From Bacillus sp. ISL-18 (GTDB lineage Bacteria > Bacillota > Bacilli > Bacillales > Cytobacillaceae), in the NCBI RefSeq assembly GCF_018613415.1, contig NZ_JAGGQG010000010.1, forward strand, positions 409,573 through 473,572: 64,000 nucleotides of DNA, written 5' to 3'. The translations under genes were made by a program, and so were the position numbers. Positions 1 through 64,000 of the stretch are shown here, piece after piece (positions within the stretch are counted from its first letter, which is position 1; each line of letters starts with the position of its first letter). The notes below the pieces were generated by a model. It saw nothing but the letters and a program-made list of their open reading frames with translations. It was not told the DNA's origin and ran no database searches.

Positions 1-473
1 TTTGCTGCAAGGGCTGCTAAAAACGTCCCAATTGCGATAAATCCAAAATTTCCTAAAAAGACGACTAACAGGAAATAAGGAAGACTGCCGAGAAATTTAA
101 AATCAAATAGTAAAAATAAAAACGGAATCGAAACGATTTCAACCACTACCATCATGGTGAAATTGGCCAGGAATTTTCCTAGATAAAGACTGGCTGCTTC
201 CATTGGCGCTACCAACAAACCTTGCATCGTATCATTTCGCTGTTCGGAGATAAACGATCGATTGAGTCCAAGAATCCCGGCAAACACGATAATAACCCAG
301 ATGACTCCAGGAATAACCGCTCTTGTTGTATTATTCGCAGGGTCAAACGCAAAACTGAAAACTACGATAACGAGCCCCGCAAAAATAATTTGTGTAGTCA
401 GGATTTGTTTTGTTTTTAGCTCTGAATATAGATCCTTCTTGGCTAGGAAGAGGGCTGTTCGGAAAAGGTTCAT
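1..473 (-). CDS. ccmB: Heme exporter subunit CcmB, partial (C-terminus outside window)
   Basis: Membrane subunit of the CcmAB ABC transporter, which acts in System I cytochrome c maturation by releasing holo-CcmE from CcmC. About 157 N-terminal residues are visible, beginning MNLFRTALFLAKKDLYSELK. Several hydrophobic segments follow, and the loop LNRSFISEQRNDTMQGLL is characteristic of CcmB. The ATG (471-473) overlaps the ccmA stop as ATGA, so the two genes are translationally coupled. The gene runs off the left window edge, so length and C-terminus cannot be judged. Confidence 0.88.
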   Translation of the reverse strand, partial: MNLFRTALFLAKKDLYSELKTKQILTTQIIFAGLVIVVFSFAFDPANNTTRAVIPGVIWVIIVFAGILGLNRSFISEQRNDTMQGLLVAPMEAASLYLGKFLANFTMMVVVEIVSIPFLFLLFDFKFLGSLPYFLLVVFLGNFGFIAIGTFLAALAA

Positions 474-1177
474 GATACACCCTCCACTTGCAGATCATAT
501 TTTTCAGTGACAAAACCGAGATTGTCATTTTGGATTCTAAAGTCATCAACAATTTTTCCATTCTTAACAATGATTATCCGGTCACAGATTTCCGCTGCTT
601 GTTTAAAATCATGGGTTACCATTAATGTTGTTGTACCTTTTTCCTTGATGGATAAGATAACATTGTTTAAAATGGCAATCGCACCTTGATCCAAACCTGT
701 ATGCGGTTCATCCAAAAGGAGAATCTCGGGATCATGGATAATTGCCCTTGCAATCGCAATCCTTTGTATCATACCGCGGGAAAAATTTTTAACTGGCTCA
801 TTCAAAAAGAAGGATAAGCCCACATCTTTTACAAGCATCCTAGCCTTCTGTTCAACATCCTTAACCCCGTATATATTCCCAAAGAAGACGAGATTTTCTA
901 ACGGTGAGTAATGATCATAAAGCAAGCTGGAATGGGGTAAATATCCCAATAATTTTTTTATCGGAATCTGGTTCTTTCTTAATTCCAAGCCGTTCACTAT
1001 TACCTGGCCGGATGTCGGCTTTATTAAGGAAGCCAGTACCTTTAACAGTGTACTTTTCCCCGCACCATTTGGTCCTAGGATGGCAACTGTTTCCCCTTTT
1101 TTTATTGAGAGGTTAACGCCACGTAAGATCAGCTTATTGTCTGCTTGCTTCGTCAGATTTTTTATTTCAATCATCAT
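470..1177 (-). CDS. ccmA: Heme exporter ATP-binding protein CcmA
   Basis: ATPase subunit of the CcmAB transporter, 235 aa, the usual CcmA size. Visible motifs in order are Walker A GPNGAGKST near residue 37, the ABC signature FSRGMIQR near 133, Walker B LLLDEPHTGLD near 155 and the switch histidine in MVTHD. It sits between an exported protein of unknown function and ccmB, with a 4-nt overlap into ccmB. An ABC ATPase of another system is possible from the sequence alone, but the ccmB partner and ccmE/ccmF in the same operon make CcmA the best call. Confidence 0.88.
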   Translation of the reverse strand: MMIEIKNLTKQADNKLILRGVNLSIKKGETVAILGPNGAGKSTLLKVLASLIKPTSGQVIVNGLELRKNQIPIKKLLGYLPHSSLLYDHYSPLENLVFFGNIYGVKDVEQKARMLVKDVGLSFFLNEPVKNFSRGMIQRIAIARAIIHDPEILLLDEPHTGLDQGAIAILNNVILSIKEKGTTTLMVTHDFKQAAEICDRIIIVKNGKIVDDFRIQNDNLGFVTEKYDLQVEGVS

Positions 1178-1198
1178 GAGTCCCTCCCATCCCAGCTG

Positions 1199-2197
1199 TT
1201 ATTCAATAAACGTACGTAAATTTAGCTTAACTTGAACTAGATGCTGTTTGTAGGCAGCAAGCTTTCCATGATAGTCGTCTTCTGAGATTTTCCCATCATC
1301 AAAGGTTTCTTCTAGTTCAATGATCTTCTCCATGATTGCTTTTTGTTTTGCTAGTAATTGTTTAAATGCCTTTTCTTCTTTATCTGCGCCTAGTCTTTCT
1401 TCTTCTAATCTAGCTTTTCTTTTAAAGTAGATAAAATAGGCAATACCTGCAATTATGATTGCTCCAATAATTATTAGGAAGATGTGTGGGTTGAAACTGT
1501 GTAATGGTGATTGTGCCCACATTCTTAAATGTCCAGGGTTATGAAATGCCGGTGCAGTGTGAGTTACCCCGGTTGTGCTATTTTTATCTGTCGTTGTTGC
1601 CGCCAGCTTAGTTTCATCGGCTGGCGGTTGAACATCTTTTTTGTAGACTAGTGTAAATGTCTGTTTTTCCTTCAACCCTTCAATACTGTAGCCAAAATAG
1701 CTTTGATCATCAAATTTGAAAAGACCTTGACTAGTTGCTTCTGCACCATTAACTTCAACACTGCCCATTCCTTCAGGAACAAGGATTTGCATCATTTCAA
1801 CAGGATAATCCATGGATAATTTGATTTCTTTGCCTTTTGGCATTCGATAGCTGTAAGGGAGCACAGTTGTTTGATTCGCCGGAATTGGGGTCGTTGTAAT
1901 AAATCCTTTATCCACTTGCTTAAAAGCAATTTTACTATCTAAAAAATTTAGATCCTTCGCATTTTCAGGCAGCGTAACCTTTAAAACTGCTTCACTCTTG
2001 CCATCACCTTTATATTCCTGTGCAGAAGTGTTGGTATAATTAACCATATTCATCATATTAGTAGACCCATCTTCTGCGGAGCTCACAACCAGGTAATGCA
2101 TGTCAATGGCTATCTTTGAATCTGTTGTTGCAGCTAATCCCTGGAAAGGAAATAATATCAATAGTCCAAGGAAGAAAACGGTGATTTTTTTGATCAC
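1199..2197 (-). CDS. Exported single-pass membrane protein of the ccm operon, unknown function
   Basis: 332 aa. It has an N-terminal signal peptide (about residues 1-23, ending LAA), a beta-rich extracellular part, a Pro/Thr/Asn-rich linker, one transmembrane segment near residues 238-258 (IFLIIIGAIIIAGIAYFIYF) and a charged cytoplasmic coiled coil. The tail contains FDDGKISEDDYHGKL, a pattern shared with the CcmI-like gene next door and with the tail of the first gene of this operon. The 4-nt overlap with the upstream gene indicates one operon. It may hold apocytochrome or a heme-handling partner, but this is inference; no family was recognised with certainty. Confidence 0.7.
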   Translation of the reverse strand: MIKKITVFFLGLLILFPFQGLAATTDSKIAIDMHYLVVSSAEDGSTNMMNMVNYTNTSAQEYKGDGKSEAVLKVTLPENAKDLNFLDSKIAFKQVDKGFITTTPIPANQTTVLPYSYRMPKGKEIKLSMDYPVEMMQILVPEGMGSVEVNGAEATSQGLFKFDDQSYFGYSIEGLKEKQTFTLVYKKDVQPPADETKLAATTTDKNSTTGVTHTAPAFHNPGHLRMWAQSPLHSFNPHIFLIIIGAIIIAGIAYFIYFKRKARLEEERLGADKEEKAFKQLLAKQKAIMEKIIELEETFDDGKISEDDYHGKLAAYKQHLVQVKLNLRTFIE

Positions 2198-2577
2198 TTT
2201 CCTTCCCCCTTTTTCTTTGCATAGTTTTTCATTTGTTCTTCAATTTCTTTTTCTACTTCTGCCATTAGGTCTTTATCAACACTTGTGTCTACAAACTGGT
2301 CTTCTTCCTTCATAATCTTGGCTACTTCTATTTCATATTGCCTTTTTAAGTTCTTATAATCCGCATGTGAAATTTTATCCATCTTGTACTCAAACTCGAT
2401 TTCATTAAGTGTGGTCAATAAGGCCTCTTTCGTGGCAGCTATATCTTGGTCCTTTGAACTTAATTGGATAAACGTATCCCACTTAAAAAATGGAGCTACT
2501 ATTAAAAACAAACATATTAGAGCCAATGCTGCTGTAAAAATTATTGATAAGATTGAGATATCATGCATTTTATTCAC
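2194..2577 (-). CDS. Small membrane protein resembling the CcmI N-terminal part
   Basis: 127 aa with one N-terminal transmembrane helix (about residues 7-29) followed by a charged helical region. The helical segment LLTTLNEIEFEYKMDKIS is the pattern found after the membrane anchor of CcmI/CycH-type proteins and short archaeal/Gram-positive cytochrome c biogenesis proteins. There is no TPR domain, so it would correspond only to the CcmI membrane-coiled-coil part. It lies between the ccmH-like gene and the exported protein gene, overlapping the latter by 4 nt. The assignment rests on pattern and context. Confidence 0.6.
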   Translation of the reverse strand: MNKMHDISILSIIFTAALALICLFLIVAPFFKWDTFIQLSSKDQDIAATKEALLTTLNEIEFEYKMDKISHADYKNLKRQYEIEVAKIMKEEDQFVDTSVDKDLMAEVEKEIEEQMKNYAKKKGEGK

Positions 2578-2580
2578 ATC

Positions 2581-3084
2581 CTAAAGATACTTTTTGCGTT
2601 CTTCATCGATCATCGAGGTAAGGATTTCTCCCTCCACTTCATCCTCAGTGCTTTCGTAATCAGTCTTTACGACATCTGTACCTTTTTTCTTCACCCACTT
2701 ACGGATAATGATGAATACAGCTATTGCCGCTAATCCTAAAACGACAAACGGAAGAACCCATGCTGTTAAACTAAAACCGCTTTTCTCAGGGGATGTTAAG
2801 ATTTCTTCACCATAAATATTGACATAGTATTGACGAATTTTATCTTTATCCCAGCCTTTGTTCATCATCCCTACCAAGTCCTTTTTAAACTCAGTAGTCA
2901 GATTACAAGTATTTGGATCGCATTCATAGTGATCTTGACCACAACCGCATGTACAGGCAAATTGCTGGGCAACTGCTTTAAATTCAGCCGATTTATAATC
3001 AATTTGTCTTGCTTCTGCTCGAATAAATGAACCTTGAAAAATAAACGCAATTACCAGGAGCCCTAAATAAAATTTCTTTTTCAT
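2581..3084 (-). CDS. ccmH: CcmH/CcmL-like cytochrome c biogenesis protein with a CxCGC motif
   Basis: 167 aa from the ATG at 3084, chosen because a GAGGTG site lies just upstream and the frame further upstream overlaps ccmF. It has a signal peptide (1-24), an extracytoplasmic domain and a transmembrane helix near 105-128. Canonical CcmH has an RCxxC redox pair; here the equivalent stretch is CTCGCGQDHYEC (Cys 44, 46, 48, 55) plus Cys 60. The following helix KDLVGMMNKGWDKDKIRQYY fits the CcmH three-helix fold and the family pattern after the cysteines. Expected role: reduction or presentation of apocytochrome cysteines for CcmF. It starts 2 nt after ccmF. Confidence 0.8.
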   Translation of the reverse strand: MKKKFYLGLLVIAFIFQGSFIRAEARQIDYKSAEFKAVAQQFACTCGCGQDHYECDPNTCNLTTEFKKDLVGMMNKGWDKDKIRQYYVNIYGEEILTSPEKSGFSLTAWVLPFVVLGLAAIAVFIIIRKWVKKKGTDVVKTDYESTEDEVEGEILTSMIDEERKKYL

Positions 3085-3086
3085 TA

Positions 3087-5069
3087 TTAAGACACCTCTT
3101 TGCGTACTCCTGTGTACCTCGGAGTGACATTTCCATATTTTCCGTTCCAAACTGCAAATAATGCACCAATTACAATCATAAAGGAACCAAACCATAGCCA
3201 ATCCATCATTGGGTTAACTTTCACAACAAAGGTTGCTTTTCCATTATCTTCCCATGCGCTTAATACGATATATAAGTCTTCTTTAACCGATGAAATGATG
3301 GCCACTTCAGAAGATGGCTGCTCCCAGTTACCATAAAACACTTTTTCAGGTTGGAAGGTGCCAATTTTTTTACCTTTTTTAAAAACGGTAACGTCTGCAT
3401 AAACGATATCGTTAATTCCCTCTTTCTTTTGATCAAGACGATCATAATTGATCCGGTAATCCCTAAGCTCAATTGATTGGCCTAAAGAAACAGTTTTCAT
3501 CGTTTCCACATCATAATTTTGTGAACCGATAATACCCATTGTTATAAAGGCAATACCAAGGTGGACAATATATCCACCATAGCGGCGGCGGTTGCGGACC
3601 ATTAAACGATACAAGGCAACCAATGGAGATTCTTTTGTCATTTTCCGTCTAGCTTTCACACCTCTATAAAACTCTAAGAAATGTGTGACCAACAATAAAA
3701 TAATAACTCCGTATCCAATTACAGCCCATGCTTTTTGGATGCCTAGTACAGCCATTAAAACCATTCCAATTACAGCAAGAATCGCTGGAATCAAAAAGTT
3801 CTTTCGAAGGTTTTTTACAGTAGATTTCTGCCATGCAAGCAATGGACAGACAGCCATAACAAACATCATTGACAATAGAATTGGCGCTTCTACTTTATTA
3901 AAGAACGGCATACCTACTGTTACTTTCGTCCCTCGGACAGCTTCAGATACAAGCGGGAAAACAGTTCCCCAAAAAGTAGCAAATGCTGCACCTACTAATA
4001 GTAAGTTATTAACTAAAAAACTACTTTCTTTCGAAACAATTGAATTGACCTCGCCTGCACTTCGTTTAAGCAAATTGTACCGGCTCATTAGTACATAGAG
4101 AGCCAGGATGACCGCTACACCCATGAAAATTAAGAAATATAATCCTAGATTAGAGTTAGCGAAAGCATGGACAGATGTTAAAACACCACTGCGCACAAGG
4201 AATGTTCCAAATAACGTTAATGCATAGGAGACAATAATTAAGCTTATATTCCATATTTTTAACATATTTTTACGTTCTTGAATCATAATGGAGTGAAGGA
4301 AGGCTGTTGCTGTCAGCCATGGCATAAATGATGCATTTTCTACTGCATCCCATGCCCAATATCCACCCCAGCCAAGCTCTACATACGCCCATTGTCCACC
4401 AAAGATATTTCCAAGACTTAAAAATAACCAGGCAACAATTGTCCAGCGTCGTGTCATTTTAATCCAAAAATCGTCAACGTTTTTCATGATTAATGCTGCC
4501 ATCGCAAAGGCAAAAGGTACGGCGAGACCAACATAACCAAGGTAAAGTGTCACAGGATGAATAATCATCCCCGGGTTTTGCAGCATTGGATTTAAACCCT
4601 TACCCTCTGTCGGAACGGCTGCCAATAAATTGAATGGTTTTGCGACAAATCCCAGAATAAAAAAGAAGAAAACCGCATTGGCCATTAAAATGGCTGAGAT
4701 GTAAGGAACCATTGGGTTTCCTTTCATCTTTCTTGAAAACGTGATCATCACCATGTAAAGAGTTAAGAAAAAGGTCCATAATAATAACGATCCAGCATTT
4801 CCAGCCCATAGAGCAGTAAGTTTATAAATAATTGGCAGTTCACTGCTGGTATAATCGGTAACGTATTCGTATTGAAATTGAGAAGTGGCTAATAGGTAGA
4901 ACATAACAATCATGGCCATACCTGCACAAACAAATAATGCAATCATGCCACTCTTTCCACTGTTGACGAATTTTTGATTTTTTGTGCTTATCCCCAGAGT
5001 AAGGATGAGGAGCGAATAAACTGCAATGGCTAAACCTATATAAATCGTTGCGTTGGCAAATAAATACAT
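3087..5069 (-). CDS. ccmF: Cytochrome c heme lyase CcmF
   Basis: 660 aa polytopic membrane protein of normal CcmF length. It contains the tryptophan-rich WWD heme-handling motif at about residues 234-251 (GWGGYWAWDAVENASFMPW) and histidines flanking it (H171 in NPGMIIHPVTLYLGY and H259), the expected heme ligands of the family. CcmF takes heme from holo-CcmE and ligates it to CxxCH apocytochromes outside the membrane. It lies between ccmE and ccmH with short spacing, in one operon. Identity is secure from the motif, the length and the neighbours. Confidence 0.95.
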   Translation of the reverse strand: MYLFANATIYIGLAIAVYSLLILTLGISTKNQKFVNSGKSGMIALFVCAGMAMIVMFYLLATSQFQYEYVTDYTSSELPIIYKLTALWAGNAGSLLLWTFFLTLYMVMITFSRKMKGNPMVPYISAILMANAVFFFFILGFVAKPFNLLAAVPTEGKGLNPMLQNPGMIIHPVTLYLGYVGLAVPFAFAMAALIMKNVDDFWIKMTRRWTIVAWLFLSLGNIFGGQWAYVELGWGGYWAWDAVENASFMPWLTATAFLHSIMIQERKNMLKIWNISLIIVSYALTLFGTFLVRSGVLTSVHAFANSNLGLYFLIFMGVAVILALYVLMSRYNLLKRSAGEVNSIVSKESSFLVNNLLLVGAAFATFWGTVFPLVSEAVRGTKVTVGMPFFNKVEAPILLSMMFVMAVCPLLAWQKSTVKNLRKNFLIPAILAVIGMVLMAVLGIQKAWAVIGYGVIILLLVTHFLEFYRGVKARRKMTKESPLVALYRLMVRNRRRYGGYIVHLGIAFITMGIIGSQNYDVETMKTVSLGQSIELRDYRINYDRLDQKKEGINDIVYADVTVFKKGKKIGTFQPEKVFYGNWEQPSSEVAIISSVKEDLYIVLSAWEDNGKATFVVKVNPMMDWLWFGSFMIVIGALFAVWNGKYGNVTPRYTGVRKEVS

Positions 5070-5093
5070 TTCGTCACCTTCTAACGTTGACTA

Positions 5094-5546
5094 TTATTTT
5101 TTATTCACTGGCTTATCAAGCAATTGTTTATGTTTTTCAGGGTCATAGTTTTTCATATCTTTTCCTTCGTATTTAGAAGGGCATCTCGTTTTGACCGATT
5201 CTGCTTCAAACGTATTCCTTTTCGTAGGGGCACCTTGAAGAATGGTAATCACTCCCTCTGAAAAATTATCTGGTTTTGTACCATGATAGATCACGTGCAT
5301 GACGTTGCCATGATTATCTTTTACATCAAATTTCAGTTGAATTTTGTCTGGATTCCATTTAATTGTTTTTTCTATTAATAATCCCTCAACCGTAACAAAA
5401 TCGTCTTTGTGCTGGTCTTGAGTCGCCAACAATTCTTTCAAAGTCAGTTCTACACCGCTAGAACCAGGCGTCGCAGCCATCAATAAGAATACAATCGCAC
5501 CCGCAATAATAAAGCCGCCTAACATCACAAGCGTATTTTTCTTCAC
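5094..5546 (-). CDS. ccmE: Heme chaperone CcmE, cysteine (CxxxY) variant
   Basis: 150 aa with one N-terminal membrane anchor (about residues 7-25) and an OB-fold periplasmic-type domain. In classical CcmE a histidine in HxxxY binds heme covalently. Here the motif is CPSKY: Cys122 replaces His and Tyr126 is kept. Such CxxxY forms are known from Desulfovibrio, archaea and some Gram-positives. The protein ferries heme from CcmABC to CcmF, which follows directly. A Ser/Lys-rich C-terminal tail ends the protein. Identity is well supported by the motif and context. Confidence 0.92.
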   Translation of the reverse strand: MKKNTLVMLGGFIIAGAIVFLLMAATPGSSGVELTLKELLATQDQHKDDFVTVEGLLIEKTIKWNPDKIQLKFDVKDNHGNVMHVIYHGTKPDNFSEGVITILQGAPTKRNTFEAESVKTRCPSKYEGKDMKNYDPEKHKQLLDKPVNKK

Positions 5547-5559
5547 TTAGCCCACCTCA

Positions 5560-6618
5560 TTAGATCAATTTTTTCATTTCTTCCTCGTACATTTCCTGGT
5601 CAATTTTACCTGTTAACAACTTTTTACGAAGTTCCTTTTTTTCTTCGGCATTATTTGGTTTATGATCTTTTTTCCCAGTTAATTGTTTTGCAGGCTGCTG
5701 TTTTTGTTTTGTTCCTTTTGCTAGAGAACGCCGGCCCCTTTGAACATTACCCTTTAATCCTAAATAAACGAAAACCCCTGCGATGATTAAAGCTATTCCA
5801 ATAATAGAAGCTCCGCCACCCCCAATAAGCGGCTGTTTAGTGGTCCTGCTTGATGTTTCTTTTATTTCTTGGTCTGTTGCTGTACTGCCACTTTTGTCCG
5901 TAGAAGCTTGTTGTTTGTTAATTGCCTCCATGGTGGATTCCGTTCCAGCCTTCTGGTATGAAAAAGAGTATGTAAGGTTTTCTTTTGCTTTGACACCCTT
6001 ATATTGGTAGTAATTAAGTTCTTCGCCATACTCACTCTTAGTGTTGTTAGCTGCTTTTGGCTCTAACTTTATATTTTTTGCATCCATTGGAGAGTAAAAA
6101 ACGACATCTAATTTGTCAATTGCAGCGTTATTCATCAGCTGATATGTAAAACTTTTTTGCTCTTTTACCTCTATCGTTTTTGTGTAATATTCAATTACAA
6201 ATTGATAGGTTTCATTATTCTTGATTGCCTTTGCCGGCTTCCAAGATACGATTCCTTTTTCCTTATCAACATCATATGGACGTTGGACCTCTGGCTTATT
6301 TTCCTCTGGAAACTCTGCCACTAAATAGGCTTCAAATCCCTTTTCCTTCGCAGGAATAGGTATTTCAATTTTCCCATCATAATCTTGACCGCTTTTGTTT
6401 GTAATGGTTCCATACTCACCAACTAGTAATGAGGGTGAGGGCACATCCCTTGACCCCCAATCTTCCGGGTAGTCAAACTCTGGCATAACTTGTACTTGCA
6501 TTTCCTTAAATGGAAATTTCTCCGCTTGAAATATTGTTGCAGCACTAGTTTTAGAGCTTATAAAACTAGTTAGAAATGAAGCAATGACGAACATTGCCAA
6601 CCACTTTTTCTTAAGCAT
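5560..6618 (-). CDS. Exported single-pass membrane protein, first gene of the ccm operon
   Basis: 352 aa from the ATG at 6618, which is preceded by AAGGAGGATTAAT; an upstream in-frame codon lacks a site. It has a signal peptide (about 1-26), an extracellular beta-rich domain (about 27-225), a Ser/Thr-rich linker, a transmembrane helix (GGGGASIIGIALIIAGVFVY) and a basic tail. The tail ends LLTGKIDQEMYEEEMKKL, the same G(K)I.(Q/E).(M/Y) helix pattern as the gene at 1199-2197, so the two proteins share architecture. It is the promoter-proximal gene of the ccm operon. Function unknown; a scaffold or heme/apocytochrome-binding role is only inferred. Confidence 0.72.
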   Translation of the reverse strand: MLKKKWLAMFVIASFLTSFISSKTSAATIFQAEKFPFKEMQVQVMPEFDYPEDWGSRDVPSPSLLVGEYGTITNKSGQDYDGKIEIPIPAKEKGFEAYLVAEFPEENKPEVQRPYDVDKEKGIVSWKPAKAIKNNETYQFVIEYYTKTIEVKEQKSFTYQLMNNAAIDKLDVVFYSPMDAKNIKLEPKAANNTKSEYGEELNYYQYKGVKAKENLTYSFSYQKAGTESTMEAINKQQASTDKSGSTATDQEIKETSSRTTKQPLIGGGGASIIGIALIIAGVFVYLGLKGNVQRGRRSLAKGTKQKQQPAKQLTGKKDHKPNNAEEKKELRKKLLTGKIDQEMYEEEMKKLI

Positions 6619-6860
6619 ATTAATCCTCCTTGGCTTGGAAAACTCCTCACTTGAACATCCAATTTTCACTATAGTCCTCTTAGAAACAAATATAATCGTT
6701 CTGCTGCCTATAAAGTTGAATCACTATTGAACATTTTGTTAAAGGGCGAAAACGTTTGAGTTTTTGACAAAAAACCACCACAAAATGTTCACATCTTTAA
6801 GATTACTTCGATTTTTTGAGTAATTTGTCGGATTTTAAAACTCTAAACATAGGAACAAAA

Positions 6861-6974
6861 GCGAAAGCGCCTTGGTCAGCCCCGACAAGCATAAGACGAG
6901 CCGGCCGAAAGGTTGCTTTTTAACCTTTTGGACGGATTGGCTTATGACCTCGAGGGGCTAGGCGCTGGAGCTGG
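6861..6974. repeat. Intergenic inverted-repeat element of the Bacillaceae type
   Basis: A long imperfect inverted repeat with nested arms: AGCGCC (6866) with GGCGCT (6961), AGCCCC with GGGGCT, CATAAG with CTTATG and CCGAAAGGTT with AACCTTTTGG. It begins GCGAAAGCGCC and ends GGCGCTGGAGCTGGAC. From memory, similar elements are scattered between genes in many Bacillaceae; that is recollection, not a search. It is the main content of the 419-nt gap between the ccm operon and the cytochrome gene. The rest of that gap (6619-6860) is AT-rich and must hold the ccm operon promoter, but no convincing box was identified. Confidence 0.7.
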
Positions 6975-7035
6975 ACGATTCTAAACCTGTAAATAATTAT
7001 TCACAAGAAATAAATCTATAATTTCCTATAACATA

Positions 7036-7075
7036 AAAAAACCTGCATCCAAAATAGCAGGATACAGGTTTTTAT
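7036..7075 (-). terminator. Rho-independent terminator after the cytochrome c gene
   Basis: Arms ACCTGCATCC (7041-7050) and GGATACAGGT (7060-7069), with one mismatch and A/T runs on both sides. Read on the minus strand it ends in a T tract. It closes the lipoprotein-cytochrome unit and separates it from the ccm operon. Confidence 0.8.
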
Positions 7076-7088
7076 CATCTTCTTTAAT

Positions 7089-7759
7089 TTATTTCTTTTC
7101 TTCCAAGGATCGGATATAGCTCACAATATCTGAGATTTCCTGTTTCTTTAACTGACGCACACCATCAAGACCTTTTAAAGACGGACCCATTCTCGTCTCT
7201 TCACGGCCATAAGCAGTACTAATCCATATTTGCTTATCGGTTGTTAATTTTAAATATTGCGGAGACGCAAGAGCTGTTCCCATTCGCAACATCCCCGCGC
7301 CTGCTTCCATATGACAGTTCTGACAATACAGATTGTACAGTTTTTTTCCATTTACCGAGTTCCCGTCAATGGTATTTGGCACATTAAAACTAATATCTTC
7401 TGTTTGCCAAGTACGGATATAGGTTACTAGATTTTTTATCTCTGTCTGAGATAATCTTGGTCCATAGGCCGGCATACCGGTTCCTTCTCTTCCAAATTTT
7501 ATATAATTATATATATCTTTATCAGGCACAGAGTTTAAGAAATTTTGATTATTTAAAGCAGTTCCTGCCTTTTCCCCTTCACCTTTTCCCCTTCACCTTT
7601 TCCAGTATCACCATGACAGATCATACAATTTTTATTGTATACCTTTTCACCAGCTGTGATAGCCTGTGAATTCTCTTTACCAAAAATATCACTATTACTT
7701 ATACAAATGATAATACCAATTATAACCAAAACATAAAATCCAATTAATATTTTCTTCAT
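7089..7759 (-). pseudogene. Membrane-anchored diheme cytochrome c, frameshifted
   Basis: The first part (from ATG 7759) has an N-terminal membrane anchor and the first heme site CMICH in the context GEKVYNKNCMICHGDTGKG. The frame is then lost. The second part (down to 7089) continues in another frame with ALNNQNFLNSVPDKDIY, a methionine ligand region (GMPAYGP), the second heme site CQNCH and a C-terminal cytochrome helix. The break coincides with two head-to-tail copies of a 14-bp unit (7569-7596). Removing one copy rejoins the frames as GKGEGEKAGTALNNQ and gives about 218 aa. The product would be a Ccm client and an electron carrier on the outer face of the membrane. It starts 9 nt after the full-length upstream gene. 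Confidence 0.82.
7569..7596. repeat. 14-bp tandem duplication causing the cytochrome c frameshift
   Basis: Two exact copies of CTTTTCCCCTTCAC (plus strand) lie at 7569-7582 and 7583-7596. Fourteen is not a multiple of three, so the second copy shifts the frame. A single copy restores one continuous diheme cytochrome frame. Confidence 0.9.
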
Positions 7760-7768
7760 GGGTTACCC

Positions 7769-8218
7769 CTACTTTGGCTGAGGTGTTGGGGTTGCTTCCC
7801 CTAAGTCTTTGTACTTTTCACTAATCAATTCATAAATTTTCTGAGGACTCTTACCGTTAAGATGCATATCTATTGCCTCCCGGGCAATATTGACACACGT
7901 ATCTCACGATATACCATGTGAATCCCATTCTTGTACCTCGTTGTTTTCACCAACGGACTTAACAAAGCAATCTAAATTACTCTTATGACCATCTGCCACA
8001 CAACCACAGTAACAGGGTACTTGAGCAACAACCTCAGGATAAGTTGATGCCATTATATACGTTTCTTGAACTTTTTCAGAAGAGTTTAAAACAAAATCAG
8101 GTAGTGGTGTATGTTTCTTATCAAGCTTCCAACTTTGGTCATCAAGTTTTGAGCTGCATCCTGACGCTGCAATGGCTAATAGAATGAAAAGGAAAAAGAA
8201 AGTTGTCATTCGTTTCAT
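7769..8218 (-). CDS. CYCGC-motif lipoprotein, probable selenoprotein (in-frame UGA at codon 105)
   Basis: The first 104 codons (8218-7907) encode a lipoprotein: signal peptide, lipobox ending at Cys21, then PCYCGC (Cys 69, 71, 73) and Cys84. Codon 105 (7904-7906) is TGA. The same frame stays open for 44 more codons to a TAG at 7769-7771, and the extension starts DTCVNIAREAIDMHLNGKSP. Reading TGA as a cysteine or selenocysteine gives GIS-U-DTC, a UxxC redox pair, and a 149-aa protein. The full-length stop lies 9 nt before the cytochrome c start, as expected for operon coupling. I recall a named CYCXC family of (seleno)proteins that would fit. The alternative is a nonsense mutation in a decaying operon, since the next gene is frameshifted. 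Confidence 0.7.
7871..7889 (-). promoter_or_regulatory. Candidate bacterial SECIS hairpin
   Basis: On the coding (minus) strand a perfect 7-bp stem TATTGCC/GGCAATA closes a 5-nt loop CGGGA. The stem begins 14 nt after the UGA and 21 nt separate the UGA from the loop. The loop has G as its second base. These values fall inside the published bacterial SECIS model (UGA-to-loop distance about 16-37 nt, loop 3-14 nt, G among the first two loop bases). Function is inferred. Confidence 0.6.
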
Positions 8219-8335
8219 CTATTGATTCACCCCTTTCCAAATATTCTTATACTAGTTCATTTTATCAAACCGATGTTTGGTGACTTGCTCTTAATTCTTA
8301 CTATTTGGTGAAGTTTTTAATTTTGCTATAACACG

Positions 8336-8372
8336 AAAAAAACCTTAGACCATATGATGATCTAAGGTTTTA
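8336..8372 (-). terminator. Rho-independent terminator after efp
   Basis: Arms AACCTTAGA (8341-8349) and TCTAAGGTT (8361-8369), with an A-run on the plus strand that becomes a U-run on the minus strand. Confidence 0.85.
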
Positions 8373-8383
8373 TGCTTTAGAAC

Positions 8384-8941
8384 TTATGCACGAGAAACAT
8401 AGCTTGCTTCTGTGGTGTTAATGATGAGTTTATCCCCTTGGTTAATGAAGAATGGCACTTGAACAATAAGACCGGTTTCAAGTGTTGCAGGTTTAGTACC
8501 GCCAGAAGCTGTATCACCTTTGATGCCAGGTTCTGTTTCGGTAACTTCTAATACAACTGTGTTTGGCAATTCTACACCGAGTGTTTCATATTGGAACATC
8601 ATGATATGAACTTCCATGTTTTCTTTTAAGAATTTTAATTCGTATTCAATGTTTGCTGCTGGCAGTTCCACTTGTTCATATGATTCCATATCCATGAACA
8701 CATGAGAATCACCATTTGCATATAGATATTGCATTTTACGATTGTCAATCTGTGCTTTTTCTACCTTTTCACCCGCACGGAACGTTTTTTCTTGTATCGC
8801 TCCATTTCGCAAGTTACGAAGCTTTGAACGAACAAATGCAGCTCCTTTTCCCGGCTTTACGTGTTGAAAGTCTAGAACGCGCCATAGACCGCCATCCACC
8901 TCAATGGTTAAACCAGTTTTAAAATCGTTAACAGAAATCAT
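8384..8941 (-). CDS. efp: Elongation factor P
   Basis: 185 aa, the standard EF-P length. The start [20 protein letters not shown] and the loop [15 protein letters not shown] are hallmarks; the lysine in this loop is the residue that enters the peptidyl-transferase region and is modified in some bacteria. EF-P rescues ribosomes stalled at polyproline stretches. The gene lies directly after yqhT, as in B. subtilis, with a good ribosome binding site 20 nt inside the gap. Confidence 0.98.
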
Positions 8942-8961
8942 ATTTAAATCCTCCTAAATTC

Positions 8962-10023
8962 TTACAATATAATTAATTCCTTTGTGGAATGGGTTAGAGC
9001 TTCATTATGAGTGTTCGTAATCAAGGTATCATCTTCTATACGAACTCCGCCAAGGCCTGGAATGTAAATTCCCGGTTCACAAGTAACCACCATGCCAGGC
9101 GCTAAAATGATATCCGACTTCATTGATAAACCAGGGCCCTCATGAACTTCAAGTCCAATCCCATGACCAGTAGAGTGACCGAAATATTCACCATAACCTT
9201 TTTCTGTTATGTAGTCTCTGGTAATGGCATCTGCTTCTTTTCCTGTAATACCAGGTTTAAATCCAGCCATCCCGCGGAGCTGTGCTTCAAGGACAATCTC
9301 ATAAATTTCCTTCATTCTTACATCTGGTTCTCCAACGGCAACTGTCCGGGTAATGTCGGAAACATAACCATTATAATAGCAGCCATAGTCCATGGTTACG
9401 ATATCTCCTGCTTCAATTACCTTATCACTTGCAACACCGTGTGGAAGGGCTGCGCGATGACCAGAAGCAACGATGGTATCAAAAGAAGAAGAGGTAGCAC
9501 CGGCCTTTCTCATAAAAAACTCGAGCTCATTTGATACTTCTAATTCGGTTTTACCTGGACGGATAAAATCCAAAATATGTTTAAATGCAGCATCAGCGAT
9601 ATCTGCAGCCACCTTTAATATCTTAATCTCTGCGTCTGTCTTTATCAAGCGTAACTTTTCAATCACTCCGGAAATAGGAACAAGTTCATTATCCATTTCT
9701 TTTTCATATACTTTAAAGGAGGAATAAGTTAGATAGTCCTCCTCAAAACCAAGTTTTTTAATCCCTAAATTTTTCACTTGTAAGGCAATTTCTTCCGGAA
9801 TAGAACCAGAGTATTTGATGATTTCAAAGCCTTGGCATTGTTCACTAGCTTGTTCAATATAACGGAAGTCTGTAATAAACAGAGCCTTCTCTGCACTAAT
9901 TAAGACAACACCTGCAGACCCTGTGAAATTTGATATGTAGCGGCGATTATAAGGGCTGGTAATCAGAATACCATCAATGCCGTTTCCCGAAAAAGCTGAT
10001 CGTAACTTCTCTAATTTTTCCAT
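8962..10023 (-). CDS. yqhT: Xaa-Pro aminopeptidase/dipeptidase family protein YqhT
   Basis: 353 aa M24-family metallopeptidase. It has an N-terminal creatinase-like domain, then the pita-bread domain with metal ligands visible in VTMDYGCYYNGYVSDITRT (two Asp), FGHSTGHGIGLEVHEGP (His) and CEPGIYIPGLGGVRIEDD (two Glu). The ATG at 10023 (MEKLEKLR) is chosen because it matches family starts and has GGAG upstream; the frame is open further up without a site. In B. subtilis aroQ (yqhS) lies between yqhR and yqhT; here it is absent. Confidence 0.92.
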   Translation of the reverse strand: MEKLEKLRSAFSGNGIDGILITSPYNRRYISNFTGSAGVVLISAEKALFITDFRYIEQASEQCQGFEIIKYSGSIPEEIALQVKNLGIKKLGFEEDYLTYSSFKVYEKEMDNELVPISGVIEKLRLIKTDAEIKILKVAADIADAAFKHILDFIRPGKTELEVSNELEFFMRKAGATSSSFDTIVASGHRAALPHGVASDKVIEAGDIVTMDYGCYYNGYVSDITRTVAVGEPDVRMKEIYEIVLEAQLRGMAGFKPGITGKEADAITRDYITEKGYGEYFGHSTGHGIGLEVHEGPGLSMKSDIILAPGMVVTCEPGIYIPGLGGVRIEDDTLITNTHNEALTHSTKELIIL

Positions 10024-10099
10024 TGTATCTCCATTCTCCCTTTCATGGTTAAGATAAAGATATTTTATCATAACCTTTAATCATTCGACTATTTAGAAA

Positions 10100-10597
10100 T
10101 TAGGTTGAAGCCTCTTTGTCTTGCACTTTACTAATTTCATATTCATAATTAATGGAATAACCAATAAAAGTTCCATATAGGATATATAAACAAATAGAAG
10201 TTATAATGGTGTTCTTGGTTAACTCCATAAATGGTTTAATTCCCGGGAAAATGGGGTTAAGGACAAAAAAGACCAATAAAAATAAAACAATACCAAATCC
10301 CATCCCGAACCAGATCCCCTTTAATTTTCTTAGGACTGCATAATAAACGAAAGCGATGATAATTGAAACAATTATTAGAAATATCAAGGAAATTACTTTA
10401 CCAATCCAGCTGTACTTCCAATCACCCAAAGCCCATGGTTCAAGTATGACATTGGGGCTAACTTCTGTAAAATTAAAAAAATAAGCGATATACCCTATGA
10501 CTCCCCAAAAAAATCCTCCAAATAAACCAGTCCAAAATACCATCATTAAGAATGACATTGGTTTTGGGTAATTATTGTTATGCTGTTCGTTTGTCAT
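10100..10597 (-). CDS. yqhR: YqhR family membrane protein
   Basis: 165 aa from the ATG at 10597, preceded by GGAGGAG. Four hydrophobic helices are visible: around FLMMVFWTGLFGGFFWGVIG, the segment after KVISLIFLI, the segment from GIVLFLLVFFVLNP and the last near YILYGTFIGYS. The protein belongs to a small Bacillus family of unknown function and keeps its B. subtilis position between yqhQ and the yqhT-efp pair. It is transcribed divergently from yqhQ; the roughly 240-nt gap between them must hold both promoters. Confidence 0.85.
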   Translation of the reverse strand: MTNEQHNNNYPKPMSFLMMVFWTGLFGGFFWGVIGYIAYFFNFTEVSPNVILEPWALGDWKYSWIGKVISLIFLIIVSIIIAFVYYAVLRKLKGIWFGMGFGIVLFLLVFFVLNPIFPGIKPFMELTKNTIITSICLYILYGTFIGYSINYEYEISKVQDKEAST

Positions 10598-10838
10598 GAT
10601 GACTCCTCCGTTCTTTATTTTAACCATGCTCATATTATGTAGTTCATAGTAAATTCCATCATTATTATGCCCGTAGAAAAATCAATCCTTACATAGAAAA
10701 ATTTTTTTCTGTTTTTATATGGAAATATTATGTCATCCTAGAGGTTTTTTCACTTTTCTAGTAGAATAAAATTAAGTACATACAGATTTATCATTTCTGC
10801 TATTGTGCAACTATGTTAATAGGTTGGTGTTAATAACC

Positions 10839-11783
10839 ATGTCTAATTCTCAAAAACCGGTATATGGCGGTCAAGCAGTAGTTGAAGGTGTCATGTTTGG
10901 CGGGAAGCATCATTATGTTACCGCTGTCCGCAGGAAAGATCATTCTGTAGAATACTTTCATTTACCACGAAAGGCCAATCCTTCTTTATCTATTTTAAAA
11001 AGGATTCCGTTTCTGCGTGGTATCATTTCAATTATTGAAGCTAGTGCGAATGGCTCAAAACATTTGAACTTTTCAACTGAAAGATATGATGTCGATCCTC
11101 AAGATGATGATACGATTAAAGAAAAAGAAGTTTCAAAATTGACGATGTATTTAGGGGTAGCTGTTATAGGAGTCATTTCGTTTTTATTTGGGAAATTTGC
11201 TTTTACCTTAATTCCCGTTTTTTTAGCGGTCCTAACAAAACCTATTTTCCCATCAGATTTTGCTCAAGTTCTTGTGGAAGGCTTCTTTAAGCTCTTACTA
11301 CTCCTATGCTATATATATTTTGTTTCACTAACCCCTCTTATCAAAAGAGTGTTTCAATATCATGGTGCTGAGCATAAAGTAATAAACACCTTTGAAGCAG
11401 GGGTAGAATTAACAGTTGAAAATGTGCAGGCACATTCTCGGCTGCATTATCGATGTGGCAGCAGTTTCATATTATTTACGGTAATTGTTGGCGTTTTTGT
11501 GTATTTACTTGTCCCAACAACACCACTTTGGCTGCGGGTTGTGGACCGTATTCTTTTAATACCAGTCGTGTTAGGAATTGCATTTGAGGTCTTACAGGTA
11601 ACCAATAAATTAAGGGATATTCCCGTATTAAAGTACCTGGGTCTGCCTGGACTTTGGCTTCAATTGTTAACAACAAAAGAACCAAATCATGACCAAGTAG
11701 AGGTGGCTATTCTCTCTTTCCAAGAATTATTAAAGAGAGAGCAGGAAACAGAGTTTGACACAAAAAATGAAGAAATTGTCTAA
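10839..11783 (+). CDS. yqhQ: DUF1385 membrane protein YqhQ
   Basis: 314 aa from the ATG at 10839 (MSNSQKPVYGGQ), the start that matches the conserved N-terminus PVYGGQAVVEGVMFGG of DUF1385 proteins; the frame is open upstream but unlike the family. Several transmembrane helices follow residue 100, with the conserved motif YHGAEHKVINTFE around residue 185 and the arginine-cysteine motif HYRCGSSF. Function unknown. It precedes yqhP on the same strand with a 66-nt gap. Confidence 0.93.
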   Translation: MSNSQKPVYGGQAVVEGVMFGGKHHYVTAVRRKDHSVEYFHLPRKANPSLSILKRIPFLRGIISIIEASANGSKHLNFSTERYDVDPQDDDTIKEKEVSKLTMYLGVAVIGVISFLFGKFAFTLIPVFLAVLTKPIFPSDFAQVLVEGFFKLLLLLCYIYFVSLTPLIKRVFQYHGAEHKVINTFEAGVELTVENVQAHSRLHYRCGSSFILFTVIVGVFVYLLVPTTPLWLRVVDRILLIPVVLGIAFEVLQVTNKLRDIPVLKYLGLPGLWLQLLTTKEPNHDQVEVAILSFQELLKREQETEFDTKNEEIV

Positions 11784-11849
11784 ATCTTTTTACCTATGTG
11801 TTTAAAAGAATAAAAAAATGCTTAAGATGCTCTTAGGGAGGTGGCTTTC

Positions 11850-12233
11850 TTGAAAAATCGGACATCAACGATTATTGTTGGGGTACTTATTATTCTTGCA
11901 TTACTTGGACTTGTCAGTTCGTTTACAGCAAATCCTGCCGGTTTCATTCAGGGAATAGCTGTCGTAGCATTGATCGGTTTAGTCATTTATTTCCTTTTTC
12001 GAAGGTTTTCACATTCAAGCCCTCAGAAAAAAGAGCAGCGGGCATTTCTTAAGGCAGCTAAAAAATCTAAAAAACGATTACAGCAAAAGAGTGGGGATTC
12101 TACTGCCAGAACCTCCTCTCTAGGAACTTTAACATCATTAAAGAAAAGCACCAAGACAAAAAAGAAATCTCCTGCTCATTTGACCGTTATTGACGGCAAG
12201 AAGGGTAAAAAGAAAAATCGAGCGTCTTTTTAG
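11850..12233 (+). CDS. yqhP: YqhP/SA1362-type small membrane protein
   Basis: 127 aa. The TTG at 11850 is the likely start because GGGAGGTG ends 6 nt before it; an in-frame GTG at 11841 lies inside that site. Two N-terminal transmembrane helices (about residues 8-50) are followed by a strongly basic lysine/serine-rich tail. Function unknown. It follows yqhQ as in B. subtilis and ends in a terminator that overlaps its stop codon. Confidence 0.85.
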   Translation: MKNRTSTIIVGVLIILALLGLVSSFTANPAGFIQGIAVVALIGLVIYFLFRRFSHSSPQKKEQRAFLKAAKKSKKRLQQKSGDSTARTSSLGTLTSLKKSTKTKKKSPAHLTVIDGKKGKKKNRASF

Positions 12234-12249
12234 ACACTCGATTTTTTTG
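12213..12249 (+). terminator. Rho-independent terminator after yqhP
   Basis: Stem AATCGAGCGTCT/AGACACTCGATT (one mismatch) with a TTTT loop that contains the stop codon region, followed by a run of T. Confidence 0.88.
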
Positions 12250-12296
12250 TTGAAAAAGCTGCAGCTCCAAGTGCAGAGTAAACAGTTCTCAAAGAA

Positions 12297-13181
12297 TTAG
12301 TAAGTCCACTGATTTAAAAACTTCTTTGCATGATCCCTGCCGATATCAAATAACATCTGTTTCTTTTCATCTGTAAGATTAAATTCGGTTAAGGATACCC
12401 CTTCGGCTTTAATAAAGATAATATTATCCACATGTTTTTTAGAAATATACCTTTGATCATGAGCGTCTTTCATGGTTTCAAATAAGGCACTAAATAATTG
12501 AATGCCGTTTTTTATCTGATGTTTTTCATGTTCATATTCGCTTGGACTCAGCTTAATACCTAGAACTGGCCTGACTTTTTTAACATTTTCTGAATCGAAC
12601 AGCCACATTGGGAAATTACTTAGTACTCCCCCATCTACTAACACGTTGACTCCATCTATGGACCGTAATTTTACTGGTTCAAAAAAATAGGGAATACTGC
12701 AGCTCATTCTAATAGCTTTGGCAATTGGAAAAGTTCCGGGGTTGATCCCGAACTTTTCTAAGTCATCGGGTAAAACCACCATTTGTCCATTCGACAGATC
12801 AGATGTTATTACTCTAAGTGTTTGGGGAGGCAGATCGGAAAATGTCCTCAACCCTTTTGCTTCAAGTTTCTTTTTTAGCCAATTTTCAAGCGCATTTCCT
12901 TTATATAGACCTAGTTTCCAATAAACGAGCAGCCATTTAGCAATTGAAAATGGGATGATCGTTTTACGCGAATCAAGCATTTTAGGCAAATCGAACTCAT
13001 CCACCAATTGATAAATCTCCTTACTTGTATAGCCCGCAGCAATTAAAGCCGCAATAATGGAGCCTGCACTTGTTCCTGCCACTCGGACAAATTGAAACCC
13101 TCTGTTTTCAATTTCTTCATAGGCTCCTATGACAGCAAAGCCCTTAATTCCCCCTCCAGAAAAAACGCCGTCTATTTTCAT
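12297..13181 (-). CDS. yqhO: Patatin-like phospholipase YqhO
   Basis: 294 aa. It has the glycine-rich oxyanion loop FSGGGIKGFA at residues 7-16, the nucleophile elbow GTSAGS near residue 37 and the catalytic aspartate in DGGVLSNFP near residue 180: the complete Ser-Asp dyad of patatin-like hydrolases. The predicted role is acyl hydrolase on a lipid substrate that is not known. The neighbouring gene upstream is splB. Confidence 0.92.
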   Translation of the reverse strand: MKIDGVFSGGGIKGFAVIGAYEEIENRGFQFVRVAGTSAGSIIAALIAAGYTSKEIYQLVDEFDLPKMLDSRKTIIPFSIAKWLLVYWKLGLYKGNALENWLKKKLEAKGLRTFSDLPPQTLRVITSDLSNGQMVVLPDDLEKFGINPGTFPIAKAIRMSCSIPYFFEPVKLRSIDGVNVLVDGGVLSNFPMWLFDSENVKKVRPVLGIKLSPSEYEHEKHQIKNGIQLFSALFETMKDAHDQRYISKKHVDNIIFIKAEGVSLTEFNLTDEKKQMLFDIGRDHAKKFLNQWTY

Positions 13182-13193
13182 GGGCAGCCACTC

Positions 13194-13220
13194 CTAAAGA
13201 TGAACTTGTTACATCTTTAG
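13194..13220. promoter_or_regulatory. Perfect hairpin overlapping the yqhO translation start region
   Basis: Nine-bp arms CTAAAGATG (13194-13202) and CATCTTTAG (13212-13220) around a 9-nt loop. On the yqhO strand the 3' arm ends in TTTAG immediately before GAG, so it shares bases with the ribosome binding site AGGAG. No T-run follows, so it is not a standard terminator. Confidence 0.5.
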
Positions 13221-13261
13221 TCAGCGTGTTTAGAATATAGTACGGCGGACAAGTAGAAAAT

Positions 13262-14287
13262 TTAAGTAAAATATTGGACTACCGCATTAGGGAAGAATTC
13301 CTGAACATACTCTCGGATGGTCGTTTCAAGGTCTTTTGCCTCCTCGGTTGGGTAGACATATTTCCCAATACCATACCTTCCCCATTTATATTTTCTTTTT
13401 TCCTCGTTCATTTCAAGTTTTGTTTTTGGATAGCGCTTGGCAATAACGTTTTTAGCTGGTTTCGTAAATCGATGCTGTATTAGTTCAAAAGTGAGATCCG
13501 GAATGTCTACTCCTGTTAGCTCTTCACTTAACCGTTCAAATAGCTCACGATAACCTGCTTTCCAATCTTCATGCATGTAGATCGGTGCAACGATAAAACC
13601 TAATGGATACCCTGCATTCGCCACTTTCCTCGCAGCTTTTAATCGGTCTTCAAAGGAAGAGGTTCCGGGTTCAAAGTTCTTAATCACATAGCGAGAATTG
13701 ACGCTAAACCTGAATCTTGTTTTTCCATTATGTTTTGCATCGAGAAGATGGTCGACATGATGAAATTTGGTCACAAACCGAAGCTGACCGTATTCGGATT
13801 GTCCAAAGAATTCGATCGCTTTTTTTAATGAATGGGTAAGATGGTCTAATCCCACAATGTCGGATGTACAGGCTGCTTCAAAGCGGGTAATTTCTGGTTT
13901 TCGTTCATCCATATACTTTTGGGCCTGTTCAAAAATCTCATCTAAATTAACATAGGTACGAATGTAGGGTTTACTCCCCAGGGTGGTCTGCAAGTAACAA
14001 TAGTGACAATGCCCCATACATCCGGTTGCAAGCGGAATGGCGTACTCTGCAGATGGCTTTGATGTATCGAATTTTAGCGTTCTTCTTATTCCTACTACTA
14101 AAGTCGATTTGGCATTGCGGTATTGCTGCAGTTCGTTATCACCAGGTATTCCTCTGACTTGATTATGGGAAGTGGTTTCGCGTATCTCGAGACCTAATTT
14201 TGTGAACTTTTCTTTTAGCTCTTTGCCAAGGGGGTATTCTAAGGCTTTGGGTTCAATATAGACAAGCTGTGGCATAAAAGGGTCCAT
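13262..14287 (-). CDS. splB: Spore photoproduct lyase
   Basis: 341 aa, the B. subtilis SplB length. The radical SAM cluster motif CMGHCHYC is at about residues 90-97, in the conserved context PLATGCMGHCHYCYLQTTLG. The C-terminus FPNAVVQYFT is close to the subtilis protein. The enzyme repairs the spore photoproduct thymine dimer during germination using S-adenosylmethionine, which indicates a spore-former. The B. subtilis splAB locus lies elsewhere, and no splA was recognised here. Confidence 0.97.
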   Translation of the reverse strand: MDPFMPQLVYIEPKALEYPLGKELKEKFTKLGLEIRETTSHNQVRGIPGDNELQQYRNAKSTLVVGIRRTLKFDTSKPSAEYAIPLATGCMGHCHYCYLQTTLGSKPYIRTYVNLDEIFEQAQKYMDERKPEITRFEAACTSDIVGLDHLTHSLKKAIEFFGQSEYGQLRFVTKFHHVDHLLDAKHNGKTRFRFSVNSRYVIKNFEPGTSSFEDRLKAARKVANAGYPLGFIVAPIYMHEDWKAGYRELFERLSEELTGVDIPDLTFELIQHRFTKPAKNVIAKRYPKTKLEMNEEKRKYKWGRYGIGKYVYPTEEAKDLETTIREYVQEFFPNAVVQYFT

Positions 14288-14385
14288 AACTGACTCCCTC
14301 TTTTCTGTTTGTTTTTTAGTAGTATGAGTTGATATGAGGGAAGATAATAAAGAATAATGGAGAGAAGTTTTTCCATCTATTTATC

Positions 14386-14418
14386 ACGAAAAAGAGGATG
14401 GAAAATATCCCATCCTCT
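14386..14418 (-). terminator. Rho-independent terminator after nrdJ
   Basis: Arms AGAGGATGG (14393-14401) and CCATCCTCT (14410-14418) with a run of T on the minus strand. Confidence 0.9.
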
Positions 14419-14427
14419 AAATAATTT

Positions 14428-15030
14428 TTATAAACCACATTTTAATTGAGCATTACAGTTGGTACATGTATTACAGCCGCCGATTTCTTTAACTTTTCCT
14501 TTACGGCAGACTGGGCAGGTATTTCCGACTTCAGATCCAATTGTTACATCTGTTGAACGAAGGTCACTAATTGTATCAACAAGAACGACATGTTGATGTG
14601 GTTTTTCCTCAAACATGGATAGTTGTTCATTTGTATTTTCCTCTGCTTTTAGAGTCAATACTTGTGAATCACGTGAACCGTCTACATATACGGTACCGCC
14701 TTTGGCACCGCCGCGATATAGGCGCTCGTATACTTTTTCTACTTGTTCTACGCTGTATCCTTTTGGTGCGTTAACGGTTTTACTAATGGAGCTGTCGATC
14801 CAGCGCTGAATGACACATTGAACGTCTGCATGGGCTTCTGGTGCAAGTTCCATGGCAGCAACGAACCAGTTTGGCAGGTTGTTAGCGTCTGCTTCAGGGT
14901 GCTGATCTAAATATTCTTGGACGATATCTGCTTTTACTTCAATAAATTTGCCAAGACGTCCGCTTCGGAAGTAAGAGAATGAGAAATAAGGCTCTAATCC
15001 GGTAGAGACGCCAACCATTGTTCCAGTACT
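14428..15030 (-). CDS. nrdJ: B12-dependent ribonucleotide reductase, 3' exon
   Basis: 200 codons, starting in the highly conserved segment STGTMVGVSTGLEPYFSFSY, which follows TVAPTG in unsplit homologues. It carries the C-terminal cysteine array (CPVCRKGK, then GGCNTCTNCNAQLKCGL) that re-reduces the active site. Joining it to 16185-18137 at AACGGGT/AGTACT restores one frame of 851 aa. A GTG in the intron's last bases could be taken as a start, but this is a splice junction and not a gene start. It ends just before the terminator. Confidence 0.93.
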   Translation of the reverse strand, partial: STGTMVGVSTGLEPYFSFSYFRSGRLGKFIEVKADIVQEYLDQHPEADANNLPNWFVAAMELAPEAHADVQCVIQRWIDSSISKTVNAPKGYSVEQVEKVYERLYRGGAKGGTVYVDGSRDSQVLTLKAEENTNEQLSMFEEKPHQHVVLVDTISDLRSTDVTIGSEVGNTCPVCRKGKVKEIGGCNTCTNCNAQLKCGL

Positions 15031-15114
15031 CACGTTTGTTACTCTCTATAATTCATAGAGGGCGGGGTTATTAGTACCCACTCCATATGTCGCCATATGG
15101 GTCAGACTATATCA

Positions 15115-15780
15115 TCAACCATTTTTTGAATGTCTTTTTCGATGACAAGGATATTCACAGAGACAAATAAGGTTTGACAATTTATTTGCACTTTCCCAGT
15201 CTCCATTAAAATTACGAAATGGAATAATATGATGAACTGATAGTTCTTTTCCATATTGTTCTTCAGATATTCCACAGTTTTGACAGGTAAATTGATCTCG
15301 TTCTCTGGCCAATCTTCTTTGACTTAGCCAATTCGGTCCATAATAGTCAATGTCTCTACCGTTCCATGTTCCACTTTTTTCACCAGAAAACATCTTACTA
15401 TCACTGTAATATTTGCCCATGCACATTATTGAGCAGAAATTAAGCGTTCGTAAAGTAGAAGGTTTTTTCTCAAAATCTTTACCACAACTAGTACATGTGA
15501 CGTGGACTTGATTTTTATATTGTATTTTCCCTCTTCTACCATTAGCTTTTCCCAGACAACCTCTGGAGCAATATTTAGCTGTTCTTTCTCGATTCTGAGG
15601 AACACTAAATTTTTGCCAGCAATTAGCACATATAATATCAACCTGTTTTCTTAAATGTTGATTAATTAAATGTCCATTTTGAATCTGGTAAGCTTGCTTA
15701 CAGTTTTGGTTACAAAAGTTGGTATTAAATATCACTGACGGTTTACGAGTTATTGTATTTCCACAAAAACTACATCTCAC
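15115..15780 (-). CDS. Intron-encoded HNH homing endonuclease
   Basis: 221 aa. It has three repeated zinc-finger-like units of the form CxxC...(F/Y)CxxxC (CSFCGN...FCNQNC, CANCWQ...YCSRGC, CTSCGK...FCSIMC) followed by an HNH domain: CQNCG, then SVHHIIPF, an Asn-rich stretch and LICLC...CHRKRH. It would cut intronless nrdJ alleles to drive intron homing. The only in-frame start is a GTG at 15780 with a poor site. Upstream sequence shows that the gene once began earlier and has lost its first finger, so activity is doubtful. Confidence 0.85.
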   Translation of the reverse strand: MRCSFCGNTITRKPSVIFNTNFCNQNCKQAYQIQNGHLINQHLRKQVDIICANCWQKFSVPQNRERTAKYCSRGCLGKANGRRGKIQYKNQVHVTCTSCGKDFEKKPSTLRTLNFCSIMCMGKYYSDSKMFSGEKSGTWNGRDIDYYGPNWLSQRRLARERDQFTCQNCGISEEQYGKELSVHHIIPFRNFNGDWESANKLSNLICLCEYPCHRKRHSKNG

Positions 15781-15929
15781 CTCTCTCTTCTTAGATAATT
15801 CCTTTCAGAAGTCTGGAGGATGATTTTTGTGAAATACCGTTTGACAATTACGAGAACAAAATTTCTTCCTATCAAAATGACTAGGTTTACTCTAATATCC
15901 TTACCACAATTAAGACATTGTTTAATCAC
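15781..15929 (-). pseudogene. Decayed N-terminal zinc finger of the HNH endonuclease
   Basis: A GTG at 15929 with AAAGGAG upstream starts IKQCLNCGKDIRV. One nucleotide appears to be missing in an A-run (about 15885-15889). The sequence then continues in the endonuclease frame as KPSHFDRKKFCSRNCQTVF and meets TGA at 15805-15807. Together they form a fourth finger of the same CxxC...FCxxxC type. Two lesions separate it from the intact remainder of the gene. Confidence 0.72.
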
Positions 15930-16184
15930 AGTAATTCTCCTTTGTCCTTTTTAATAATTATAAAGGAGAACAAATGTTCCTGCAACTAAAATGGTTGCTC
16001 AGCATGTAGTCGTTGAGGGGTCAGCCACGACTTCCCTGCGGATTGTCTGGTAGGCTTTCGCCAACACTCTTACCTTTTTACCTATTAATAGTTGGCAAGA
16101 CAAGGTAGTAAGAGATTCGCCAGGGTTTCCCGCATATAGCTAAGTTTACGCAGCGCTCTTACGAACACTGGGGGCAATATTTTT

Positions 16185-18137
16185 ACCCGTTGGAGCAACG
16201 GTTAGCAAATGTGAATTTCTAATTCCTTTTTCTAGTATTGATTCACGGATATCTTCAGGCATTTTTTTCATAAATCCTGTATTAATGAATGCCTGTCGTA
16301 AGCGATTCTGTTCCTCAGGTGTTTCGCCCGTTAAGAATGGGAAGCTTCCCTTTTCTGTTGCTAATTCAACAGATGTTCTATATGCAGTCGTTGCAATTGT
16401 TTCAAATACTTTATCAACTAGTTCATTACCTTCTGGTGAACCATATTCTGTTTCACAGTAGATTAGGAGATCATGTAATCCCATGACACCAAGGCCAACA
16501 CGGCGCTCACCAAGAGCTTGTTTTTTGTTTTCTTCTAAGAAGTATGGAGTAGCGTTTATGACGTTGTCCTGCATTCGGACACCGATTGCTACAGTTTGTT
16601 TAAGCTTATCAAAATCAACAGTTTTGGTTTCTTTATCTGCCATTTCAGCAAGGTTTACTGCAGCAAGGTTACAGACAGAAAATGGTGCAAGTGGCTGCTC
16701 TCCACATGGATTTGTTGCAACGACTTGTTGCCCATATGCTTTTGCATTTGTCATGTCGTTTGCATTATCAATAAAGAATATACCTGGTTCAGCAGAGTAA
16801 GTAGCACAGATGTTAATTAAATTCCAAAGTTCTTTTGCCTTTATTTTCTTATAAACACGAACTTTATGGCCAAGTTTTTCCCACTCACGCACGTCACCGA
16901 CTTTATGCCATTCTTCATTGTAGATTTTCATTTCTTCTTGATTATAGTGTTCAACATATGGGAATCGCAGTTCATATTCACCATCGTTTTCAACAGCTTC
17001 CATGAATTCCTTTGTTAAACATACTGAAATGTTTGCACCAGTTAGGAATTCTGAGTTATGAACGGTGTAATTTCCGCCAGTTAACAGCTTTTCCTCTGCA
17101 TGTGCAATACTATTTTCATCAAAACCACCAAATCCAGGAATACTTTTGTAATTCACAATTCCTTGGTACATTGCCGTTTCTTGAGCTGTTAGAGGTGTAA
17201 ATTTAAGTTTATCTTTTGCATGCTTTTTGATTGTTTCATCGTTTGTATTTTCAATTAAGAATCGTAGAATTCTAGGATTCTGCATTTTAGAAATAATAAA
17301 TTCAATAATATCCGGATGCCAATCAGCCAGCATGATCATCTGAGCCCCCCGGCGCGAACCGCCTTGCTCAACTAGATGAGTCAATTTCGCAATATCATCA
17401 AGCCAAGAAACCGAACCAGAAGATTTACCATTTACGCCTCTAGCCAATGTATTACGCGGTCTTAATGTTGAACCATTCGTTCCAACACCGCCGCCGCGGC
17501 TCATGATTTCCATAACCTGTTTACGATGGTCGGAAATGCCTTCACGAGAATCTGCTACAAATGGCATGACATAACAGTTAAAATACGTAACATCCGTATT
17601 GGCCCCTGCACCATAAAGAACCCGGCCTGCAGGAATAAAGTTCAGGTTCACTAACTCTTGATAAAACTTCTCCGTCCACTCTAAGCGCTTCTCTTCCGTT
17701 GTTTCAACTGCAGCAAGACCAGTGGCATTCCTTTTCGCAATCTGCTCATAGAAGAGCTCCAATGGCTTCTCAATCACATCTAAAGAACGGATGATCTCAC
17801 CTGTTGCAGCTTCCTCAGAATCAAGTACTCCTCTAAATTCTTCTTCAACCAAAACCTTTGCCTTTTTCTTTTCCCAATCAATCTCCAAAATCGTACCTAA
17901 GCCGCGAGCTGGGAATTTTGGATCCTCTTTAATTGTTAATACAACAAAGTCGCCAGTTGTTAGGGTAATTTTTGCTGTGTCTTTAAAGGTATAACGATCG
18001 AGCATAACCAATCTTGATACACCTTTATGAGTTATTTTCATATCTGGGGTAACCGGGTGCACTTGGGGGAATAAGCGGATATCCTCATTCAACCTTTCAA
18101 AATCAATATTCATTTTTTGTCTAAAAACTACAGACAT
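16185..18137 (-). CDS. nrdJ: B12-dependent ribonucleotide reductase, 5' exon
   Basis: 651 codons from ATG 18137 (AGGAG 8 nt upstream). It covers an N-terminal region and most of the class II catalytic barrel: NPCGEQPL with the redox cysteine context, SVCNLAAVNLAEM and GVGLGVMGLHDLL are typical of NrdJ. Unspliced, the frame would read 12 residues into the intron and stop (GKNIAPSVRKSAA). The enzyme makes deoxyribonucleotides using adenosylcobalamin, independent of oxygen. The upstream region carries two NrdR-like boxes. With the 3' exon the protein is 851 aa, normal for this family. Confidence 0.95.
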
Positions 18138-18240
18138 GAGAACAACTCCTTTAAAAAAATCTCTATATTGTGCTAGATTCTAGTAGTAACGCTATATCTA
18201 GTTGTCTTAATAAATTTAAGTTAACACGTTATATCCTATA

Positions 18241-18289
18241 AATCAACATATAGTACCGAAAATATTTTCGACACCACTATATATTGTAT
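18241..18289 (-). promoter_or_regulatory. Pair of NrdR-like boxes upstream of nrdJ
   Basis: Two 16-nt sites, 18241-18256 (core CAACATATAG) and 18274-18289 (core CTATATATTG), match the NrdR palindrome acaCwAtATaTwGtgt at most positions. They are 33 bp apart, close to three helical turns, as NrdR pairs usually are. NrdR represses ribonucleotide reductase genes. The rest of the 325-nt gap (18138-18462) holds the lipM terminator and AT-rich sequence with no gene. Confidence 0.62.
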
Positions 18290-18429
18290 ACCCAGCAAAT
18301 CAGATTCAATTTGTCAAACTCAAAAAAAACTAGAATGAGAAGAAAATAAAAGATTTCAGGTGAATTTCGTCAAATAACAGGAAGATTTAACAAATTTCGA
18401 GGCTTGCCTCTTTTTTTAAAAAGTATTAA

Positions 18430-18455
18430 CAAAAGAAAAAGCGGCATGCGCCGCT
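18430..18455 (-). terminator. Rho-independent terminator after lipM
   Basis: Arms AGCGGC (18440-18445) and GCCGCT (18450-18455) with a 4-nt loop, followed on the minus strand by TTTTTCTTTT. Confidence 0.85.
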
Positions 18456-18462
18456 CCTTAGC

Positions 18463-19299
18463 TCACCTTTTAAAATTCCATTCATCACTTTCATAACGCT
18501 CTTTTGCAATTTTTTCGACATAAGCAATTTCGTCTTCTGTTAATTGGTAGGGTTCCAATTCAATATTTAGCCCTTCAGCAAAGCCTTTATAAAAAGCCTC
18601 TTTCGCTTCTTCAAGTGTTATTTTGCGGGGACTAATGGCGTTAATGGCAACGGCCTTATCCTTAAAAGCTTTTTTCATCCGTTCTTTCACTCTGTCATTA
18701 GAGTATTTAAATAAACTAAATAACTTATCCTCATCCAAATCTAGAAGAATGGATCCATGCTGCAGAATAACGCCTTTTTGTCTTGTTTGTGCACTGCCTG
18801 CCACTTTTCTGCCTTCAACCACTAATTCATACCAGCTTGGGGCATCAAAACATACTGCCGAGCGCGGATTTTTTAATGCATCACGTTCTTCCGCTGTCTT
18901 CGGAACCGCAAAATAAGCCTCGAGTCCTAAATGATGGAATCCTTTTAAAATCCCTTCCGAAATTACACGATAAGCCTCCGTAACTGTTTTAGGCATCTCA
19001 GGATGATCTTCGGAAACAATGACACTATAAGTAAGCTCATGCTCATGGAGAACACCTCGGCCGCCAGTCGGTCTTCTAACAAACCCTAAATGATGCTCTT
19101 TGACAGCATCCATATCAATTTCTTTTTCTACTTTTTGAAAATAGCCAACAGACAAGGTTGGTGGATTCCAGCCATAGAAGCGTATGACCGGAGGAAACTT
19201 TCCTTCACTATGCCAATCAAGCAAAGCCTCATCTAAAGCCATATTATAGGATGGTGAACCATTACCGGAATCTATAAAACGCCAAGTTTCTTTTTTCAT
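18463..19299 (-). CDS. lipM: Octanoyl-[acyl carrier]:protein N-octanoyltransferase LipM
   Basis: 278 aa. It shows the lipoate/biotin transferase fold signatures [18 protein letters not shown] and the catalytic cysteine in [13 protein letters not shown] near residue 150. In B. subtilis LipM (YqhM) moves octanoate from acyl carrier protein to GcvH, the first step of lipoate synthesis, which supplies the glycine cleavage system encoded nearby. Transcribed alone, between nrdJ and the divergent yqhL. The B. subtilis neighbour mntR (yqhN) is not present. Confidence 0.93.
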
Positions 19300-19489
19300 G
19301 TTAAAACCTCATTTAATAAAATAATTACAAATTTTAGTCTACCAAAATCTGATAGGAATTCAAAACGAGATGTTTCTGGTATAATTTTATTAGGCATCAA
19401 AAAAAGTTTTTCCTTTACATCTTTATCTTTAATGGAATGACTTATATAATAAATACTAGTGCAGTAAAGCTTGAAAGGAGCAAAAGAAG

Positions 19490-19873
19490 TTGAATTCACT
19501 CTATTCTTTATTAATTATTATTTTAGCCGTTATTATCTACTCCCTGTTTACCTATTTTTATCAAAAGAGGATTGTTAAAACGGCAACAGAAGAAGAATTC
19601 CGTGCAGGATATCGTAAGGCACAACTTATAGATGTTCGTGAACCGAACGAGTTTGAAGGCGGCCATATTTTAGGAGCACGCAATATTCCCATGTCACAAC
19701 TTAAAATGCGCATGAAAGAAATTCGCCCAGATATGCCGGTATTTTTATATTGCCAAAGCGGTATGCGCAGTGCACGTGCAGCACAATTCTTACATCGCAG
19801 AGGTTACAAAGATTTAACTCAGCTTCAAGGCGGATTTAAAAAATGGACAGGTAAAGTAAAAGCCAAAAAATAA
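19490..19873 (+). CDS. yqhL: Rhodanese-like protein YqhL
   Basis: 127 aa from a TTG start with GGAG upstream. An N-terminal membrane helix (about 3-21) is followed by a single rhodanese domain with active-site loop CQSGMRSARA, catalytic Cys near residue 88. It probably carries sulfane sulfur at the membrane. Substrate unknown. It is divergent from lipM, as in B. subtilis. Confidence 0.92.
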   Translation: MNSLYSLLIIILAVIIYSLFTYFYQKRIVKTATEEEFRAGYRKAQLIDVREPNEFEGGHILGARNIPMSQLKMRMKEIRPDMPVFLYCQSGMRSARAAQFLHRRGYKDLTQLQGGFKKWTGKVKAKK

Positions 19874-19879
19874 TAAAAC

Positions 19880-19916
19880 TAAGGGTTCCGGTATACTTTC
19901 CGGAACCTTATTTAAT
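19880..19916 (+). terminator. Rho-independent terminator after yqhL
   Basis: Arms GGTTCCGG (19884-19891) and CCGGAACC (19900-19907), extended by TAAG/CTTA, then a T-rich tail. Confidence 0.85.
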
Positions 19917-19930
19917 TTTTAAACGTAGCA

Positions 19931-19956
19931 AAGGTCAGATACCAGGATCTGACCTT
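19931..19956. repeat. Short palindromic repeat (REP-like) between yqhL and gcvPB
   Basis: Perfect 10-bp arms AAGGTCAGAT and ATCTGACCTT around a 6-nt loop. There is no U-run on the gcvPB strand, so it is more like a dispersed palindrome than a terminator. Confidence 0.55.
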
Positions 19957-19964
19957 ATGTTTAC

Positions 19965-21425
19965 TTAAGCCTTCTGGTATTTTAAAACTGGTTTACGTGC
20001 TGCTAGTGTTTCATCTAGCCGGCCGACAACCGTGGTATGCGGAGCCTCTTGTACAATCTCCGGATGTTCTTCGGCCTCTTTTGCAATTTGAATCATCGCC
20101 TCAATAAAAGCATCAAGTGTTTCTTTTGATTCTGTTTCTGTCGGCTCAATCATGATACATTCTTCCACGTTTAACGGGAAGTAAATGGTTGGTGGATGAT
20201 AGCCAAAATCAAGCAGGCGTTTGGCAATATCGAGTGTCCGTACGCCTAATTTTTTCTGGCGTTTACCGCTTAGCACAAACTCATGCTTACAATGTCTATC
20301 AAAAGGCAAATCATAATATTCGGCAAGTCTTCTCATCATGTAGTTAGCGTTTAAGACTGCATACTCGGTGACCGCTTTTAAGCCATCCGGCCCCATCGAA
20401 CGAATATACGTATAGGCTCGAACGTTTATCCCGAAGTTTCCGTAGAACGGCTTTACACGTCCAATTGCTTGCGGTCTGTCGTAGTCTAGTATATATTCAT
20501 CTCTTCGCTTAGTAATAATTGGTTTTGGCAAAAACGGAATCAGGTCAGCTTTCACTCCAACTGGACCCGAACCAGGACCTCCGCCTCCGTGTGGACCTGT
20601 AAAGGTTTTATGAAGGTTTAAATGGACCACATCAAATCCCATATCGCCTGGTCTAGCCTTTGATAAAACCGCGTTTAGGTTTGCGCCGTCATAATACAGT
20701 TTTCCACCTGCTCCATGAACAATGTCAGCCATTTCAAGAATTTGTTCTTCAAATAAACCAAGCGTATTGGGATTGGTTAACATAAGAGCAGCCGTATCCT
20801 CACTGACAACACGTCTTAAATCTTCGAGATCAACAAGGCCTTGATTGGTAGATTTCACCGTAATGGTTTCAAATCCAGCAATCGTCGCCGAAGCAGGGTT
20901 TGTACCATGGGCAGAATCCGGAACGATTACTTTCGTCCGTTTTATATCACCATTTGATTCATGGTACGCCCGGATGAGCATTAATCCTGTCCATTCACCA
21001 TGGGCACCTGCAGCAGATTGTAAGGTGACTTCGTCCATACCGGTTATTTCAATTAAGTGCTGCTGAAGATCGTATAGAAGTGCAAGCGCCCCTTGAACGG
21101 AACTCTCCTCCTGCAGAGGATGAATATGTGCAAAGCCGTTGTATCTGGCAACACTTTCATTGATTTTTGGATTATATTTCATTGTACAGGAGCCAAGTGG
21201 GTAAAAACCCGAATCCAGGCCATGATTCCTTTTTGAAAGAGCTGTATAGTGACGCATAATATCAAGCTCAGAGACCTCTGGAAGTTCCGGCTCTTCTTCA
21301 CGCAAGTAACCCTCTGGAAGCAGGCTGCTCACCTCTAATTCCGGTATATCCATTTCCGGGAGGCTGTAACCGATTCGCCCAGGAGTACTACGTTCAAAAA
21401 TGAGTGCTTGGTCTTGGTTATGCAT
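19965..21425 (-). CDS. gcvPB: Glycine dehydrogenase (decarboxylating) subunit 2
   Basis: 486 aa, the normal length of split-type GcvP subunit 2. The pyridoxal phosphate lysine lies in [20 protein letters not shown] near residue 275. With subunit 1 it forms the P-protein, which decarboxylates glycine and passes the methylamine to the lipoyl arm of GcvH. It overlaps gcvPA by 8 nt, so it is translated together with it. Last gene of the riboswitch-controlled operon. Confidence 0.97.
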
Positions 21426-22764
21426 GCAAATCCCCCAATTCTTTCACAAAAGTATCAATTTCATCCTTTGTTCGTTGTTCCGTTACCGCAATCAGCATAT
21501 GGTTAGACAGTTCTGAATAGTCACGTCCTAAATCATAGCCCCCGATGATTCCTTTTTGTAACAATACTTGATTGATTTCTTTAACAGGTTTGCCTAATTT
21601 TACAACAAATTCGTTAAAGGAGAAGCCATCATAAGCCACTTCAAACCCTGCCTCTTTAAAGGCATTCTTGGCATAATGCGCTTTTTGCAGATTTGCTGCA
21701 GCCATTTCACGAACACCCTTTTTACCTAATGCAGTCATCGCAACAGATGCGGCAAGAGCATTAAGGGCTTGGTTTGAGCAAATATTTGAAGTCGCCTTTT
21801 CACGACGGATATGCTGTTCACGGGCTTGTAGTGTTAAGACAAACCCGCGTCGTCCTTGGTCATCCACCGTCTGTCCGACAAGACGGCCTGGGACCTTCCT
21901 CATTAATTTGCTGGTAACAGCAAAATAGCCGCAGTGCGGGCCTCCAAACGCTGCTGGGATACCAAATGGCTGGGCGTCGCCAATGACAATATCCGCCCCA
22001 AACTTGCCTGGTGGCGTTAATACACCTAATGAAAGTGGATTGCTATTTACAATGAACAACCCTTTATGGGCATGAATCATTTCCTCGATTTCTTTTAATG
22101 GCTCTAAGCGTCCAAAAAAGTTTGGATATTGGACAATCACCCCTGCCACGTCCTCGGTTACTAAATCCTTTAAGGAAGCAAGATCTGTTACTCCATCTTT
22201 AATAGGAGCTTCTATTACTTCAAGATACTGCCCTGTTGCATATGTTTTAAGGACCTCGCGATACTCTGGATGAACCGCGCTTGAAACGACAATTTTCTTC
22301 CGTTTCGTATGACCTGCACTAAGCATAGCAGCCTCGGCAAGGGCAGTGCCCCCATCATACATGGAGGAGTTGGCGACATCCATACCGGTTAGCTCACAAA
22401 TCATCGTTTGAAATTCAAAAATAGCTTGAAGTTCACCTTGAGAGATTTCAGGCTGGTATGGTGTATAAGCTGTATAAAATTCAGAACGGGAAATGACATG
22501 GTCCACAATTACAGGCATATAGTGATCATAAACACCTGCACCTAAAAACGACACATTTCTTTTGAAGTCAGCATTTTGGTCTGCTAACTTAAACAGTTCC
22601 TTCAACAGTGCTGGCTCAGACTTTGCCTCTTTAATGTTATACTCACCCTTAAATCTAACTTTTTCAGGGATATCGCTAAACAGTTCATTTATTGAAGAAA
22701 CGCCAATGGTTTCGAGCATAGCCTTCTTATCTTGTTCAGTCATGGGTAAATAGCGATGTTTCAT
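21418..22764 (-). CDS. gcvPA: Glycine dehydrogenase (decarboxylating) subunit 1
   Basis: 448 aa, standard for GcvPA. Conserved segments include [18 protein letters not shown] and [18 protein letters not shown]. It pairs with GcvPB as the P-protein of glycine cleavage. It lies 22 nt after gcvT and overlaps gcvPB, in the B. subtilis order gcvT-gcvPA-gcvPB. Confidence 0.97.
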
Positions 22765-22785
22765 AACCTTGCTCCCCTCGTGTTT

Positions 22786-23889
22786 TTACTTTTCTCTTTT
22801 ATAAAAAGGTGTTGGAACGACTGATGCTTTTAATCGTTTGCCGCGGATTTCAACTTCAACCGTTGATTCTAAGTCGGCATATTCCGTTTTAATAAGTGCT
22901 AAACCTATATTTCGTTTTAAAGTAGGCGACTGTGTCCCCGTAGTCACTTCACCAATAAGTTCTTCGCCTTTATATACAGGGTATCCATGACGTGGAATAC
23001 CACGGTCGATCATTTCAATCCCTGCTAATTTCCTAGTTAAGCCGGTCTCCTTCTGCTTTCTTAACGCTTCCTTCCCGATGAAGTCAGCTTCCTTATTTAA
23101 CTTCACAGCAAAAGCAATCCCTGCTTCTAAAGGAGTAATCTCAGGGGATAGCTCTTGTCCATAGAGTGCTAGGACCGATTCAAAACGCAGGGTATCACGT
23201 GCCCCTAATCCGCATGGAAGAACCCCGTCTTGTTCTCCTGCCTTTAATATGGCTTTCCAAAGGTCAACCGCATCGGCAGCATCACAGTAAACCTCAAAAC
23301 CATCTTCGCCGGTATATCCTGTTCTTGATACTAATGCCTTTTTATTGTTTAAAATGACTTCTTGCTGAAATTTGAAAAAGCCGATTTGACTTAAGTCTGT
23401 ATTTCCGGAAAGCTTTTGCAGAACCTTTTCTGCAAGTGGTCCTTGAAGTGCAAGCTGGGCTGTCTTTTCGGATAAGTTTTCAAGGATCACCTCTCCTTCA
23501 ACATGGTCCTCAAGCCATTTATAGTCCTTTTCAATATTGGAAGCATTAACCACGAGTAAATAATGATGGTCCTCCATTTTATAAACAAGTAAATCATCGA
23601 CAGTTCCGCCATTTTCATAACACATCGCGGTGTATTGAGCGCTGCCGTTTTTAATTTTTGAAATATCATTCGTCATCATTTTTTGTAAAAATGGTAAACT
23701 ATCTTTCCCTTTAACTTCCACTTCACCCATATGGGAAACATCAAACAGACCTGCTTTAGTACGGACCGCTTCATGTTCATCCTTAATGCTGGAAAATTGG
23801 ACCGGCAGTTCCCACCCACCAAAATCGATGGTCTTTCCTCCGTATTCTTTATACACTTCAAAAAGCGGAGTACGTTGTAATTCAGTCAT
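22786..23889 (-). CDS. gcvT: Aminomethyltransferase (glycine cleavage T-protein)
   Basis: 367 aa, with family segments [28 protein letters not shown] and the C-terminal strand TPFYKREK. It transfers the methylene group from the H-protein to tetrahydrofolate. First gene of the operon, 40 nt after the riboswitch terminator, with GGGGG as ribosome binding site. Expression is expected to rise when glycine binds the leader. Confidence 0.97.
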
Positions 23890-23929
23890 CCATTTATCCC
23901 CCTTATACTGAATCAGGCTTTTTACGATA

Positions 23930-23977
23930 AAAAAAGGACAGAAACCTCCCTATGAATATAAGAAGGTCTCTGTCCTT
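23930..23977 (-). terminator. Terminator arm of the glycine riboswitch
   Basis: Long stem AGGACAGAGACCTTC.../...GGAGGTTTCTGTCCT followed by seven T on the minus strand. It directly follows the second aptamer and shares its 3' end, the normal layout of a transcription-control expression platform. Confidence 0.88.
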
Positions 23978-24130
23978 GCACCTGAAAGTTTACCTAAAGT
24001 GGTTTTCCCCGTGGGTGGCTGCTAATCTTGCAGCGCTCTCCAGAGCTGCGTCAAACAAGAGTTCTTTTGCCTGAGAGATTCACATTTCTGCTTGCTCCTT
24101 CGGCGCTACGTTCCGTAGTCTCTCCCCTTG
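23965..24130 (-). ncRNA. Tandem glycine riboswitch upstream of gcvT
   Basis: On the minus strand the leader reads GGGGAGAGACTACGG, then GCGCCGAAGGAGCAAGC and ATCTCTCAGGCAAAAGAAC for the first aptamer. The second aptamer has GGAGAGCG, CCACCCACGGGG and TTTCAGGTGC. These are the conserved blocks of the two-aptamer glycine riboswitch. Glycine binding is expected to prevent the following terminator from forming and to switch on gcvT-gcvPA-gcvPB. The remainder of the 455-nt gap to yqhH (24131-24344) is AT-rich and holds the divergent promoters. Confidence 0.95.
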
Positions 24131-24344
24131 CTGTCATCCGCATTATAATATTTTTTAATTGGGTAATACTAATTATACTTAAAAAATAAATTACTTTATT
24201 AAAATATTTAAAACATTCTAAAGCTATTATCATCCTATCATTAAACTACAACATTGAGCAATAAATTTATTAGAAAATTAGAACACCATTCTCCCTTTTA
24301 ATTGGCAAAATAAATGATACAACATTGTATGAAAAGGAGCTGTA

Positions 24345-26036
24345 ATGATGTCAGTTGAAATTAAATTTGATTCCTCTTGGCAGGATGATTTTTTACATAG
24401 AATAGACAACGATGGTCCGTGGGGCAATTGGGAGCTTTTTAAACTAGCAATCGATGTGGAAAAACATTTGGTGATCCCTGAGTTTGAAGGCTTGCAGGCT
24501 CCAAATCATCTTCCAAATTTAACCCCATTGCCGCATCAGCTCGAAACAGCCAAACAAGTGATTGAAAACATGAATGGTAAAGCCATTCTTGCTGATGAAG
24601 TGGGACTAGGAAAAACAATCGAAGCAGGATTAATTTTAAAGGAATACATGATCCGCGGCTTAGTAAAAAAGGTGTTAATACTGGTCCCGGCCTCTTTGGT
24701 AACCCAGTGGGCAATTGAACTCAACAGCAAATTTTTTATACCTGCTATTACTCAAAGAAAAAGCTATGTCTGGGAACAGTGCGATGTCGTGGTTTCTTCG
24801 ATTGATACAGCGAAGCGAGATCCTCACCGTGATATTATTTACAAGCAGGACTACGACCTTATTATTATTGATGAGGCCCATAAATTAAAAAATAACAAAA
24901 CGAAAAACTACGAATTTGTCCAAAACCTTAAAAAGAAATTTTGTTTATTATTAACAGCCACGCCTATCCAAAACCGAATCGAAGAGATCTTTAATCTTGT
25001 TTCCCTTCTAAAACCCGGGCACCTGGGCAGTGAGACCGCCTTTTATGAAAAATATAAACGGGATGCCCGTTCGTTAAATGATAATGAGCATTTAAAAGAA
25101 CTAGTAAACAAGGTCATGATTCGGAATCGCCGTGCCGATACCGGTATTGAATGGACAAAAAGACAGGTTGAAACCATTCCGATCGAATTTTCCCCTGGTG
25201 AAAAGGATCTTTATGAATCCATTTCAATGCTGAAAAATGAAGGGGATTGGGCTCAAACAAGTGCTTTTTCGGTGATGACCTTACAGCGTGAGGCTTGCTC
25301 TAGTCGTGAGGCTGTTTTCTATACGCTAAAAAACATGCTGCAAAAGAAAGAGGACCCCACTCCTGGTTTTGAAGAACAAATCCAATTTTTAATTAACAAG
25401 GTTGAGGCTGTCCAGCAAAATTCAAAGGCTGAAAAAGCGCTTGAATTAATCCAGCAGGTAAATGATAAGGTGATCATTTTTACGGAATATCGTGCTACTC
25501 AGATGTATTTGCAATGGTATTTAAAGCAGCACGGAATCAGCTCGGTTCCTTTCCGTGGTGGTTTTAAACGAGGAAAGAAAGATTGGATGCGGGAATTGTT
25601 CCAGAAGCATGCACAAGTTCTCATTGCTACTGAGGCTGGAGGGGAAGGAATCAATCTACAGTTCTGCAACCATATTATTAATTTCGATTTACCTTGGAAT
25701 CCAATGCGGCTTGAACAGCGGATTGGGCGGATCCATCGTCTTGGTCAGGAAAAGGATGTCATGATTTATAATTTTGCGATCAAGGGCACGGTGGAAGAAC
25801 ATATTCTGAAGTTGCTTTATGAGAAAATCCACCTATTTGAAAAGGTTATCGGTGAATTGGATGATATCCTGACAAAGCTTGAATTTGGTAATATTGAAGA
25901 CCACCTAATTGATATATTCGGTCAATCTAGTTCTGAGGGTGAAATGAGAATAAAAATGGAGAACTTATCATCTATGATTGAATTTGCACAATCAATGAAG
26001 GAGGGTGAATCACATGCAGCAGCAGGAAATTCATGA
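24345..26036 (+). CDS. yqhH: SNF2-family helicase-like protein YqhH
   Basis: 563 aa superfamily 2 ATPase. Visible motifs are Walker A DEVGLGKTIEAGL near residue 83, DEAH Walker B near 176, LLTATPIQN (motif III) and the C-terminal RecA domain with ATEAGGEGINLQFCN and RLEQRIGRIHRLGQ (motif VI). It may remodel protein-DNA or RNA polymerase complexes as RapA does; this is inferred from the family. AAGGAG lies upstream of two adjacent ATG codons. It overlaps yqhG by 23 nt. Confidence 0.92.
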   Translation: MMSVEIKFDSSWQDDFLHRIDNDGPWGNWELFKLAIDVEKHLVIPEFEGLQAPNHLPNLTPLPHQLETAKQVIENMNGKAILADEVGLGKTIEAGLILKEYMIRGLVKKVLILVPASLVTQWAIELNSKFFIPAITQRKSYVWEQCDVVVSSIDTAKRDPHRDIIYKQDYDLIIIDEAHKLKNNKTKNYEFVQNLKKKFCLLLTATPIQNRIEEIFNLVSLLKPGHLGSETAFYEKYKRDARSLNDNEHLKELVNKVMIRNRRADTGIEWTKRQVETIPIEFSPGEKDLYESISMLKNEGDWAQTSAFSVMTLQREACSSREAVFYTLKNMLQKKEDPTPGFEEQIQFLINKVEAVQQNSKAEKALELIQQVNDKVIIFTEYRATQMYLQWYLKQHGISSVPFRGGFKRGKKDWMRELFQKHAQVLIATEAGGEGINLQFCNHIINFDLPWNPMRLEQRIGRIHRLGQEKDVMIYNFAIKGTVEEHILKLLYEKIHLFEKVIGELDDILTKLEFGNIEDHLIDIFGQSSSEGEMRIKMENLSSMIEFAQSMKEGESHAAAGNS

Positions 26037-26805
26037 TTTTCTTCTAAAGTATTTTCAGGCAAACGATTGCCCCATTGTTGAAAATAAGCCTGGATATTTA
26101 ATCGTTCAGTTAACGGTGGAACTTGATAAAGAATTGATGAACCGTCCCTTTTACTGGCATTACCTCGAAAAAACAGGCGGCATCCCAAATCCAATGAGCT
26201 TAACAATGATCACTGATCAAAAAAAAGCTCCGGAAAATATGAAGGGAGAAATTATTCATTTTGGTTCTCCCCGGCTCCATCAAATCTTTGCTTCAACCAA
26301 AATGTTAGCCAGTTATATTCGTTTATATGAAAATCATTCATACATTCAAAACCAAACAGCATTGTTTCCATGGTTGTGTATGAATGTAAAGATCTCTTAT
26401 CAGTGTGACCGGAAACGTGATATTTTTAAGTCAATCGGCCTGCAGCTTATAAACGGTCAAATGGTCGAAAATTTTCACGACCGCCTTCAAAAAATAGCTC
26501 TTACCCCTAAAATTCCGGATTACTCGTTTACGTTGTCGCCGTTGGTTAAACCAAAAAGCGGGATGATTCGGGTAGAAAATTATTTAAGAAACGTGATTTC
26601 AGAAGAGGACCACACTTGGGCCGAGGAGGCTCGCAATCGGTGGGAACAAGACTTACGGTTACTAAATCATTTCTATGAAGATGAAGAAGAAACAAATGAG
26701 AACTATGAAACCGAAAAAATGGCGCTGAAAGAACAATATGAACCCAAAATCAACATCTCCTTCATCAACGGCGGTCTCTTCTACTTAACTGAAAAAGCTA
26801 TATAA
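26014..26805 (+). CDS. yqhG: YqhG family protein
   Basis: 263 aa. The ATG at 26014 (MQQQEIHDFLLKYF) is chosen because AAGGAGG lies at the correct distance; an in-frame GTG at 26005 is inside that site. It is an acidic protein with no membrane segment and belongs to an uncharacterised Bacillus family always found with yqhH. Overlap with yqhH indicates coupled translation and a shared function. In B. subtilis sinI-sinR-tasA-sipW lie between this gene and comGA; here comGA follows after only about 150 nt. Confidence 0.9.
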   Translation: MQQQEIHDFLLKYFQANDCPIVENKPGYLIVQLTVELDKELMNRPFYWHYLEKTGGIPNPMSLTMITDQKKAPENMKGEIIHFGSPRLHQIFASTKMLASYIRLYENHSYIQNQTALFPWLCMNVKISYQCDRKRDIFKSIGLQLINGQMVENFHDRLQKIALTPKIPDYSFTLSPLVKPKSGMIRVENYLRNVISEEDHTWAEEARNRWEQDLRLLNHFYEDEEETNENYETEKMALKEQYEPKINISFINGGLFYLTEKAI

Positions 26806-26815
26806 ACTACCCTAT

Positions 26816-26862
26816 ACGGTGACAGGCACCATGTGAATAATTCACATGGTGCCTGTCACCGT
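26816..26862. repeat. 22-bp perfect palindrome between yqhG and comGA
   Basis: Arms 26816-26837 and 26841-26862 are exact complements with a 3-nt loop; the arm contains GGTGACAGGCACCATGTG. A run of A and T follows, so it may terminate yqhHG transcription in both directions. The GGTGACAGGCACC core looks like a dispersed Bacillaceae palindrome (from memory). Confidence 0.75.
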
Positions 26863-26953
26863 TATGCCCCAAAAAAAATTTTTTTATATTTTTAAAAATA
26901 AAGAAGGATAAGCATGAACCCTGTCGAATTATGAGTAATGAAAAAGTAAAAAG

Positions 26954-28039
26954 GTGGTGGTACCAATTGTCAGCTCGATTGAAATACTAGCTAATCGAAT
27001 CATTAAAGATGCTGTCCGAAATCAAGCAACCGATATTCACATTATTCCTCGTAAGAACGACACACTTGTTCAAATCCGTTTAACCAACAAACTCATTCCC
27101 AGATTGTCCCTCCCAAAAGATGAATGCGACAGGTTAATTTCACATTTTAAATTCACTGCGAATATGGACATCGGGGAAAGAAGACGCCCTCAAAGCGGTG
27201 CCGTTTTTTGTGAAGTAGACGGGCATTTAATGGGGCTTAGGCTTTCCACACTCCCTTCAAACAACAGAGAGAGCCTTGTCATCCGGCTTTTACCACAACA
27301 AGAGCAAATACCCTTCCACCAACTTTCATTATTCCCTTCTATGACAAGAAAGCTGTTAGCCCTGTTAAAACATGCACACGGATTAATCATTTTTACAGGT
27401 CCGACCGGATCAGGTAAAACGACAACACTTTATTCCCTGCTAAACGAAACCGCCCACCTCTTTCATCGGAATGTTATTACCCTCGAAGATCCTATCGAAA
27501 AAAACTATGACTCCGTCCTGCAAGTTCAAGTAAACGAAAAAGCTGGTGTGACTTATGCAGCCGGTTTAAAAGCGATTCTTCGCCATGATCCGGATATTAT
27601 CATGGTCGGGGAAATCAGGGATGCTGAAACAGCTAAAATCGCTGTAAGGGCCGCTCTTACTGGGCATCTGGTCCTTTCGACAATGCATACTCGAGATGCA
27701 AAAGGAGCCGTTTACCGTCTCCGTGAGTTTGGTGTGAACTGGCTAGAAGTTGAGCAAACATTAATTGCCGTTACGGCTCAGAGATTAGTAGAACTTACCT
27801 GCCCTTATTGTGAGGGAGAATGTTCGCCATTGTGCTATTCCTATGGGAGGTGGAAAAGAGCAAGTGTTTTCGAACTTTTATCCGGCCGGAACTTAAACAA
27901 TGTTATGAAAGCAGCCAAGGGTGAAATGTTTAACACACAATACCGTACCTTAAAAGAAGTTATTAACAAGGGCATTGCTCTTGGCTATATTCAAGAAACC
28001 GAGTATGAACGGCTGGTGTATGAAGATGAGCCGTCATAA
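26954..28039 (+). CDS. comGA: Competence pilus assembly ATPase ComGA
   Basis: Up to 361 aa secretion ATPase (PilB/GspE family). It shows Walker A GPTGSGKTTTLYSL near residue 155, the Asp box TLEDPIE, Walker B RHDPDIIMVGEIRDAETA and the His box LVLSTMHTRDA. It powers assembly of the ComG pseudopilus for DNA uptake. The start is unclear: two GTG codons at 26954-26959 lie within the AAGGTGGTG that looks like the ribosome binding site, and an ATT at 26966 would give MVSSIEIL, which aligns with the short B. subtilis start. Overlaps the comGB 5' fragment by 20 nt. A cysteine pair (CPYCEG) is present near the C-terminus. Confidence 0.93.
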   Translation: MVVPIVSSIEILANRIIKDAVRNQATDIHIIPRKNDTLVQIRLTNKLIPRLSLPKDECDRLISHFKFTANMDIGERRRPQSGAVFCEVDGHLMGLRLSTLPSNNRESLVIRLLPQQEQIPFHQLSLFPSMTRKLLALLKHAHGLIIFTGPTGSGKTTTLYSLLNETAHLFHRNVITLEDPIEKNYDSVLQVQVNEKAGVTYAAGLKAILRHDPDIIMVGEIRDAETAKIAVRAALTGHLVLSTMHTRDAKGAVYRLREFGVNWLEVEQTLIAVTAQRLVELTCPYCEGECSPLCYSYGRWKRASVFELLSGRNLNNVMKAAKGEMFNTQYRTLKEVINKGIALGYIQETEYERLVYEDEPS

Positions 28040-28145
28040 ATGGACTGTAAATGAACAAGCCCATTTCTTAAGAAGAACAGGAGATTTACTTCTACGCGGG
28101 TATCCAATTGCAGAAGTGACTGCACTTACAGATGCCATAGAATAA
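28020..28145 (+). pseudogene. comGB: comGB 5' fragment, interrupted by the mobile island
   Basis: ATG at 28020, overlapping the comGA end. It reads MKMSRHKWTVNEQAHFL, then GDLLLRGYPIAE, which is ComGB-like. After GAAG (28113-28116) the sequence belongs to the island and the frame stops at 28143-28145. Joined to 38023 onward the frame continues GYPIAE-AIESIALQLPANRKEE, matching the ComGB family. ComGB is the polytopic membrane platform of the competence pilus, so a lysogen with the island in place should lack a functional pilus. Confidence 0.88.
28107..28116. other. Left attachment site (attL) of the comGB island
   Basis: ATTGCAGAAG at the left junction resembles ATTGGTGAAG at the right junction (8 of 10 bases). 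Exchange within GAAG rejoins comGB exactly. A very short core is normal for large serine recombinases. Confidence 0.75.
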
Positions 28146-28217
28146 ACGCTTATGTATCAAGGGATTGAGGGTATAAAAAATCTTTTATCTCTTATTAAAC
28201 TAATATTTTTCTTAAAT

Positions 28218-28258
28218 AAAAAAAGCACCAACACAATTTTTTGTGCTAATGCTTTATT
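28218..28258 (-). terminator. Terminator at the left end of the island
   Basis: Minus-strand hairpin AGCATTAGCACAA/TTGTGTTGGTGCT with a run of seven T after it. It follows the zinc-ribbon gene and isolates island transcription from comGA. Confidence 0.75.
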
Positions 28259-28269
28259 TATGTATAAAT

Positions 28270-28518
28270 TTATCTCATTTCAATGAAGTTTAAAGCACCT
28301 TCTGGATATTCCCAAACTTCCCCTTCAATTTCAAATTCATGGTTACAATCAGGGCATTTAACTTCTTCAATAAAACTATACCCCATTTCTGGTCCCATTT
28401 GTCTTTCATTAGTTTCCTCATGTTCAATATCTTGAATTTTAAAATTAAGATTAAATTTTTCATCACAATTTGGACATTGAATTTCGGCACTATGACTAAT
28501 TGGTAAATTTAAAGCCAT
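28270..28518 (-). CDS. Small zinc-ribbon protein, unknown function
   Basis: 82 aa from the ATG at 28518 (GGGGAGG upstream); the longer frame to 28545 lacks a site. It has two CxxC pairs, CPNCDEKF near residue 15 and CPDCNHEF near residue 54, arranged as a single four-cysteine zinc ribbon. The C-terminus is acidic. Last gene of the minus-strand run of the island. Function not recognised. Confidence 0.7.
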   Translation of the reverse strand: MALNLPISHSAEIQCPNCDEKFNLNFKIQDIEHEETNERQMGPEMGYSFIEEVKCPDCNHEFEIEGEVWEYPEGALNFIEMR

Positions 28519-28664
28519 GTTAATTCCTCCCCGTATTTCCAACAATTAACTCTCTCTACATTTAATAGTATCAATCGAACTCTTATTTGTAAATCCAGTA
28601 GTATTCAAAAAAGAAGGTAATTCAAAGAAAAAAACCCCAATTCCAATAAAGGAAAAGGGGTTTA

Positions 28665-29060
28665 TTAAATATATCGGTAATCATTTTCGTCACCTTTAAC
28701 ATTGTAATATAATTCGGCAACGAATTTAGTTGTATTAATTCTCTTCTCAAATTCATTTTCGTTCATGTGAATATCAATTGCTTTTAAAAAGTGTTCCTTA
28801 CCGTTAAAAGTATTCTTTTGCCCAATTTGGAATTTTTCTAAGAAGTCATTTAGTTTAATATTGCCAATATGCAATTTAACCTGAATAGGATATTTTTCAA
28901 GTTGTCCATCATTTTTTGCTAAGCGACCAAGGTTACAAATAATAAAGCCTTTTTTCTCATTAATTGAACTGTAATCTTGTTCAACATAATAATGAATTGT
29001 ATCACCGTTCATCTTTGCCCTTAAATTAGGCGGTTCAATACTAACGACTATTCCCTTCAT
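28665..29060 (-). CDS. Unknown island protein
   Basis: 131 aa, soluble, mixed alpha/beta by eye, no membrane segment. Starts MKGIVVSIEPPNLRAKMNGD. The ATG overlaps the stop of the TerS-like gene as ATGA, so the two are coupled. A short inverted pair (AACCCC...GGGGTT) downstream at about 28632-28662 may act as a terminator. No family recognised. Confidence 0.65.
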   Translation of the reverse strand: MKGIVVSIEPPNLRAKMNGDTIHYYVEQDYSSINEKKGFIICNLGRLAKNDGQLEKYPIQVKLHIGNIKLNDFLEKFQIGQKNTFNGKEHFLKAIDIHMNENEFEKRINTTKFVAELYYNVKGDENDYRYI

Positions 29061-29545
29061 TCTTCCTCACCTTCATCATCATCTTCGTTAACAAACTGAA
29101 AATCACTTGGGTCTAATTCAATCGTATTACCATCTTCAATTAATAAGGCATCTTTAGGGGCATCTAATACACCGCCAACATTAATATCAATTGTCAAAGT
29201 CTTATTGTCCACTAAATCACCATCAACTTGCATTAGAAGCTTCAAAGCATTAATTCTATCTTGTGTACGGGACTTTAACCTAACTATTTCACCCGTTTTA
29301 GGGTTAACAACTTCGTCATAAGTTTCTTCGTTGATAATTTCCATTAACCTAGACCGTTTATCCTTAAGAGTCATAACAGCGTCTTTTTGGCGAATCTCAT
29401 TAATAAAAGTTTTAATTTCATTCTGCTTCAGCCAATTAGTTAAAGTGTTGCGGTGAACTTGTAGCTTATCAGCAATTTCAACCATTGGTTTATCATCAAT
29501 ATACATATAACAGAATTGCTTCTGTTGATTAGTTATTTCTTTCAT
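29057..29545 (-). CDS. Terminase small subunit-like HTH protein
   Basis: 162 aa. The N-terminal helix-turn-helix QQKQFCYMYIDDKPMVEIAD, then VHRNTLTNWLK, is typical of phBC6A51/TerS-type small subunits that recognise DNA for packaging. A second half with RLMEIINEET and ALKLLMQVDGDLVDNKT resembles the oligomerisation part of TerS. The C-terminus is acidic. No large terminase lies in the island, so the protein may redirect packaging by a helper phage, as TerS of phage satellites does, or may be a regulator. Confidence 0.6.
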   Translation of the reverse strand: MKEITNQQKQFCYMYIDDKPMVEIADKLQVHRNTLTNWLKQNEIKTFINEIRQKDAVMTLKDKRSRLMEIINEETYDEVVNPKTGEIVRLKSRTQDRINALKLLMQVDGDLVDNKTLTIDINVGGVLDAPKDALLIEDGNTIELDPSDFQFVNEDDDEGEEE

Positions 29546-29590
29546 TGTTCATTACCTCCAAATTAAAAAGGGTGGCAATTAAGCCAACCC

Positions 29591-30211
29591 TCAACTAATT
29601 TCTGCTTGAACTTCAGCAATCTTATCTTCAACTTCTCTTAAGTCTTGATTCATTTTACCTGAACGGTAAGCTTCAACATCTTGACGGTAAGTATTTAATC
29701 GTTCTGTGTGTGCTTCAGTAGCTTGTCTATATTCGGTAATAACCTTTTGACTGTCAACAAGGTCTAAACCTGTTAAATCAGGCTTTTGTGGTGTTTCAGA
29801 TATTAATTCAAACTCTTCATATTTGACTCCTTCAGTAACCATTAAATCAATAATTCGTTCATTCATCTTAGGTTGATATAAGCCATGTTCCAACATTTTA
29901 TATAGCTTCTTATCTGACTCATACAAAGCGGAACGTTCACCAGTAGATAATTCTTCGAATGATTTAATAGGGGTAACATCAACAACTTCAGCAAAGTTAT
30001 TTGTATTAACTCTTAGTAGTGTTCCGTCAATAGTATTAAGAAAACTATTGTCCCTATGTTCCTGTTTACCTCCAATCATACGACCAATTTCATTTTCAAT
30101 AATTTGCTTCTTACCTTGTAGCATATTTAATTCAGCTTTTTTGTCACTGTACCATTTTTCTGCTTCTCTCATCATTTTTTTCATAATTGGGTTTTTCATA
30201 TTCATTTCCAT
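29591..30211 (-). CDS. Coiled-coil island protein, unknown function
   Basis: 206 aa, no membrane segment. The N-terminal basic helix (MKKMMREAEKWYSDKKAELN) and the C-terminal helix (about residues 165-205, rich in Glu, Gln and Arg) look like coiled coils flanking a globular middle. It is first in a minus-strand run with the TerS-like gene (45-nt gap). No family recognised. Confidence 0.65.
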   Translation of the reverse strand: MEMNMKNPIMKKMMREAEKWYSDKKAELNMLQGKKQIIENEIGRMIGGKQEHRDNSFLNTIDGTLLRVNTNNFAEVVDVTPIKSFEELSTGERSALYESDKKLYKMLEHGLYQPKMNERIIDLMVTEGVKYEEFELISETPQKPDLTGLDLVDSQKVITEYRQATEAHTERLNTYRQDVEAYRSGKMNQDLREVEDKIAEVQAEIS

Positions 30212-30239
30212 CTATTATCACAATCCTTTTCTTTAATTA

Positions 30240-30850
30240 AGATACTTATTTAAAACAAGTAGTCGGACAACCAATCTTAACCTCACTGGATTAAATTTAA
30301 TTGGTTGCCCTCAAGTTGTTCTATACACATTTGCTTAATGTTGTTTACACTCAACATTCTCAAAGAGTAAATCATGTTCACCGTTACTGTTTCATCTTCT
30401 TAGCACTTAGGTTCGAGTTTTTCTTTTAACGGTAAATAGTTCACTCCATAAAACCCTTAAATCATTTAGACTTAAGGGTACTAGCAATGAACTAGAAAAC
30501 ATGAAAGAGGTAGGTTTTACAGAAGGTGTTCCAATCCTTCCAACCTAAAAATAAATACAATCACAATATGCCAAGTAAAACGAATGTTAGGATTCTGTGT
30601 AGAACTCCTATTAAAATTATTTGAAGGAATAACCATCTACACTTGGCTTTACAACCTTCATTAAGCCAACCAACCGTTTCCATAAGTTGATTGACTTTAG
30701 AAAGGAGTAAACACAATGACTAGTCAAGGTTGATTTCAATATCAAACCTTTATTGAAGCAACCAACCGTTAAAGGCTGATTACTTCTAAAAGGAAGGATA
30801 ATGTTATGACCAGCTAAAAGAAGCTGAATAGTTTAATGTCATTTCGGACA
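30240..30850 (-). ncRNA. Gene-free stretch dense in hairpins, candidate structured RNA
   Basis: About 610 nt without a credible gene. Complementary arms: CAACCAAT 30268-30275 with ATTGGTTG 30300-30307; ACCGTTA 30380 with TAACGGT 30427; ACCCTTAA 30453 with TTAAGGGT 30472; GCCAAGT 30570 with ACTTGGC 30641, enclosing TGTAGA 30598 with TCTACA 30636; AAGGTTGAT 30726 with ATCAAACCTT 30741; CAGCT 30811 with AGCTG 30822. It is flanked by minus-strand genes. Strand and function are inferred; a processed leader or a phage-type large RNA are possibilities. Confidence 0.35.
30671..30835. repeat. Imperfect direct repeat with two tiny start codons
   Basis: Two copies of GCCAACCAACCGTT/GCAACCAACCGTT, each followed by GATT.ACTT, a Shine-Dalgarno-like AAAGGAG or AAAAGGAAGG and ATGAC.AG. 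The resulting frames are only MTSQG and MTS. Spacing between copies is about 80 nt. The meaning is unknown. Confidence 0.5.
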
Positions 30851-30855
30851 AGTTT

Positions 30856-31194
30856 CTAATGTTCACCGTAACGAATTAAACCTAGCTGCATTTTTTCTCT
30901 TAACCTAGCATTTTTTATTTCAGCAATTTCTTCAATAAATTTAGCGTTATGTTTTCTGTTATCAAGTTGATTCATAAGCTTGTCATAACTTGAAACAACA
31001 TTAACGTTATTGATAGCGTCTTTATCGAACCAAGGCATTATGTGTTCCCACCTTGTACCATAACCATGTTTGTCCATTTGCGGTGAATTACGGTGTGCAA
31101 CAGGAACTATTTTCAAAACCTTTTCAGCATATTCAGGAAATTCTGGTGCTAATTCTGTTTCTATTACAACCCCCTTGTATGATACTTTAGCCAT
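30856..31194 (-). CDS. Unknown island protein (112 aa)
   Basis: 112 aa, soluble. AGGGG-type site and an ATG at 31194 (MAKVSYKGVVIETELAPEFP). It contains HGYGTRWEHIMPWFDKD, a motif not linked to a known family. It is flanked on both sides by long hairpin-rich non-coding stretches, and a promoter-like repeat lies 60 nt upstream. Function unknown. Confidence 0.6.
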   Translation of the reverse strand: MAKVSYKGVVIETELAPEFPEYAEKVLKIVPVAHRNSPQMDKHGYGTRWEHIMPWFDKDAINNVNVVSSYDKLMNQLDNRKHNAKFIEEIAEIKNARLREKMQLGLIRYGEH

Positions 31195-31252
31195 TTCTTT
31201 TTCAACCCCTTTTGATAATTTCTTAGTTGTTTTTAATTACGTTCTAATTAAC

Positions 31253-31294
31253 CCTTATACTTATTAATAAAGTGGGAATGTCTAAAATGCACAA
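31253..31294 (-). promoter_or_regulatory. Copy A of a 42-bp direct repeat, promoter-like on the minus strand
   Basis: Shares 22 identical bases (CCTTATACTTATTAATAAAG plus TG) and a partly conserved 20-nt flank with 31748-31789. On the minus strand it offers TAGACA and TATAAG as weak -35/-10 elements ahead of the 112-aa gene. Confidence 0.5.
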
Positions 31295-31745
31295 TTATCA
31301 GCCAAAATAGTTTCAAGAATTTTGAAATTATTTTTCAGTTAATGTATTTGAATTAGAGTAAATACCTATCGAAGATAGGTTAATGTTTGTTTATTATTAA
31401 TCTCTTTATTAATCAACCGTCTAGCATCATTTATTAAGTAGTAACGGTGAATAATCTTTAAGTAATAGAGAATAACCTACTAGTAATTTAGCCGTCCCAC
31501 AAGTAAATAACAGTATAGCTAAATCCTCAACTGCTAACGTTTCTTCAAACACTTGTACCTCTGATTTTTGGAAGTTAATTCTTCACAGGTAATACAGTAA
31601 CCTAACATGGATTTAAAAGAACCCATCTGATTAACTTTCGTACCGCAACGGACTAATCAGTATCCTTGTCTGTTTTTCAACTTGGAACAGTTCAGCTTCT
31701 AAACCAGTAGTGACTTAACTCTAATGATTAAGCCAGTTAAAAAAT
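31295..31745 (-). ncRNA. Second hairpin-rich gene-free stretch, candidate structured RNA
   Basis: About 450 nt between the two promoter-like repeats. Arms: TTTCAA 31311 with TTGAAA 31322; ACCTATC 31364 with GATAGGT 31374 (3-nt loop); ATTTAGC 31486 with GCTAAAT 31518; CTGATTA 31627 with TAATCAG 31654, enclosing CCG 31643 with CGG 31649. No credible coding frame is present. If copy B of the repeat is a promoter, the minus-strand transcript would cover exactly this stretch. Function unknown. Confidence 0.35.
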
Positions 31746-31747
31746 AT

Positions 31748-31789
31748 CCTTATACTTATTAATAAAGTGAGATGGTCAAATATGCACAA
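31748..31789 (-). promoter_or_regulatory. Copy B of the 42-bp direct repeat, promoter-like on the minus strand
   Basis: Minus strand shows TTGACC and TATAAG separated by 19 nt, better than copy A. It lies just after the terminator of the DUF262 gene and 495 bp from copy A. Confidence 0.5.
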
Positions 31790-31811
31790 CGATTTGAGGA
31801 GATTTTTGAAC

Positions 31812-31842
31812 AAAAAAAAGACTTCCCGAAGGAAGCTGTCTG
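31812..31842 (-). terminator. UUCG-loop terminator after the DUF262 gene
   Basis: Minus strand GCTTCC-TTCG-GGAAGT followed by CTTTTTTTT. The same hairpin occurs twice more in the island (34392-34416 and 35149-35174). Confidence 0.85.
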
Positions 31843-31870
31843 TTTGAATATTTAACGAAAGTTGTGTCCA

Positions 31871-33928
31871 TTACGATACATAAATAATTAAATCTTCTTC
31901 GTCAATATTTGTTTTTTCAAAAAGTGTAATTAAATTTTTTCGTTTTTGTTCATTGTTAATATTTGTATTTAGGTAAATATTTTCGCTTATTTTTCTAGGT
32001 TGATTGTTAAAATCGTTTTGGTTAAGTGAATGAAAACGTCTTGAAAGCAATTCTTCCTGATTTATTGCTTCTAAAAATGAATTAGAATCTAACTCATATA
32101 TCTTTCTAATTACCTTATGATATATGTCTGTAAAATCTCTAGCTTCGTAATTATCCGTCAGAAATACAAAAGAAGAAGGTCTTAAACTTGTCCAGTCATC
32201 GTCTAAAGTAACAATAGGTCTGTTATCATCATTTGTTACAAGTAAATCTAATTCAGGATAGTTCCAAGCTTCTTTGGCGTATTCAAATAAATCGTTTGCC
32301 CTTTTTAAAATTTCAGTTTGGTTCCAAGTGTCTAATTTTTGTAATCCCTTATTTAATCTAATTAAACTATCACCAAATCCACCAGGTAAATCTCTTTTTT
32401 CTGTAAAAAATTTATTACTCATATTTTTGTTATATCCCGTTAATGTAAGGTTCCCAATAGTATGCAAGTAAGTATTGTGTACTTCTTTCCAATTAGAACC
32501 TAAAGCATCTATCCATTTTTCACTTAAATTAGGGGATTGGGGCATAATATGTTCGATTGTAATTTCAGGGTCAATTTGCAATCTTTCTTTAGGGTTGCAA
32601 TGGTGTTCTAATTTGAACATAATATATTTTCTGTTTTTATTACTTAAATTATATATATCCTTCAAAAGGAAAGATTTTTTAAATTCATCATTATTCGGAA
32701 ATCTATGATTTCCTTTTTTATTAGCGAGAATAGTTTCAAACGATACAAGATGATTTTTTCTATCCAAATCCTTCACGATACTAACAAAAACTTTATTCAA
32801 TCCTTGAGTAGGGTATCCGCATATAACCCTTCTTATTAAATAGCTTTCGATTAAACGAAGTATTGAAATGAAATCGTCCTTAGACAAAAGTTGATTCTCA
32901 TAGTCGTAATACAAGGGTAAAATCAGAGGATAAATTATTTTTATATCAATACTATCTAAGTCTTTTAAACAATCATTTATTTCCTTATCCTTTTCGTTCT
33001 GCCTTAATATTCGTTCATAATAGCCTGCAAACTGTAATAATTCTTTCAATAAACTTTCGATTATTTCGGGTTCCCTTGAATATTGTTTAAAATACTCTTT
33101 AAAATCCTTATAAACACTTGTTTTCTTAGGAATTTTTTTAGTTTTAAATGTAAGGTAATCCCTAATAAAATTGGATAGTTCCCCTTTAATTTCTTCCCTA
33201 AGTTTTGTTTCAATAGGGAACCAATATTGGTTATAAATTTTCTTTTGAAAGCTGGCGGTTAAATCCATTAACAAAAAATTTCTTATTAAATCAGCTTCCG
33301 TAAGTTTTTCCCCTGTTGAATTTAAACTTTCAAAAATAAGTTGTGGGTCGTCATGTTCTCGTTCTAATGAAACCTCTACAATAATTAACTTGGCAATCCC
33401 TTCATAAAGTGCTTCAATATCACGCTGCCCACTCTTAATCGAATTATAGAAATACATATAATTATCTAAAATATTATGATACTCAACATCTATTTCAGTT
33501 TTGTTAATAAGTGAAAAATATACTTCCCTATCTTGTTTAGTTAATTGAAGTTTAATATATTCATCATCTTTTTTATCAGGGTTTACTAAATATTGGTTTA
33601 TTTCATTTGAAGTAATATTAGGATTTGGGTGTTCATCTAAATAATTCTTAATTGCTAATAGTAACAAGGAAATTGTTGTCAACCTTTGTTGCCCGTCTAT
33701 AATGGTTAAGGGTTTTACCTTAGTAACAGGTATATTTTGGTCAGAAATATGTACTATTGAACCAATAAAGTGATTTTTACTATTACTACCGCTTGCTTTT
33801 AAAATATCGGAAAACAATTGACCGCAATGAAGATGTGTCCACTTATATGTACGTTGATAAACGGGTATAACAAATTGTTGGTTTTGTATTCTAAGTAAAT
33901 GAAGAATACTTGTCTGCGAGGCTTGCAT
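31871..33928 (-). CDS. DUF262/DUF1524 protein, GmrSD-like type IV restriction enzyme
   Basis: 685 aa from ATG 33928 (GGGGG upstream). The N-terminal DUF262 domain has VIPVYQRTYKW near residue 22 and the nucleotide-binding motif TIIDGQQRLTTISLLLLA near residue 78. The C-terminal DUF1524 nuclease domain has HIMPQSPN and later GNLTLTGYNKN, the H...N part of an HNH-like site. Fused proteins of this kind (GmrSD, BrxU type) restrict phages with modified bases. It is the main candidate defence gene of the island. The target specificity cannot be read from the sequence. Confidence 0.85.
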   Translation of the reverse strand: MQASQTSILHLLRIQNQQFVIPVYQRTYKWTHLHCGQLFSDILKASGSNSKNHFIGSIVHISDQNIPVTKVKPLTIIDGQQRLTTISLLLLAIKNYLDEHPNPNITSNEINQYLVNPDKKDDEYIKLQLTKQDREVYFSLINKTEIDVEYHNILDNYMYFYNSIKSGQRDIEALYEGIAKLIIVEVSLEREHDDPQLIFESLNSTGEKLTEADLIRNFLLMDLTASFQKKIYNQYWFPIETKLREEIKGELSNFIRDYLTFKTKKIPKKTSVYKDFKEYFKQYSREPEIIESLLKELLQFAGYYERILRQNEKDKEINDCLKDLDSIDIKIIYPLILPLYYDYENQLLSKDDFISILRLIESYLIRRVICGYPTQGLNKVFVSIVKDLDRKNHLVSFETILANKKGNHRFPNNDEFKKSFLLKDIYNLSNKNRKYIMFKLEHHCNPKERLQIDPEITIEHIMPQSPNLSEKWIDALGSNWKEVHNTYLHTIGNLTLTGYNKNMSNKFFTEKRDLPGGFGDSLIRLNKGLQKLDTWNQTEILKRANDLFEYAKEAWNYPELDLLVTNDDNRPIVTLDDDWTSLRPSSFVFLTDNYEARDFTDIYHKVIRKIYELDSNSFLEAINQEELLSRRFHSLNQNDFNNQPRKISENIYLNTNINNEQKRKNLITLFEKTNIDEEDLIIYVS

Positions 33929-34146
33929 ATACAATTTACCCCCTTTAATAGTTTATTTAAAGTATATAGCAAATTTATCCTATATTGAATAAACTTTTAG
34001 AAAAATATACCTATTTCCGTTAATCTAAATATTTTAAGGGAAAATAACTCTGTCAAAAAAACAGAGATGAAAGGAAGTAGGTCTTTTTTAGTAGAAATTA
34101 TTGGATATAGTGCTATATAATTACCATAGAAAGTGAGGTGATTAAT

Positions 34147-34374
34147 ATGGAAATAAAACTAAAAGAACTTAGTGGTTCTTCAAATCATCATCAAGGCTAT
34201 GGTGCAGGTAGTGGAAGCATAATTAAAAAAGAATATGAGTGTCCATGTGGAAAAGGGAAAGTATTTTATGAAAAAGATGATATTCCAGGTTTTAGAGAAA
34301 GCGATATTTGGACTGATTGTAAAGAATGCGATGAGAAATACAAGTTTATAAGAGGTACAGCAATTTTAAAATAA
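34147..34374 (+). CDS. Small zinc-ribbon protein, unknown function
   Basis: 75 aa from the ATG at 34147 (GAGGTG upstream). It has two cysteine pairs, CPCGKGK and CKECDEKY, that could bind one zinc. First gene of a short plus-strand pair, transcribed away from the DUF262 gene, and followed by a UUCG terminator. Function not recognised. Confidence 0.68.
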   Translation: MEIKLKELSGSSNHHQGYGAGSGSIIKKEYECPCGKGKVFYEKDDIPGFRESDIWTDCKECDEKYKFIRGTAILK

Positions 34375-34391
34375 CGGGTACATAATTAATT

Positions 34392-34416
34392 TGGCTTCCT
34401 TCGGGGAGTCTTTTTT
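34392..34416 (+). terminator. UUCG-loop terminator
   Basis: GGCTTCC-TTCG-GGGAGTC followed by six T; second copy of the island's terminator hairpin. Confidence 0.85.
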
Positions 34417-34514
34417 AATGAAACAAAACCCAGCTAAAAATTGGAATAATCGTTCATAGTTTGAAGGAAAATAAATCCTTTAGTCGAAATATGATTATTA
34501 AAGGAGATGACTAA

Positions 34515-35111
34515 ATGGATATTAATAAATTAAAGGAACAAGCTGATAACCAAATCCAATTAAGAGAACAACTAATTTCAAGGTATGAAGATTTTAGAAA
34601 TATCTGCGATAGCCTAAATGATTTAATTGTAGAAAAACAAATATCAAAAAAAGAGGAACTGATTGCTGAATACAAAGATTATTTCACTAGTAACGGATTT
34701 GAAGTAAGTGAAGATAACAATTTCCATAAGGCTATTTATAAGGATACGGTTATTGAATTTAGGGATGAAAGCCCAACAATTGAAACTGAAGTACATTTCT
34801 CATTGGCGATAAGACCGCAAGGAGTATACCAAACTCTTGTTATTAAACCTGAATCATCAAAAGAAAGAATGCTTTATTTCAAAAATGTCTTAAAATATAA
34901 AGATGCATTTATTGAATTTAAAACAGGAGAAGAAATGTTCAATTCAATCAAAGAAGTTTCAGAATTAGAAAAATTAACTCGGCAGTTAGAGGAAAATATA
35001 AATTGGTATGACAGAACAGTTAAAGAGTTTAAAGATATAAACTTTATCTATGGGATATATAAGACTGATAGGGAATTTACTAATTTCAAACAATTCTTTG
35101 AAGCTATATAG
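34515..35111 (+). CDS. Unknown island protein (198 aa)
   Basis: 198 aa, soluble and charged. A long N-terminal coiled coil (about residues 1-55) precedes a beta-rich middle and a second helical part (about 145-185). AAGGAGATGACTAA upstream supports the ATG. It ends just before the third UUCG terminator. No family recognised. Confidence 0.65.
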   Translation: MDINKLKEQADNQIQLREQLISRYEDFRNICDSLNDLIVEKQISKKEELIAEYKDYFTSNGFEVSEDNNFHKAIYKDTVIEFRDESPTIETEVHFSLAIRPQGVYQTLVIKPESSKERMLYFKNVLKYKDAFIEFKTGEEMFNSIKEVSELEKLTRQLEENINWYDRTVKEFKDINFIYGIYKTDREFTNFKQFFEAI

Positions 35112-35849
35112 TTATTCCTTAATTCCAGAATTAAATTGAGTCCGAACGCGGGCTTCCTTCGGGAAGTCTTTTTTGTGCAATAGTTCCTTTTTATTATGCA
35201 ATTGTGCAAAGGGTTATGGATACGGTGAAATGATGAAATGTTGATACGAGAGGCTTTGATGGACACTTTTTATCCAAGGTTAGTTAAAAATATTATGCAA
35301 ATGACTATTACTGTACGGGACAAATATCAATACTAATATAGAGGTAGTTGAGGAAAAGTTTGGTGGCAGCGGTTTGTCAATGGTGGTTTATCCAAAGGGA
35401 TTATTCTACCGTAAACATTTCCCCTACAATATTTCAACCAACAGTTTATTCCAACAAGTGTAATTAACGGTAAATATGCAATGTATCTATAAATGCAATT
35501 GGTCAAGCAATAGCACAGCATAAGGAAAACTTGTCAAATGTAATTATTACCAACAGATATTCTTAGTAATTGTTACCAATAATCCTTACAACCAAATCTT
35601 CTATTATCACAATCATTACAACTAATCAATAACACTTATTACCATTGACATACAATATAATCAACACACAATCGAACAAACACATTAAATATTATCATTG
35701 TTATAAATAATCTGACTAAACGGGTTATGGTAGGGGTAGGGTAAATTCCCAGCCTTTGGCAAATTGGGTGTTAATCCATAATACATTTTCGTTTTACAAT
35801 TCGGGGTTAATTTTTATTTTTTCTCAAACCTAATTCAGCGAAAATTAAA
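35112..35849. other. Gene-free 738-nt stretch of the island
   Basis: It contains the UUCG terminator at 35149-35174. Around 35290-35520 short open segments in different frames (for example EVVEEKFGGSGLSMVVYPKG) could be the remains of a gene broken by several frameshifts. From 35535 to 35710 the plus strand is almost free of G and repeats TTACCAA-like words (35545, 35573, 35639), somewhat iteron-like. No functional gene is supported. Confidence 0.4.
35149..35174 (+). terminator. UUCG-loop terminator after the 198-aa gene
   Basis: GGGCTTCC-TTCG-GGAAGTC followed by six T; third copy of the same hairpin. Confidence 0.88.
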
Positions 35850-36338
35850 TTAATTTTTGGGAACAGGATTGTTATTTGCTTTTCGGACTATAGTGATAAA
35901 AGCCCGGCACATAAGTAAAGTTATACTTGAAGTCCAGAAGCTAGTAAAGGAATTCCATCCGTTTTTAAATTTAATTAAAGACGTTTTCTTCTCTAAGAAA
36001 TACTCTATTACAGCCATTGGAATAGTAAAATAGAATGTTTTAACAATTATACCTAAAATATTGGATTTCATAGTAACTTGGTTAAAGTAAACACAGGTTA
36101 TAGGATAAAGTAAATAATCAAAAATAAAGCTAATATCAAAGTATTTAAATAAATTTATTGGATATTTGATGTATCCCTTTTTCACAGTTATATTATCTAA
36201 AAGTGTAGATATAAATCCTTTAAATAGAAAGATAAGTAACCAATCTTTTACGGGTGGTTTTCTCATCAAATTTATGAATGAAATTATTCCAAAAATTAAT
36301 AAAGCCCTTAATATGTTTTTCTCTAATGTGTGTTTCAT
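35850..36338 (-). CDS. CBO0543-like integral membrane protein
   Basis: 162 aa with about four hydrophobic helices. The segment RKPPVKDWLLIFLFKGFIST and the basic GYIKYP loop are typical of the CBO0543 family of Bacillus/Clostridium membrane proteins, function unknown (recognised from memory). AGGTG site ahead of the ATG. Placed between the gene-free stretch and the recombinase, on the recombinase strand. Confidence 0.68.
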   Translation of the reverse strand: MKHTLEKNILRALLIFGIISFINLMRKPPVKDWLLIFLFKGFISTLLDNITVKKGYIKYPINLFKYFDISFIFDYLLYPITCVYFNQVTMKSNILGIIVKTFYFTIPMAVIEYFLEKKTSLIKFKNGWNSFTSFWTSSITLLMCRAFITIVRKANNNPVPKN

Positions 36339-36462
36339 AACTTCACCTCATAGGTAAGTATGCCCAACTTGATGGAGGAAATATTTAAGATAAAAGTGGT
36401 AATTGATGGTGCTAAACGGGTGCATAGATTTTATTAAGGTGTATTCCTTGTTAAAGATAAAA

Positions 36463-36494
36463 AAAGACTGCCCGTATTATTTTGGGGCAATCTT
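36463..36494 (-). terminator. Terminator after the serine recombinase
   Basis: Minus strand GATTGCCC...GGGCAGTC (one mismatch) followed by seven T; it overlaps the end of the recombinase gene. Confidence 0.8.
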
Positions 36495-37949
36495 AAGTTC
36501 AACATAATCATATTCAATTTCTGGTTCACCGTTAGCCTGACTACCTACAATAAATTCTTCATGTCTTTGATAATAAACCCTATCAATAATCAACTTCAAT
36601 AAACGGTTAATTTCTGCTTTATCAGTAGCTTTTTTAACCTTCTCCAATATGGTTAATTTCTCTTGTAATTTCTTTTCAGCGGAAATAATATCGGCTTCTG
36701 CAATCTGTTGTTCAACCTCTCTTATATTAGCTTCTAATTGCTTAATATCCTTCTCAATATCGGCTTTATCTGAAAGGTATTCTTCTTTAGTGAATATGCC
36801 ATCTGTATAGGCTTCTCTTGAACGTTTTAACTTAGTTGAACATTTACCCTTGGCTGATTTTAAAGCTTCTAATTGCACCGTTAAATCGTTTGTATTAACG
36901 TCTGAAGAGTTATCTAAAACCTTCTGCCATTCCTTATTCCAATAATGTTCAACAAATTCAAGCTGGTTATAAAATTCTGCAAGTAATCTTTTTTCGTTAA
37001 TTCCTTTGCTTCCGCATTTATGACATTTCTTAGCCATTAAATCTTTATCAGGGTTATATTGAAAGCCAATCTTAGCACCGCAATTATCACAATATACAAG
37101 GTCTTTTAAGATGGTTCTTACTTCTCCCCTAGAACGGTTTCTAACCTCATTATCACCGCTTAATCTTGCTTTAATTGCTTCTTGTACTCTTAACCATTGT
37201 TCCATTGAAACGATTGCTTCAAAGGCTTCAGGAACTTCTATAACTTCAGTAATGTTGCCCTTTTTATCCTTAAGGTGAAAAACTAATGTTCCAGTGTATT
37301 GTTTATTATAAAGAATGTTATTAACCGATTTATACGGCTTGTTTACACGTTTAGCAATATCTTTCATTCCATGTCCTTGTTCAGCCATATTAAAGATAGT
37401 TTTAACTATTTCAGCTTCTTCTGTTGGTACTAATGTTCTTTTCCTATCAATAACAATAGCTTCATAACCAAACGGTGATTTACTTGCTACATATTCACCA
37501 CGTTTAGCCTTTTCAACTGTACCTGTTCTCATTCTGTGACGGATAACACGATATTCATTACTGTTTACTGCTGAAGAAATATCATATAACAACCGTTGGT
37601 TACTGTTGTTTAAATCAATGGTTTCTTTTTGTGTAATGATTAAAACGTTATTTTCTGCAAGTGTATCAGCAATTATTTGTGAATAGTGTCCACTTCTTGA
37701 AAGTCTGCTTATCTCGGTAATAACAACCGCATAATACAATCCCTTTTCTACATCATCTAATAAACGGATTAACTCATGTCGTTCTTCCCACTTGGAAGCA
37801 CCTGAAACAATTTCTTCGTATTCGGTATAGCTAAAACCGTTTTTCTTACATATTTCTCTAGTTATTTGTCTGTGGTTTTGTAATGTTTGGTCTGTATCGC
37901 CTTCGGAACGACTTTTCCTGTTGAATATTGCTACGTGTTGTTTTGCCAT
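36477..37949 (-). CDS. Large serine recombinase (integrase of the island)
   Basis: 490 aa. The N-terminal resolvase domain has the nucleophile context FNRKSRSEGD (Ser13) and the conserved VITEISRLSRSG. A recombinase domain follows (SPFGYEAIVIDRKRTLVPTE), then a zinc ribbon CDNCGAKIGF...CHKCG near residue 288 and a long coiled coil (about 360-440), the usual layout of phage-type large serine integrases. It catalyses site-specific insertion and, with a directionality factor, excision. The start codon is 68 nt from attR. No obvious directionality factor is seen. Confidence 0.95.
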   Translation of the reverse strand: MAKQHVAIFNRKSRSEGDTDQTLQNHRQITREICKKNGFSYTEYEEIVSGASKWEERHELIRLLDDVEKGLYYAVVITEISRLSRSGHYSQIIADTLAENNVLIITQKETIDLNNSNQRLLYDISSAVNSNEYRVIRHRMRTGTVEKAKRGEYVASKSPFGYEAIVIDRKRTLVPTEEAEIVKTIFNMAEQGHGMKDIAKRVNKPYKSVNNILYNKQYTGTLVFHLKDKKGNITEVIEVPEAFEAIVSMEQWLRVQEAIKARLSGDNEVRNRSRGEVRTILKDLVYCDNCGAKIGFQYNPDKDLMAKKCHKCGSKGINEKRLLAEFYNQLEFVEHYWNKEWQKVLDNSSDVNTNDLTVQLEALKSAKGKCSTKLKRSREAYTDGIFTKEEYLSDKADIEKDIKQLEANIREVEQQIAEADIISAEKKLQEKLTILEKVKKATDKAEINRLLKLIIDRVYYQRHEEFIVGSQANGEPEIEYDYVELKIAPK

Positions 37950-38016
37950 TTCCTCTCACCTTCATTAATAAAATATATATCTATTATTATATTAACATTA
38001 GGTATCTGTAATTGCT

Positions 38017-38026
38017 ATTGGTGAAG
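38017..38026. other. Right attachment site (attR) of the comGB island
   Basis: ATTGGTGAAG, related to ATTGCAGAAG at attL. From GAAG onward the sequence is comGB coding sequence. It lies between the recombinase start and the comGB 3' part. Confidence 0.75.
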
Positions 38027-38967
38027 CGATTGAATCCATAGCATTACAATTGCCAGCCAATCGAAAGGAGGAATTATATGGTTGTCTAGTTGAGTTAAAA
38101 CAAGGGTCACCCTTTCATGTCGTATTGAACCATCTTGGTTTTCAAAAAGACTTGATTGGCTATGTCTATTTTGCTGAACAGCATGGCAGTTTTGCCGAAG
38201 CACTTTTGGAAGGAAGTGAACTCGCGCTATTAAAAGATAAGGACATGAAAAAGCTTTTAAAATTACTGCAATATCCCTTATTATTGATGTTTATTACTGG
38301 GTTTCTATTTGTTTTCATTGAGAACACCTTACTGCCAAGATTTACAACGCTGTTTGCTTCACTCGGACTTAAGGAGAATTTTTTCACGAAGGTCCTCTAT
38401 GCTTTTGATCATTATTTCCCAACCGCCATTTGCATCGTCCTTACTTCACTCGGACTGACAACGATCTATTATTTTTTTGTATTTCGAAAACTCCCAATCC
38501 TCAAGCAAAGGGTCCTGCTTGTCCGTATCCCTATTCTGGGTAAAATCCTCAAATTGTTGTTCACACATTACTTTTCCATTCAACTAAGTTTCCTTTTATC
38601 AGGAGGCATTTCTGTCTCAGAGGCACTTTCCCTTTTTGAAAAGAATCACCGACAGCCATTTTACAGCCAATTAGCCGAAGACATAAGAATCAAACTGGTA
38701 ACCGGAGAAAAATTGGACACGATTATAGCCTCCTTTTTCTTTTTCGAGAAGGAATTTCCGATGATTATTAAACATGGCCAAGAAAATGGAAAATTAGAGC
38801 AAGAATTACTGTTTTTCAGCAGACATTGCGTGGCAACCATGGAGGAAAGGATTGAAAAAAGCCTAAAAACCATCCAGCCTATTCTTTACATATTTATTGG
38901 CTGTTTAGTTGTATCAATGTATTTAGCGATTCTATTACCAATGTTCCATCTGCTTGATGCTATTTAA
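38023..38967 (+). pseudogene. comGB: comGB 3' part, separated from its start by the island
   Basis: About 314 codons continuing GEAIESIALQLPANRKEE. It holds both halves of the type II secretion F / ComGB membrane domain, with transmembrane segments near LLLMFITGFLFVFIE, ICIVLTSLGLTTIYYFFVF and the C-terminal LYIFIGCLVVSMYLAILLP. A TTG at 38050 could start translation but without a convincing site, so the fragment is probably inactive unless the island excises. It is followed closely by comGC. Confidence 0.9.
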
Positions 38968-38986
38968 AAAATGGAGGAATTTAAAA

Positions 38987-39298
38987 ATGTTGAAAAATGA
39001 AAAAGGGTTTACCTTAATTGAAATGATGATTGTTATGTTGATAATTTCCGTGTTGCTTTTGATTACCATCCCTAACGTTACCAAGCATAATTCTAATATC
39101 AACAATAAAGGCTGCGAAGCTTACGTGAAAATGGTTCAAGCACAGGTCCAAGCCTATCAAATGGAAAAAAATAAAATCCCAACACTCGCTGAATTACAAA
39201 CCGCTGGCTATTTAAACGATGTCAAGGGCTGTCCGAACGGTCAAGAAGTTGCAATTGATTCGGAAGGTAAGGTCACCTCTGTTGCAAAAGCAGATTAA
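38987..39298 (+). CDS. comGC: Competence major pseudopilin ComGC
   Basis: 103 aa from ATG 38987 (GGAGG upstream). The type IV prepilin signal EKGFTLIEMMIVMLIISVLL has the ComC cleavage site between G and F and Glu5 of the mature protein. Two cysteines (GCEAYV and KGCPNG) form the known intrachain disulfide. It is the main subunit of the competence pilus. It overlaps nothing and follows comGB by about 20 nt. Confidence 0.96.
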   Translation: MLKNEKGFTLIEMMIVMLIISVLLLITIPNVTKHNSNINNKGCEAYVKMVQAQVQAYQMEKNKIPTLAELQTAGYLNDVKGCPNGQEVAIDSEGKVTSVAKAD

Positions 39299-39306
39299 TA
39301 ACCAGA

Positions 39307-39747
39307 ATGACAAAAAATCAAAAAGGCTTTACTTTGGTTGAGTCGTTACTAGTTCTCTCGATTTTTATGATTATCTCCTTCATCACAGCCTTTTCATTGC
39401 AACCTGAGCAATCTGTATTAGAAGATGAGGTTTTTTTGACACAACTCCGTGCTGATCTCCTTTATGGGCAACAATTTGCTATTTCACATCAAAAAGAAGT
39501 TACCATTGTACTTTTGCCAAGCAAACACAAATATAACTTATCTTTACAGGGACGCTTGCCGGCTATAATTGATAGGTCCTTCTCTCCTAATATTTACCTT
39601 ACCGAAGGCTCAATGCCCTTATCTTTTAAATTCCTGCCAGATGGCAATATCAATAAATTCGGCTCCTTCTTTATCGAGACGAAGGAAAAGGAATATCGGA
39701 TGACCTTTTTGATTGGGAGAGGACGATTTTATGTTACGGAGCAATAA
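39307..39747 (+). CDS. comGD: Minor pseudopilin ComGD
   Basis: 146 aa. The prepilin motif QKGFTLVESLLVLSIFMIIS is at residues 5-24, followed by a beta-rich domain. It overlaps comGE by 17 nt. Expected at the pilus tip complex with ComGE, ComGF and ComGG. Confidence 0.92.
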   Translation: MTKNQKGFTLVESLLVLSIFMIISFITAFSLQPEQSVLEDEVFLTQLRADLLYGQQFAISHQKEVTIVLLPSKHKYNLSLQGRLPAIIDRSFSPNIYLTEGSMPLSFKFLPDGNINKFGSFFIETKEKEYRMTFLIGRGRFYVTEQ

Positions 39748-40069
39748 AGGTTTTTTTCTGTTGGAATTACTGCTGTCACTTTCGACTATGTTAATGATTT
39801 GCCTGTTCTTACTTCCCTTATTAATGGAGGTCAGAGAACAATCAAGGAAAGTAGAGATAGAGAAAACGGCTCAAAGGATGATGTATGAGGAACTAAAGGC
39901 TAGAATCATTGACGGCCGAACATTTTCCAATTACACCATCCGTGAGAATAATATCGACTACAACATTACCTGGAAGAATCCTAATCAGACTGGTCAAAAG
40001 GAGGTTTGTGTAAGAGTTGAAAAGAATTCAGTTTATCCAGAAGCCACTATTTGCGGTATCCTTGAATGA
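39731..40069 (+). CDS. comGE: Minor pseudopilin ComGE
   Basis: 112 aa from ATG 39731. The N-terminus NKGFFLLELLLSLSTMLMIC is a prepilin-like signal with Glu5 kept. An internal coiled helix follows (about residues 30-55). Overlaps comGD and comGF, so all are translated together. Confidence 0.88.
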   Translation: MLRSNKGFFLLELLLSLSTMLMICLFLLPLLMEVREQSRKVEIEKTAQRMMYEELKARIIDGRTFSNYTIRENNIDYNITWKNPNQTGQKEVCVRVEKNSVYPEATICGILE

Positions 40070-40493
40070 AAAGGCTTTTACCTTAATTGAAGTATTGATT
40101 GCCTTTTCAATCTTTTCTACAATTATTTTCTTTATAGCCCCTATTTTTCAAATCATCCTAAACCAAAAAAGCATGCAAATGGAAACGCAGGAAATGGAAT
40201 GGGAAATTTTTTACAGTCAAGTTACAAAAGAAATTAGCACCGTTTCACATGCAGAGGTATCCTCCGGACGTTTAATTCTAACTAAAGGGTCAGATACCAT
40301 TCAATATGAAAAATATGGTTCAAACCTCAGACGAAGGGTAAATTCAACGGGACATGAGATTATTCTTCAAAATGTTTCACAATATTCCTTTTCCATCGTG
40401 AATAATGCAGTGAAAATGACGGTTGTGGACATATGGGGAAAGGAGTATTCGGTTCTGGCATACTCCTTTCTAAAATGGACTGCCAATACATGA
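40017..40493 (+). CDS. comGF: Minor pseudopilin ComGF
   Basis: Up to 158 aa. The prepilin motif EKAFTLIEVLIAFSIFST is at residues 18-35. A TTG at 40017 has AAAGGAGG 11 nt upstream and would give a 20-residue leader; a TTG at 40062 is an alternative start without a site. It overlaps comGE and ends ATGA with comGG. Confidence 0.88.
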   Translation: MKRIQFIQKPLFAVSLNEKAFTLIEVLIAFSIFSTIIFFIAPIFQIILNQKSMQMETQEMEWEIFYSQVTKEISTVSHAEVSSGRLILTKGSDTIQYEKYGSNLRRRVNSTGHEIILQNVSQYSFSIVNNAVKMTVVDIWGKEYSVLAYSFLKWTANT

Positions 40494-40873
40494 AAAACAG
40501 TGAACATGGGTTTACCTATCCCCTAACGTTGTGCACGTTACTTCTTTTCCTCCTGTTTTTCTCCATGCATATTGAGCAATTACTTTCGGAACGTAAAATA
40601 GCAGTTGAAACAAAGGAAATTCATATGCAGGAATATTACTTTCTGTCATCGGTCAAAAAAGTGGAATCGTTATACCAAACTCGAGGTACAATGCCTGCTA
40701 AAGGAACATTTATCTATCTAAATGGAACAGTGGATTATCGTCCGGAGACCCCTTCTGCCTATATACAGATAGTCGATTTCACAGTTGTTCTTCATGAGCG
40801 TGAACCTATAGTAGGTTATGGGTACTTTGATACCCGTTCAAAAACGATGATTAAATGGGTAGAAGTCAATTAG
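40490..40873 (+). CDS. comGG: Minor pseudopilin ComGG
   Basis: 127 aa from the ATG at 40490, which overlaps the comGF stop (ATGA). The N-terminus SEHGFTYPLTLCTLLLFLLF is hydrophobic and prepilin-like but lacks the usual Glu5, as ComGG proteins do. Last pilin gene of the operon. Confidence 0.85.
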   Translation: MKNSEHGFTYPLTLCTLLLFLLFFSMHIEQLLSERKIAVETKEIHMQEYYFLSSVKKVESLYQTRGTMPAKGTFIYLNGTVDYRPETPSAYIQIVDFTVVLHEREPIVGYGYFDTRSKTMIKWVEVN

Positions 40874-40929
40874 CTGTATGGATGATTAAAAAATGGACAT
40901 AATGTAGGTGTATAAAGGCAGGTGTGTCC

Positions 40930-41118
40930 ATGAAAACAAATGATTATGTTAAATATATGACGCAAACGTTCGTTAAATATGCTGACCAGCCTAAAGACGA
41001 GCGGAAACGCATCCGTATTGAGAAGAAACAAACAAAAGCGGATTTCTGGTACCGTTGGTTTGGCATCCTCCCCTATATCCTTTACTCGGAAGTAAAGAAA
41101 AAACGAAGATTTAAATAG
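40930..41118 (+). CDS. yqzE: YqzE family protein
   Basis: 62 aa from ATG 40930 (MKTNDYVKYMTQTFVKYADQ), the start that matches B. subtilis YqzE; a GTG six bases earlier is less likely. It is basic with a tryptophan-rich segment ADFWYRWFGILPY. Function unknown. It follows comGG, as in B. subtilis, and ends in a terminator. Confidence 0.92.
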   Translation: MKTNDYVKYMTQTFVKYADQPKDERKRIRIEKKQTKADFWYRWFGILPYILYSEVKKKRRFK

Positions 41119-41149
41119 CGGTATCTCATACCGCTTCTTTTTTTTGTCA
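41117..41149 (+). terminator. Terminator of the comG-yqzE operon
   Basis: GCGGTAT-CTC-ATACCGC followed by a run of T. Confidence 0.9.
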
Positions 41150-41468
41150 AAAAATCCACTAACTTAGATTGACAAAGAAGAAATTTCTATAAATTAGAAA
41201 CTTTATATAATATTGTTACAATAAAAAGACAGGAATTGTGAACATTTTCTAAAATATAGTGTTAACATTGTTAACTTCATTCCTTTGTTATTTCGCCTGT
41301 ATTATAATGGAATAAATTATGGGGGTTCGAGGTGAACAGTGATGGAACAAGGGTTTATCCAATGTTCTTCATGGTCAAATTCGAGGATTTTCAACAGAAT
41401 TGTAATTCAAGTATAACATCCAATATTGTTGACTTCAATAATGAGATATAGGACAGCTTATTCCAATA
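41150..41468. other. Junction between yqzE and the prophage; start of a possibly disrupted gene
   Basis: This 319-nt stretch holds a promoter-like region with two GTTAAC words (about 41260-41276) and TATTATAAT near 41300. A ribosome-binding-like GAGGTG precedes GTGATGGAACAAGG at 41340-41353. The frame encodes only MEQGFIQCSSWSNSRIFNR and a few more residues, then stops at about 41417. It looks like the 5' end of a chromosomal gene cut by the prophage. No att repeat can be named because the other end is outside the window. Confidence 0.4.
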
Positions 41469-41498
41469 AAAAAAAAGAGTGGCATTTTTAACCACTCA
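41469..41498 (-). terminator. Terminator of the small-gene operon
   Basis: Minus strand GAGTGG-TTAAAAATG-CCACTC followed by nine T; it overlaps the last codon of the 51-aa gene. Confidence 0.85.
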
Positions 41499-41651
41499 TT
41501 CCCCAGTAATATATTTACTTTTCAATAACCGCTTTATCAATTTCTCAACATCTAATTCCCCAACATATGTTACAGTCCCCAAACCTTCCACATGATAAGT
41601 TTGTTCTTGAGGTACTTTTTGTTCCTTATTTTTTTCATTATCATTTTCCAC
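41496..41651 (-). CDS. Tiny unknown protein, paralogue of its neighbour (51 aa)
   Basis: 51 aa from a GTG. The second half, YHVEGLGTVTYVGELDVEKL then IKRLLKSKYITGE, is clearly related to the gene upstream (41664-41822), so the two arose by tandem duplication. The N-terminus is lysine/glutamate-rich and variable. Function unknown. Last gene of a five-gene minus-strand operon. Confidence 0.62.
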   Translation of the reverse strand: MENDNEKNKEQKVPQEQTYHVEGLGTVTYVGELDVEKLIKRLLKSKYITGE

Positions 41652-41663
41652 TTTTAATCAGCC

Positions 41664-41822
41664 TTATCCAGTAATGTATCTACTTTTTAATAATCTCTTG
41701 ATAAATTTCTCCATATCATATTCCCCTACCGATGACACAGAACCAATACCTTCAATATGGAATGTTTCTTGAAATTCCGATACCTTTTCATCTTCAAATT
41801 CCTTTTTGTTTTCCTTTTTCAT
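41664..41822 (-). CDS. Tiny unknown protein, paralogue of its neighbour (52 aa)
   Basis: 52 aa from ATG 41822. FHIEGIGSVSSVGEYDMEKF then IKRLLKSRYITG matches the downstream gene in most positions, with a different charged N-terminus. It overlaps the end of the 57-aa gene upstream by 29 nt. The conservation of the C-terminal part in both copies suggests a real, selected protein. Confidence 0.62.
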   Translation of the reverse strand: MKKENKKEFEDEKVSEFQETFHIEGIGSVSSVGEYDMEKFIKRLLKSRYITG

Positions 41823-41967
41823 CAGTTTCCTTCTTTTCCCTTGTTTGATGATACAAGTTAATTATCGCTTTAGCCATTAAATCAAGATTAGGTTTATTTA
41901 TTTCAGTGCAAGTGCTAGGAGGTCTTCTTTTACCTGTGATTTTTGAATAGACAATTTGAGCTTTCAT
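41794..41967 (-). CDS. Small unknown protein (57 aa)
   Basis: 57 aa from ATG 41967 (GGTGAG upstream). MKAQIVYSKITGKRRPPSTC, then a helical stretch and a lysine/glutamate-rich tail. It is placed between an excisionase-like gene and the tandem paralogues in one operon. Function not recognised. Confidence 0.55.
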   Translation of the reverse strand: MKAQIVYSKITGKRRPPSTCTEINKPNLDLMAKAIINLYHQTREKKETDEKGKQKGI

Positions 41968-41972
41968 TGAAC

Positions 41973-42173
41973 TCACCATCTTTTTTTCGTTTTAGGCTTA
42001 CCTTTTAGCCAATTTTGAAATACTTCCTCATGAACAAGAAATTTATTTCCAATTTTCTTAACTTCAAATTCTCCACTTTTCATTAATTCATAAGCATTAG
42101 TTCTTCCTATATTTGCTACAACCATAATATCTCTAACGTCTAACATAACTTTTTTATTTGTAATCACACTCAT
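41973..42173 (-). CDS. Excisionase-like HTH protein, copy B
   Basis: 66 aa with one winged HTH of the excisionase/MerR-like type (DVRDIMVVANIGRTNAYELM, then VHEEVFQNWLKG). It is a paralogue of the next gene upstream (42226-42420); both share SGEF.V.K.G.K.LVHEEVFQNWL. Such proteins bind DNA and act as directionality factors or small regulators. Confidence 0.78.
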   Translation of the reverse strand: MSVITNKKVMLDVRDIMVVANIGRTNAYELMKSGEFEVKKIGNKFLVHEEVFQNWLKGKPKTKKRW

Positions 42174-42225
42174 AGTTGCACTTCCCGATCATTAATAATT
42201 GCTAAATCATATAAACTTCATTAAT

Positions 42226-42420
42226 TCACCATCTTTTTTTAGCTATATTCTTACCTCTTAACCAATTTTGAAATACTTCCTCATGAACTAGATACTTTCT
42301 TCCCATCTTAACAACGTGAAATTCTCCACTTTTCAATATCTCATATGCTTTAGGTCTACAAATTCCCATAACATCCATTACATCTTTAACTTCAAGCATT
42401 TCCTTTTTAAACCGACACAA
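42226..42420 (-). CDS. Excisionase-like HTH protein, copy A
   Basis: 64 aa from a TTG at 42420, chosen because GGAGGTG lies 5-6 nt upstream and the start then aligns with copy B; the frame is open further up. HTH segment EVKDVMDVMGICRPKAYEIL, then YLVHEEVFQNWLRGK. First gene of the five-gene operon, so it may regulate it. Confidence 0.75.
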   Translation of the reverse strand: MCRFKKEMLEVKDVMDVMGICRPKAYEILKSGEFHVVKMGRKYLVHEEVFQNWLRGKNIAKKRW

Positions 42421-42609
42421 TATAACACCTCCAAGTCCGTTAAGAATTATATCTGAATAAAATAGTATTGTCAAAATATTCAGTTAAATATTAATTAAGT
42501 TGATATAAAGTAAAAGCTTGTTTAAAAAATAAGGGACAGATTTGTAGAATAAGGACATAAATGTAAGGGTATAGAAATAAAGGTTTATAAAGGAAAGGGG
42601 TGAATTAAG

Positions 42610-42648
42610 ATGGAATCGTTTGGTGCTATTTTTCCAATTGGTTTCTAG
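42610..42648 (+). CDS. Possible 12-aa leader peptide
   Basis: ATG 42610 follows AAAGGGGTG and encodes MESFGAIFPIGF, ending in TAG whose G is the first base of the GTG start of the next gene. The strong site belongs to this tiny frame, so the next gene may depend on it for translation. Confidence 0.4.
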   Translation: MESFGAIFPIGF

Positions 42649-42977
42649 TGGCTTTTATTCTTGGGGGGATTGGAGGAGAGATTATTAAAAAATTTATAAA
42701 TAAATTAATAAATGACTTTCGGGAGTATATAGTAATAAAAGAAAAAATGAGCGCTAAATTTTGGACAATCTTTGCTAAAATATGGTTTTGGTTAGCCATT
42801 CTTTTTACCATTGTGTGTGTATTCGAGTCAAATTGGTTAAGAAGTCAAACTTCAGATTATCTAATATCAATCGTTATAATGTGGGCTATATACTTGTTCT
42901 TAAAATTTAGTGCTAAAGAGGATCGGAAATTTGCTGAAGAAATAGAAAAAGAGTTCAATAATGAAAACAAAGATTAG
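42648..42977 (+). CDS. Small membrane protein, unknown function
   Basis: 109 aa from GTG 42648, with two hydrophobic segments (around FWTIFAKIWFWLAILFTIVC and YLISIVIMWAIYLFL) and an acidic lysine-rich tail. It has no site of its own and may be coupled to the 12-aa frame upstream. A single plus-strand gene among minus-strand genes, followed by a terminator. Function unknown. Confidence 0.6.
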   Translation: MAFILGGIGGEIIKKFINKLINDFREYIVIKEKMSAKFWTIFAKIWFWLAILFTIVCVFESNWLRSQTSDYLISIVIMWAIYLFLKFSAKEDRKFAEEIEKEFNNENKD

Positions 42978-42985
42978 TCAATGTA

Positions 42986-43019
42986 GGACGATTCTCGAAC
43001 AAAAGGGGATCGTCTTTTT
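42986..43019 (+). terminator. Terminator after the small membrane protein gene
   Basis: GACGAT (42987) and ATCGTC (43009) arms followed by five T. Confidence 0.75.
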
Positions 43020-43113
43020 GGTTGATTAGTAGGCTTTTATTTCCGAAATGTACTTTGCCTTTCCAGTATATTTTTCCTTACATTGAAAAAGCATATGCAA
43101 ACTTACTTCAGAA

Positions 43114-43142
43114 AAAAAAGAGCGACTTTTTAGCCGCTCACT
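43114..43142 (-). terminator. Terminator after the DNA ligase gene
   Basis: Minus strand AGCGGC-TAAAAA-GTCGCT (one mismatch) followed by eight T. Confidence 0.78.
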
Positions 43143-43965
43143 AACTAACCCACTCCACGAAACTAGGGATTCTAAGAAGTCCCTTTTTCGTTAAATTTCT
43201 GTATTTCACTTTTAGTTTCACCTGTGGATCAAGATAAATGAATTTATCATTTTCTTCAATAATAAAGTCCTTATACTGTTTATAGAATTCCTTCCGATTA
43301 GCTGTAGGCATGAACTCCATTAATCCAGCATATTTCCCATTATCAAAGTTTAACAACAGTCCAAATTCATCCTTACGCAGACCTGAGATGAATACATCTG
43401 AATATTGATAATTAATTACCTTTAGCCAATCATGTGAACGTTTATTAATTTGATACTTAGAATCTGCTTTCTTTTGAACAATTCCCTCAAGTTCGTGCTG
43501 CTTAATTAATTCGAAGTACTGTTCTGCATTACCTTCAATCCACTGGACTTTATTCAATAAAGGTGTGTCTTCATGGATGATTTCATTTAATATTTCTTTG
43601 CGTTCAAATAATGGCAAATTAGCAATCTTTTCACCATTACAATAAATAACATCGAAGACACTATATGATATTTGATGATTAGATTTAGAACTTAAAAACC
43701 GTTCCATAGTCGCTTCAAAGTCTGGTCTACCTAGATTATCCGTAACAATAATCTCACCATCTAGGACAGTTCCATTAGGAATAGGAAGGTTAACCAATTC
43801 GGGGAACTTAGATGTAATCTCATTCTTGTGTCGAGTGTAGATTCTGACTTTATCATTGAACTTAGTCCAAACGGTACGGAATCCATCTAATTTTAATTCT
43901 GTTATATAATTATCATCGTCAAAAGGATGATCTGATTTGTGTAATAGCATAGGAGAAATAAACAT
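43141..43965 (-). CDS. Phage ATP-dependent DNA ligase
   Basis: 274 aa, a small ligase. Motif I KLDGFR at residues 25-30 holds the adenylated lysine; further motifs are LDGEIIV, EGIVQKK and HDWLKV, so the nucleotidyltransferase core is complete. A short C-terminal OB domain follows. It resembles the ligases of Bacillus phages (YoqV type in SP-beta) and probably seals nicks in phage DNA. GAGGTGG before the ATG. Single gene with its own terminator. Confidence 0.92.
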   Translation of the reverse strand: MFISPMLLHKSDHPFDDDNYITELKLDGFRTVWTKFNDKVRIYTRHKNEITSKFPELVNLPIPNGTVLDGEIIVTDNLGRPDFEATMERFLSSKSNHQISYSVFDVIYCNGEKIANLPLFERKEILNEIIHEDTPLLNKVQWIEGNAEQYFELIKQHELEGIVQKKADSKYQINKRSHDWLKVINYQYSDVFISGLRKDEFGLLLNFDNGKYAGLMEFMPTANRKEFYKQYKDFIIEENDKFIYLDPQVKLKVKYRNLTKKGLLRIPSFVEWVS

Positions 43966-44049
43966 TAAACCACCTCATGTTAAATTTTAACATGATATTT
44001 ATCATGAATCAGATGGTAATTAAATGTAAGTTATTAATAATAATCTATT

Positions 44050-45918
44050 TTAAAGTTCTTCATTTATGATTTTTTTAATATCTTTAAAAATTGTTTTTGG
44101 CTCTGTATTAGTAACTGCTCTTTCAACTTTTCTCTCAAGGATATTCCAAAACTTACTTGAACGTTTCATTTTATTTTGTACAAATCCTTTTCGGTTATCT
44201 CCAATTTCATCCTCAATTGTTGAATCTTCAAAGAAGCTGCTTAAGATATCGTGGGTAATTTCCATTAATTGAATATTCAATTGTGCAGATTTAAAAATAT
44301 TAGTGAAAATAAAAGTGTTTTTAATATCGGTTGGATTTTCATAAGTAGTGCCTTTTATTTTATTAGTAATTCCAGTAATAAATAGGTAGTATGTTGAAAG
44401 GAAAAGGAAGATAGAATTTTTCCTAAAATCTTCAGCTCCAGGTTTATAACCTAAGTTTTCTTTCGCATACTTTGATAATAAGTATGGGAATAAGAAATTT
44501 TCTAGTGGCATTTCTTTTGTTTTTTCATTAACAATTTTTTCCCATTCACTTCCAAAAGGTGTTAGTTCGTTGGCACGTCCATAAGCAATATTGGGTCTTA
44601 AATTAATACCAGCCGTGAAAGCTTGTAACACTTCTTTAGCTGGTAAACAGTATTTTTTATTACTTTTTACGTTTTGTAGGAGATAATCATATTCAGGATG
44701 CCCTTTATAAGACTTTTGTTTAGTGGATGGCTCAGTTATAAAGGCACCTCTTTGAATTTCATAATAATACCCAAAAGCATCTAGTCTATTTCTTAAATCC
44801 CTTTGAAATTCGTCAAGTGCATAAAAGTCTAATCCCTTTACAGCGTTTTGACTATTTGTATATCTTGTAATATTGTCTCTTAAAGCTTTCTTTTCTTTAT
44901 CGTTTGCAATTTTTTTCGTTTCAATTATTTTTACTAATAGGTATCCATCTTGTGTATTTTTTATATCAGACTTTGTTTTACTAATGTAAAAATGGTGCCA
45001 TAAGGATTTAGCGGACTGGCATCCATTTACAATCTGAGGAGCATGCATTTCCACAACACCGTTTTTACTAATAAACTCCTCGCAAACGATAGTGATACCG
45101 TTATTGAAATACCAGAACTTTTCCGGAACTTGATCTAAGGTTGATTTTATCCCTTTATTTATTGTAGTATCTTTGCCAAGATAATTCCTAATATTAGAAT
45201 AAAAAAGCATATTACCCCCTTTTTCTACAAAGTCTGCTAAATCCTTCAATTTAACCATTCCAACAATTGAAGTTTCAAATATATCCTCGAAATTCTGACC
45301 AATATTTAATTTTATCCATTTCTCTCTAAATTCTCTGGGTATTCCACCATTTTTGATTTCCATTTTTTCAAGAATATTATCAAAATCAAGAATATAAAAT
45401 TTTAATTTCTTATGGGTCTTTATTGTTTCATTAATAGGTTTTCTGAATTGATCCCTTTCCCATTCAGAAAAACTATTGTTAGTAATATAGTAACAGTTTA
45501 TATTTTCATTTTTCGAATATGTTTCTAGAATATTTCTGCATACTTTTATCACTGCTTCTCTGTCTGTATTAGGTGGTTCTTCCACAACTCTTTTACAATC
45601 AGATATAAATCTATGGATTGAATCCACTTTATGAGCATTGTTATATTTTGATTGCAGAATACATAATTCATTATTATATTCAAATACTGCATCTATTCCA
45701 TTATCAAATTTTCCAGATATTTCAGTGGCTTCAATTACTTCATCTTCTCTTAGCTCAAAGATGTTATACAATACCCACTCACAAAAGCTCGTACCTGAAC
45801 CTACAGATGTTTCATTAGGGTTATTTTCCTTAATATATTCTTCTATGGATAAAATGATATTATTTGAGAGATGCTTTTCTCCATTTTTCTTATCCTTATT
45901 CTGTTTTACTTTCATCAT
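44050..45918 (-). CDS. AIPR-family protein, candidate abortive-infection nuclease
   Basis: 622 aa. The N-terminal part has ...GIDAVFEYNNELCILQSKYN near residue 80, a D...(E)xQxK pattern like the nuclease core of AIPR proteins. The middle part has YFNNGITIVCEEF and APQIVNGCQSAKSLWHHF, the AIPR hallmark. Proteins of this family are linked to abortive phage infection and restriction-like defence. GGGGGG lies before two adjacent ATG codons (45918 and 45915). It stands alone between the ligase and a tiny zinc-finger gene. Activity is inferred. Confidence 0.82.
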   Translation of the reverse strand: MMKVKQNKDKKNGEKHLSNNIILSIEEYIKENNPNETSVGSGTSFCEWVLYNIFELREDEVIEATEISGKFDNGIDAVFEYNNELCILQSKYNNAHKVDSIHRFISDCKRVVEEPPNTDREAVIKVCRNILETYSKNENINCYYITNNSFSEWERDQFRKPINETIKTHKKLKFYILDFDNILEKMEIKNGGIPREFREKWIKLNIGQNFEDIFETSIVGMVKLKDLADFVEKGGNMLFYSNIRNYLGKDTTINKGIKSTLDQVPEKFWYFNNGITIVCEEFISKNGVVEMHAPQIVNGCQSAKSLWHHFYISKTKSDIKNTQDGYLLVKIIETKKIANDKEKKALRDNITRYTNSQNAVKGLDFYALDEFQRDLRNRLDAFGYYYEIQRGAFITEPSTKQKSYKGHPEYDYLLQNVKSNKKYCLPAKEVLQAFTAGINLRPNIAYGRANELTPFGSEWEKIVNEKTKEMPLENFLFPYLLSKYAKENLGYKPGAEDFRKNSIFLFLSTYYLFITGITNKIKGTTYENPTDIKNTFIFTNIFKSAQLNIQLMEITHDILSSFFEDSTIEDEIGDNRKGFVQNKMKRSSKFWNILERKVERAVTNTEPKTIFKDIKKIINEEL

Positions 45919-46002
45919 TTCCCCCCTTGCGACCTATAGTTAATAGTTAAATTTTATCATACTTCAGAATGTATTTTTTCAGAAAATATCGACACTTTAT
46001 CC

Positions 46003-46034
46003 TAAAAAAAGAGTAGCTTTTTCAGCCACTCTAG
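46003..46034 (-). terminator. Terminator after the 34-aa gene
   Basis: Minus strand AGAGTGGCT-GAAAA-AGCTACTCT (one mismatch) followed by seven T. Confidence 0.78.
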
Positions 46035-46055
46035 GTTTGAACTACTTCTTTATAC

Positions 46056-46160
46056 TCACAACTTGCATTTGTTCTTTTTCCCTTTTGAAATTTTGTGATA
46101 ACCCCCACATTGTTCACATTGTTCGTACTTTCTACCGTCAATCTTAATTTTCACTTCCAT
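46056..46160 (-). CDS. Tiny zinc-finger-like peptide (34 aa)
   Basis: 34 aa from ATG 46160, preceded by AGAGGAGG at ideal distance. Sequence starts MEVKIKIDGRKYEQCEQCGG and ends with a third cysteine. CEQC plus a later Cys/His may bind zinc. Its own terminator follows. Function unknown. Confidence 0.55.
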   Translation of the reverse strand: MEVKIKIDGRKYEQCEQCGGYHKISKGKKNKCKL

Positions 46161-46202
46161 CCCTTTTGCCTCCTCTAAGATGTTGTTATATAAACCCTCA
46201 TT

Positions 46203-46688
46203 TCAGACAGCATTACCAACCTGTTTTAATACGTCCAAAATAAGAGGGGATACCTGAATAAGAACATATCCTAATCCGGCTTTCATAATTGTGTCAAAAC
46301 CCTTCTCTGCCCTATCAAACATGAAGAAGAAACAAGAACCAACAATTATCACAGAAGCAACAGGAAAGGCTAGAGAAACCATAATATCAACTAATGGATC
46401 AAGTACATGCGTTAATAAATCAAGACTCTGAGCACTCATCCATTCTTTTGCTCCGACTTCTACAGCTATCGGAGCACTTGCAACCACTGCATTTGTACCT
46501 GTTGTAGTTGCAAATGCTTTCATTGCAAATCCAAGTGTTCCTACTGCTCCACAAGTCGCTATTGGAAGTGCTGCCGAAACCGCTAATTGAGTTACTTTTT
46601 TCACCCTTCTTTGACGCTTTTCTCTGTCCTTTACTTTAAATTCACCAGTCATAAACTCATTAAAATTGATTCTATTTGACTTTGCCAA
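46203..46688 (-). CDS. Small membrane protein with pilin-like architecture, unknown
   Basis: 161 aa from a TTG at 46688, with GGGG about 9 nt upstream; in-frame ATG codons further up have no proper spacing. A basic N-terminus (REKRQRRVKKVTQ) precedes three hydrophobic helices. The arrangement recalls TrbC/VirB2-like proteins. It follows the replication-relaxation and FtsK-like genes, so it may serve a DNA-transfer or replication membrane complex. No family assigned. Confidence 0.6.
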   Translation of the reverse strand: MAKSNRINFNEFMTGEFKVKDREKRQRRVKKVTQLAVSAALPIATCGAVGTLGFAMKAFATTTGTNAVVASAPIAVEVGAKEWMSAQSLDLLTHVLDPLVDIMVSLAFPVASVIIVGSCFFFMFDRAEKGFDTIMKAGLGYVLIQVSPLILDVLKQVGNAV

Positions 46689-46701
46689 AATAATCATCCC
46701 C

Positions 46702-47298
46702 TTATTTAATGTCATTCATGGTGTAAACTCGATAAGGTAGACCTTTACATAAGACAGTTAATTGTTTCCTTCTTAATTCAGTTGTAGTTAACCATATTAA
46801 TTTAGGAAAATAACCTAAATGTTTTGCTAGTTCCCCATTTCTCATTAAACCCTTGTATTGTTCGATTTTCTTTTTGTTAACGCTCATCTTCTGAGTAGCA
46901 TCAACTTCAAGAAAGTGATACTTACCTTCCTTCTTGAAATAAGAGTCTGCGACAATGGTAAATGTACCATCTGATACCTTTATTTCATTTTCCCAATCAT
47001 GAGGACATCCCGTATAGATGTAAAAATCGTTTCGTTTAAGGTAGTGATTAACAAATTTATTCTTTCTTCTTACTTTGTCTGTATTGACATATTCCCTGCC
47101 TTCTTTATTTAAAAAATATATAGTGGAAAAAGCTTCTTCACGGAAACCAGTTATATAAGGGGACATTTCTTTGAGGATACGATTGGCATTTCTTACGCTT
47201 CCAAGACGGTGAATCCGAGTTAGTTGATCACGATTAAGAAAGTCCAGTTTTCGTAATGACAATAGAATTTCTTCCTGTCTCTTGCTTAGGGGTTTCAA
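46702..47298 (-). CDS. Replication-relaxation family protein
   Basis: 198 aa. The TTG at 47298 fits the GGAGG site better than the TTG nine bases upstream. An N-terminal winged helix (SKRQEEILLSLRKLDFLNRDQL) and a C-terminal domain with KYHFLEVDATQKM and PKLIWLTTT, an (E)xD..xxK nuclease-like pattern, match the Replic_Relax family of phages and plasmids. It overlaps the FtsK-like gene by 65 nt. Confidence 0.75.
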   Translation of the reverse strand: MKPLSKRQEEILLSLRKLDFLNRDQLTRIHRLGSVRNANRILKEMSPYITGFREEAFSTIYFLNKEGREYVNTDKVRRKNKFVNHYLKRNDFYIYTGCPHDWENEIKVSDGTFTIVADSYFKKEGKYHFLEVDATQKMSVNKKKIEQYKGLMRNGELAKHLGYFPKLIWLTTTELRRKQLTVLCKGLPYRVYTMNDIK

Positions 47299-48538
47299 CT
47301 TTGACAACCTCCTTTTTCTCGATTATATAAGGAGTAATTGTATTTTTAATATCTTCAGGTGTGATTAGAGGAGTTTGAACAATAACACGTTCATCTGCCA
47401 TTTGGTAAATAGCTCTGCCTTTTATTTTAGGTAAGGCTTCTGCTCCCTCTGTGTCAAGAACAACCCTTGAAGCTACACCAGACTGTACACGGAAACAAAG
47501 TTTAGCATCACTGTTTTGCTTACATTGACGAGGGATAATATCTCCAGTTCCATATTGGGTTGCTAGTATCAATCTAAAACCTAAGCCAGCTCCGAGACGA
47601 GATATTTGGCTCATATACTTTTGACATTCTCGCTTCAATACTTTTTCCTCTTTCGAAACTGCTTCATCAGGATTTAGTTCCCCTACCTCATCGATGATGA
47701 TAAAATGCCTTTCAGTTATCCCTGCATCCTCCACCTTTTTCTTTCCAGCCTTTCTCAATATGTCTTGTTTCTCACGCATTAAGTTGTAGGCATTAGCTAA
47801 TGTCTCTAAGGCTTCCTCAGGTTCATAAGCGATCGATACAGTTTGTTTAACATTCTCATAGTCACATAGTTCAACCCCACCTTTTAAATCAATCAAATGG
47901 AGTTTTACGTTGTCTGGTTGCTGCTTAATTAAAGAAGTAATGATACAGTTAATTAGATTTGATTTTCCATACCTTGTAGCTCCACCAAGGCATAAATGAG
48001 GGATTTTTTCAAAGTCATGGAAAATAAGTTTGTTCCTATCCCTTGTCGCTCCAAAAACAACTTTCCACCCTTTACCTTCTTGAAAGCTAACGGTTTTAGG
48101 TAATGGCTCATTATAAACTCGAATTATTAACATTCCATCATAGGACAACTCTATTTCCTTTCTGTCTGTTAGTTTTTTAGTGTATAGACTTTTTATATTA
48201 GAGAAAATATTTCGATCAAGTTTAAGTTCTTTTAAATCTTTAAGTTTAATCTTTACAGAGCGAGTATTGATTCCAGATTCGATAACTTTTTGTTTTGCTA
48301 AGTAATCTTCAAAACTCCTACCTAAAGGTATACGGTAACGATACTCAACACCCCAATCATAATTTCTCTTTTTGATTTGTTGGGCTGTTAATGTTTGATT
48401 ACCGTCCTTAACATTCAGACCACTAAGAGCAAAAATTTTGTTGATTTTTTTTGAGTCGTTCCCTACCCCACTTTTTGAACGATAAGCTTTCAAAGAAATT
48501 GCTCCAAAAATTGTTGTTGTGACAACTTCAAAAATCAT
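47234..48538 (-). CDS. FtsK/SpoIIIE-type DNA-translocase ATPase
   Basis: 434 aa, a single FtsK motor domain without the gamma DNA-reading domain. Walker A GGATRYGKSNL near residue 193, Walker B FIIIDEVGEL near 285 and the later LATQYGTGDIIP match the TcpA/FtsK-HerA family. An N-terminal membrane-like segment is short. The pairing with a replication-relaxation protein next to the lysis genes is common in Bacillus siphophages such as the Wbeta group (from memory). It probably moves DNA. Confidence 0.85.
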   Translation of the reverse strand: MIFEVVTTTIFGAISLKAYRSKSGVGNDSKKINKIFALSGLNVKDGNQTLTAQQIKKRNYDWGVEYRYRIPLGRSFEDYLAKQKVIESGINTRSVKIKLKDLKELKLDRNIFSNIKSLYTKKLTDRKEIELSYDGMLIIRVYNEPLPKTVSFQEGKGWKVVFGATRDRNKLIFHDFEKIPHLCLGGATRYGKSNLINCIITSLIKQQPDNVKLHLIDLKGGVELCDYENVKQTVSIAYEPEEALETLANAYNLMREKQDILRKAGKKKVEDAGITERHFIIIDEVGELNPDEAVSKEEKVLKRECQKYMSQISRLGAGLGFRLILATQYGTGDIIPRQCKQNSDAKLCFRVQSGVASRVVLDTEGAEALPKIKGRAIYQMADERVIVQTPLITPEDIKNTITPYIIEKKEVVKVETPKQETGRNSIVITKTGLS

Positions 48539-48629
48539 TTCGTTTTCCTCCCATCATCAACGCCACCTCATTAGACTTACAGTAGTAAGTATCCCACCTA
48601 AATAGAAATCTGAAATAGTAGATTATCCG

Positions 48630-48812
48630 TTGATTTTATTGGGTTTAAATGCTACCAACCTCACTTCTAACTTCGCAATTCCATTGGCTATAGTAAATGG
48701 TATTAAGGTTGGATTGTCCATTATTCCTATCTATCACAAAAAAGCACGCAAAAAATCTTCGGAAATTGTGAAAGGTTATAAGACAAGTGTTGTCGAATGG
48801 ATAAGTAGGTGA
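48630..48812 (+). CDS. Possible small membrane protein (60 aa), weakly supported
   Basis: An open frame with a hydrophobic first half (SNFAIPLAIVNGIKVGLSII) and a basic tail. It only has TTG-type starts and no clear site, and lies in the divergent promoter region between the FtsK-like gene and the Xre gene. It may be real or spurious. Confidence 0.28.
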   Translation: MILLGLNATNLTSNFAIPLAIVNGIKVGLSIIPIYHKKARKKSSEIVKGYKTSVVEWISR

Positions 48813-48818
48813 TGTATA

Positions 48819-49028
48819 ATGGTGAAAAGTAAGATCGGTGAGATCATTAAAGAATCCCCATTCAAGAGGGAATATTTAGAGAAGTATTTAGAAGTTTCGA
48901 GGAATACTTTAAGTAATTGGTGCACAGGAAGAACATATCCGAGTGTTCCCCAAATAATAAAACTATCCAAGATTTTGAATGTTAAATTTGAAGAAATGTA
49001 TGAGGAAGAAGAAAATGAGCGTAATTGA
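48819..49028 (+). CDS. Xre-type HTH regulator
   Basis: 69 aa. The helix-turn-helix REYLEKYLEVSRNTLSNWCT is followed by PSVPQIIKLSKILNVKFEEM, the classical Cro/CI fold. It overlaps the DUF5677 gene by 14 nt. It probably regulates the plus-strand cassette. Confidence 0.85.
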   Translation: MVKSKIGEIIKESPFKREYLEKYLEVSRNTLSNWCTGRTYPSVPQIIKLSKILNVKFEEMYEEEENERN

Positions 49029-49878
49029 CGTTGAAACAAATTTTAATCATTATTCTGAATCACTTTTTGATGGATATAATAAGATTCTAGATCTTAGTCA
49101 ATCAAAAGTAAGAACTGACATAGCATTTTTAGAAGTTTATTATTTTTTCCTTAACTTTGTTGCTGATGAAGGTTTTTTAAATCAAAGACATAAAACGGAA
49201 CAAATACTTTATGCGAAATTATCAAGTGACGTATTTGCAATATTAACAAATCTCAGTGCAGGTTGTATTAGTCAAGCTATGACAATATTAAGGTCTTTGT
49301 TTGAAACCACCATATACGCAAAATTTATTAGTGAAAATCCAGAGATTCGATTAAATCTCTATAGTGATTTTAGTATAGTTCAAAAACAAAGACTTAACGA
49401 ACAAGACGGTAGAAAAGATGATGAATTGAAACGACAATATGATTTAATTAAACATAAGTTCCATCTACAAAAACAATGGTATACAAAACACTTATTAGAG
49501 ATTATTAATTCAAATTCTCATTATAAAAACAAAAAACCAAGTATTAGAACACTTTCATTAATAGTAGGAATGCAAAAAGAGTATGATGTACTATACTCTG
49601 TTTTGTCTCATGCAGGTCATGGCAATTCCATATTAGAAAATGTGTACATTCAAAAAGGGCATTTCAATGCTGGACCAGTTTATTTGCCTTATTGGAATGA
49701 ATTAATCGCAAGAATTGCTGTAAATTATGCTAGTAAATGTTTTAAATCAATTATGCTCTTAAACTCAAAGGAAAACATATTGAGCTATATTGAATATTCT
49801 GAGTTACTCTCCTACAAAATAATGATGGAGTCGATGGTAAATCAAAATAAGGATGAACAAGATGAACATAACAATTGA
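49015..49878 (+). CDS. DUF5677-like protein, possible phage-defence factor
   Basis: 287 aa from ATG 49015 (MSVIDVETNFNHY), overlapping the Xre stop. Helical throughout. It has a repeated helix pattern around ILTNLSAGCISQAMTILRSL and the later SVLSHAGHGNSIL, which recalls DUF5677 (SxxxH.H). The function of DUF5677 is unknown, and several members lie in defence islands. The coupling with an Xre regulator supports an accessory role. Confidence 0.65.
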   Translation: MSVIDVETNFNHYSESLFDGYNKILDLSQSKVRTDIAFLEVYYFFLNFVADEGFLNQRHKTEQILYAKLSSDVFAILTNLSAGCISQAMTILRSLFETTIYAKFISENPEIRLNLYSDFSIVQKQRLNEQDGRKDDELKRQYDLIKHKFHLQKQWYTKHLLEIINSNSHYKNKKPSIRTLSLIVGMQKEYDVLYSVLSHAGHGNSILENVYIQKGHFNAGPVYLPYWNELIARIAVNYASKCFKSIMLLNSKENILSYIEYSELLSYKIMMESMVNQNKDEQDEHNN

Positions 49879-50107
49879 GATACATTACAAAGCTGATAGC
49901 AATATCATGCAACGTGCTTCTTTCCCTTTAAAGGGAAGAAAACCGGAATATATAGCCCTCCAATTTTGGAAGGATATCAAGAAGGAATTACCCTATAATG
50001 CTGTTTTAGAGCAAGTCATTTCTGCCGGTGAGGATATAACCGAGAAGGTAAAGGAATTAGAAAAACAACAATTACTTAAGATCATGAATGATGATTTGCC
50101 TTTTTAA
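49862..50107 (+). CDS. Small unknown protein (81 aa)
   Basis: 81 aa from ATG 49862, overlapping the DUF5677 gene end by 17 nt, so part of the same unit. Begins MNITIEIHYKADSNIM and ends in an acidic DDLPF. Soluble, mixed alpha/beta. Function not recognised. Confidence 0.6.
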   Translation: MNITIEIHYKADSNIMQRASFPLKGRKPEYIALQFWKDIKKELPYNAVLEQVISAGEDITEKVKELEKQQLLKIMNDDLPF

Positions 50108-50124
50108 AAATTGGAGTTGATCGT

Positions 50125-50634
50125 ATGATATCAGAAGCTGAGGATGTAATATTAAGTAGATTCGGCATACCACAAATCGAAGGAGTAAATGGGGAAGACT
50201 TAAAATTAATCACAAATGCTGAAAAAATTAATGGAACTAAAGAAAAGGGGTACCATTGTAAAGATGGAACTTTTAAATTTTGCTTGGCTAAACAAGTCGA
50301 TGATAATATAGAGCCAATCTTAAGTATGGAGTTTTATAAAGCATTGGGTTCAAGAATGTTGACCTTACTAAATGAAAAACCATATATTCGTTTAAATTTA
50401 TTATTTGTTCATGTTGATATTTTACGAAAAAAAGGAATTGCGACTTATTATATGGAGAAACTTGTACAGTATGCTAAAGACGAAGGGTTTACTCGGATAA
50501 AAATACTTCCCAATCCCGACGCAGTTAATTTTAAGAAAGTAAAAAAAGATAATGCATTAAATAAAAAACAATTAATTTCCTTTTACAAAAAATTTGAGGA
50601 TGACCATTTAAAAATTGATATTATACAAATATAA
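50125..50634 (+). CDS. GNAT-family acetyltransferase-like protein
   Basis: 169 aa. The central segment LLFVHVDILRKKGIATYYME has the acetyl-CoA binding pattern (Q/R)xxGxA of motif A, followed by KLVQYAKDEGFTRIKI. The N-terminal half is not GNAT-typical. Substrate unknown. It lies downstream of the DUF5677 group on the plus strand and ends in a terminator. Confidence 0.68.
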   Translation: MISEAEDVILSRFGIPQIEGVNGEDLKLITNAEKINGTKEKGYHCKDGTFKFCLAKQVDDNIEPILSMEFYKALGSRMLTLLNEKPYIRLNLLFVHVDILRKKGIATYYMEKLVQYAKDEGFTRIKILPNPDAVNFKKVKKDNALNKKQLISFYKKFEDDHLKIDIIQI

Positions 50635-50662
50635 ACCTTTCTCAGTCGAGAAGGTTTTTTTA
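50633..50662 (+). terminator. Terminator after the acetyltransferase gene
   Basis: AACCTTTCTC-AGTC-GAGAAGGTT followed by T-rich sequence. Confidence 0.85.
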
Positions 50663-50741
50663 TTTCACAAATACGTCACAAGGATATTGTCATAATTTGT
50701 CTAAATGTATGATAGATAACTAATAAAGGAGATGTATCCGT

Positions 50742-50966
50742 TTGAAAGTTGGGGGAAAGAAAACATTTGTGTATATACCTTGGTTAGATAAATTTATTGA
50801 AGCTGCCGATACAATGGAAGAAACGGTTAGAAGGATAAATGAAGAGGAAGCAAAAAGAGAATTGGAAGATAAAAAAATGTTACGTAAATTACAAAAGGCA
50901 AACCCAGGAAAAAATATTAAGAAAATCGGAGATGCATGGTTAATAAGTGACGCAAAACTTGATTGA
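50742..50966 (+). CDS. Small charged protein, unknown (74 aa)
   Basis: 74 aa from a TTG with AAAGGAG about 12 nt upstream. MKVGGKKTFVYIPWLDKFIE is followed by a long charged helix. No membrane segment. It sits between the GNAT and lipoprotein genes. Function not recognised. Confidence 0.6.
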   Translation: MKVGGKKTFVYIPWLDKFIEAADTMEETVRRINEEEAKRELEDKKMLRKLQKANPGKNIKKIGDAWLISDAKLD

Positions 50967-51066
50967 GAGTACTTTTGCTCAATCTTTAAAACTTTTCCAA
51001 ATTTTACACGTAATAGTGATATAATTCTATTTGACTTATATATAGAAAATGGGGGGGAAATAAGTA

Positions 51067-51405
51067 GTGAAGAAATTATTGATTGGATTATTAAGTTCTT
51101 TCGTGGTGGTTGCGTTCTTATTGGCTGGATGCGGAACGAACAAAACTGTAAAGGCAGACTACACAACTAAACAGTTCGAAACCGCTCTGAATAAAGGAGA
51201 TAACTTGGAGGGTAAGACTGTATCGGTTAAAGTGAACAAGCTTGTACCCAATAGCGCATTTGGTTACAACATCCAAACTGGCAAACATTTGAATTTCGTA
51301 TCAACTGATAATCCGAATGTTAAAAAAGGTGATACATTGATATTAAAAGTAAAGAAAGTTGCAAGCACACTAGGTTCATATGTCATTACTTACGAAAAAC
51401 TATAG
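51067..51405 (+). CDS. Small lipoprotein, OB-fold-like
   Basis: 112 aa. Signal peptide with lipobox LLAGC (Cys22) after a GTG start. The mature part NLEGKTVSVKVNKLVPNSAF ... KKGDTLILKVKKV is a short beta-rich fold like tRNA_anti-like/OB-fold lipoproteins of Gram-positives. Expected on the outer membrane face, where phage-encoded lipoproteins can block superinfection. A terminator follows. Confidence 0.72.
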   Translation: MKKLLIGLLSSFVVVAFLLAGCGTNKTVKADYTTKQFETALNKGDNLEGKTVSVKVNKLVPNSAFGYNIQTGKHLNFVSTDNPNVKKGDTLILKVKKVASTLGSYVITYEKL

Positions 51406-51408
51406 TAA

Positions 51409-51445
51409 CAACAAAAGCCCCTCTCGATTGAGAAGGGCTTTTGTT
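51409..51445 (+). terminator. Terminator after the lipoprotein gene
   Basis: AACAAAAGCCC...GGGCTTTTGTT arms with inner TCTC/GAGA. Confidence 0.9.
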
Positions 51446-51595
51446 CTTTGAACGTCTAATATGGCTTTAATTTATCTTTATCTAAGAAATTAAATATTAT
51501 TCATTGTTTAAATTTTCATTATTTGGATAAATAAGTAATAACTTGTTTATTTTGTCTATAGGAATGAAAACTTTTCAAAAAGGAGTTGAATTTCA

Positions 51596-51721
51596 ATGCA
51601 AAATAAGGAAAAAAAGGATTATGATATTTTAACTGAAAAAGACTTAGATTATTGGAATTTACTCGAAGAATTATTCTATGCATCTGATGAAGATGAAGAA
51701 TTAAGAAGCCCTCCGATTTAA
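51596..51721 (+). CDS. Tiny acidic protein (41 aa)
   Basis: 41 aa from ATG 51596, preceded by AAAGGAG at good distance. MQNKEKKDYDILTEKDLDYW, then a strongly acidic end. It converges on the endolysin gene, ending 17 nt from it. Function unknown. Confidence 0.55.
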   Translation: MQNKEKKDYDILTEKDLDYWNLLEELFYASDEDEELRSPPI

Positions 51722-51738
51722 GGAAGGCTTTTATGTTT

Positions 51739-52437
51739 TTACAGAAGAGAGTTAATCATTTCAATTGTATGTTTTCCAGCAATACCATCAATTTCGTATG
51801 GAAGGTGTACTTTTTGAAAACGTGTTACAGCATCCTTTGTTACTTTTCCATAATCATTATCGATTTTTCCACACTTAAAATTTAACCTGTTCAATGCTCC
51901 CTGTAATTCTCCAACATCAGCACCTTTTGATCCTAGTTTTAGTAATCGTTTATAAGTCAGCTTTTTAGTTTTTGTTTGTGAAACAGTTTTAACTACGGGT
52001 TTAGGGGTTTCTTTCTTAGTTTCTTCCACTGGTTTATTTTGACCAAAGGTATCAGTACCATATCCTTTATAATTAAACTGTAGATGAGGTTTATCAACAA
52101 ATCCTTTCCAATCTCCACCCCATTCAAAACCAAGTCTTTTTGCTTCAGCAATAGCCTGTTTAATATCGGAGCGACTATATCCATTCCATAATCCTTTACC
52201 TTTTTCATCTACAGGCACAAAATCTAATGCTTGACCTACAATATGGTAAGATTTCATTGTTTGAGAAGCACCCTTTTTTACATTGGCTCTCTGAGTTTCA
52301 ATGGTACGGATTGTTTCATAAATTAACACATTAATATGGTTTGCGACCAAATAATCATGCCATTTTAAAGCTGCAACCTTTGTATGATCACCTAATTTAT
52401 TGATATTTTCTAAATTGCGAGTTTGATATGTTAACAT
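51739..52437 (-). CDS. Phage endolysin, M15 peptidase with peptidoglycan-binding domain
   Basis: 232 aa. The N-terminal L-alanoyl-D-glutamate/D-Ala-D-Ala peptidase domain (VanY/CwlK type) has zinc ligands visible in SYHIVGQALDFVP (HxxxxxxD) and KPHLQF. A linker rich in Lys/Thr/Pro follows (about residues 135-165). The C-terminal PG_binding_1 domain has LGSKGADVGELQGALNRLNF and DAVTRFQK. It cuts the cell wall at lysis. It follows the holin gene. Confidence 0.92.
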   Translation of the reverse strand: MLTYQTRNLENINKLGDHTKVAALKWHDYLVANHINVLIYETIRTIETQRANVKKGASQTMKSYHIVGQALDFVPVDEKGKGLWNGYSRSDIKQAIAEAKRLGFEWGGDWKGFVDKPHLQFNYKGYGTDTFGQNKPVEETKKETPKPVVKTVSQTKTKKLTYKRLLKLGSKGADVGELQGALNRLNFKCGKIDNDYGKVTKDAVTRFQKVHLPYEIDGIAGKHTIEMINSLL

Positions 52438-52442
52438 TATTA

Positions 52443-52793
52443 TTATCCCCTTTTTTTCCCTATTTTGTTCTTATCGAAGTACTTAGTTAGAAATTTAAGG
52501 TCAATACCAATACGACTGAAGTTTTCAATAATACTCATACCTTCATAAGCAACAATCATGCCTACACCTAATTTGATAAGCATTCCACTTGCACCTACAT
52601 AAGCATCTACAAAAACTAAAAAAGCAAGTGCGACAAACTCACCTACTTTTCTAATCATTCCAATATAGTTGATTGAACTGTTGAGTTTTTTTTCTATTCC
52701 TGCTGCTAATAAACCAGTGACTACATCAAAAAGAACAAAACCCAACGCTACATACCATATATTTCCTACAATATTAGTAATATCAAAATGCAT
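52443..52793 (-). CDS. Phage holin (holin_4/toxin-secretion type)
   Basis: 116 aa from ATG 52793 (GAGGTG upstream). Three hydrophobic segments; VVTGLLAAGIEKKLNSS and the later IRKVGEFVALAFLVFVD are typical of the phage_holin_4_1 family. It makes holes in the membrane for the endolysin, which starts 5 nt downstream. Confidence 0.9.
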   Translation of the reverse strand: MHFDITNIVGNIWYVALGFVLFDVVTGLLAAGIEKKLNSSINYIGMIRKVGEFVALAFLVFVDAYVGASGMLIKLGVGMIVAYEGMSIIENFSRIGIDLKFLTKYFDKNKIGKKRG

Positions 52794-52865
52794 TAATAAC
52801 ACCTCTTTTCCTTGTTGCACAATCCCACCTCCTTTGATAAACTTTAGAAAGTGGGTACGACCACT

Positions 52866-52912
52866 AAAAAAAAGACTACCTCTCTCAAAAAAGTTGGGTA
52901 GTCTTTTTTTAT
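52866..52912 (-). terminator. Terminator between tail and lysis genes
   Basis: Minus strand GACTACCCAAC...GTTGGGTAGTC-like arms (GACTACC/GGTAGTC) followed by seven T. It separates the tail operon from the holin-endolysin pair, so the lysis genes need their own promoter or read-through. Confidence 0.8.
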
Positions 52913-53128
52913 TTACATTGGTGTTCCTTCATCATTTTCAATTGATTTAATACAGTGATCCTTCTCAAATAAGTTTAAGAATTTGCAGACAAGATTACAA
53001 AATGGACAATTCTTTTTTGCCACATGTTTCCCCATTCTAGATGAAATTGTCTCATCTGGATAACCAGCAAAAACTGCATTAAAAAACTGGTCAATAGCAA
53101 TTAACAGATTCCAAATGTACTGTTTCAA
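52913..53128 (-). CDS. Small conserved phage protein (DETISSR type)
   Basis: 71 aa from a TTG at 53128, with GAGGTGG 6 nt upstream. The N-terminal hydrophobic segment YIWNLLIAIDQFFNAVF is followed by AGYPDETISSRMGKH and a cysteine-containing part. A similar small protein (IAIDQ..NA....DETISSR) is known to me from phages of Gram-negative bacteria; its function is unknown. Located at the tail/lysis border. Confidence 0.65.
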   Translation of the reverse strand: MKQYIWNLLIAIDQFFNAVFAGYPDETISSRMGKHVAKKNCPFCNLVCKFLNLFEKDHCIKSIENDEGTPM

Positions 53129-53141
53129 CTTGACCACCTCA

Positions 53142-53552
53142 TTATTTGTCCCAAGTGATTGACTTAATTTCTTCTGGTGTTTTGGCATCAATCACTAATG
53201 GTACTAAAAAATCTCTATATTTCGCCACATTATTAGTGACATGAAGCATTTTAGAAAGAAATACACTGTTAAATTGAGATTGATTTAGTTGAAGTCTAAA
53301 TACATTACCTTCTGAATCATAAGCAGTCCAAGGGATAACTCCACCCATTTGAGCAACAGTTCCATCCATAAATGCCAATTTTGCTGTACTAAAATTACTT
53401 TGTGCTTCAGAATCATGTGAAAAATAATAAATGACACCATCAACTTCAGAAGAAAATCTTCCGAGGATAGTGTCATTACATTTTTTATTTAATTCTATAA
53501 GTTTATTGTTTTTGGTTTCTTCAAAAGAATCTACCCATTTAATTATTGCCAT
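53142..53552 (-). CDS. DUF4376-like phage tail-fibre accessory protein
   Basis: 136 aa. The pattern IELNKKCNDTILGRF, YYFSHDSEAQSNFS, IPWTAYDSEG and a C-terminal TPEEIKSITW follow the DUF4376 / XkdW-type layout (Lys-rich helix then aromatic strand and W end). Proteins of this type lie next to tail-fibre genes. Overlaps the upstream gene's end by one base. Confidence 0.65.
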   Translation of the reverse strand: MAIIKWVDSFEETKNNKLIELNKKCNDTILGRFSSEVDGVIYYFSHDSEAQSNFSTAKLAFMDGTVAQMGGVIPWTAYDSEGNVFRLQLNQSQFNSVFLSKMLHVTNNVAKYRDFLVPLVIDAKTPEEIKSITWDK

Positions 53553-53848
53553 TATCCCACCTCAATCCATTCAGGGAAACATTCTTCTTTAGTTGGATTT
53601 TCCCCTATAAAATTCAAAAGGGTAACATTCATTATGCCATCTTTCTTAAACGCTTCTTGTATAGGGCAAATAGGAAGAGTGGTTATTATTGCATCTTCTC
53701 TGTGACCACCTCCAATATTTCCATTTGGTAAATTAGTAAAATCAAATTCATCTGTTTCACCATTTAATGTAACAATTATCTTGTCACCAATGAATTCATA
53801 GGCTAATTTATCAGTTTTGTTGAATTGTGGACTTAAGAAAACTCTCAT
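53552..53848 (-). CDS. Phage tail accessory protein, unknown (98 aa)
   Basis: 98 aa from ATG 53848 (overlapping the previous gene's stop). MRVFLSPQFNKTDKLAYEFI, beta-rich. Members of this type occur beside DUF4376 genes in Bacillus siphophages. Probably a fibre-assembly protein. Confidence 0.6.
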   Translation of the reverse strand: MRVFLSPQFNKTDKLAYEFIGDKIIVTLNGETDEFDFTNLPNGNIGGGHREDAIITTLPICPIQEAFKKDGIMNVTLLNFIGENPTKEECFPEWIEVG

Positions 53849-54624
53849 TATCTCCACCTACCTATTGCTTGCCATGTAAAAATAGTTCCACTTAAATCTA
53901 CACTTGATACCCCTTGATGAACTATACCGAAACTAGTCAAAGAAGGATCAAGTACATAAAAATTAGCAAATCTTCCTGAAACAGACCTATGTGTTAATAA
54001 CACATAAGGAGTATTACCAACGAATGAAGCAGGATAAAGTAAACCGTTTAATGTTTTCAAAGTTGTACCTGCAACTGCTGGAGTAGAACCAGCACAAATC
54101 ATCGTACCATCAGGGTATTTAATATAACTCCCATTTACGTTTGTTCCAGACTCAATTACATTACTGGTAAAAACTCGGTCATCTATCACACTTCCTGATG
54201 TAATTGTTGATACATTTGTCCCTACTGAAACTTGGGCTAAAGAAATTTCCCATCTTGATACATTTTGAGTAAGTGCAGGTGCAACTGGAGATATAGCTGG
54301 AACACCTTGTAAAACCGCCAATTGGATAGTGTTTGCTGTCCAATCAAGACGAATAATCACCCTGTCAATTCGTGGATTAGTTGTATCAGCAGTAGTAATT
54401 GGAAGAACCTCCTCACTACTTGATTCAAAATAATGCCCTTTAATCCATGACATACCTGATTTTACTTTCACCTGTAAACCTGTACTATCAGCGTAAACCT
54501 GCAATTCACTTAATTGTCCTTTAATTACTCCAGTACCAAGCCAATTTTGTGCCATTTTTGACCATTGATTTTCTCTAACATCCGCTCCTGCTCCACTATC
54601 AAACGGAAAATAAGTTTGTACCAT
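53848..54624 (-). CDS. Phage tail-tip/baseplate structural protein
   Basis: 258 aa. It starts MVQTYFPFDSGAGADVREN and contains MSWIKGHYFESS, RIDRVIIRLDW and the C-terminal beta-rich part, like upper baseplate or receptor-binding proteins of Bacillus siphophages. The cell receptor cannot be read from sequence. Confidence 0.72.
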   Translation of the reverse strand: MVQTYFPFDSGAGADVRENQWSKMAQNWLGTGVIKGQLSELQVYADSTGLQVKVKSGMSWIKGHYFESSSEEVLPITTADTTNPRIDRVIIRLDWTANTIQLAVLQGVPAISPVAPALTQNVSRWEISLAQVSVGTNVSTITSGSVIDDRVFTSNVIESGTNVNGSYIKYPDGTMICAGSTPAVAGTTLKTLNGLLYPASFVGNTPYVLLTHRSVSGRFANFYVLDPSLTSFGIVHQGVSSVDLSGTIFTWQAIGRWR

Positions 54625-54628
54625 CTAA

Positions 54629-55825
54629 TCAGCTCCTTTCTAAGTGACTTACCCTTTTTGTTAATTTTTTCATTTTCTTAAATATCCCTAAACCTTGTGA
54701 TGATAATGATTCAGGTGTACCAATTGTTGGATTTATTGAAACTCCATTTTGATCAATTGTAAGTTTGATTTCTCGTACTACATCCTGAATAACTTGTAAT
54801 TTTTCTTGAGTTTTTCTTATTTGATAATCAGACAGAAAATAATATATCGTATCAACTTCAACGACTTCATTAGGTTGGGTGATAATTATTGATACTTTAT
54901 CACCTAAATTATAATCACGACCAAAGGATAAACTTTCTGTCTCAATTGGAGTTATACTTAAACTATTCTTAATGGATTTTTCAGTAAGCTCTTGATTGAG
55001 TGATTGGGTTAATTCTGCTTGGTCAGTTGTATTCCTTTGGTCAACAAATGATTCAATTCGACCATATTCTGTGATACTTGCAGAATCCCCATTTTGAAGA
55101 GTGATTCTAGCCTTTCCTTCTCCACCTCCACCAACTATTACATAATTAGTTTCAGGGTCTTCAGAAGTGTATTCAAATTCACTTAAGTTGCCGAGTAAAG
55201 GACTAAATATTGCAGTTTTCGTTTTATCTTCTGGTTGATAAACTTGAAATTCAAGACTTTTATTGACTTGGATTGTCCGAAAACCTAAGTCTCCACCAGC
55301 AAGTGCTAATGATGTTGATAAATCCAAAAGCGTTTCAAATCTACCATTTCCAGTAACCTTTTTACCTAACCCTATATCTTCTTCAATCACAAAATTTGGA
55401 ATCTGTCTTTCTAGTCTGGCACGAGAGCCTAAATTAAAAGAAACATACTGTTTTATAATGGATTCAGCTAATCCTGTACGGACATCATAATCCTTTAATG
55501 TAAACTGTCCATTTGGCTCAGGGTAAACAAGTCTTCTTAATAACCAAATAGAATCGTCTACACCACTAATTTGTAATTTGTCTTCATTGGCATTCCATTT
55601 TCTATTTTTCTTAGTTGCTAACCCTGAAAAGATTACTTTTCCGTCATTTATTACAACAATTCCTGATTTTGACTTTATTATTTCCTTAGCTGCTTTACAG
55701 TTTGTAGGTAAATTTAAAACCCATGTCCCATAACTGTTATATTTTAGAACCATTTCAAGAGATTGATAATCGTCAATCTCTGCAACTCTATTTAAATATT
55801 GATCTCTAACATATAATTTATAGCC
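54629..55825 (-). CDS. Siphovirus Gp37-like tail-associated protein
   Basis: 398 aa from ATG 55825 (MGYKLYVRDQYLNRVAEIDD). The first two thirds follow the layout of ReqiPepy6 Gp37-like tail proteins: WVLNLPT, GLATKKNRKW and VVGGGGEGKARI. It sits after the Dit gene, so it is the tail hub/tail-associated protein. The frame is open to a GTG at 55843. Confidence 0.75.
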   Translation of the reverse strand, partial: GYKLYVRDQYLNRVAEIDDYQSLEMVLKYNSYGTWVLNLPTNCKAAKEIIKSKSGIVVINDGKVIFSGLATKKNRKWNANEDKLQISGVDDSIWLLRRLVYPEPNGQFTLKDYDVRTGLAESIIKQYVSFNLGSRARLERQIPNFVIEEDIGLGKKVTGNGRFETLLDLSTSLALAGGDLGFRTIQVNKSLEFQVYQPEDKTKTAIFSPLLGNLSEFEYTSEDPETNYVIVGGGGEGKARITLQNGDSASITEYGRIESFVDQRNTTDQAELTQSLNQELTEKSIKNSLSITPIETESLSFGRDYNLGDKVSIIITQPNEVVEVDTIYYFLSDYQIRKTQEKLQVIQDVVREIKLTIDQNGVSINPTIGTPESLSSQGLGIFKKMKKLTKRVSHLERS

Positions 55826-55830
55826 CATTC

Positions 55831-56691
55831 TTAAACACACCAATATCTAGGGGTGTAAGATAGTTGTACAGATGATTCACTTGTGGCATTAGACATTTCA
55901 ATCCGAATATTATTTACTCCAGATTGTAAAGTCCACAAGGAAGAATTATCATCAGTTTGAGTACCAAACAAGTTAGTACCATCCCCTTTAGTGATACTTT
56001 TCTTTTTTGGTTTTGTGTCAATGGTAATGATTTCTCCGACTCCTAAAGAAGTTTCAAGATTAGTTAATTCACCTGTGGTCAAATTTCTAAGAAAAATATT
56101 GTCACCGGGTCCCTGAATTATCCATTCTGGGTGACACTCGATATCTCCAATATTATCTATTGAAAAGTCAGCGAAAACGGATGATGAAGACAATCTCAAT
56201 GGAAAGAAAGGAAAGAAAGTGGCTGTCTGTCCTATCGAAAATGTTTCTACAATTGTATTAGTGTCATACCAATAAGGGTCAAAAGCATGAAAAACTAATA
56301 CTGCATTTTGCCACCAAAACCCTTTATTGTCTCTACCTTCAGAACCTTCCATCCCTGAGATATACTGACAATATAACTCCCTTTGACTACCATCAACAGC
56401 GATTGATTTTAATTTACCTTCTTTGAAAGGATTAATCATTTTCAAGATTCTTCTCATTAATTGCCTTAATTCAATCTCTGAATCTGCTTGTAAAAATAAT
56501 GGAATGTCTACATCACGAGGACTTACTTTTACATGTCTTTTTCTAGTTCCTGCTTGAAATGGTACTTCTTCTTCCACAATACTAACAGGTGGCATAAAAC
56601 GACCAGTCATGCCTGATAAAACTTTAAAATTATTATCGGACAAAGGTTGTTCAGTGCCGTTTGCATCAATCCAATACAGTTTATCAGCCAT
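55831..56691 (-). CDS. Distal tail (Dit)-like protein
   Basis: 286 aa. The N-terminal part FQAGTRKRHVKVSPRDVDIP and FDPYWYDT are typical of siphophage distal tail proteins. The C-terminal part looks like a carbohydrate-binding-like domain. It overlaps the tape-measure gene by 8 nt. It joins the tail tube to the tail tip. Confidence 0.82.
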   Translation of the reverse strand: MADKLYWIDANGTEQPLSDNNFKVLSGMTGRFMPPVSIVEEEVPFQAGTRKRHVKVSPRDVDIPLFLQADSEIELRQLMRRILKMINPFKEGKLKSIAVDGSQRELYCQYISGMEGSEGRDNKGFWWQNAVLVFHAFDPYWYDTNTIVETFSIGQTATFFPFFPLRLSSSSVFADFSIDNIGDIECHPEWIIQGPGDNIFLRNLTTGELTNLETSLGVGEIITIDTKPKKKSITKGDGTNLFGTQTDDNSSLWTLQSGVNNIRIEMSNATSESSVQLSYTPRYWCV

Positions 56692-58438
56692 ACAGCACCT
56701 CCAATCTTTGCAATGTACGACCTAATTCTTTTTCATCCATTACAGCTTTTTGTGAATTTACTGTGATATAAGTGTCTCCACCACTTTTTAATGTGTTACG
56801 TGTTGCATTAGCTGGATCAATCTTTGAACCTCTAGGAAGAGTCACAAGTTCGGGACCCATTTCACCAACGAGGGTTCGACCACCTTCGAAATAGTTTGTT
56901 CCTGTTGCATTCTTTGCAGTACCTCTACCAGAAGTAGTCCTTTTTTCTTCAACTTCGACAGTTTTCTTTTTTGATGGTTTATCATTCCATTTACCTAACC
57001 AATCAACCGCCTTTTTGATTGCATTAGTCACATCTTCGAATATTCCTACAACATCATCAATAACATTGAAAATTGTATTAAATGAATCTTCTATTGCCGA
57101 TTGAATTTTTGGTAAATATGGACTTACCCATTCCCATAATTTTTTCAGAACTGGAAGTAGGAAATTTTCAAATACATCCCAAACTATTTTTACTACATTT
57201 GAAATGATACGAAATACTTTTTCTACGATACTTTGAATCTGTGGCATTTTAGATTGTATGAATTCAAACAATCTCAATAGGATTGGTAGGATATTATCTT
57301 TGAAAAATGCCCAAACCGATGATGCTACTTGTACTATTTTTGCGAAAACTGCACTTACTGTTGCACGAATGGTTGGCATATTACTCATAATCCAATTGTA
57401 CAAACTCACCAAAATTGGAAGAATATTTTGTTTAAAGAAACTCCATAATGTTTTTGCTATTTCCCACATAGCTAAAAAGACAGTCGTAAATATTTGTTTG
57501 GTTACAGGAAGATTACCTTGCATAAAGCTAAATAGACCCATAAAAACAGGTGTTAAATTAGTTTTTATAAATGACCATAATTGAGAAAGTATTGGAAGGA
57601 AGTATTGTTTGATTACTCCAACTACTACATTTACAACTGTAGATAATGCTTTGAAAACAGTATCCATTGTTGATTTAATAGATGGCATATTTGCAACAAC
57701 CCAATCAAGCATTTTTGAAAAGATTGGCATTAATTGAATTCCGATTTGGGTAACGATACCTGAGAAAGTGGTTTTAGCACCTTCCCATTTCTGTCTAAAT
57801 TGTTCTGCTTTATTTAAATCATCATCACTGATTACATTTGCATTGTCTTTCATTTTTTGTAATTGATCAGCAGTCATATTTAGGACAGGTGCTAACTCTT
57901 CACCAGTTGTACTTAACATTGCTGTAGCAATTGCATTTCGTTCAGTTTCGTTCTTCATACCTTGTAGTCCTGTAATCGTTTCGTTGAATAATTGTTCTTG
58001 TGATTTCAAATGCCCACTTGAGTCCTTTACGGAAACTCCTAACTTTTTAAACATGTCTGCATTTTCACCAGCACCTGAAGCTGCATCCATTGCACGTTCT
58101 GCTAATGCTGCCATATCACCTGATGCTGCTTCCATAGAAAAGCCAAAGTTTTTAGCAACAGAATCCCATTCCTGAAATCCTTTTTTGCTCATGCCTGTAA
58201 CTTGAGAAAACTTATTAATTTCTGATGCAGTTTCCATTGTCTTAGCCATCAAACCGCCAACTGCCCCTACAGCAACACCTACACCAGCAGCTATAACACC
58301 GCCAACTTTACCAGCAATACCGCCTAGTTTTTCAAATTTACCACCTGTTGATTCAGCTTTTTGATCAGTGTTATCCAATGCTTTATTTGCTTCATCATTG
58401 TTGACAAATACTGTTCCAAACAGCTTAAATAATTCCAC
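56684..58438 (-). CDS. Tail tape measure protein
   Basis: 584 aa from a GTG. An N-terminal coiled coil and Gly/Ala-rich hydrophobic segment (about 40-65) are followed by a segment with repeated units of about 39 aa (ILP(I/V)L..L..(W/F)I...MP.I), about residues 250-450. The C-terminus has FEGGRTLVGEMGPELVTLPR, the typical tape-measure end. The repeat number would set tail length. Confidence 0.92.
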   Translation of the reverse strand: MELFKLFGTVFVNNDEANKALDNTDQKAESTGGKFEKLGGIAGKVGGVIAAGVGVAVGAVGGLMAKTMETASEINKFSQVTGMSKKGFQEWDSVAKNFGFSMEAASGDMAALAERAMDAASGAGENADMFKKLGVSVKDSSGHLKSQEQLFNETITGLQGMKNETERNAIATAMLSTTGEELAPVLNMTADQLQKMKDNANVISDDDLNKAEQFRQKWEGAKTTFSGIVTQIGIQLMPIFSKMLDWVVANMPSIKSTMDTVFKALSTVVNVVVGVIKQYFLPILSQLWSFIKTNLTPVFMGLFSFMQGNLPVTKQIFTTVFLAMWEIAKTLWSFFKQNILPILVSLYNWIMSNMPTIRATVSAVFAKIVQVASSVWAFFKDNILPILLRLFEFIQSKMPQIQSIVEKVFRIISNVVKIVWDVFENFLLPVLKKLWEWVSPYLPKIQSAIEDSFNTIFNVIDDVVGIFEDVTNAIKKAVDWLGKWNDKPSKKKTVEVEEKRTTSGRGTAKNATGTNYFEGGRTLVGEMGPELVTLPRGSKIDPANATRNTLKSGGDTYITVNSQKAVMDEKELGRTLQRLEVLYG

Positions 58439-58466
58439 TATCTCACCGCCTTTCTAAAGAGATAAA

Positions 58467-58497
58467 AAAAAGCGTCCTAAGTATCAGAACGCTTCAA
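58467..58497 (-). terminator. Terminator-like hairpin between tail chaperones and tape measure
   Basis: Minus strand AAGCGT...ACGCTT followed by eight T, overlapping the end of the gpGT frame. It may reduce read-through into the tape-measure gene. Confidence 0.7.
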
Positions 58498-58767
58498 ACT
58501 TTTTAAAATATTCTCTGCATCTTGTATTATTTCATCATCTGAACGATTGTCTTTTACTCTCCGTGGTTGTTTTAGTTGTTTCAAATAATCGTTGAATGAA
58601 ATAAAGTTTTCTTTTGTCATATTTTGATAAGCAACTAACCATTGTTCCCAAGCTTGACGTTCGGTGTCTTTCTCTACAGCTTTGACATAAAGATTGATAC
58701 CTTGTTCAGCAGGTAATGACATAATAAAAGACATGTCTCCATACCTATGCAACAAGGTATCTAACAT
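58477..58767 (-). CDS. Tail assembly chaperone T part (translated by -1 frameshift)
   Basis: 96 aa from the first ATG, but the frame is open upstream to the slippery site. It is likely made mainly as a C-terminal extension of the gene before it (gpG-gpT). LPAEQGINLYVKAVEKDTER and the charged helix pattern are typical. A C-terminal acidic tail ends at the hairpin. Confidence 0.8.
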   Translation of the reverse strand: MLDTLLHRYGDMSFIMSLPAEQGINLYVKAVEKDTERQAWEQWLVAYQNMTKENFISFNDYLKQLKQPRRVKDNRSDDEIIQDAENILKSLKRSDT

Positions 58768-58769
58768 GT

Positions 58770-59096
58770 CTACTTCATCAAGTGGGAGACACTGGATAAA
58801 AAACTTTTCATCCCTTTATGGTTTACGAATTCCATAATCAACTCTGTTGTTGCTTCAAGACTTAGATTCTCAATTTGTGACTTTTCTACACCTTTTAAAC
58901 TAGCAAGAAATTCAGTAACTTCAGCTTGTGCTTGACCTAAATTTTCTAAACAAGAAAATAAAAACTTAGCACCAATTTCTTTTTCGCTTGTATTTTCATC
59001 AATACTAGCAAAAATAGTACGAGCCTGTTGACTAATTTCAGCTTTCTTAATGATACGAATAACAGCAAAAACATCTGTAAATTTTAAATCACGCAT
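58770..59096 (-). CDS. Tail assembly chaperone G part
   Basis: 108 aa helical protein, with the classical gpG position between the major tail protein and tape measure. The end of its frame contains the heptamer TTTTTTA (58797-58803), whose TTT TTA codons are in frame 0. A -1 slip enters the downstream frame as IQCLPLDEVDMLDTLLHRY. The G and GT products chaperone the tape measure. Confidence 0.85.
   Translation of the reverse strand: MRDLKFTDVFAVIRIIKKAEISQQARTIFASIDENTSEKEIGAKFLFSCLENLGQAQAEVTEFLASLKGVEKSQIENLSLEATTELIMEFVNHKGMKSFLSSVSHLMK
58797..58803 (-). promoter_or_regulatory. Programmed -1 frameshift heptamer T TTT TTA
   Basis: On the minus strand the heptamer TTTTTTA is exactly in the X XXY YYZ register of the G frame. 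The -1 frame is open from here through 58477, while the 0 frame stops at 58770-58772. Confidence 0.82.
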
Positions 59097-59665
59097 TATC
59101 CTACCACCTTAGGAAAGTAGATACGGTAAGCCGCTTCTCCTGCTACTTCTTCATGTCCAGTAAACACTACAGGAATAACCGCTTCCCCTTTATCTGATGT
59201 TGAAATTGTAAGACCTTCTAAAGAAATTGCATTGTCAATCACAATAACTATAGGTTTTGCACTACCAGAAATACGTCCAACAAATGCAATATTATCAAGG
59301 TAATCAGTTAATTCGATTTTACCTTTAGATGTAATAATGTCATAGTTTGTATCTGAAGTTGTAGTTGATCCTGCAATTGCAAGAGCAAGGTTTTGTGCTG
59401 TTACTTCTTTTAAGTTAACTGTTAAACTAGGAATCTCTGAGTCAATTACTGAATTACCTTTAAATTGACCTTTAACTCCGTCTACCTCGATATGTCTGAT
59501 TTCTTGAGCCAATGCAAATTCATTACCACCACTAGTTGCACCCAATAATGTTCCTGTAAATTCACCTGTTGCTGGTGTGTAAATTAAATTCTTATAGATA
59601 GCCCCTGCATCCATTAAATAGTTAAGTGGGGTATTTGCTGTTAATCCATTAGTTTGTATTGCCAT
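59096..59665 (-). CDS. Major tail protein
   Basis: 189 aa, beta-rich. Begins MAIQTNGLTANTPLNYLMDA and ends with PVVFTGHEEVAGEAAYRIYF, typical of siphophage tail tube subunits. Placed directly before the tail chaperones. Confidence 0.82.
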   Translation of the reverse strand: MAIQTNGLTANTPLNYLMDAGAIYKNLIYTPATGEFTGTLLGATSGGNEFALAQEIRHIEVDGVKGQFKGNSVIDSEIPSLTVNLKEVTAQNLALAIAGSTTTSDTNYDIITSKGKIELTDYLDNIAFVGRISGSAKPIVIVIDNAISLEGLTISTSDKGEAVIPVVFTGHEEVAGEAAYRIYFPKVVG

Positions 59666-59673
59666 TCATTTCA

Positions 59674-60033
59674 CTACCTTTCGTATAATCTTCCTAAAAA
59701 TATATTTGTCCTTCTGCTTAATAGAGCATTATCATCTGGTACAACTAGCTGTCTATCTAAATACATTGACATGAATAGATTGTCGTTTAGTATAACCTGT
59801 CTATTTAAGCCATTCTTAACACTAACCATTAAGTCCTCTAATTCTGTAGTATCTTCTTTGTTATCCCAACCATCTACATCTAGAGTGACCATTTTTAAAT
59901 TATCGCTTAAATCAGTTATTTCAATTGTATAAACTAAGTAAGGAAATTGAGCATTATCAGGAGCCTTTAGGAAATAAACACGGGGATGAATAGAAGTTAG
60001 TTGGGATTTAATCGCTTGTCTAATTGTCTTCAT
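59674..60033 (-). CDS. Tail terminator / tail-completion protein (DUF3168-like)
   Basis: 119 aa from ATG 60033 (GGAGGAG upstream). HPRVYFLKAPDNAQFPYLVY and DVDGWDNKEDTTELEDLM follow the pattern of siphophage tail terminator proteins. It overlaps the gp10-like gene by 14 nt. Confidence 0.7.
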   Translation of the reverse strand: MKTIRQAIKSQLTSIHPRVYFLKAPDNAQFPYLVYTIEITDLSDNLKMVTLDVDGWDNKEDTTELEDLMVSVKNGLNRQVILNDNLFMSMYLDRQLVVPDDNALLSRRTNIFLGRLYER

Positions 60034-60466
60034 CACCTATCTCCTCCTCTTCATCAATTAGCCCTCTAGCTCTGTTTTCATCTTCAATCGCTTGTAAATA
60101 CTGACCTTGAATAATACGGATTTGATCAATATTTTCATAAACAGTATCTCTAATAATATGTCTTGCTGGTTGATTGTTTGTTCCTAACTCGTGGTCTGCA
60201 CCATACCATGTATCATGCTTTACACCAATCTGTAAATCACCCTCACGTTTCCTCACCCAATATTGAAATGCGTTCGGAATACGTTTAGTTTTTCCCATAC
60301 CTCTCAGCCTACGTGCTTTATCAAGTATCCTTCTTCTAATTAATTTCGCTGTATCCTTTAATGCTGCCCTTGTTAATTCTTGAATAGTGTATTTTGTTCT
60401 ATCTACATTGGAAGTAAATTCAACACCATTCTTTTTTACTTTTGTAACTGATTTAGGCATTGGCAT
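60020..60466 (-). CDS. HK97 gp10-like head-tail protein
   Basis: 148 aa from ATG 60466 (AAGGAG upstream). WVRKREGDLQIGVKHDTWYG and HELGTNNQPARHIIRDTV match the gp10 family pattern (Y/W-A-..E-GT...PA..FLR). It forms part of the head-tail joint. Confidence 0.78.
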   Translation of the reverse strand: MPMPKSVTKVKKNGVEFTSNVDRTKYTIQELTRAALKDTAKLIRRRILDKARRLRGMGKTKRIPNAFQYWVRKREGDLQIGVKHDTWYGADHELGTNNQPARHIIRDTVYENIDQIRIIQGQYLQAIEDENRARGLIDEEEEIGDEDN

Positions 60467-60785
60467 TGTTGCCAACTCCTTCACAAACCAATTCTATAGT
60501 TTCAAGATCCTCAAGACCTTTAGATTGCTTTGGTTTAAAAGTACGAATAACCTTGTATTTATTTCCTTCAAATTCAACCATACTTTGTTTCTCATATTCA
60601 TACTGATTCACAATGAAAACAATTTCAGGTTTCATCCCATGACTAGCAGCAGCATAATGTTCTGAACGAGTAACAGATGCAACATCACATAAAATATTAG
60701 TGTGTTCTTCTGTACTAATTGAATCACCCATATCATTTTGGGAATAAATTGGTTTAATTAATATTAACTCATAATCAAATGTCAT
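60453..60785 (-). CDS. Head closure / head-tail adaptor protein
   Basis: 110 aa. SQNDMGDSISTEE and the beta-rich arrangement fit SPP1 gp16-like stoppers. It overlaps both neighbours, one operon. Confidence 0.75.
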   Translation of the reverse strand: MTFDYELILIKPIYSQNDMGDSISTEEHTNILCDVASVTRSEHYAAASHGMKPEIVFIVNQYEYEKQSMVEFEGNKYKVIRTFKPKQSKGLEDLETIELVCEGVGNNANA

Positions 60786-61057
60786 GATGAAACACCACCA
60801 GAACGGATTATTAAGTTATGTAACCGATATTGTAAATGCCTTGGCATACTGTTACCACTATCACGATTTTGATACCGCCATGTTGAGAAATCTGCAACGA
60901 ACATTAAATGGTATGAATTAAACTCATCAAGCACCAAGCCTTGTTCCTCTGATAATTCTGTTAAGACAGCTTCAATAATTGCCAACAGATATAAATCTCT
61001 TACAGTTGATGAGATACCCAAACGAGCCTTAACTAACTGTAATACTTCAGTTCCCAT
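60782..61057 (-). CDS. Head-tail connector (gp6-like) protein
   Basis: 91 aa, helical. VKARLGISSTVRDLYLLAII followed by LVLDEFNSYHLMFVADFSTW fits the small phage connector family (gp6/DUF3199-like). 4-nt overlap with the closure gene. Confidence 0.72.
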   Translation of the reverse strand: MGTEVLQLVKARLGISSTVRDLYLLAIIEAVLTELSEEQGLVLDEFNSYHLMFVADFSTWRYQNRDSGNSMPRHLQYRLHNLIIRSGGVSS

Positions 61058-61066
61058 CTAATACAC

Positions 61067-61255
61067 CTACTTTTTTGTTGCTGTTTTTGTTCCTGACTTA
61101 GCTTTGATTTCTTCAATAAAATCTCCTGCCTTTTTTATCTCATCAAAACGATCTTTAGAAACGGTGAACTCATCGCCCACCGCTCTAAATACTTCTTCGT
61201 TTTGGATTTTACTTTCAACTAAATCTACAAAGTTTTTAAGTACTTTGACTTTCAT
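61067..61255 (-). CDS. Small phage protein between capsid and connector genes (62 aa)
   Basis: 62 aa, lysine-rich. MKVKVLKNFVDLVESKIQNE then FTVSKDRFDEIKKAG; small proteins with this layout often follow capsid genes in siphophages (possibly decoration or adaptor). Function unknown. Confidence 0.65.
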   Translation of the reverse strand: MKVKVLKNFVDLVESKIQNEEVFRAVGDEFTVSKDRFDEIKKAGDFIEEIKAKSGTKTATKK

Positions 61256-61304
61256 TTACTTAACCTCCAAAACTATCTACTTTCGTATGTCAAATTATTT
61301 AATA

Positions 61305-62483
61305 TTAAACTGCTGGTGTGTATGTGATATAGAATCCTGCTTCAGAATCAGTTTTCTCAACATCAAAACGAACGAAAGCAGCAAGTAATTCCCCATACAC
61401 GTCATTATCAGTCCATTTAACAGAAGCACGTTTACGGTCAAACAAAGTAACTGCCGCTTTTGGATCACCGATAAATCCTTTTAAGTCACCATCAGCAGTA
61501 CCAATCATGTCATCATCTAATACGATTACTTCTTTACCGAATAATTTCTTACCAGATTCAACAGTAGCATCAGGAGTTAATAGGTAACGTCCATCAGCAT
61601 CTTTAAGTAGGTCAAGAGCATTGAATAAAGAAGCAGAAAGAATTGCTTTTACTGCGTATACTTTCTTGATGTCTTTGTTGATTACAGTTTTAATTCCATC
61701 TACACCAGTTACAGCTTTAGCAGGTACAGTTTTAAGTACAGATGCAATAGCAAAGTTTTTAGTATTTAATTCTTGATCATTGATTTCAGAAGCAATCATA
61801 CCTGTTACATCATAATCAGCATCTTCGATTGATTCTGAAGAAACTGGAATAAATCCACGGTAAGTTTCAATGTCATAAGCTACTTCTGTAATTACTGGTT
61901 TAGCTAGTTCTGGATTAGCAGCTAGTTCAGATTGAGATGCCATCTTGCTACCTGACTTCTTGATTACTGGATATTTACCAGAACCACTAGTTACTGGAAC
62001 TACATTTACTAATTTAGCTAAATCAAGTACATCTGCTGGAACTTCTTGTGGCTTTAATAGTTCTTCAGGGATTAATGCCCCACCTTCTACAGAAGTGAAT
62101 CCTGCACGTTCTTGACCTTTTGAGCGAATATATGCATTAATACCATCTCTTACTTCTTCATTACCTTTTTTCATTTTACGTTGTCCCCCTTCAGGATTAT
62201 CATTTTGGTTTGGTGTTTTTTGGTTTGATTCTTCAAGTGCTAATTCCAATGCTTGAATTTCTTTTTCTAAATTTGATTTTTCTTCTTCTTTTGCAGTTAA
62301 TTCAGATTGAATTTCTTCAACTGACTTTTCTACAGTCGCTAAATCTTCCTCATTAGTAGCTTCATCAATTGCTCTAACAAGTTCATCTGAGCGTTCTTGT
62401 ACTTCCTTAATTTCAGATAGTTTTACTTCTAAGGCACTACGCTTAAGTTTTAACTTAGCAGCCACAATTACTGGATTACTCAT
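61305..62483 (-). CDS. HK97-fold major capsid protein
   Basis: 392 aa. The first about 105 residues form a coiled coil (delta/scaffold domain), followed by a Gln/Asn-rich hinge where the protease would cut. The mature HK97 fold starts near GGALIPEELLKPQEVP, with later FIPVSSESIEDADYDV and the C-terminal FVRFDVEKTDSEAGFYITYT. 4-nt overlap with the protease gene. Confidence 0.93.
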   Translation of the reverse strand: MSNPVIVAAKLKLKRSALEVKLSEIKEVQERSDELVRAIDEATNEEDLATVEKSVEEIQSELTAKEEEKSNLEKEIQALELALEESNQKTPNQNDNPEGGQRKMKKGNEEVRDGINAYIRSKGQERAGFTSVEGGALIPEELLKPQEVPADVLDLAKLVNVVPVTSGSGKYPVIKKSGSKMASQSELAANPELAKPVITEVAYDIETYRGFIPVSSESIEDADYDVTGMIASEINDQELNTKNFAIASVLKTVPAKAVTGVDGIKTVINKDIKKVYAVKAILSASLFNALDLLKDADGRYLLTPDATVESGKKLFGKEVIVLDDDMIGTADGDLKGFIGDPKAAVTLFDRKRASVKWTDNDVYGELLAAFVRFDVEKTDSEAGFYITYTPAV

Positions 62484-63043
62484 TTACTTAACATCTCCTT
62501 TAGTTTCTGTTTCCTAGTGTTTAATTTTTCAAGTTTGATAGCTTCAATGTCTTGTTGTCTTGCTGCAATTTCTGTTTGTGGGTATGCAGGAAAAGTTACT
62601 GCCGATACCTCAAAAACATCTGCTTCACGTATAATAAATTTTGTTGTACCATCAGTACGTATCTCATAGTCTTCCTTGACAGGGAAAAAGCCAAAACTAC
62701 AGGAGTTTATATCGCCCCTTTGAATACGTGCATATATAGCCATTGCTTCAGGGTCATTACGATTGATTTCAACTTTTCCATAGAGTCCTTTATCATCTGA
62801 TTTCAACTCTAAAGTTTTGTTTCCCACCCTACCTAAAACGACACCTGTATCATGATTAAATAAACAACGAATATCATTTTTCTCTAAACTTTTTAGAACC
62901 GCTTGTGGTGATACTTCTTCAAATACACCATCATAAAGTTCAGTTTCTTGGTTATACCGAATGAAATATCCTTCGATAAATAACTTTTCTTCATGTTCCT
63001 CTGCCCTAAATTTGCTTTCTAAAAAAGAGGTACGCTTATTCAT
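62480..63043 (-). CDS. HK97-type prohead protease
   Basis: 187 aa from ATG 63043 (GGGGGG upstream). Catalytic residues are visible in CLFNHDTGVVLGR (His) and DINSCSFGFFPV (Ser), with EVSAVTFPAYPQT. It cleaves the capsid delta domain during maturation. Overlaps the portal gene end and the capsid start. Confidence 0.92.
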   Translation of the reverse strand: MNKRTSFLESKFRAEEHEEKLFIEGYFIRYNQETELYDGVFEEVSPQAVLKSLEKNDIRCLFNHDTGVVLGRVGNKTLELKSDDKGLYGKVEINRNDPEAMAIYARIQRGDINSCSFGFFPVKEDYEIRTDGTTKFIIREADVFEVSAVTFPAYPQTEIAARQQDIEAIKLEKLNTRKQKLKEMLSK

Positions 63044-64000
63044 TAGTGTTTTCACCCCCCTTCAACTTCTCTTGATCACCTAATTGACCAGCAGGAATGT
63101 AATTTTCTAAAACAATTAACTCTTCCATTTCATCATCAGGGTCTAATCCAACCCAATCCCTTAATTCATTCCTTCGCATAGCGTTCATTTGTACCATTGA
63201 ACCACCAGCAGTTACTAATTCAGTTAAAGCATAAGAATACAAACTTCTTGGGTTTAGTTTGAAATACAATTTCGGACTGAATAGTAAATCTCTAGTCAAT
63301 GTTTGAGCAATAACCTGTGCAATAGACATGATTCGTGAATTGATGAAATTGTTATATTCGTCCTTGTTGAATGTTCCAACGCCCATAAAAAAAGCAGGTA
63401 CTCCTAAGAGTCCAGCCACTGTTTTCTTATCAATTTCAACTGATTCATTAATAGCAATATCATTTAGAGAAAGAGGTTTAATTTGTTGTATTTCCAATAG
63501 TTCTGCCGGAATAATCCATGGTTCTCCTGCATTGGTTGATTTCAAGTATTTATCCTTTACGGATTCCCTACCTTCAACGGAAGCAAGCTCCTCATTCATG
63601 GCATCTACTTTGACAATAACGTTTGGCATATACTTACCACTCATGAAACTGTTTTTCGTCTTTGTAGCTTGTTGTAAGTTCTTAGTTATTTCCCTCAATG
63701 CAACTCGATAACCTGTACCTTTAAACGGATAATTAGGGTCAGGATTAATTACAAAATGTATGACTTCATCTGGTGTGTAAATAGTTTCGTTATACTCAAT
63801 CAGGTATCCGTCTTTATTTTCCTTAAAAGTAACACCACCCATTTGAAACGGTGTTAAATCTTTAATGAATGTTGTCTGTTTATCTATACCAATGTGAACA
63901 ACTGAGTTTCCATCACCATATAAAAGTAAGTCAGATACTATTTTGTAAATCCATCCTTTACGAGTCATATATTTATAAGGGTTTATATCAAGTTTTCGTG
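63036..64000 (-). CDS. Phage portal protein, partial (N-terminus outside window)
   Basis: At least 320 codons; the frame is open to the window edge (...RKLDINPYKYMTRKG) so the true start lies beyond 64000. Portal-family signatures are DLLLYGDGNSVVHIG, NPDPNYPFKGTGYRV and VAGLLGVPAFFMGVGTFNKD. The portal is the DNA channel of the head. The terminase genes should lie next, outside the window. Confidence 0.92.
   Translation of the reverse strand, partial: RKLDINPYKYMTRKGWIYKIVSDLLLYGDGNSVVHIGIDKQTTFIKDLTPFQMGGVTFKENKDGYLIEYNETIYTPDEVIHFVINPDPNYPFKGTGYRVALREITKNLQQATKTKNSFMSGKYMPNVIVKVDAMNEELASVEGRESVKDKYLKSTNAGEPWIIPAELLEIQQIKPLSLNDIAINESVEIDKKTVAGLLGVPAFFMGVGTFNKDEYNNFINSRIMSIAQVIAQTLTRDLLFSPKLYFKLNPRSLYSYALTELVTAGGSMVQMNAMRRNELRDWVGLDPDDEMEELIVLENYIPAGQLGDQEKLKGGENTNE

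Follow-up and report, generated by a model that had tools for sequence, protein, structure and literature searches.

Table 1 of PMC13188914 lists a 'CYCXC family protein (hypothetical protein OS_HP4)' as a predicted selenoprotein with the PF13798 domain and a UxxC motif, and OS_HP4 is also listed with UxxC in PMC9312934. For the Bacillales, Table 2 of PMC1794560 gives three selenoproteins; the available portion of the main text of PMC13188914 mentions neither Bacillus nor Firmicutes nor Bacillota. A further described member of PF13798, AOT13_14730 of Parageobacillus thermoglucosidasius (PMC13068155), resembles the protein considered here in its lipobox, its CYCGC motif and further conserved cysteines; it is described with cysteines only, and 'seleno' does not occur in the main text of PMC13068155. 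The family is thus already known as a predicted selenoprotein, and the protein encoded in the window (the whole stretch of 64,000 nucleotides of Bacillus sp. ISL-18 DNA analysed here) adds a member. In searches of open-licence papers, no report was found of genus-wide TGA copies, Ccm linkage, resemblance to CcmH or Sec-to-Cys reversions for PCYCGC proteins.

The lipoprotein gene and its family

The gene lies on the minus strand, with an ATG at 8218-8216 and a TAG at 7771-7769, and its features are as follows.

7769..8218, minus strand: predicted selenoprotein gene for a PCYCGC/CYCXC lipoprotein of 149 residues with Sec at 105 (PF13798 and NF041379 matches)
8156..8158, minus strand: Cys21, presumed lipobox cysteine, invariant in the 16-sequence alignment A1
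8000..8014, minus strand: CYCGC motif, residues 69-73, with C69, C71 and C73 invariant in alignment A4
7967..7969, minus strand: Cys84, invariant in A4
7904..7906, minus strand: TGA codon 105, predicted to be read as selenocysteine (TGA or Cys in homologues)
7895..7897, minus strand: Cys108, second residue of UxxC, invariant in A4
7871..7889, minus strand: SECIS-type hairpin with a 7-bp stem and a CGGGA loop at 7878-7882 (fold, covariation and SECIS rules)

Alignment A1 holds 16 of the 60 copies found in the genus sample, A4 holds 52 of 81 sequences, and A5 holds 25 chosen CcmH sequences. The N-terminus has an apparent signal peptide and a lipobox cysteine, a role which the sequence context suggests for Cys21. 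The preliminary description, which named no strand, had reported an in-frame TGA at codon 105, a further 44 codons open to the TAG and a gap of 9 nt to the next gene, all of which were confirmed on the minus strand, the next ATG being at 7759; read on the plus strand, 7769..8218 has several stops. The open frame past the TGA is by itself weak evidence, as 44 open codons would occur by chance with a probability of ~0.12 under uniform codon use. On comparison of sequences, what stands above chance is homology past the TGA, the occurrence of TGA or Cys only at the site, and compensatory changes in the stem described below.

With the TGA translated as Sec, the read-through product matches PF13798 (PCYCGC) at 1.7e-30 over residues 35-148, reaching the last profile position, and its score of 106.4 bits passes the gathering cut-off of 25. 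The CYCXC (seleno)protein family named in the preliminary description does exist, as NF041379 and as the OS_HP4 entry of PMC13188914. The match to NF041379 (5.9e-21, 74.3 bits) fails the curated cut-off of 90, so the protein is placed broadly under PF13798/OS_HP4 and not under the NF041379 equivalog. The 104-residue part alone scores 49.2 bits against the same model, so the residues after the TGA contribute to the score; at E <= 0.001, NF041379 recognises each of the 52 A4 members scanned. A PF13798 domain and a Sec in UxxC are common to the window protein and the CYCXC/OS_HP4 family, whereas the Ccm gene cluster beside the former sets it apart from the listed selenoprotein. The UxxC proposed earlier was found as U105-D-T-C108; since this is the only such spacing among the cysteines invariant in A4, the Sec site probably corresponds to the published OS_HP4 site.

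The in-frame TGA and its probable decoding

Profile searches of the window's genome, from an assembly flagged as 8.27% contaminated, detected SelA (475.6 bits) and SelB (347.1 bits, with SelB winged-helix domains present), and tRNA-Sec was detected both by Rfam (63.3 bits, above the cut-off) and by ARAGORN (anticodon tca). A SelD-like protein, named from its AIRS domains and sequence, is encoded with an in-frame TGA in AGUGCK (L042 6523-7602), ~1 kb from selA on the opposite strand with one ORF between. Thus selA, selB, selC and selD are all present. Two formate-dehydrogenase-type genes (L187 and L192) have a TGA followed by a His codon; the Fdh-alpha model scores 790.7 bits in L187, over the cut-off, and 196.6 bits in L192, under the cut-off and with the match in pieces. 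Based on SelA, SelB, tRNA-Sec, the SelD-like protein and the TGA-containing formate-dehydrogenase-type genes, the genome looks like that of an ordinary Sec user. Against the flagged contamination, SelA recurs in 59 of the 60 genomes of the genus sample. The SelD-like protein (UGCK) and the products of L187 and L192 (UH) are additional candidate selenoproteins in this genome.

The codon at position 105 was compared in relatives at three depths. In the genus sample of 60 genomes, profile search places PF13798 in 54, and the 60 copies which they hold (61 places, with the 41-aa fragment G024 set aside and the codon of G011 taken from its translation) have TGA in 52 cases and a Cys codon in 8; a TGA copy is present in 47 of the 60 genomes. 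In named genomes, a scan with two peptide patterns gave 268 stretches encoding relatives, from which the 80 best were retained; the site was located in each by treating U as C in the alignment. The codon in these best 80 of 268 is TGA in 53, TGC in 15, TGT in 12 and nothing else, a count in which Cys copies are favoured because one of the patterns demands Cys at the site, and in which the codon for L150, a locus with two copies, was taken from a copy other than the one matched in the scan. The five other cysteine positions are Cys in 80/80 of the same set. Its nearest members have the titles Neobacillus or Bacillus sp., the first being N. drentensis JC05 at 97%. The in-frame UGA is therefore aligned with a conserved Cys of homologues, the pattern by which selenoproteins are recognised, all 80 of 80 having TGA or Cys and thus agreeing with the expectation of the preliminary description for position 105. 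In the wider class sample, the family occurs in 127 of 299 genomes, mostly without TGA, and by hand count 20 of these 127 have a place with one TGA.

The hairpin announced in the preliminary description, with its 7-bp stem and CGGGA loop, was confirmed as TATTGCC-CGGGA-GGCAATA, beginning 14 nt past the TGA with the loop 21 nt past it. For the 45 nt running from the TGA, the predicted folding energy is -14.0 kcal/mol (z -2.7), a value as good in 2 of 200 shuffles. The limits for bacterial SECIS elements in the legend to Fig. 2 of PMC13188914 are an apical loop of 3-9 nt, a stem of 4-16 bp, a G among the first two bases of the loop, a loop 16-37 nt from the UGA and an MFE of <= -7.5, and the window hairpin, with its 5-nt loop, 7-bp stem, distance of 21 nt and -14.0 kcal/mol, lies within all of them. 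A stem of at least 4 bp together with a G at loop position 1 or 2 is found in 53/53 TGA genes and 0/27 Cys genes; 2 of the 27 Cys genes have the stem, with a loop that fails. Fold energies of TGA and Cys genes overlap. In an alignment of the 53 TGA genes and the window (A2, in which 41 rows are distinct), pairing in the 7-bp stem holds in 95.1% of cells, the loop-closing pair being C-G, G-C or A-U, and both sides have changed in 14 cells, a value as high in 0 of 500 shuffles, in a covariation count where these columns are favoured because they were taken from the window's own fold. Counted by base pair, both partners have changed in 3 pairs, a number that 89 of 500 shuffles and a slide of +3 also reach; on the remaining measures, slid versions of the stem columns score worse. 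In the alignment of the 27 Cys genes (A3), pairing in the stem columns is seen in 60.4% of cells, not above shuffles.

Presence of a TGA copy was also compared with presence of SelA in the family sample (186 genomes). Of these, 91 hold a copy with one TGA, and 90 of the 91 have SelA (1e-30), as opposed to 77 of the other 95 (Fisher p 3.6e-5, kinship ignored), in a tally made by hand that accepts any copy with one TGA, whatever its position, and includes the broken copy G087. Thirteen of the 19 SelA-less family genomes belong to one genus (g20). The exception is G167 (L083 8444-8893), in which the TGA copy and hairpin are intact while profile search of the genome detected neither SelA nor a SelB above the cut-off. 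This copy is located beside CcdA and a ResA-like thioredoxin gene on a 43.9-kb contig with metal-resistance genes, and may be a recent acquisition or a contaminant.

Combined, these comparative-genomic results show, indirectly, that the TGA at codon 105 is very probably decoded as selenocysteine, as the preliminary description had proposed; the sel genes, a site restricted to TGA or Cys, and a hairpin tied to TGA all favour this reading. The resident SelA, SelB, SelC and SelD would decode the codon as directed by the hairpin 14 nt downstream, and the product would be a 149-residue PCYCGC (CYCXC, OS_HP4) lipoprotein with redox-capable C69, C71, C73, C84, U105 and C108. Insertion of another residue, Trp or that of another near-cognate tRNA, would also yield a full-length protein, and near-cognate tRNAs are known to read UGA in Bacillus; this is highly improbable here, as only Cys alternates with TGA in 80/80 homologues (best 80 of 268), hairpins obeying the SECIS rule accompany TGA only, and tRNA-Sec and SelB are present. 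That the TGA is an ordinary stop, leaving a 104-residue form or a pseudogene, is more improbable still, for while a table-11 reading does terminate at 104 residues, open frames of 44 codons are not rare by chance and one genome (G167) bears the TGA without detected SelA and SelB, the C-terminal domain is conserved past the TGA, only TGA or Cys occupies the site, the hairpin is tied to TGA with compensatory changes, and the sel genes are present. Such genes, when read without Sec, lose ~30% of their length.

Sec-to-Cys changes within the family

A tree was calculated from 80 named proteins over 125 columns, with only the Sec/Cys site masked and the residues encoded by the hairpin kept; its bootstrap is unsettled. 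Distribution of Sec and Cys on this tree needs 6 changes, 3 of them forced by well-supported branches, compared with 22.8 for shuffled labels. Within a supported clade holding 37 Sec rows there are seven Cys copies from records titled Neobacillus or Bacillus sp.; provided that the root is outside the clade, these are most simply read as reversions from Sec to Cys. Reversions of this type are thus probable in the PCYCGC family, as judged from the alignment and tree. The Cys copy L106 (N. cucumis DSM 101566) retains GCCCGGGA, with the 3' arm altered. According to PMC1794560, Sec-to-Cys changes are few and mostly in the FdhA and SelD families.

SelA (E < 1e-139) is found in 59 of the 60 genus-sample genomes, including all seven with Cys copies only. 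TGA and Cys relatives in genomes which retain SelA provide a natural comparison of what Sec adds and of how a SECIS decays after becoming dispensable. With the family and its TGA copies distributed across the genus sample as described above, and often clustered with Ccm genes, a table entry becomes a testable system. The 60th genome, G050 (L074), retains only a selA remnant interrupted by stops; neither a SelB above the cut-off nor PF13798 was detected in it, and it has apparently lost the Sec trait. Two neighbouring PCYCGC copies are present in L041, L150 and probably L144, and a BNR-repeat gene is nearby in L144, L149 and L150.

Ccm neighbours and candidate functions

As first described, the lipoprotein gene is next to Ccm genes, and ccmE, ccmF and ccmH are found downstream on the same strand. 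The neighbours within the window are as follows.

7089..7759, minus strand: gene for a diheme cytochrome c, following the lipoprotein gene on its strand (Pfam cytochrome c; frame broken)
5560..6669, minus strand: probably exported protein with no Pfam match, found at the same position in relatives
5094..5546, minus strand: ccmE (PF03100, 3.3e-21)
3087..5069, minus strand: ccmF (PF16327, 5.7e-60; PF01578, 1.6e-36)
2581..3087, minus strand: ccmH-like gene with a CTCGC motif (PF03918, 1.6e-19)
470..1177, minus strand: CcmA-like ABC ATPase (from translation and place)

Beyond the CcmA-like ATPase, mostly outside the window (L183), are ccmB, CcmC-like and thioredoxin-like genes, matching CcmB, Cytochrom_C_asm and AhpC-TSA/thioredoxin, respectively, and the downstream order is cytochrome c, probably exported protein, ccmE, ccmF, ccmH, two genes, CcmA-like, ccmB, CcmC-like and thioredoxin-like. 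As predicted from gene order on one strand, the cluster is most of the system I set with the lipoprotein gene first. Genes for ccmE, ccmF and cytochrome c adjoin the lipoprotein gene in 45 of the 80 named loci (38 Sec, 7 Cys; best 80 of 268). A tandem duplication of 14 nt at 7570-7597 interrupts the cytochrome frame, leaving ORFs at 7553-7759 and 7089-7529; the gene is one intact frame in L103 and nearly full-length and stop-free in 46 of the 80 named loci. The duplication may be a true mutation, a variable repeat or an assembly error.

CcmH (PF03918) is the thiol oxidoreductase of system I. Profile-profile comparison (hhalign) of the lipoprotein with the cluster's own CcmH gave a probability of 77.5% and a score of 37, column-shuffle maxima being 22.4 and 29.4 (2 x 100 shuffles, the second keeping Cys columns), a lead which does not amount to membership. 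CYCGC aligns on CTCGC, C84 and site 105 align on conserved cysteines, and a G-x5-I-x7-Y spacing is common to both, followed by C-terminal helices. Unlike CcmH, the protein is a lipoprotein with an extra segment and its C108 aligns on Thr, having no Cys partner there; the homology is weak. Pfam search at E <= 0.01 reported only PCYCGC and no CcmH domain in the lipoprotein. A confident AlphaFold2 model is mostly helical (pLDDT 90.6), and fold comparison of this model listed no clear match.

Because of the Ccm gene context and the profile resemblance to CcmH, we tentatively regard a CcmH-like selenol/thiol reductant for cytochrome c maturation as the most likely function. On this view, U105-C108 would be the active pair of an exported, lipid-anchored domain that acts much as CcmH does, and the haem-binding cysteines of apocytochrome c would be held in reduced form for the Ccm proteins whose genes lie downstream. 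The gene position and the weak CcmH resemblance accord with the earlier suggestion that the protein may serve Ccm or the cytochrome as a redox partner. A fuller proposal is more doubtful: in it, the PCYCGC selenoprotein would be related to CcmH, free-standing and lipid-anchored, and would reduce apocytochrome c with a selenol in place of a thiol. If true, cytochrome c maturation in Bacilli would include a step that depends on selenium, with reversion to Cys in some species while the Sec machinery persists.

The main alternative, held to be somewhat less likely, would be a selenoprotein for extracytoplasmic handling of copper or another soft metal in place of apocytochrome reduction, for instance one that binds Cu(I) through CYCGC, C84 and U105-C108 or guards thiols from copper. 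The CxCxC motif is Cys-rich, and some non-Ccm copies have CopA-, CsoR-, SCO-, CopD-, YtkA- or DsbD/CcdA-like genes no more than 5 kb away, at the named Sec loci L147, L148, L154, L156 and L167 and at the family-genome loci L083, L087 and L090-L095, in a count which used hand-picked queries without a random-locus control. However, the Cys loci L170 and L177 are also ~5 kb from CsoR/CopA, the 45 Ccm-linked loci gave only short, weak CopA-like matches (five loci), and CcdA/ResA neighbours equally fit a thiol role. Sec, moreover, usually serves redox chemistry and not metal storage, which speaks against the copper reading.

Two further loci were observed in the window. A ribonucleotide reductase (14428-18137) is split at profile position 390/391 into 16146-18137 and 14428-15033, with an HNH endonuclease ORF at 15115-15780 between the parts; the interruption is probably an intron or intein, and Rfam at the gathering threshold gave no intron match in the split. 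A glycine riboswitch aptamer is present at 24049-24137 on the minus strand.
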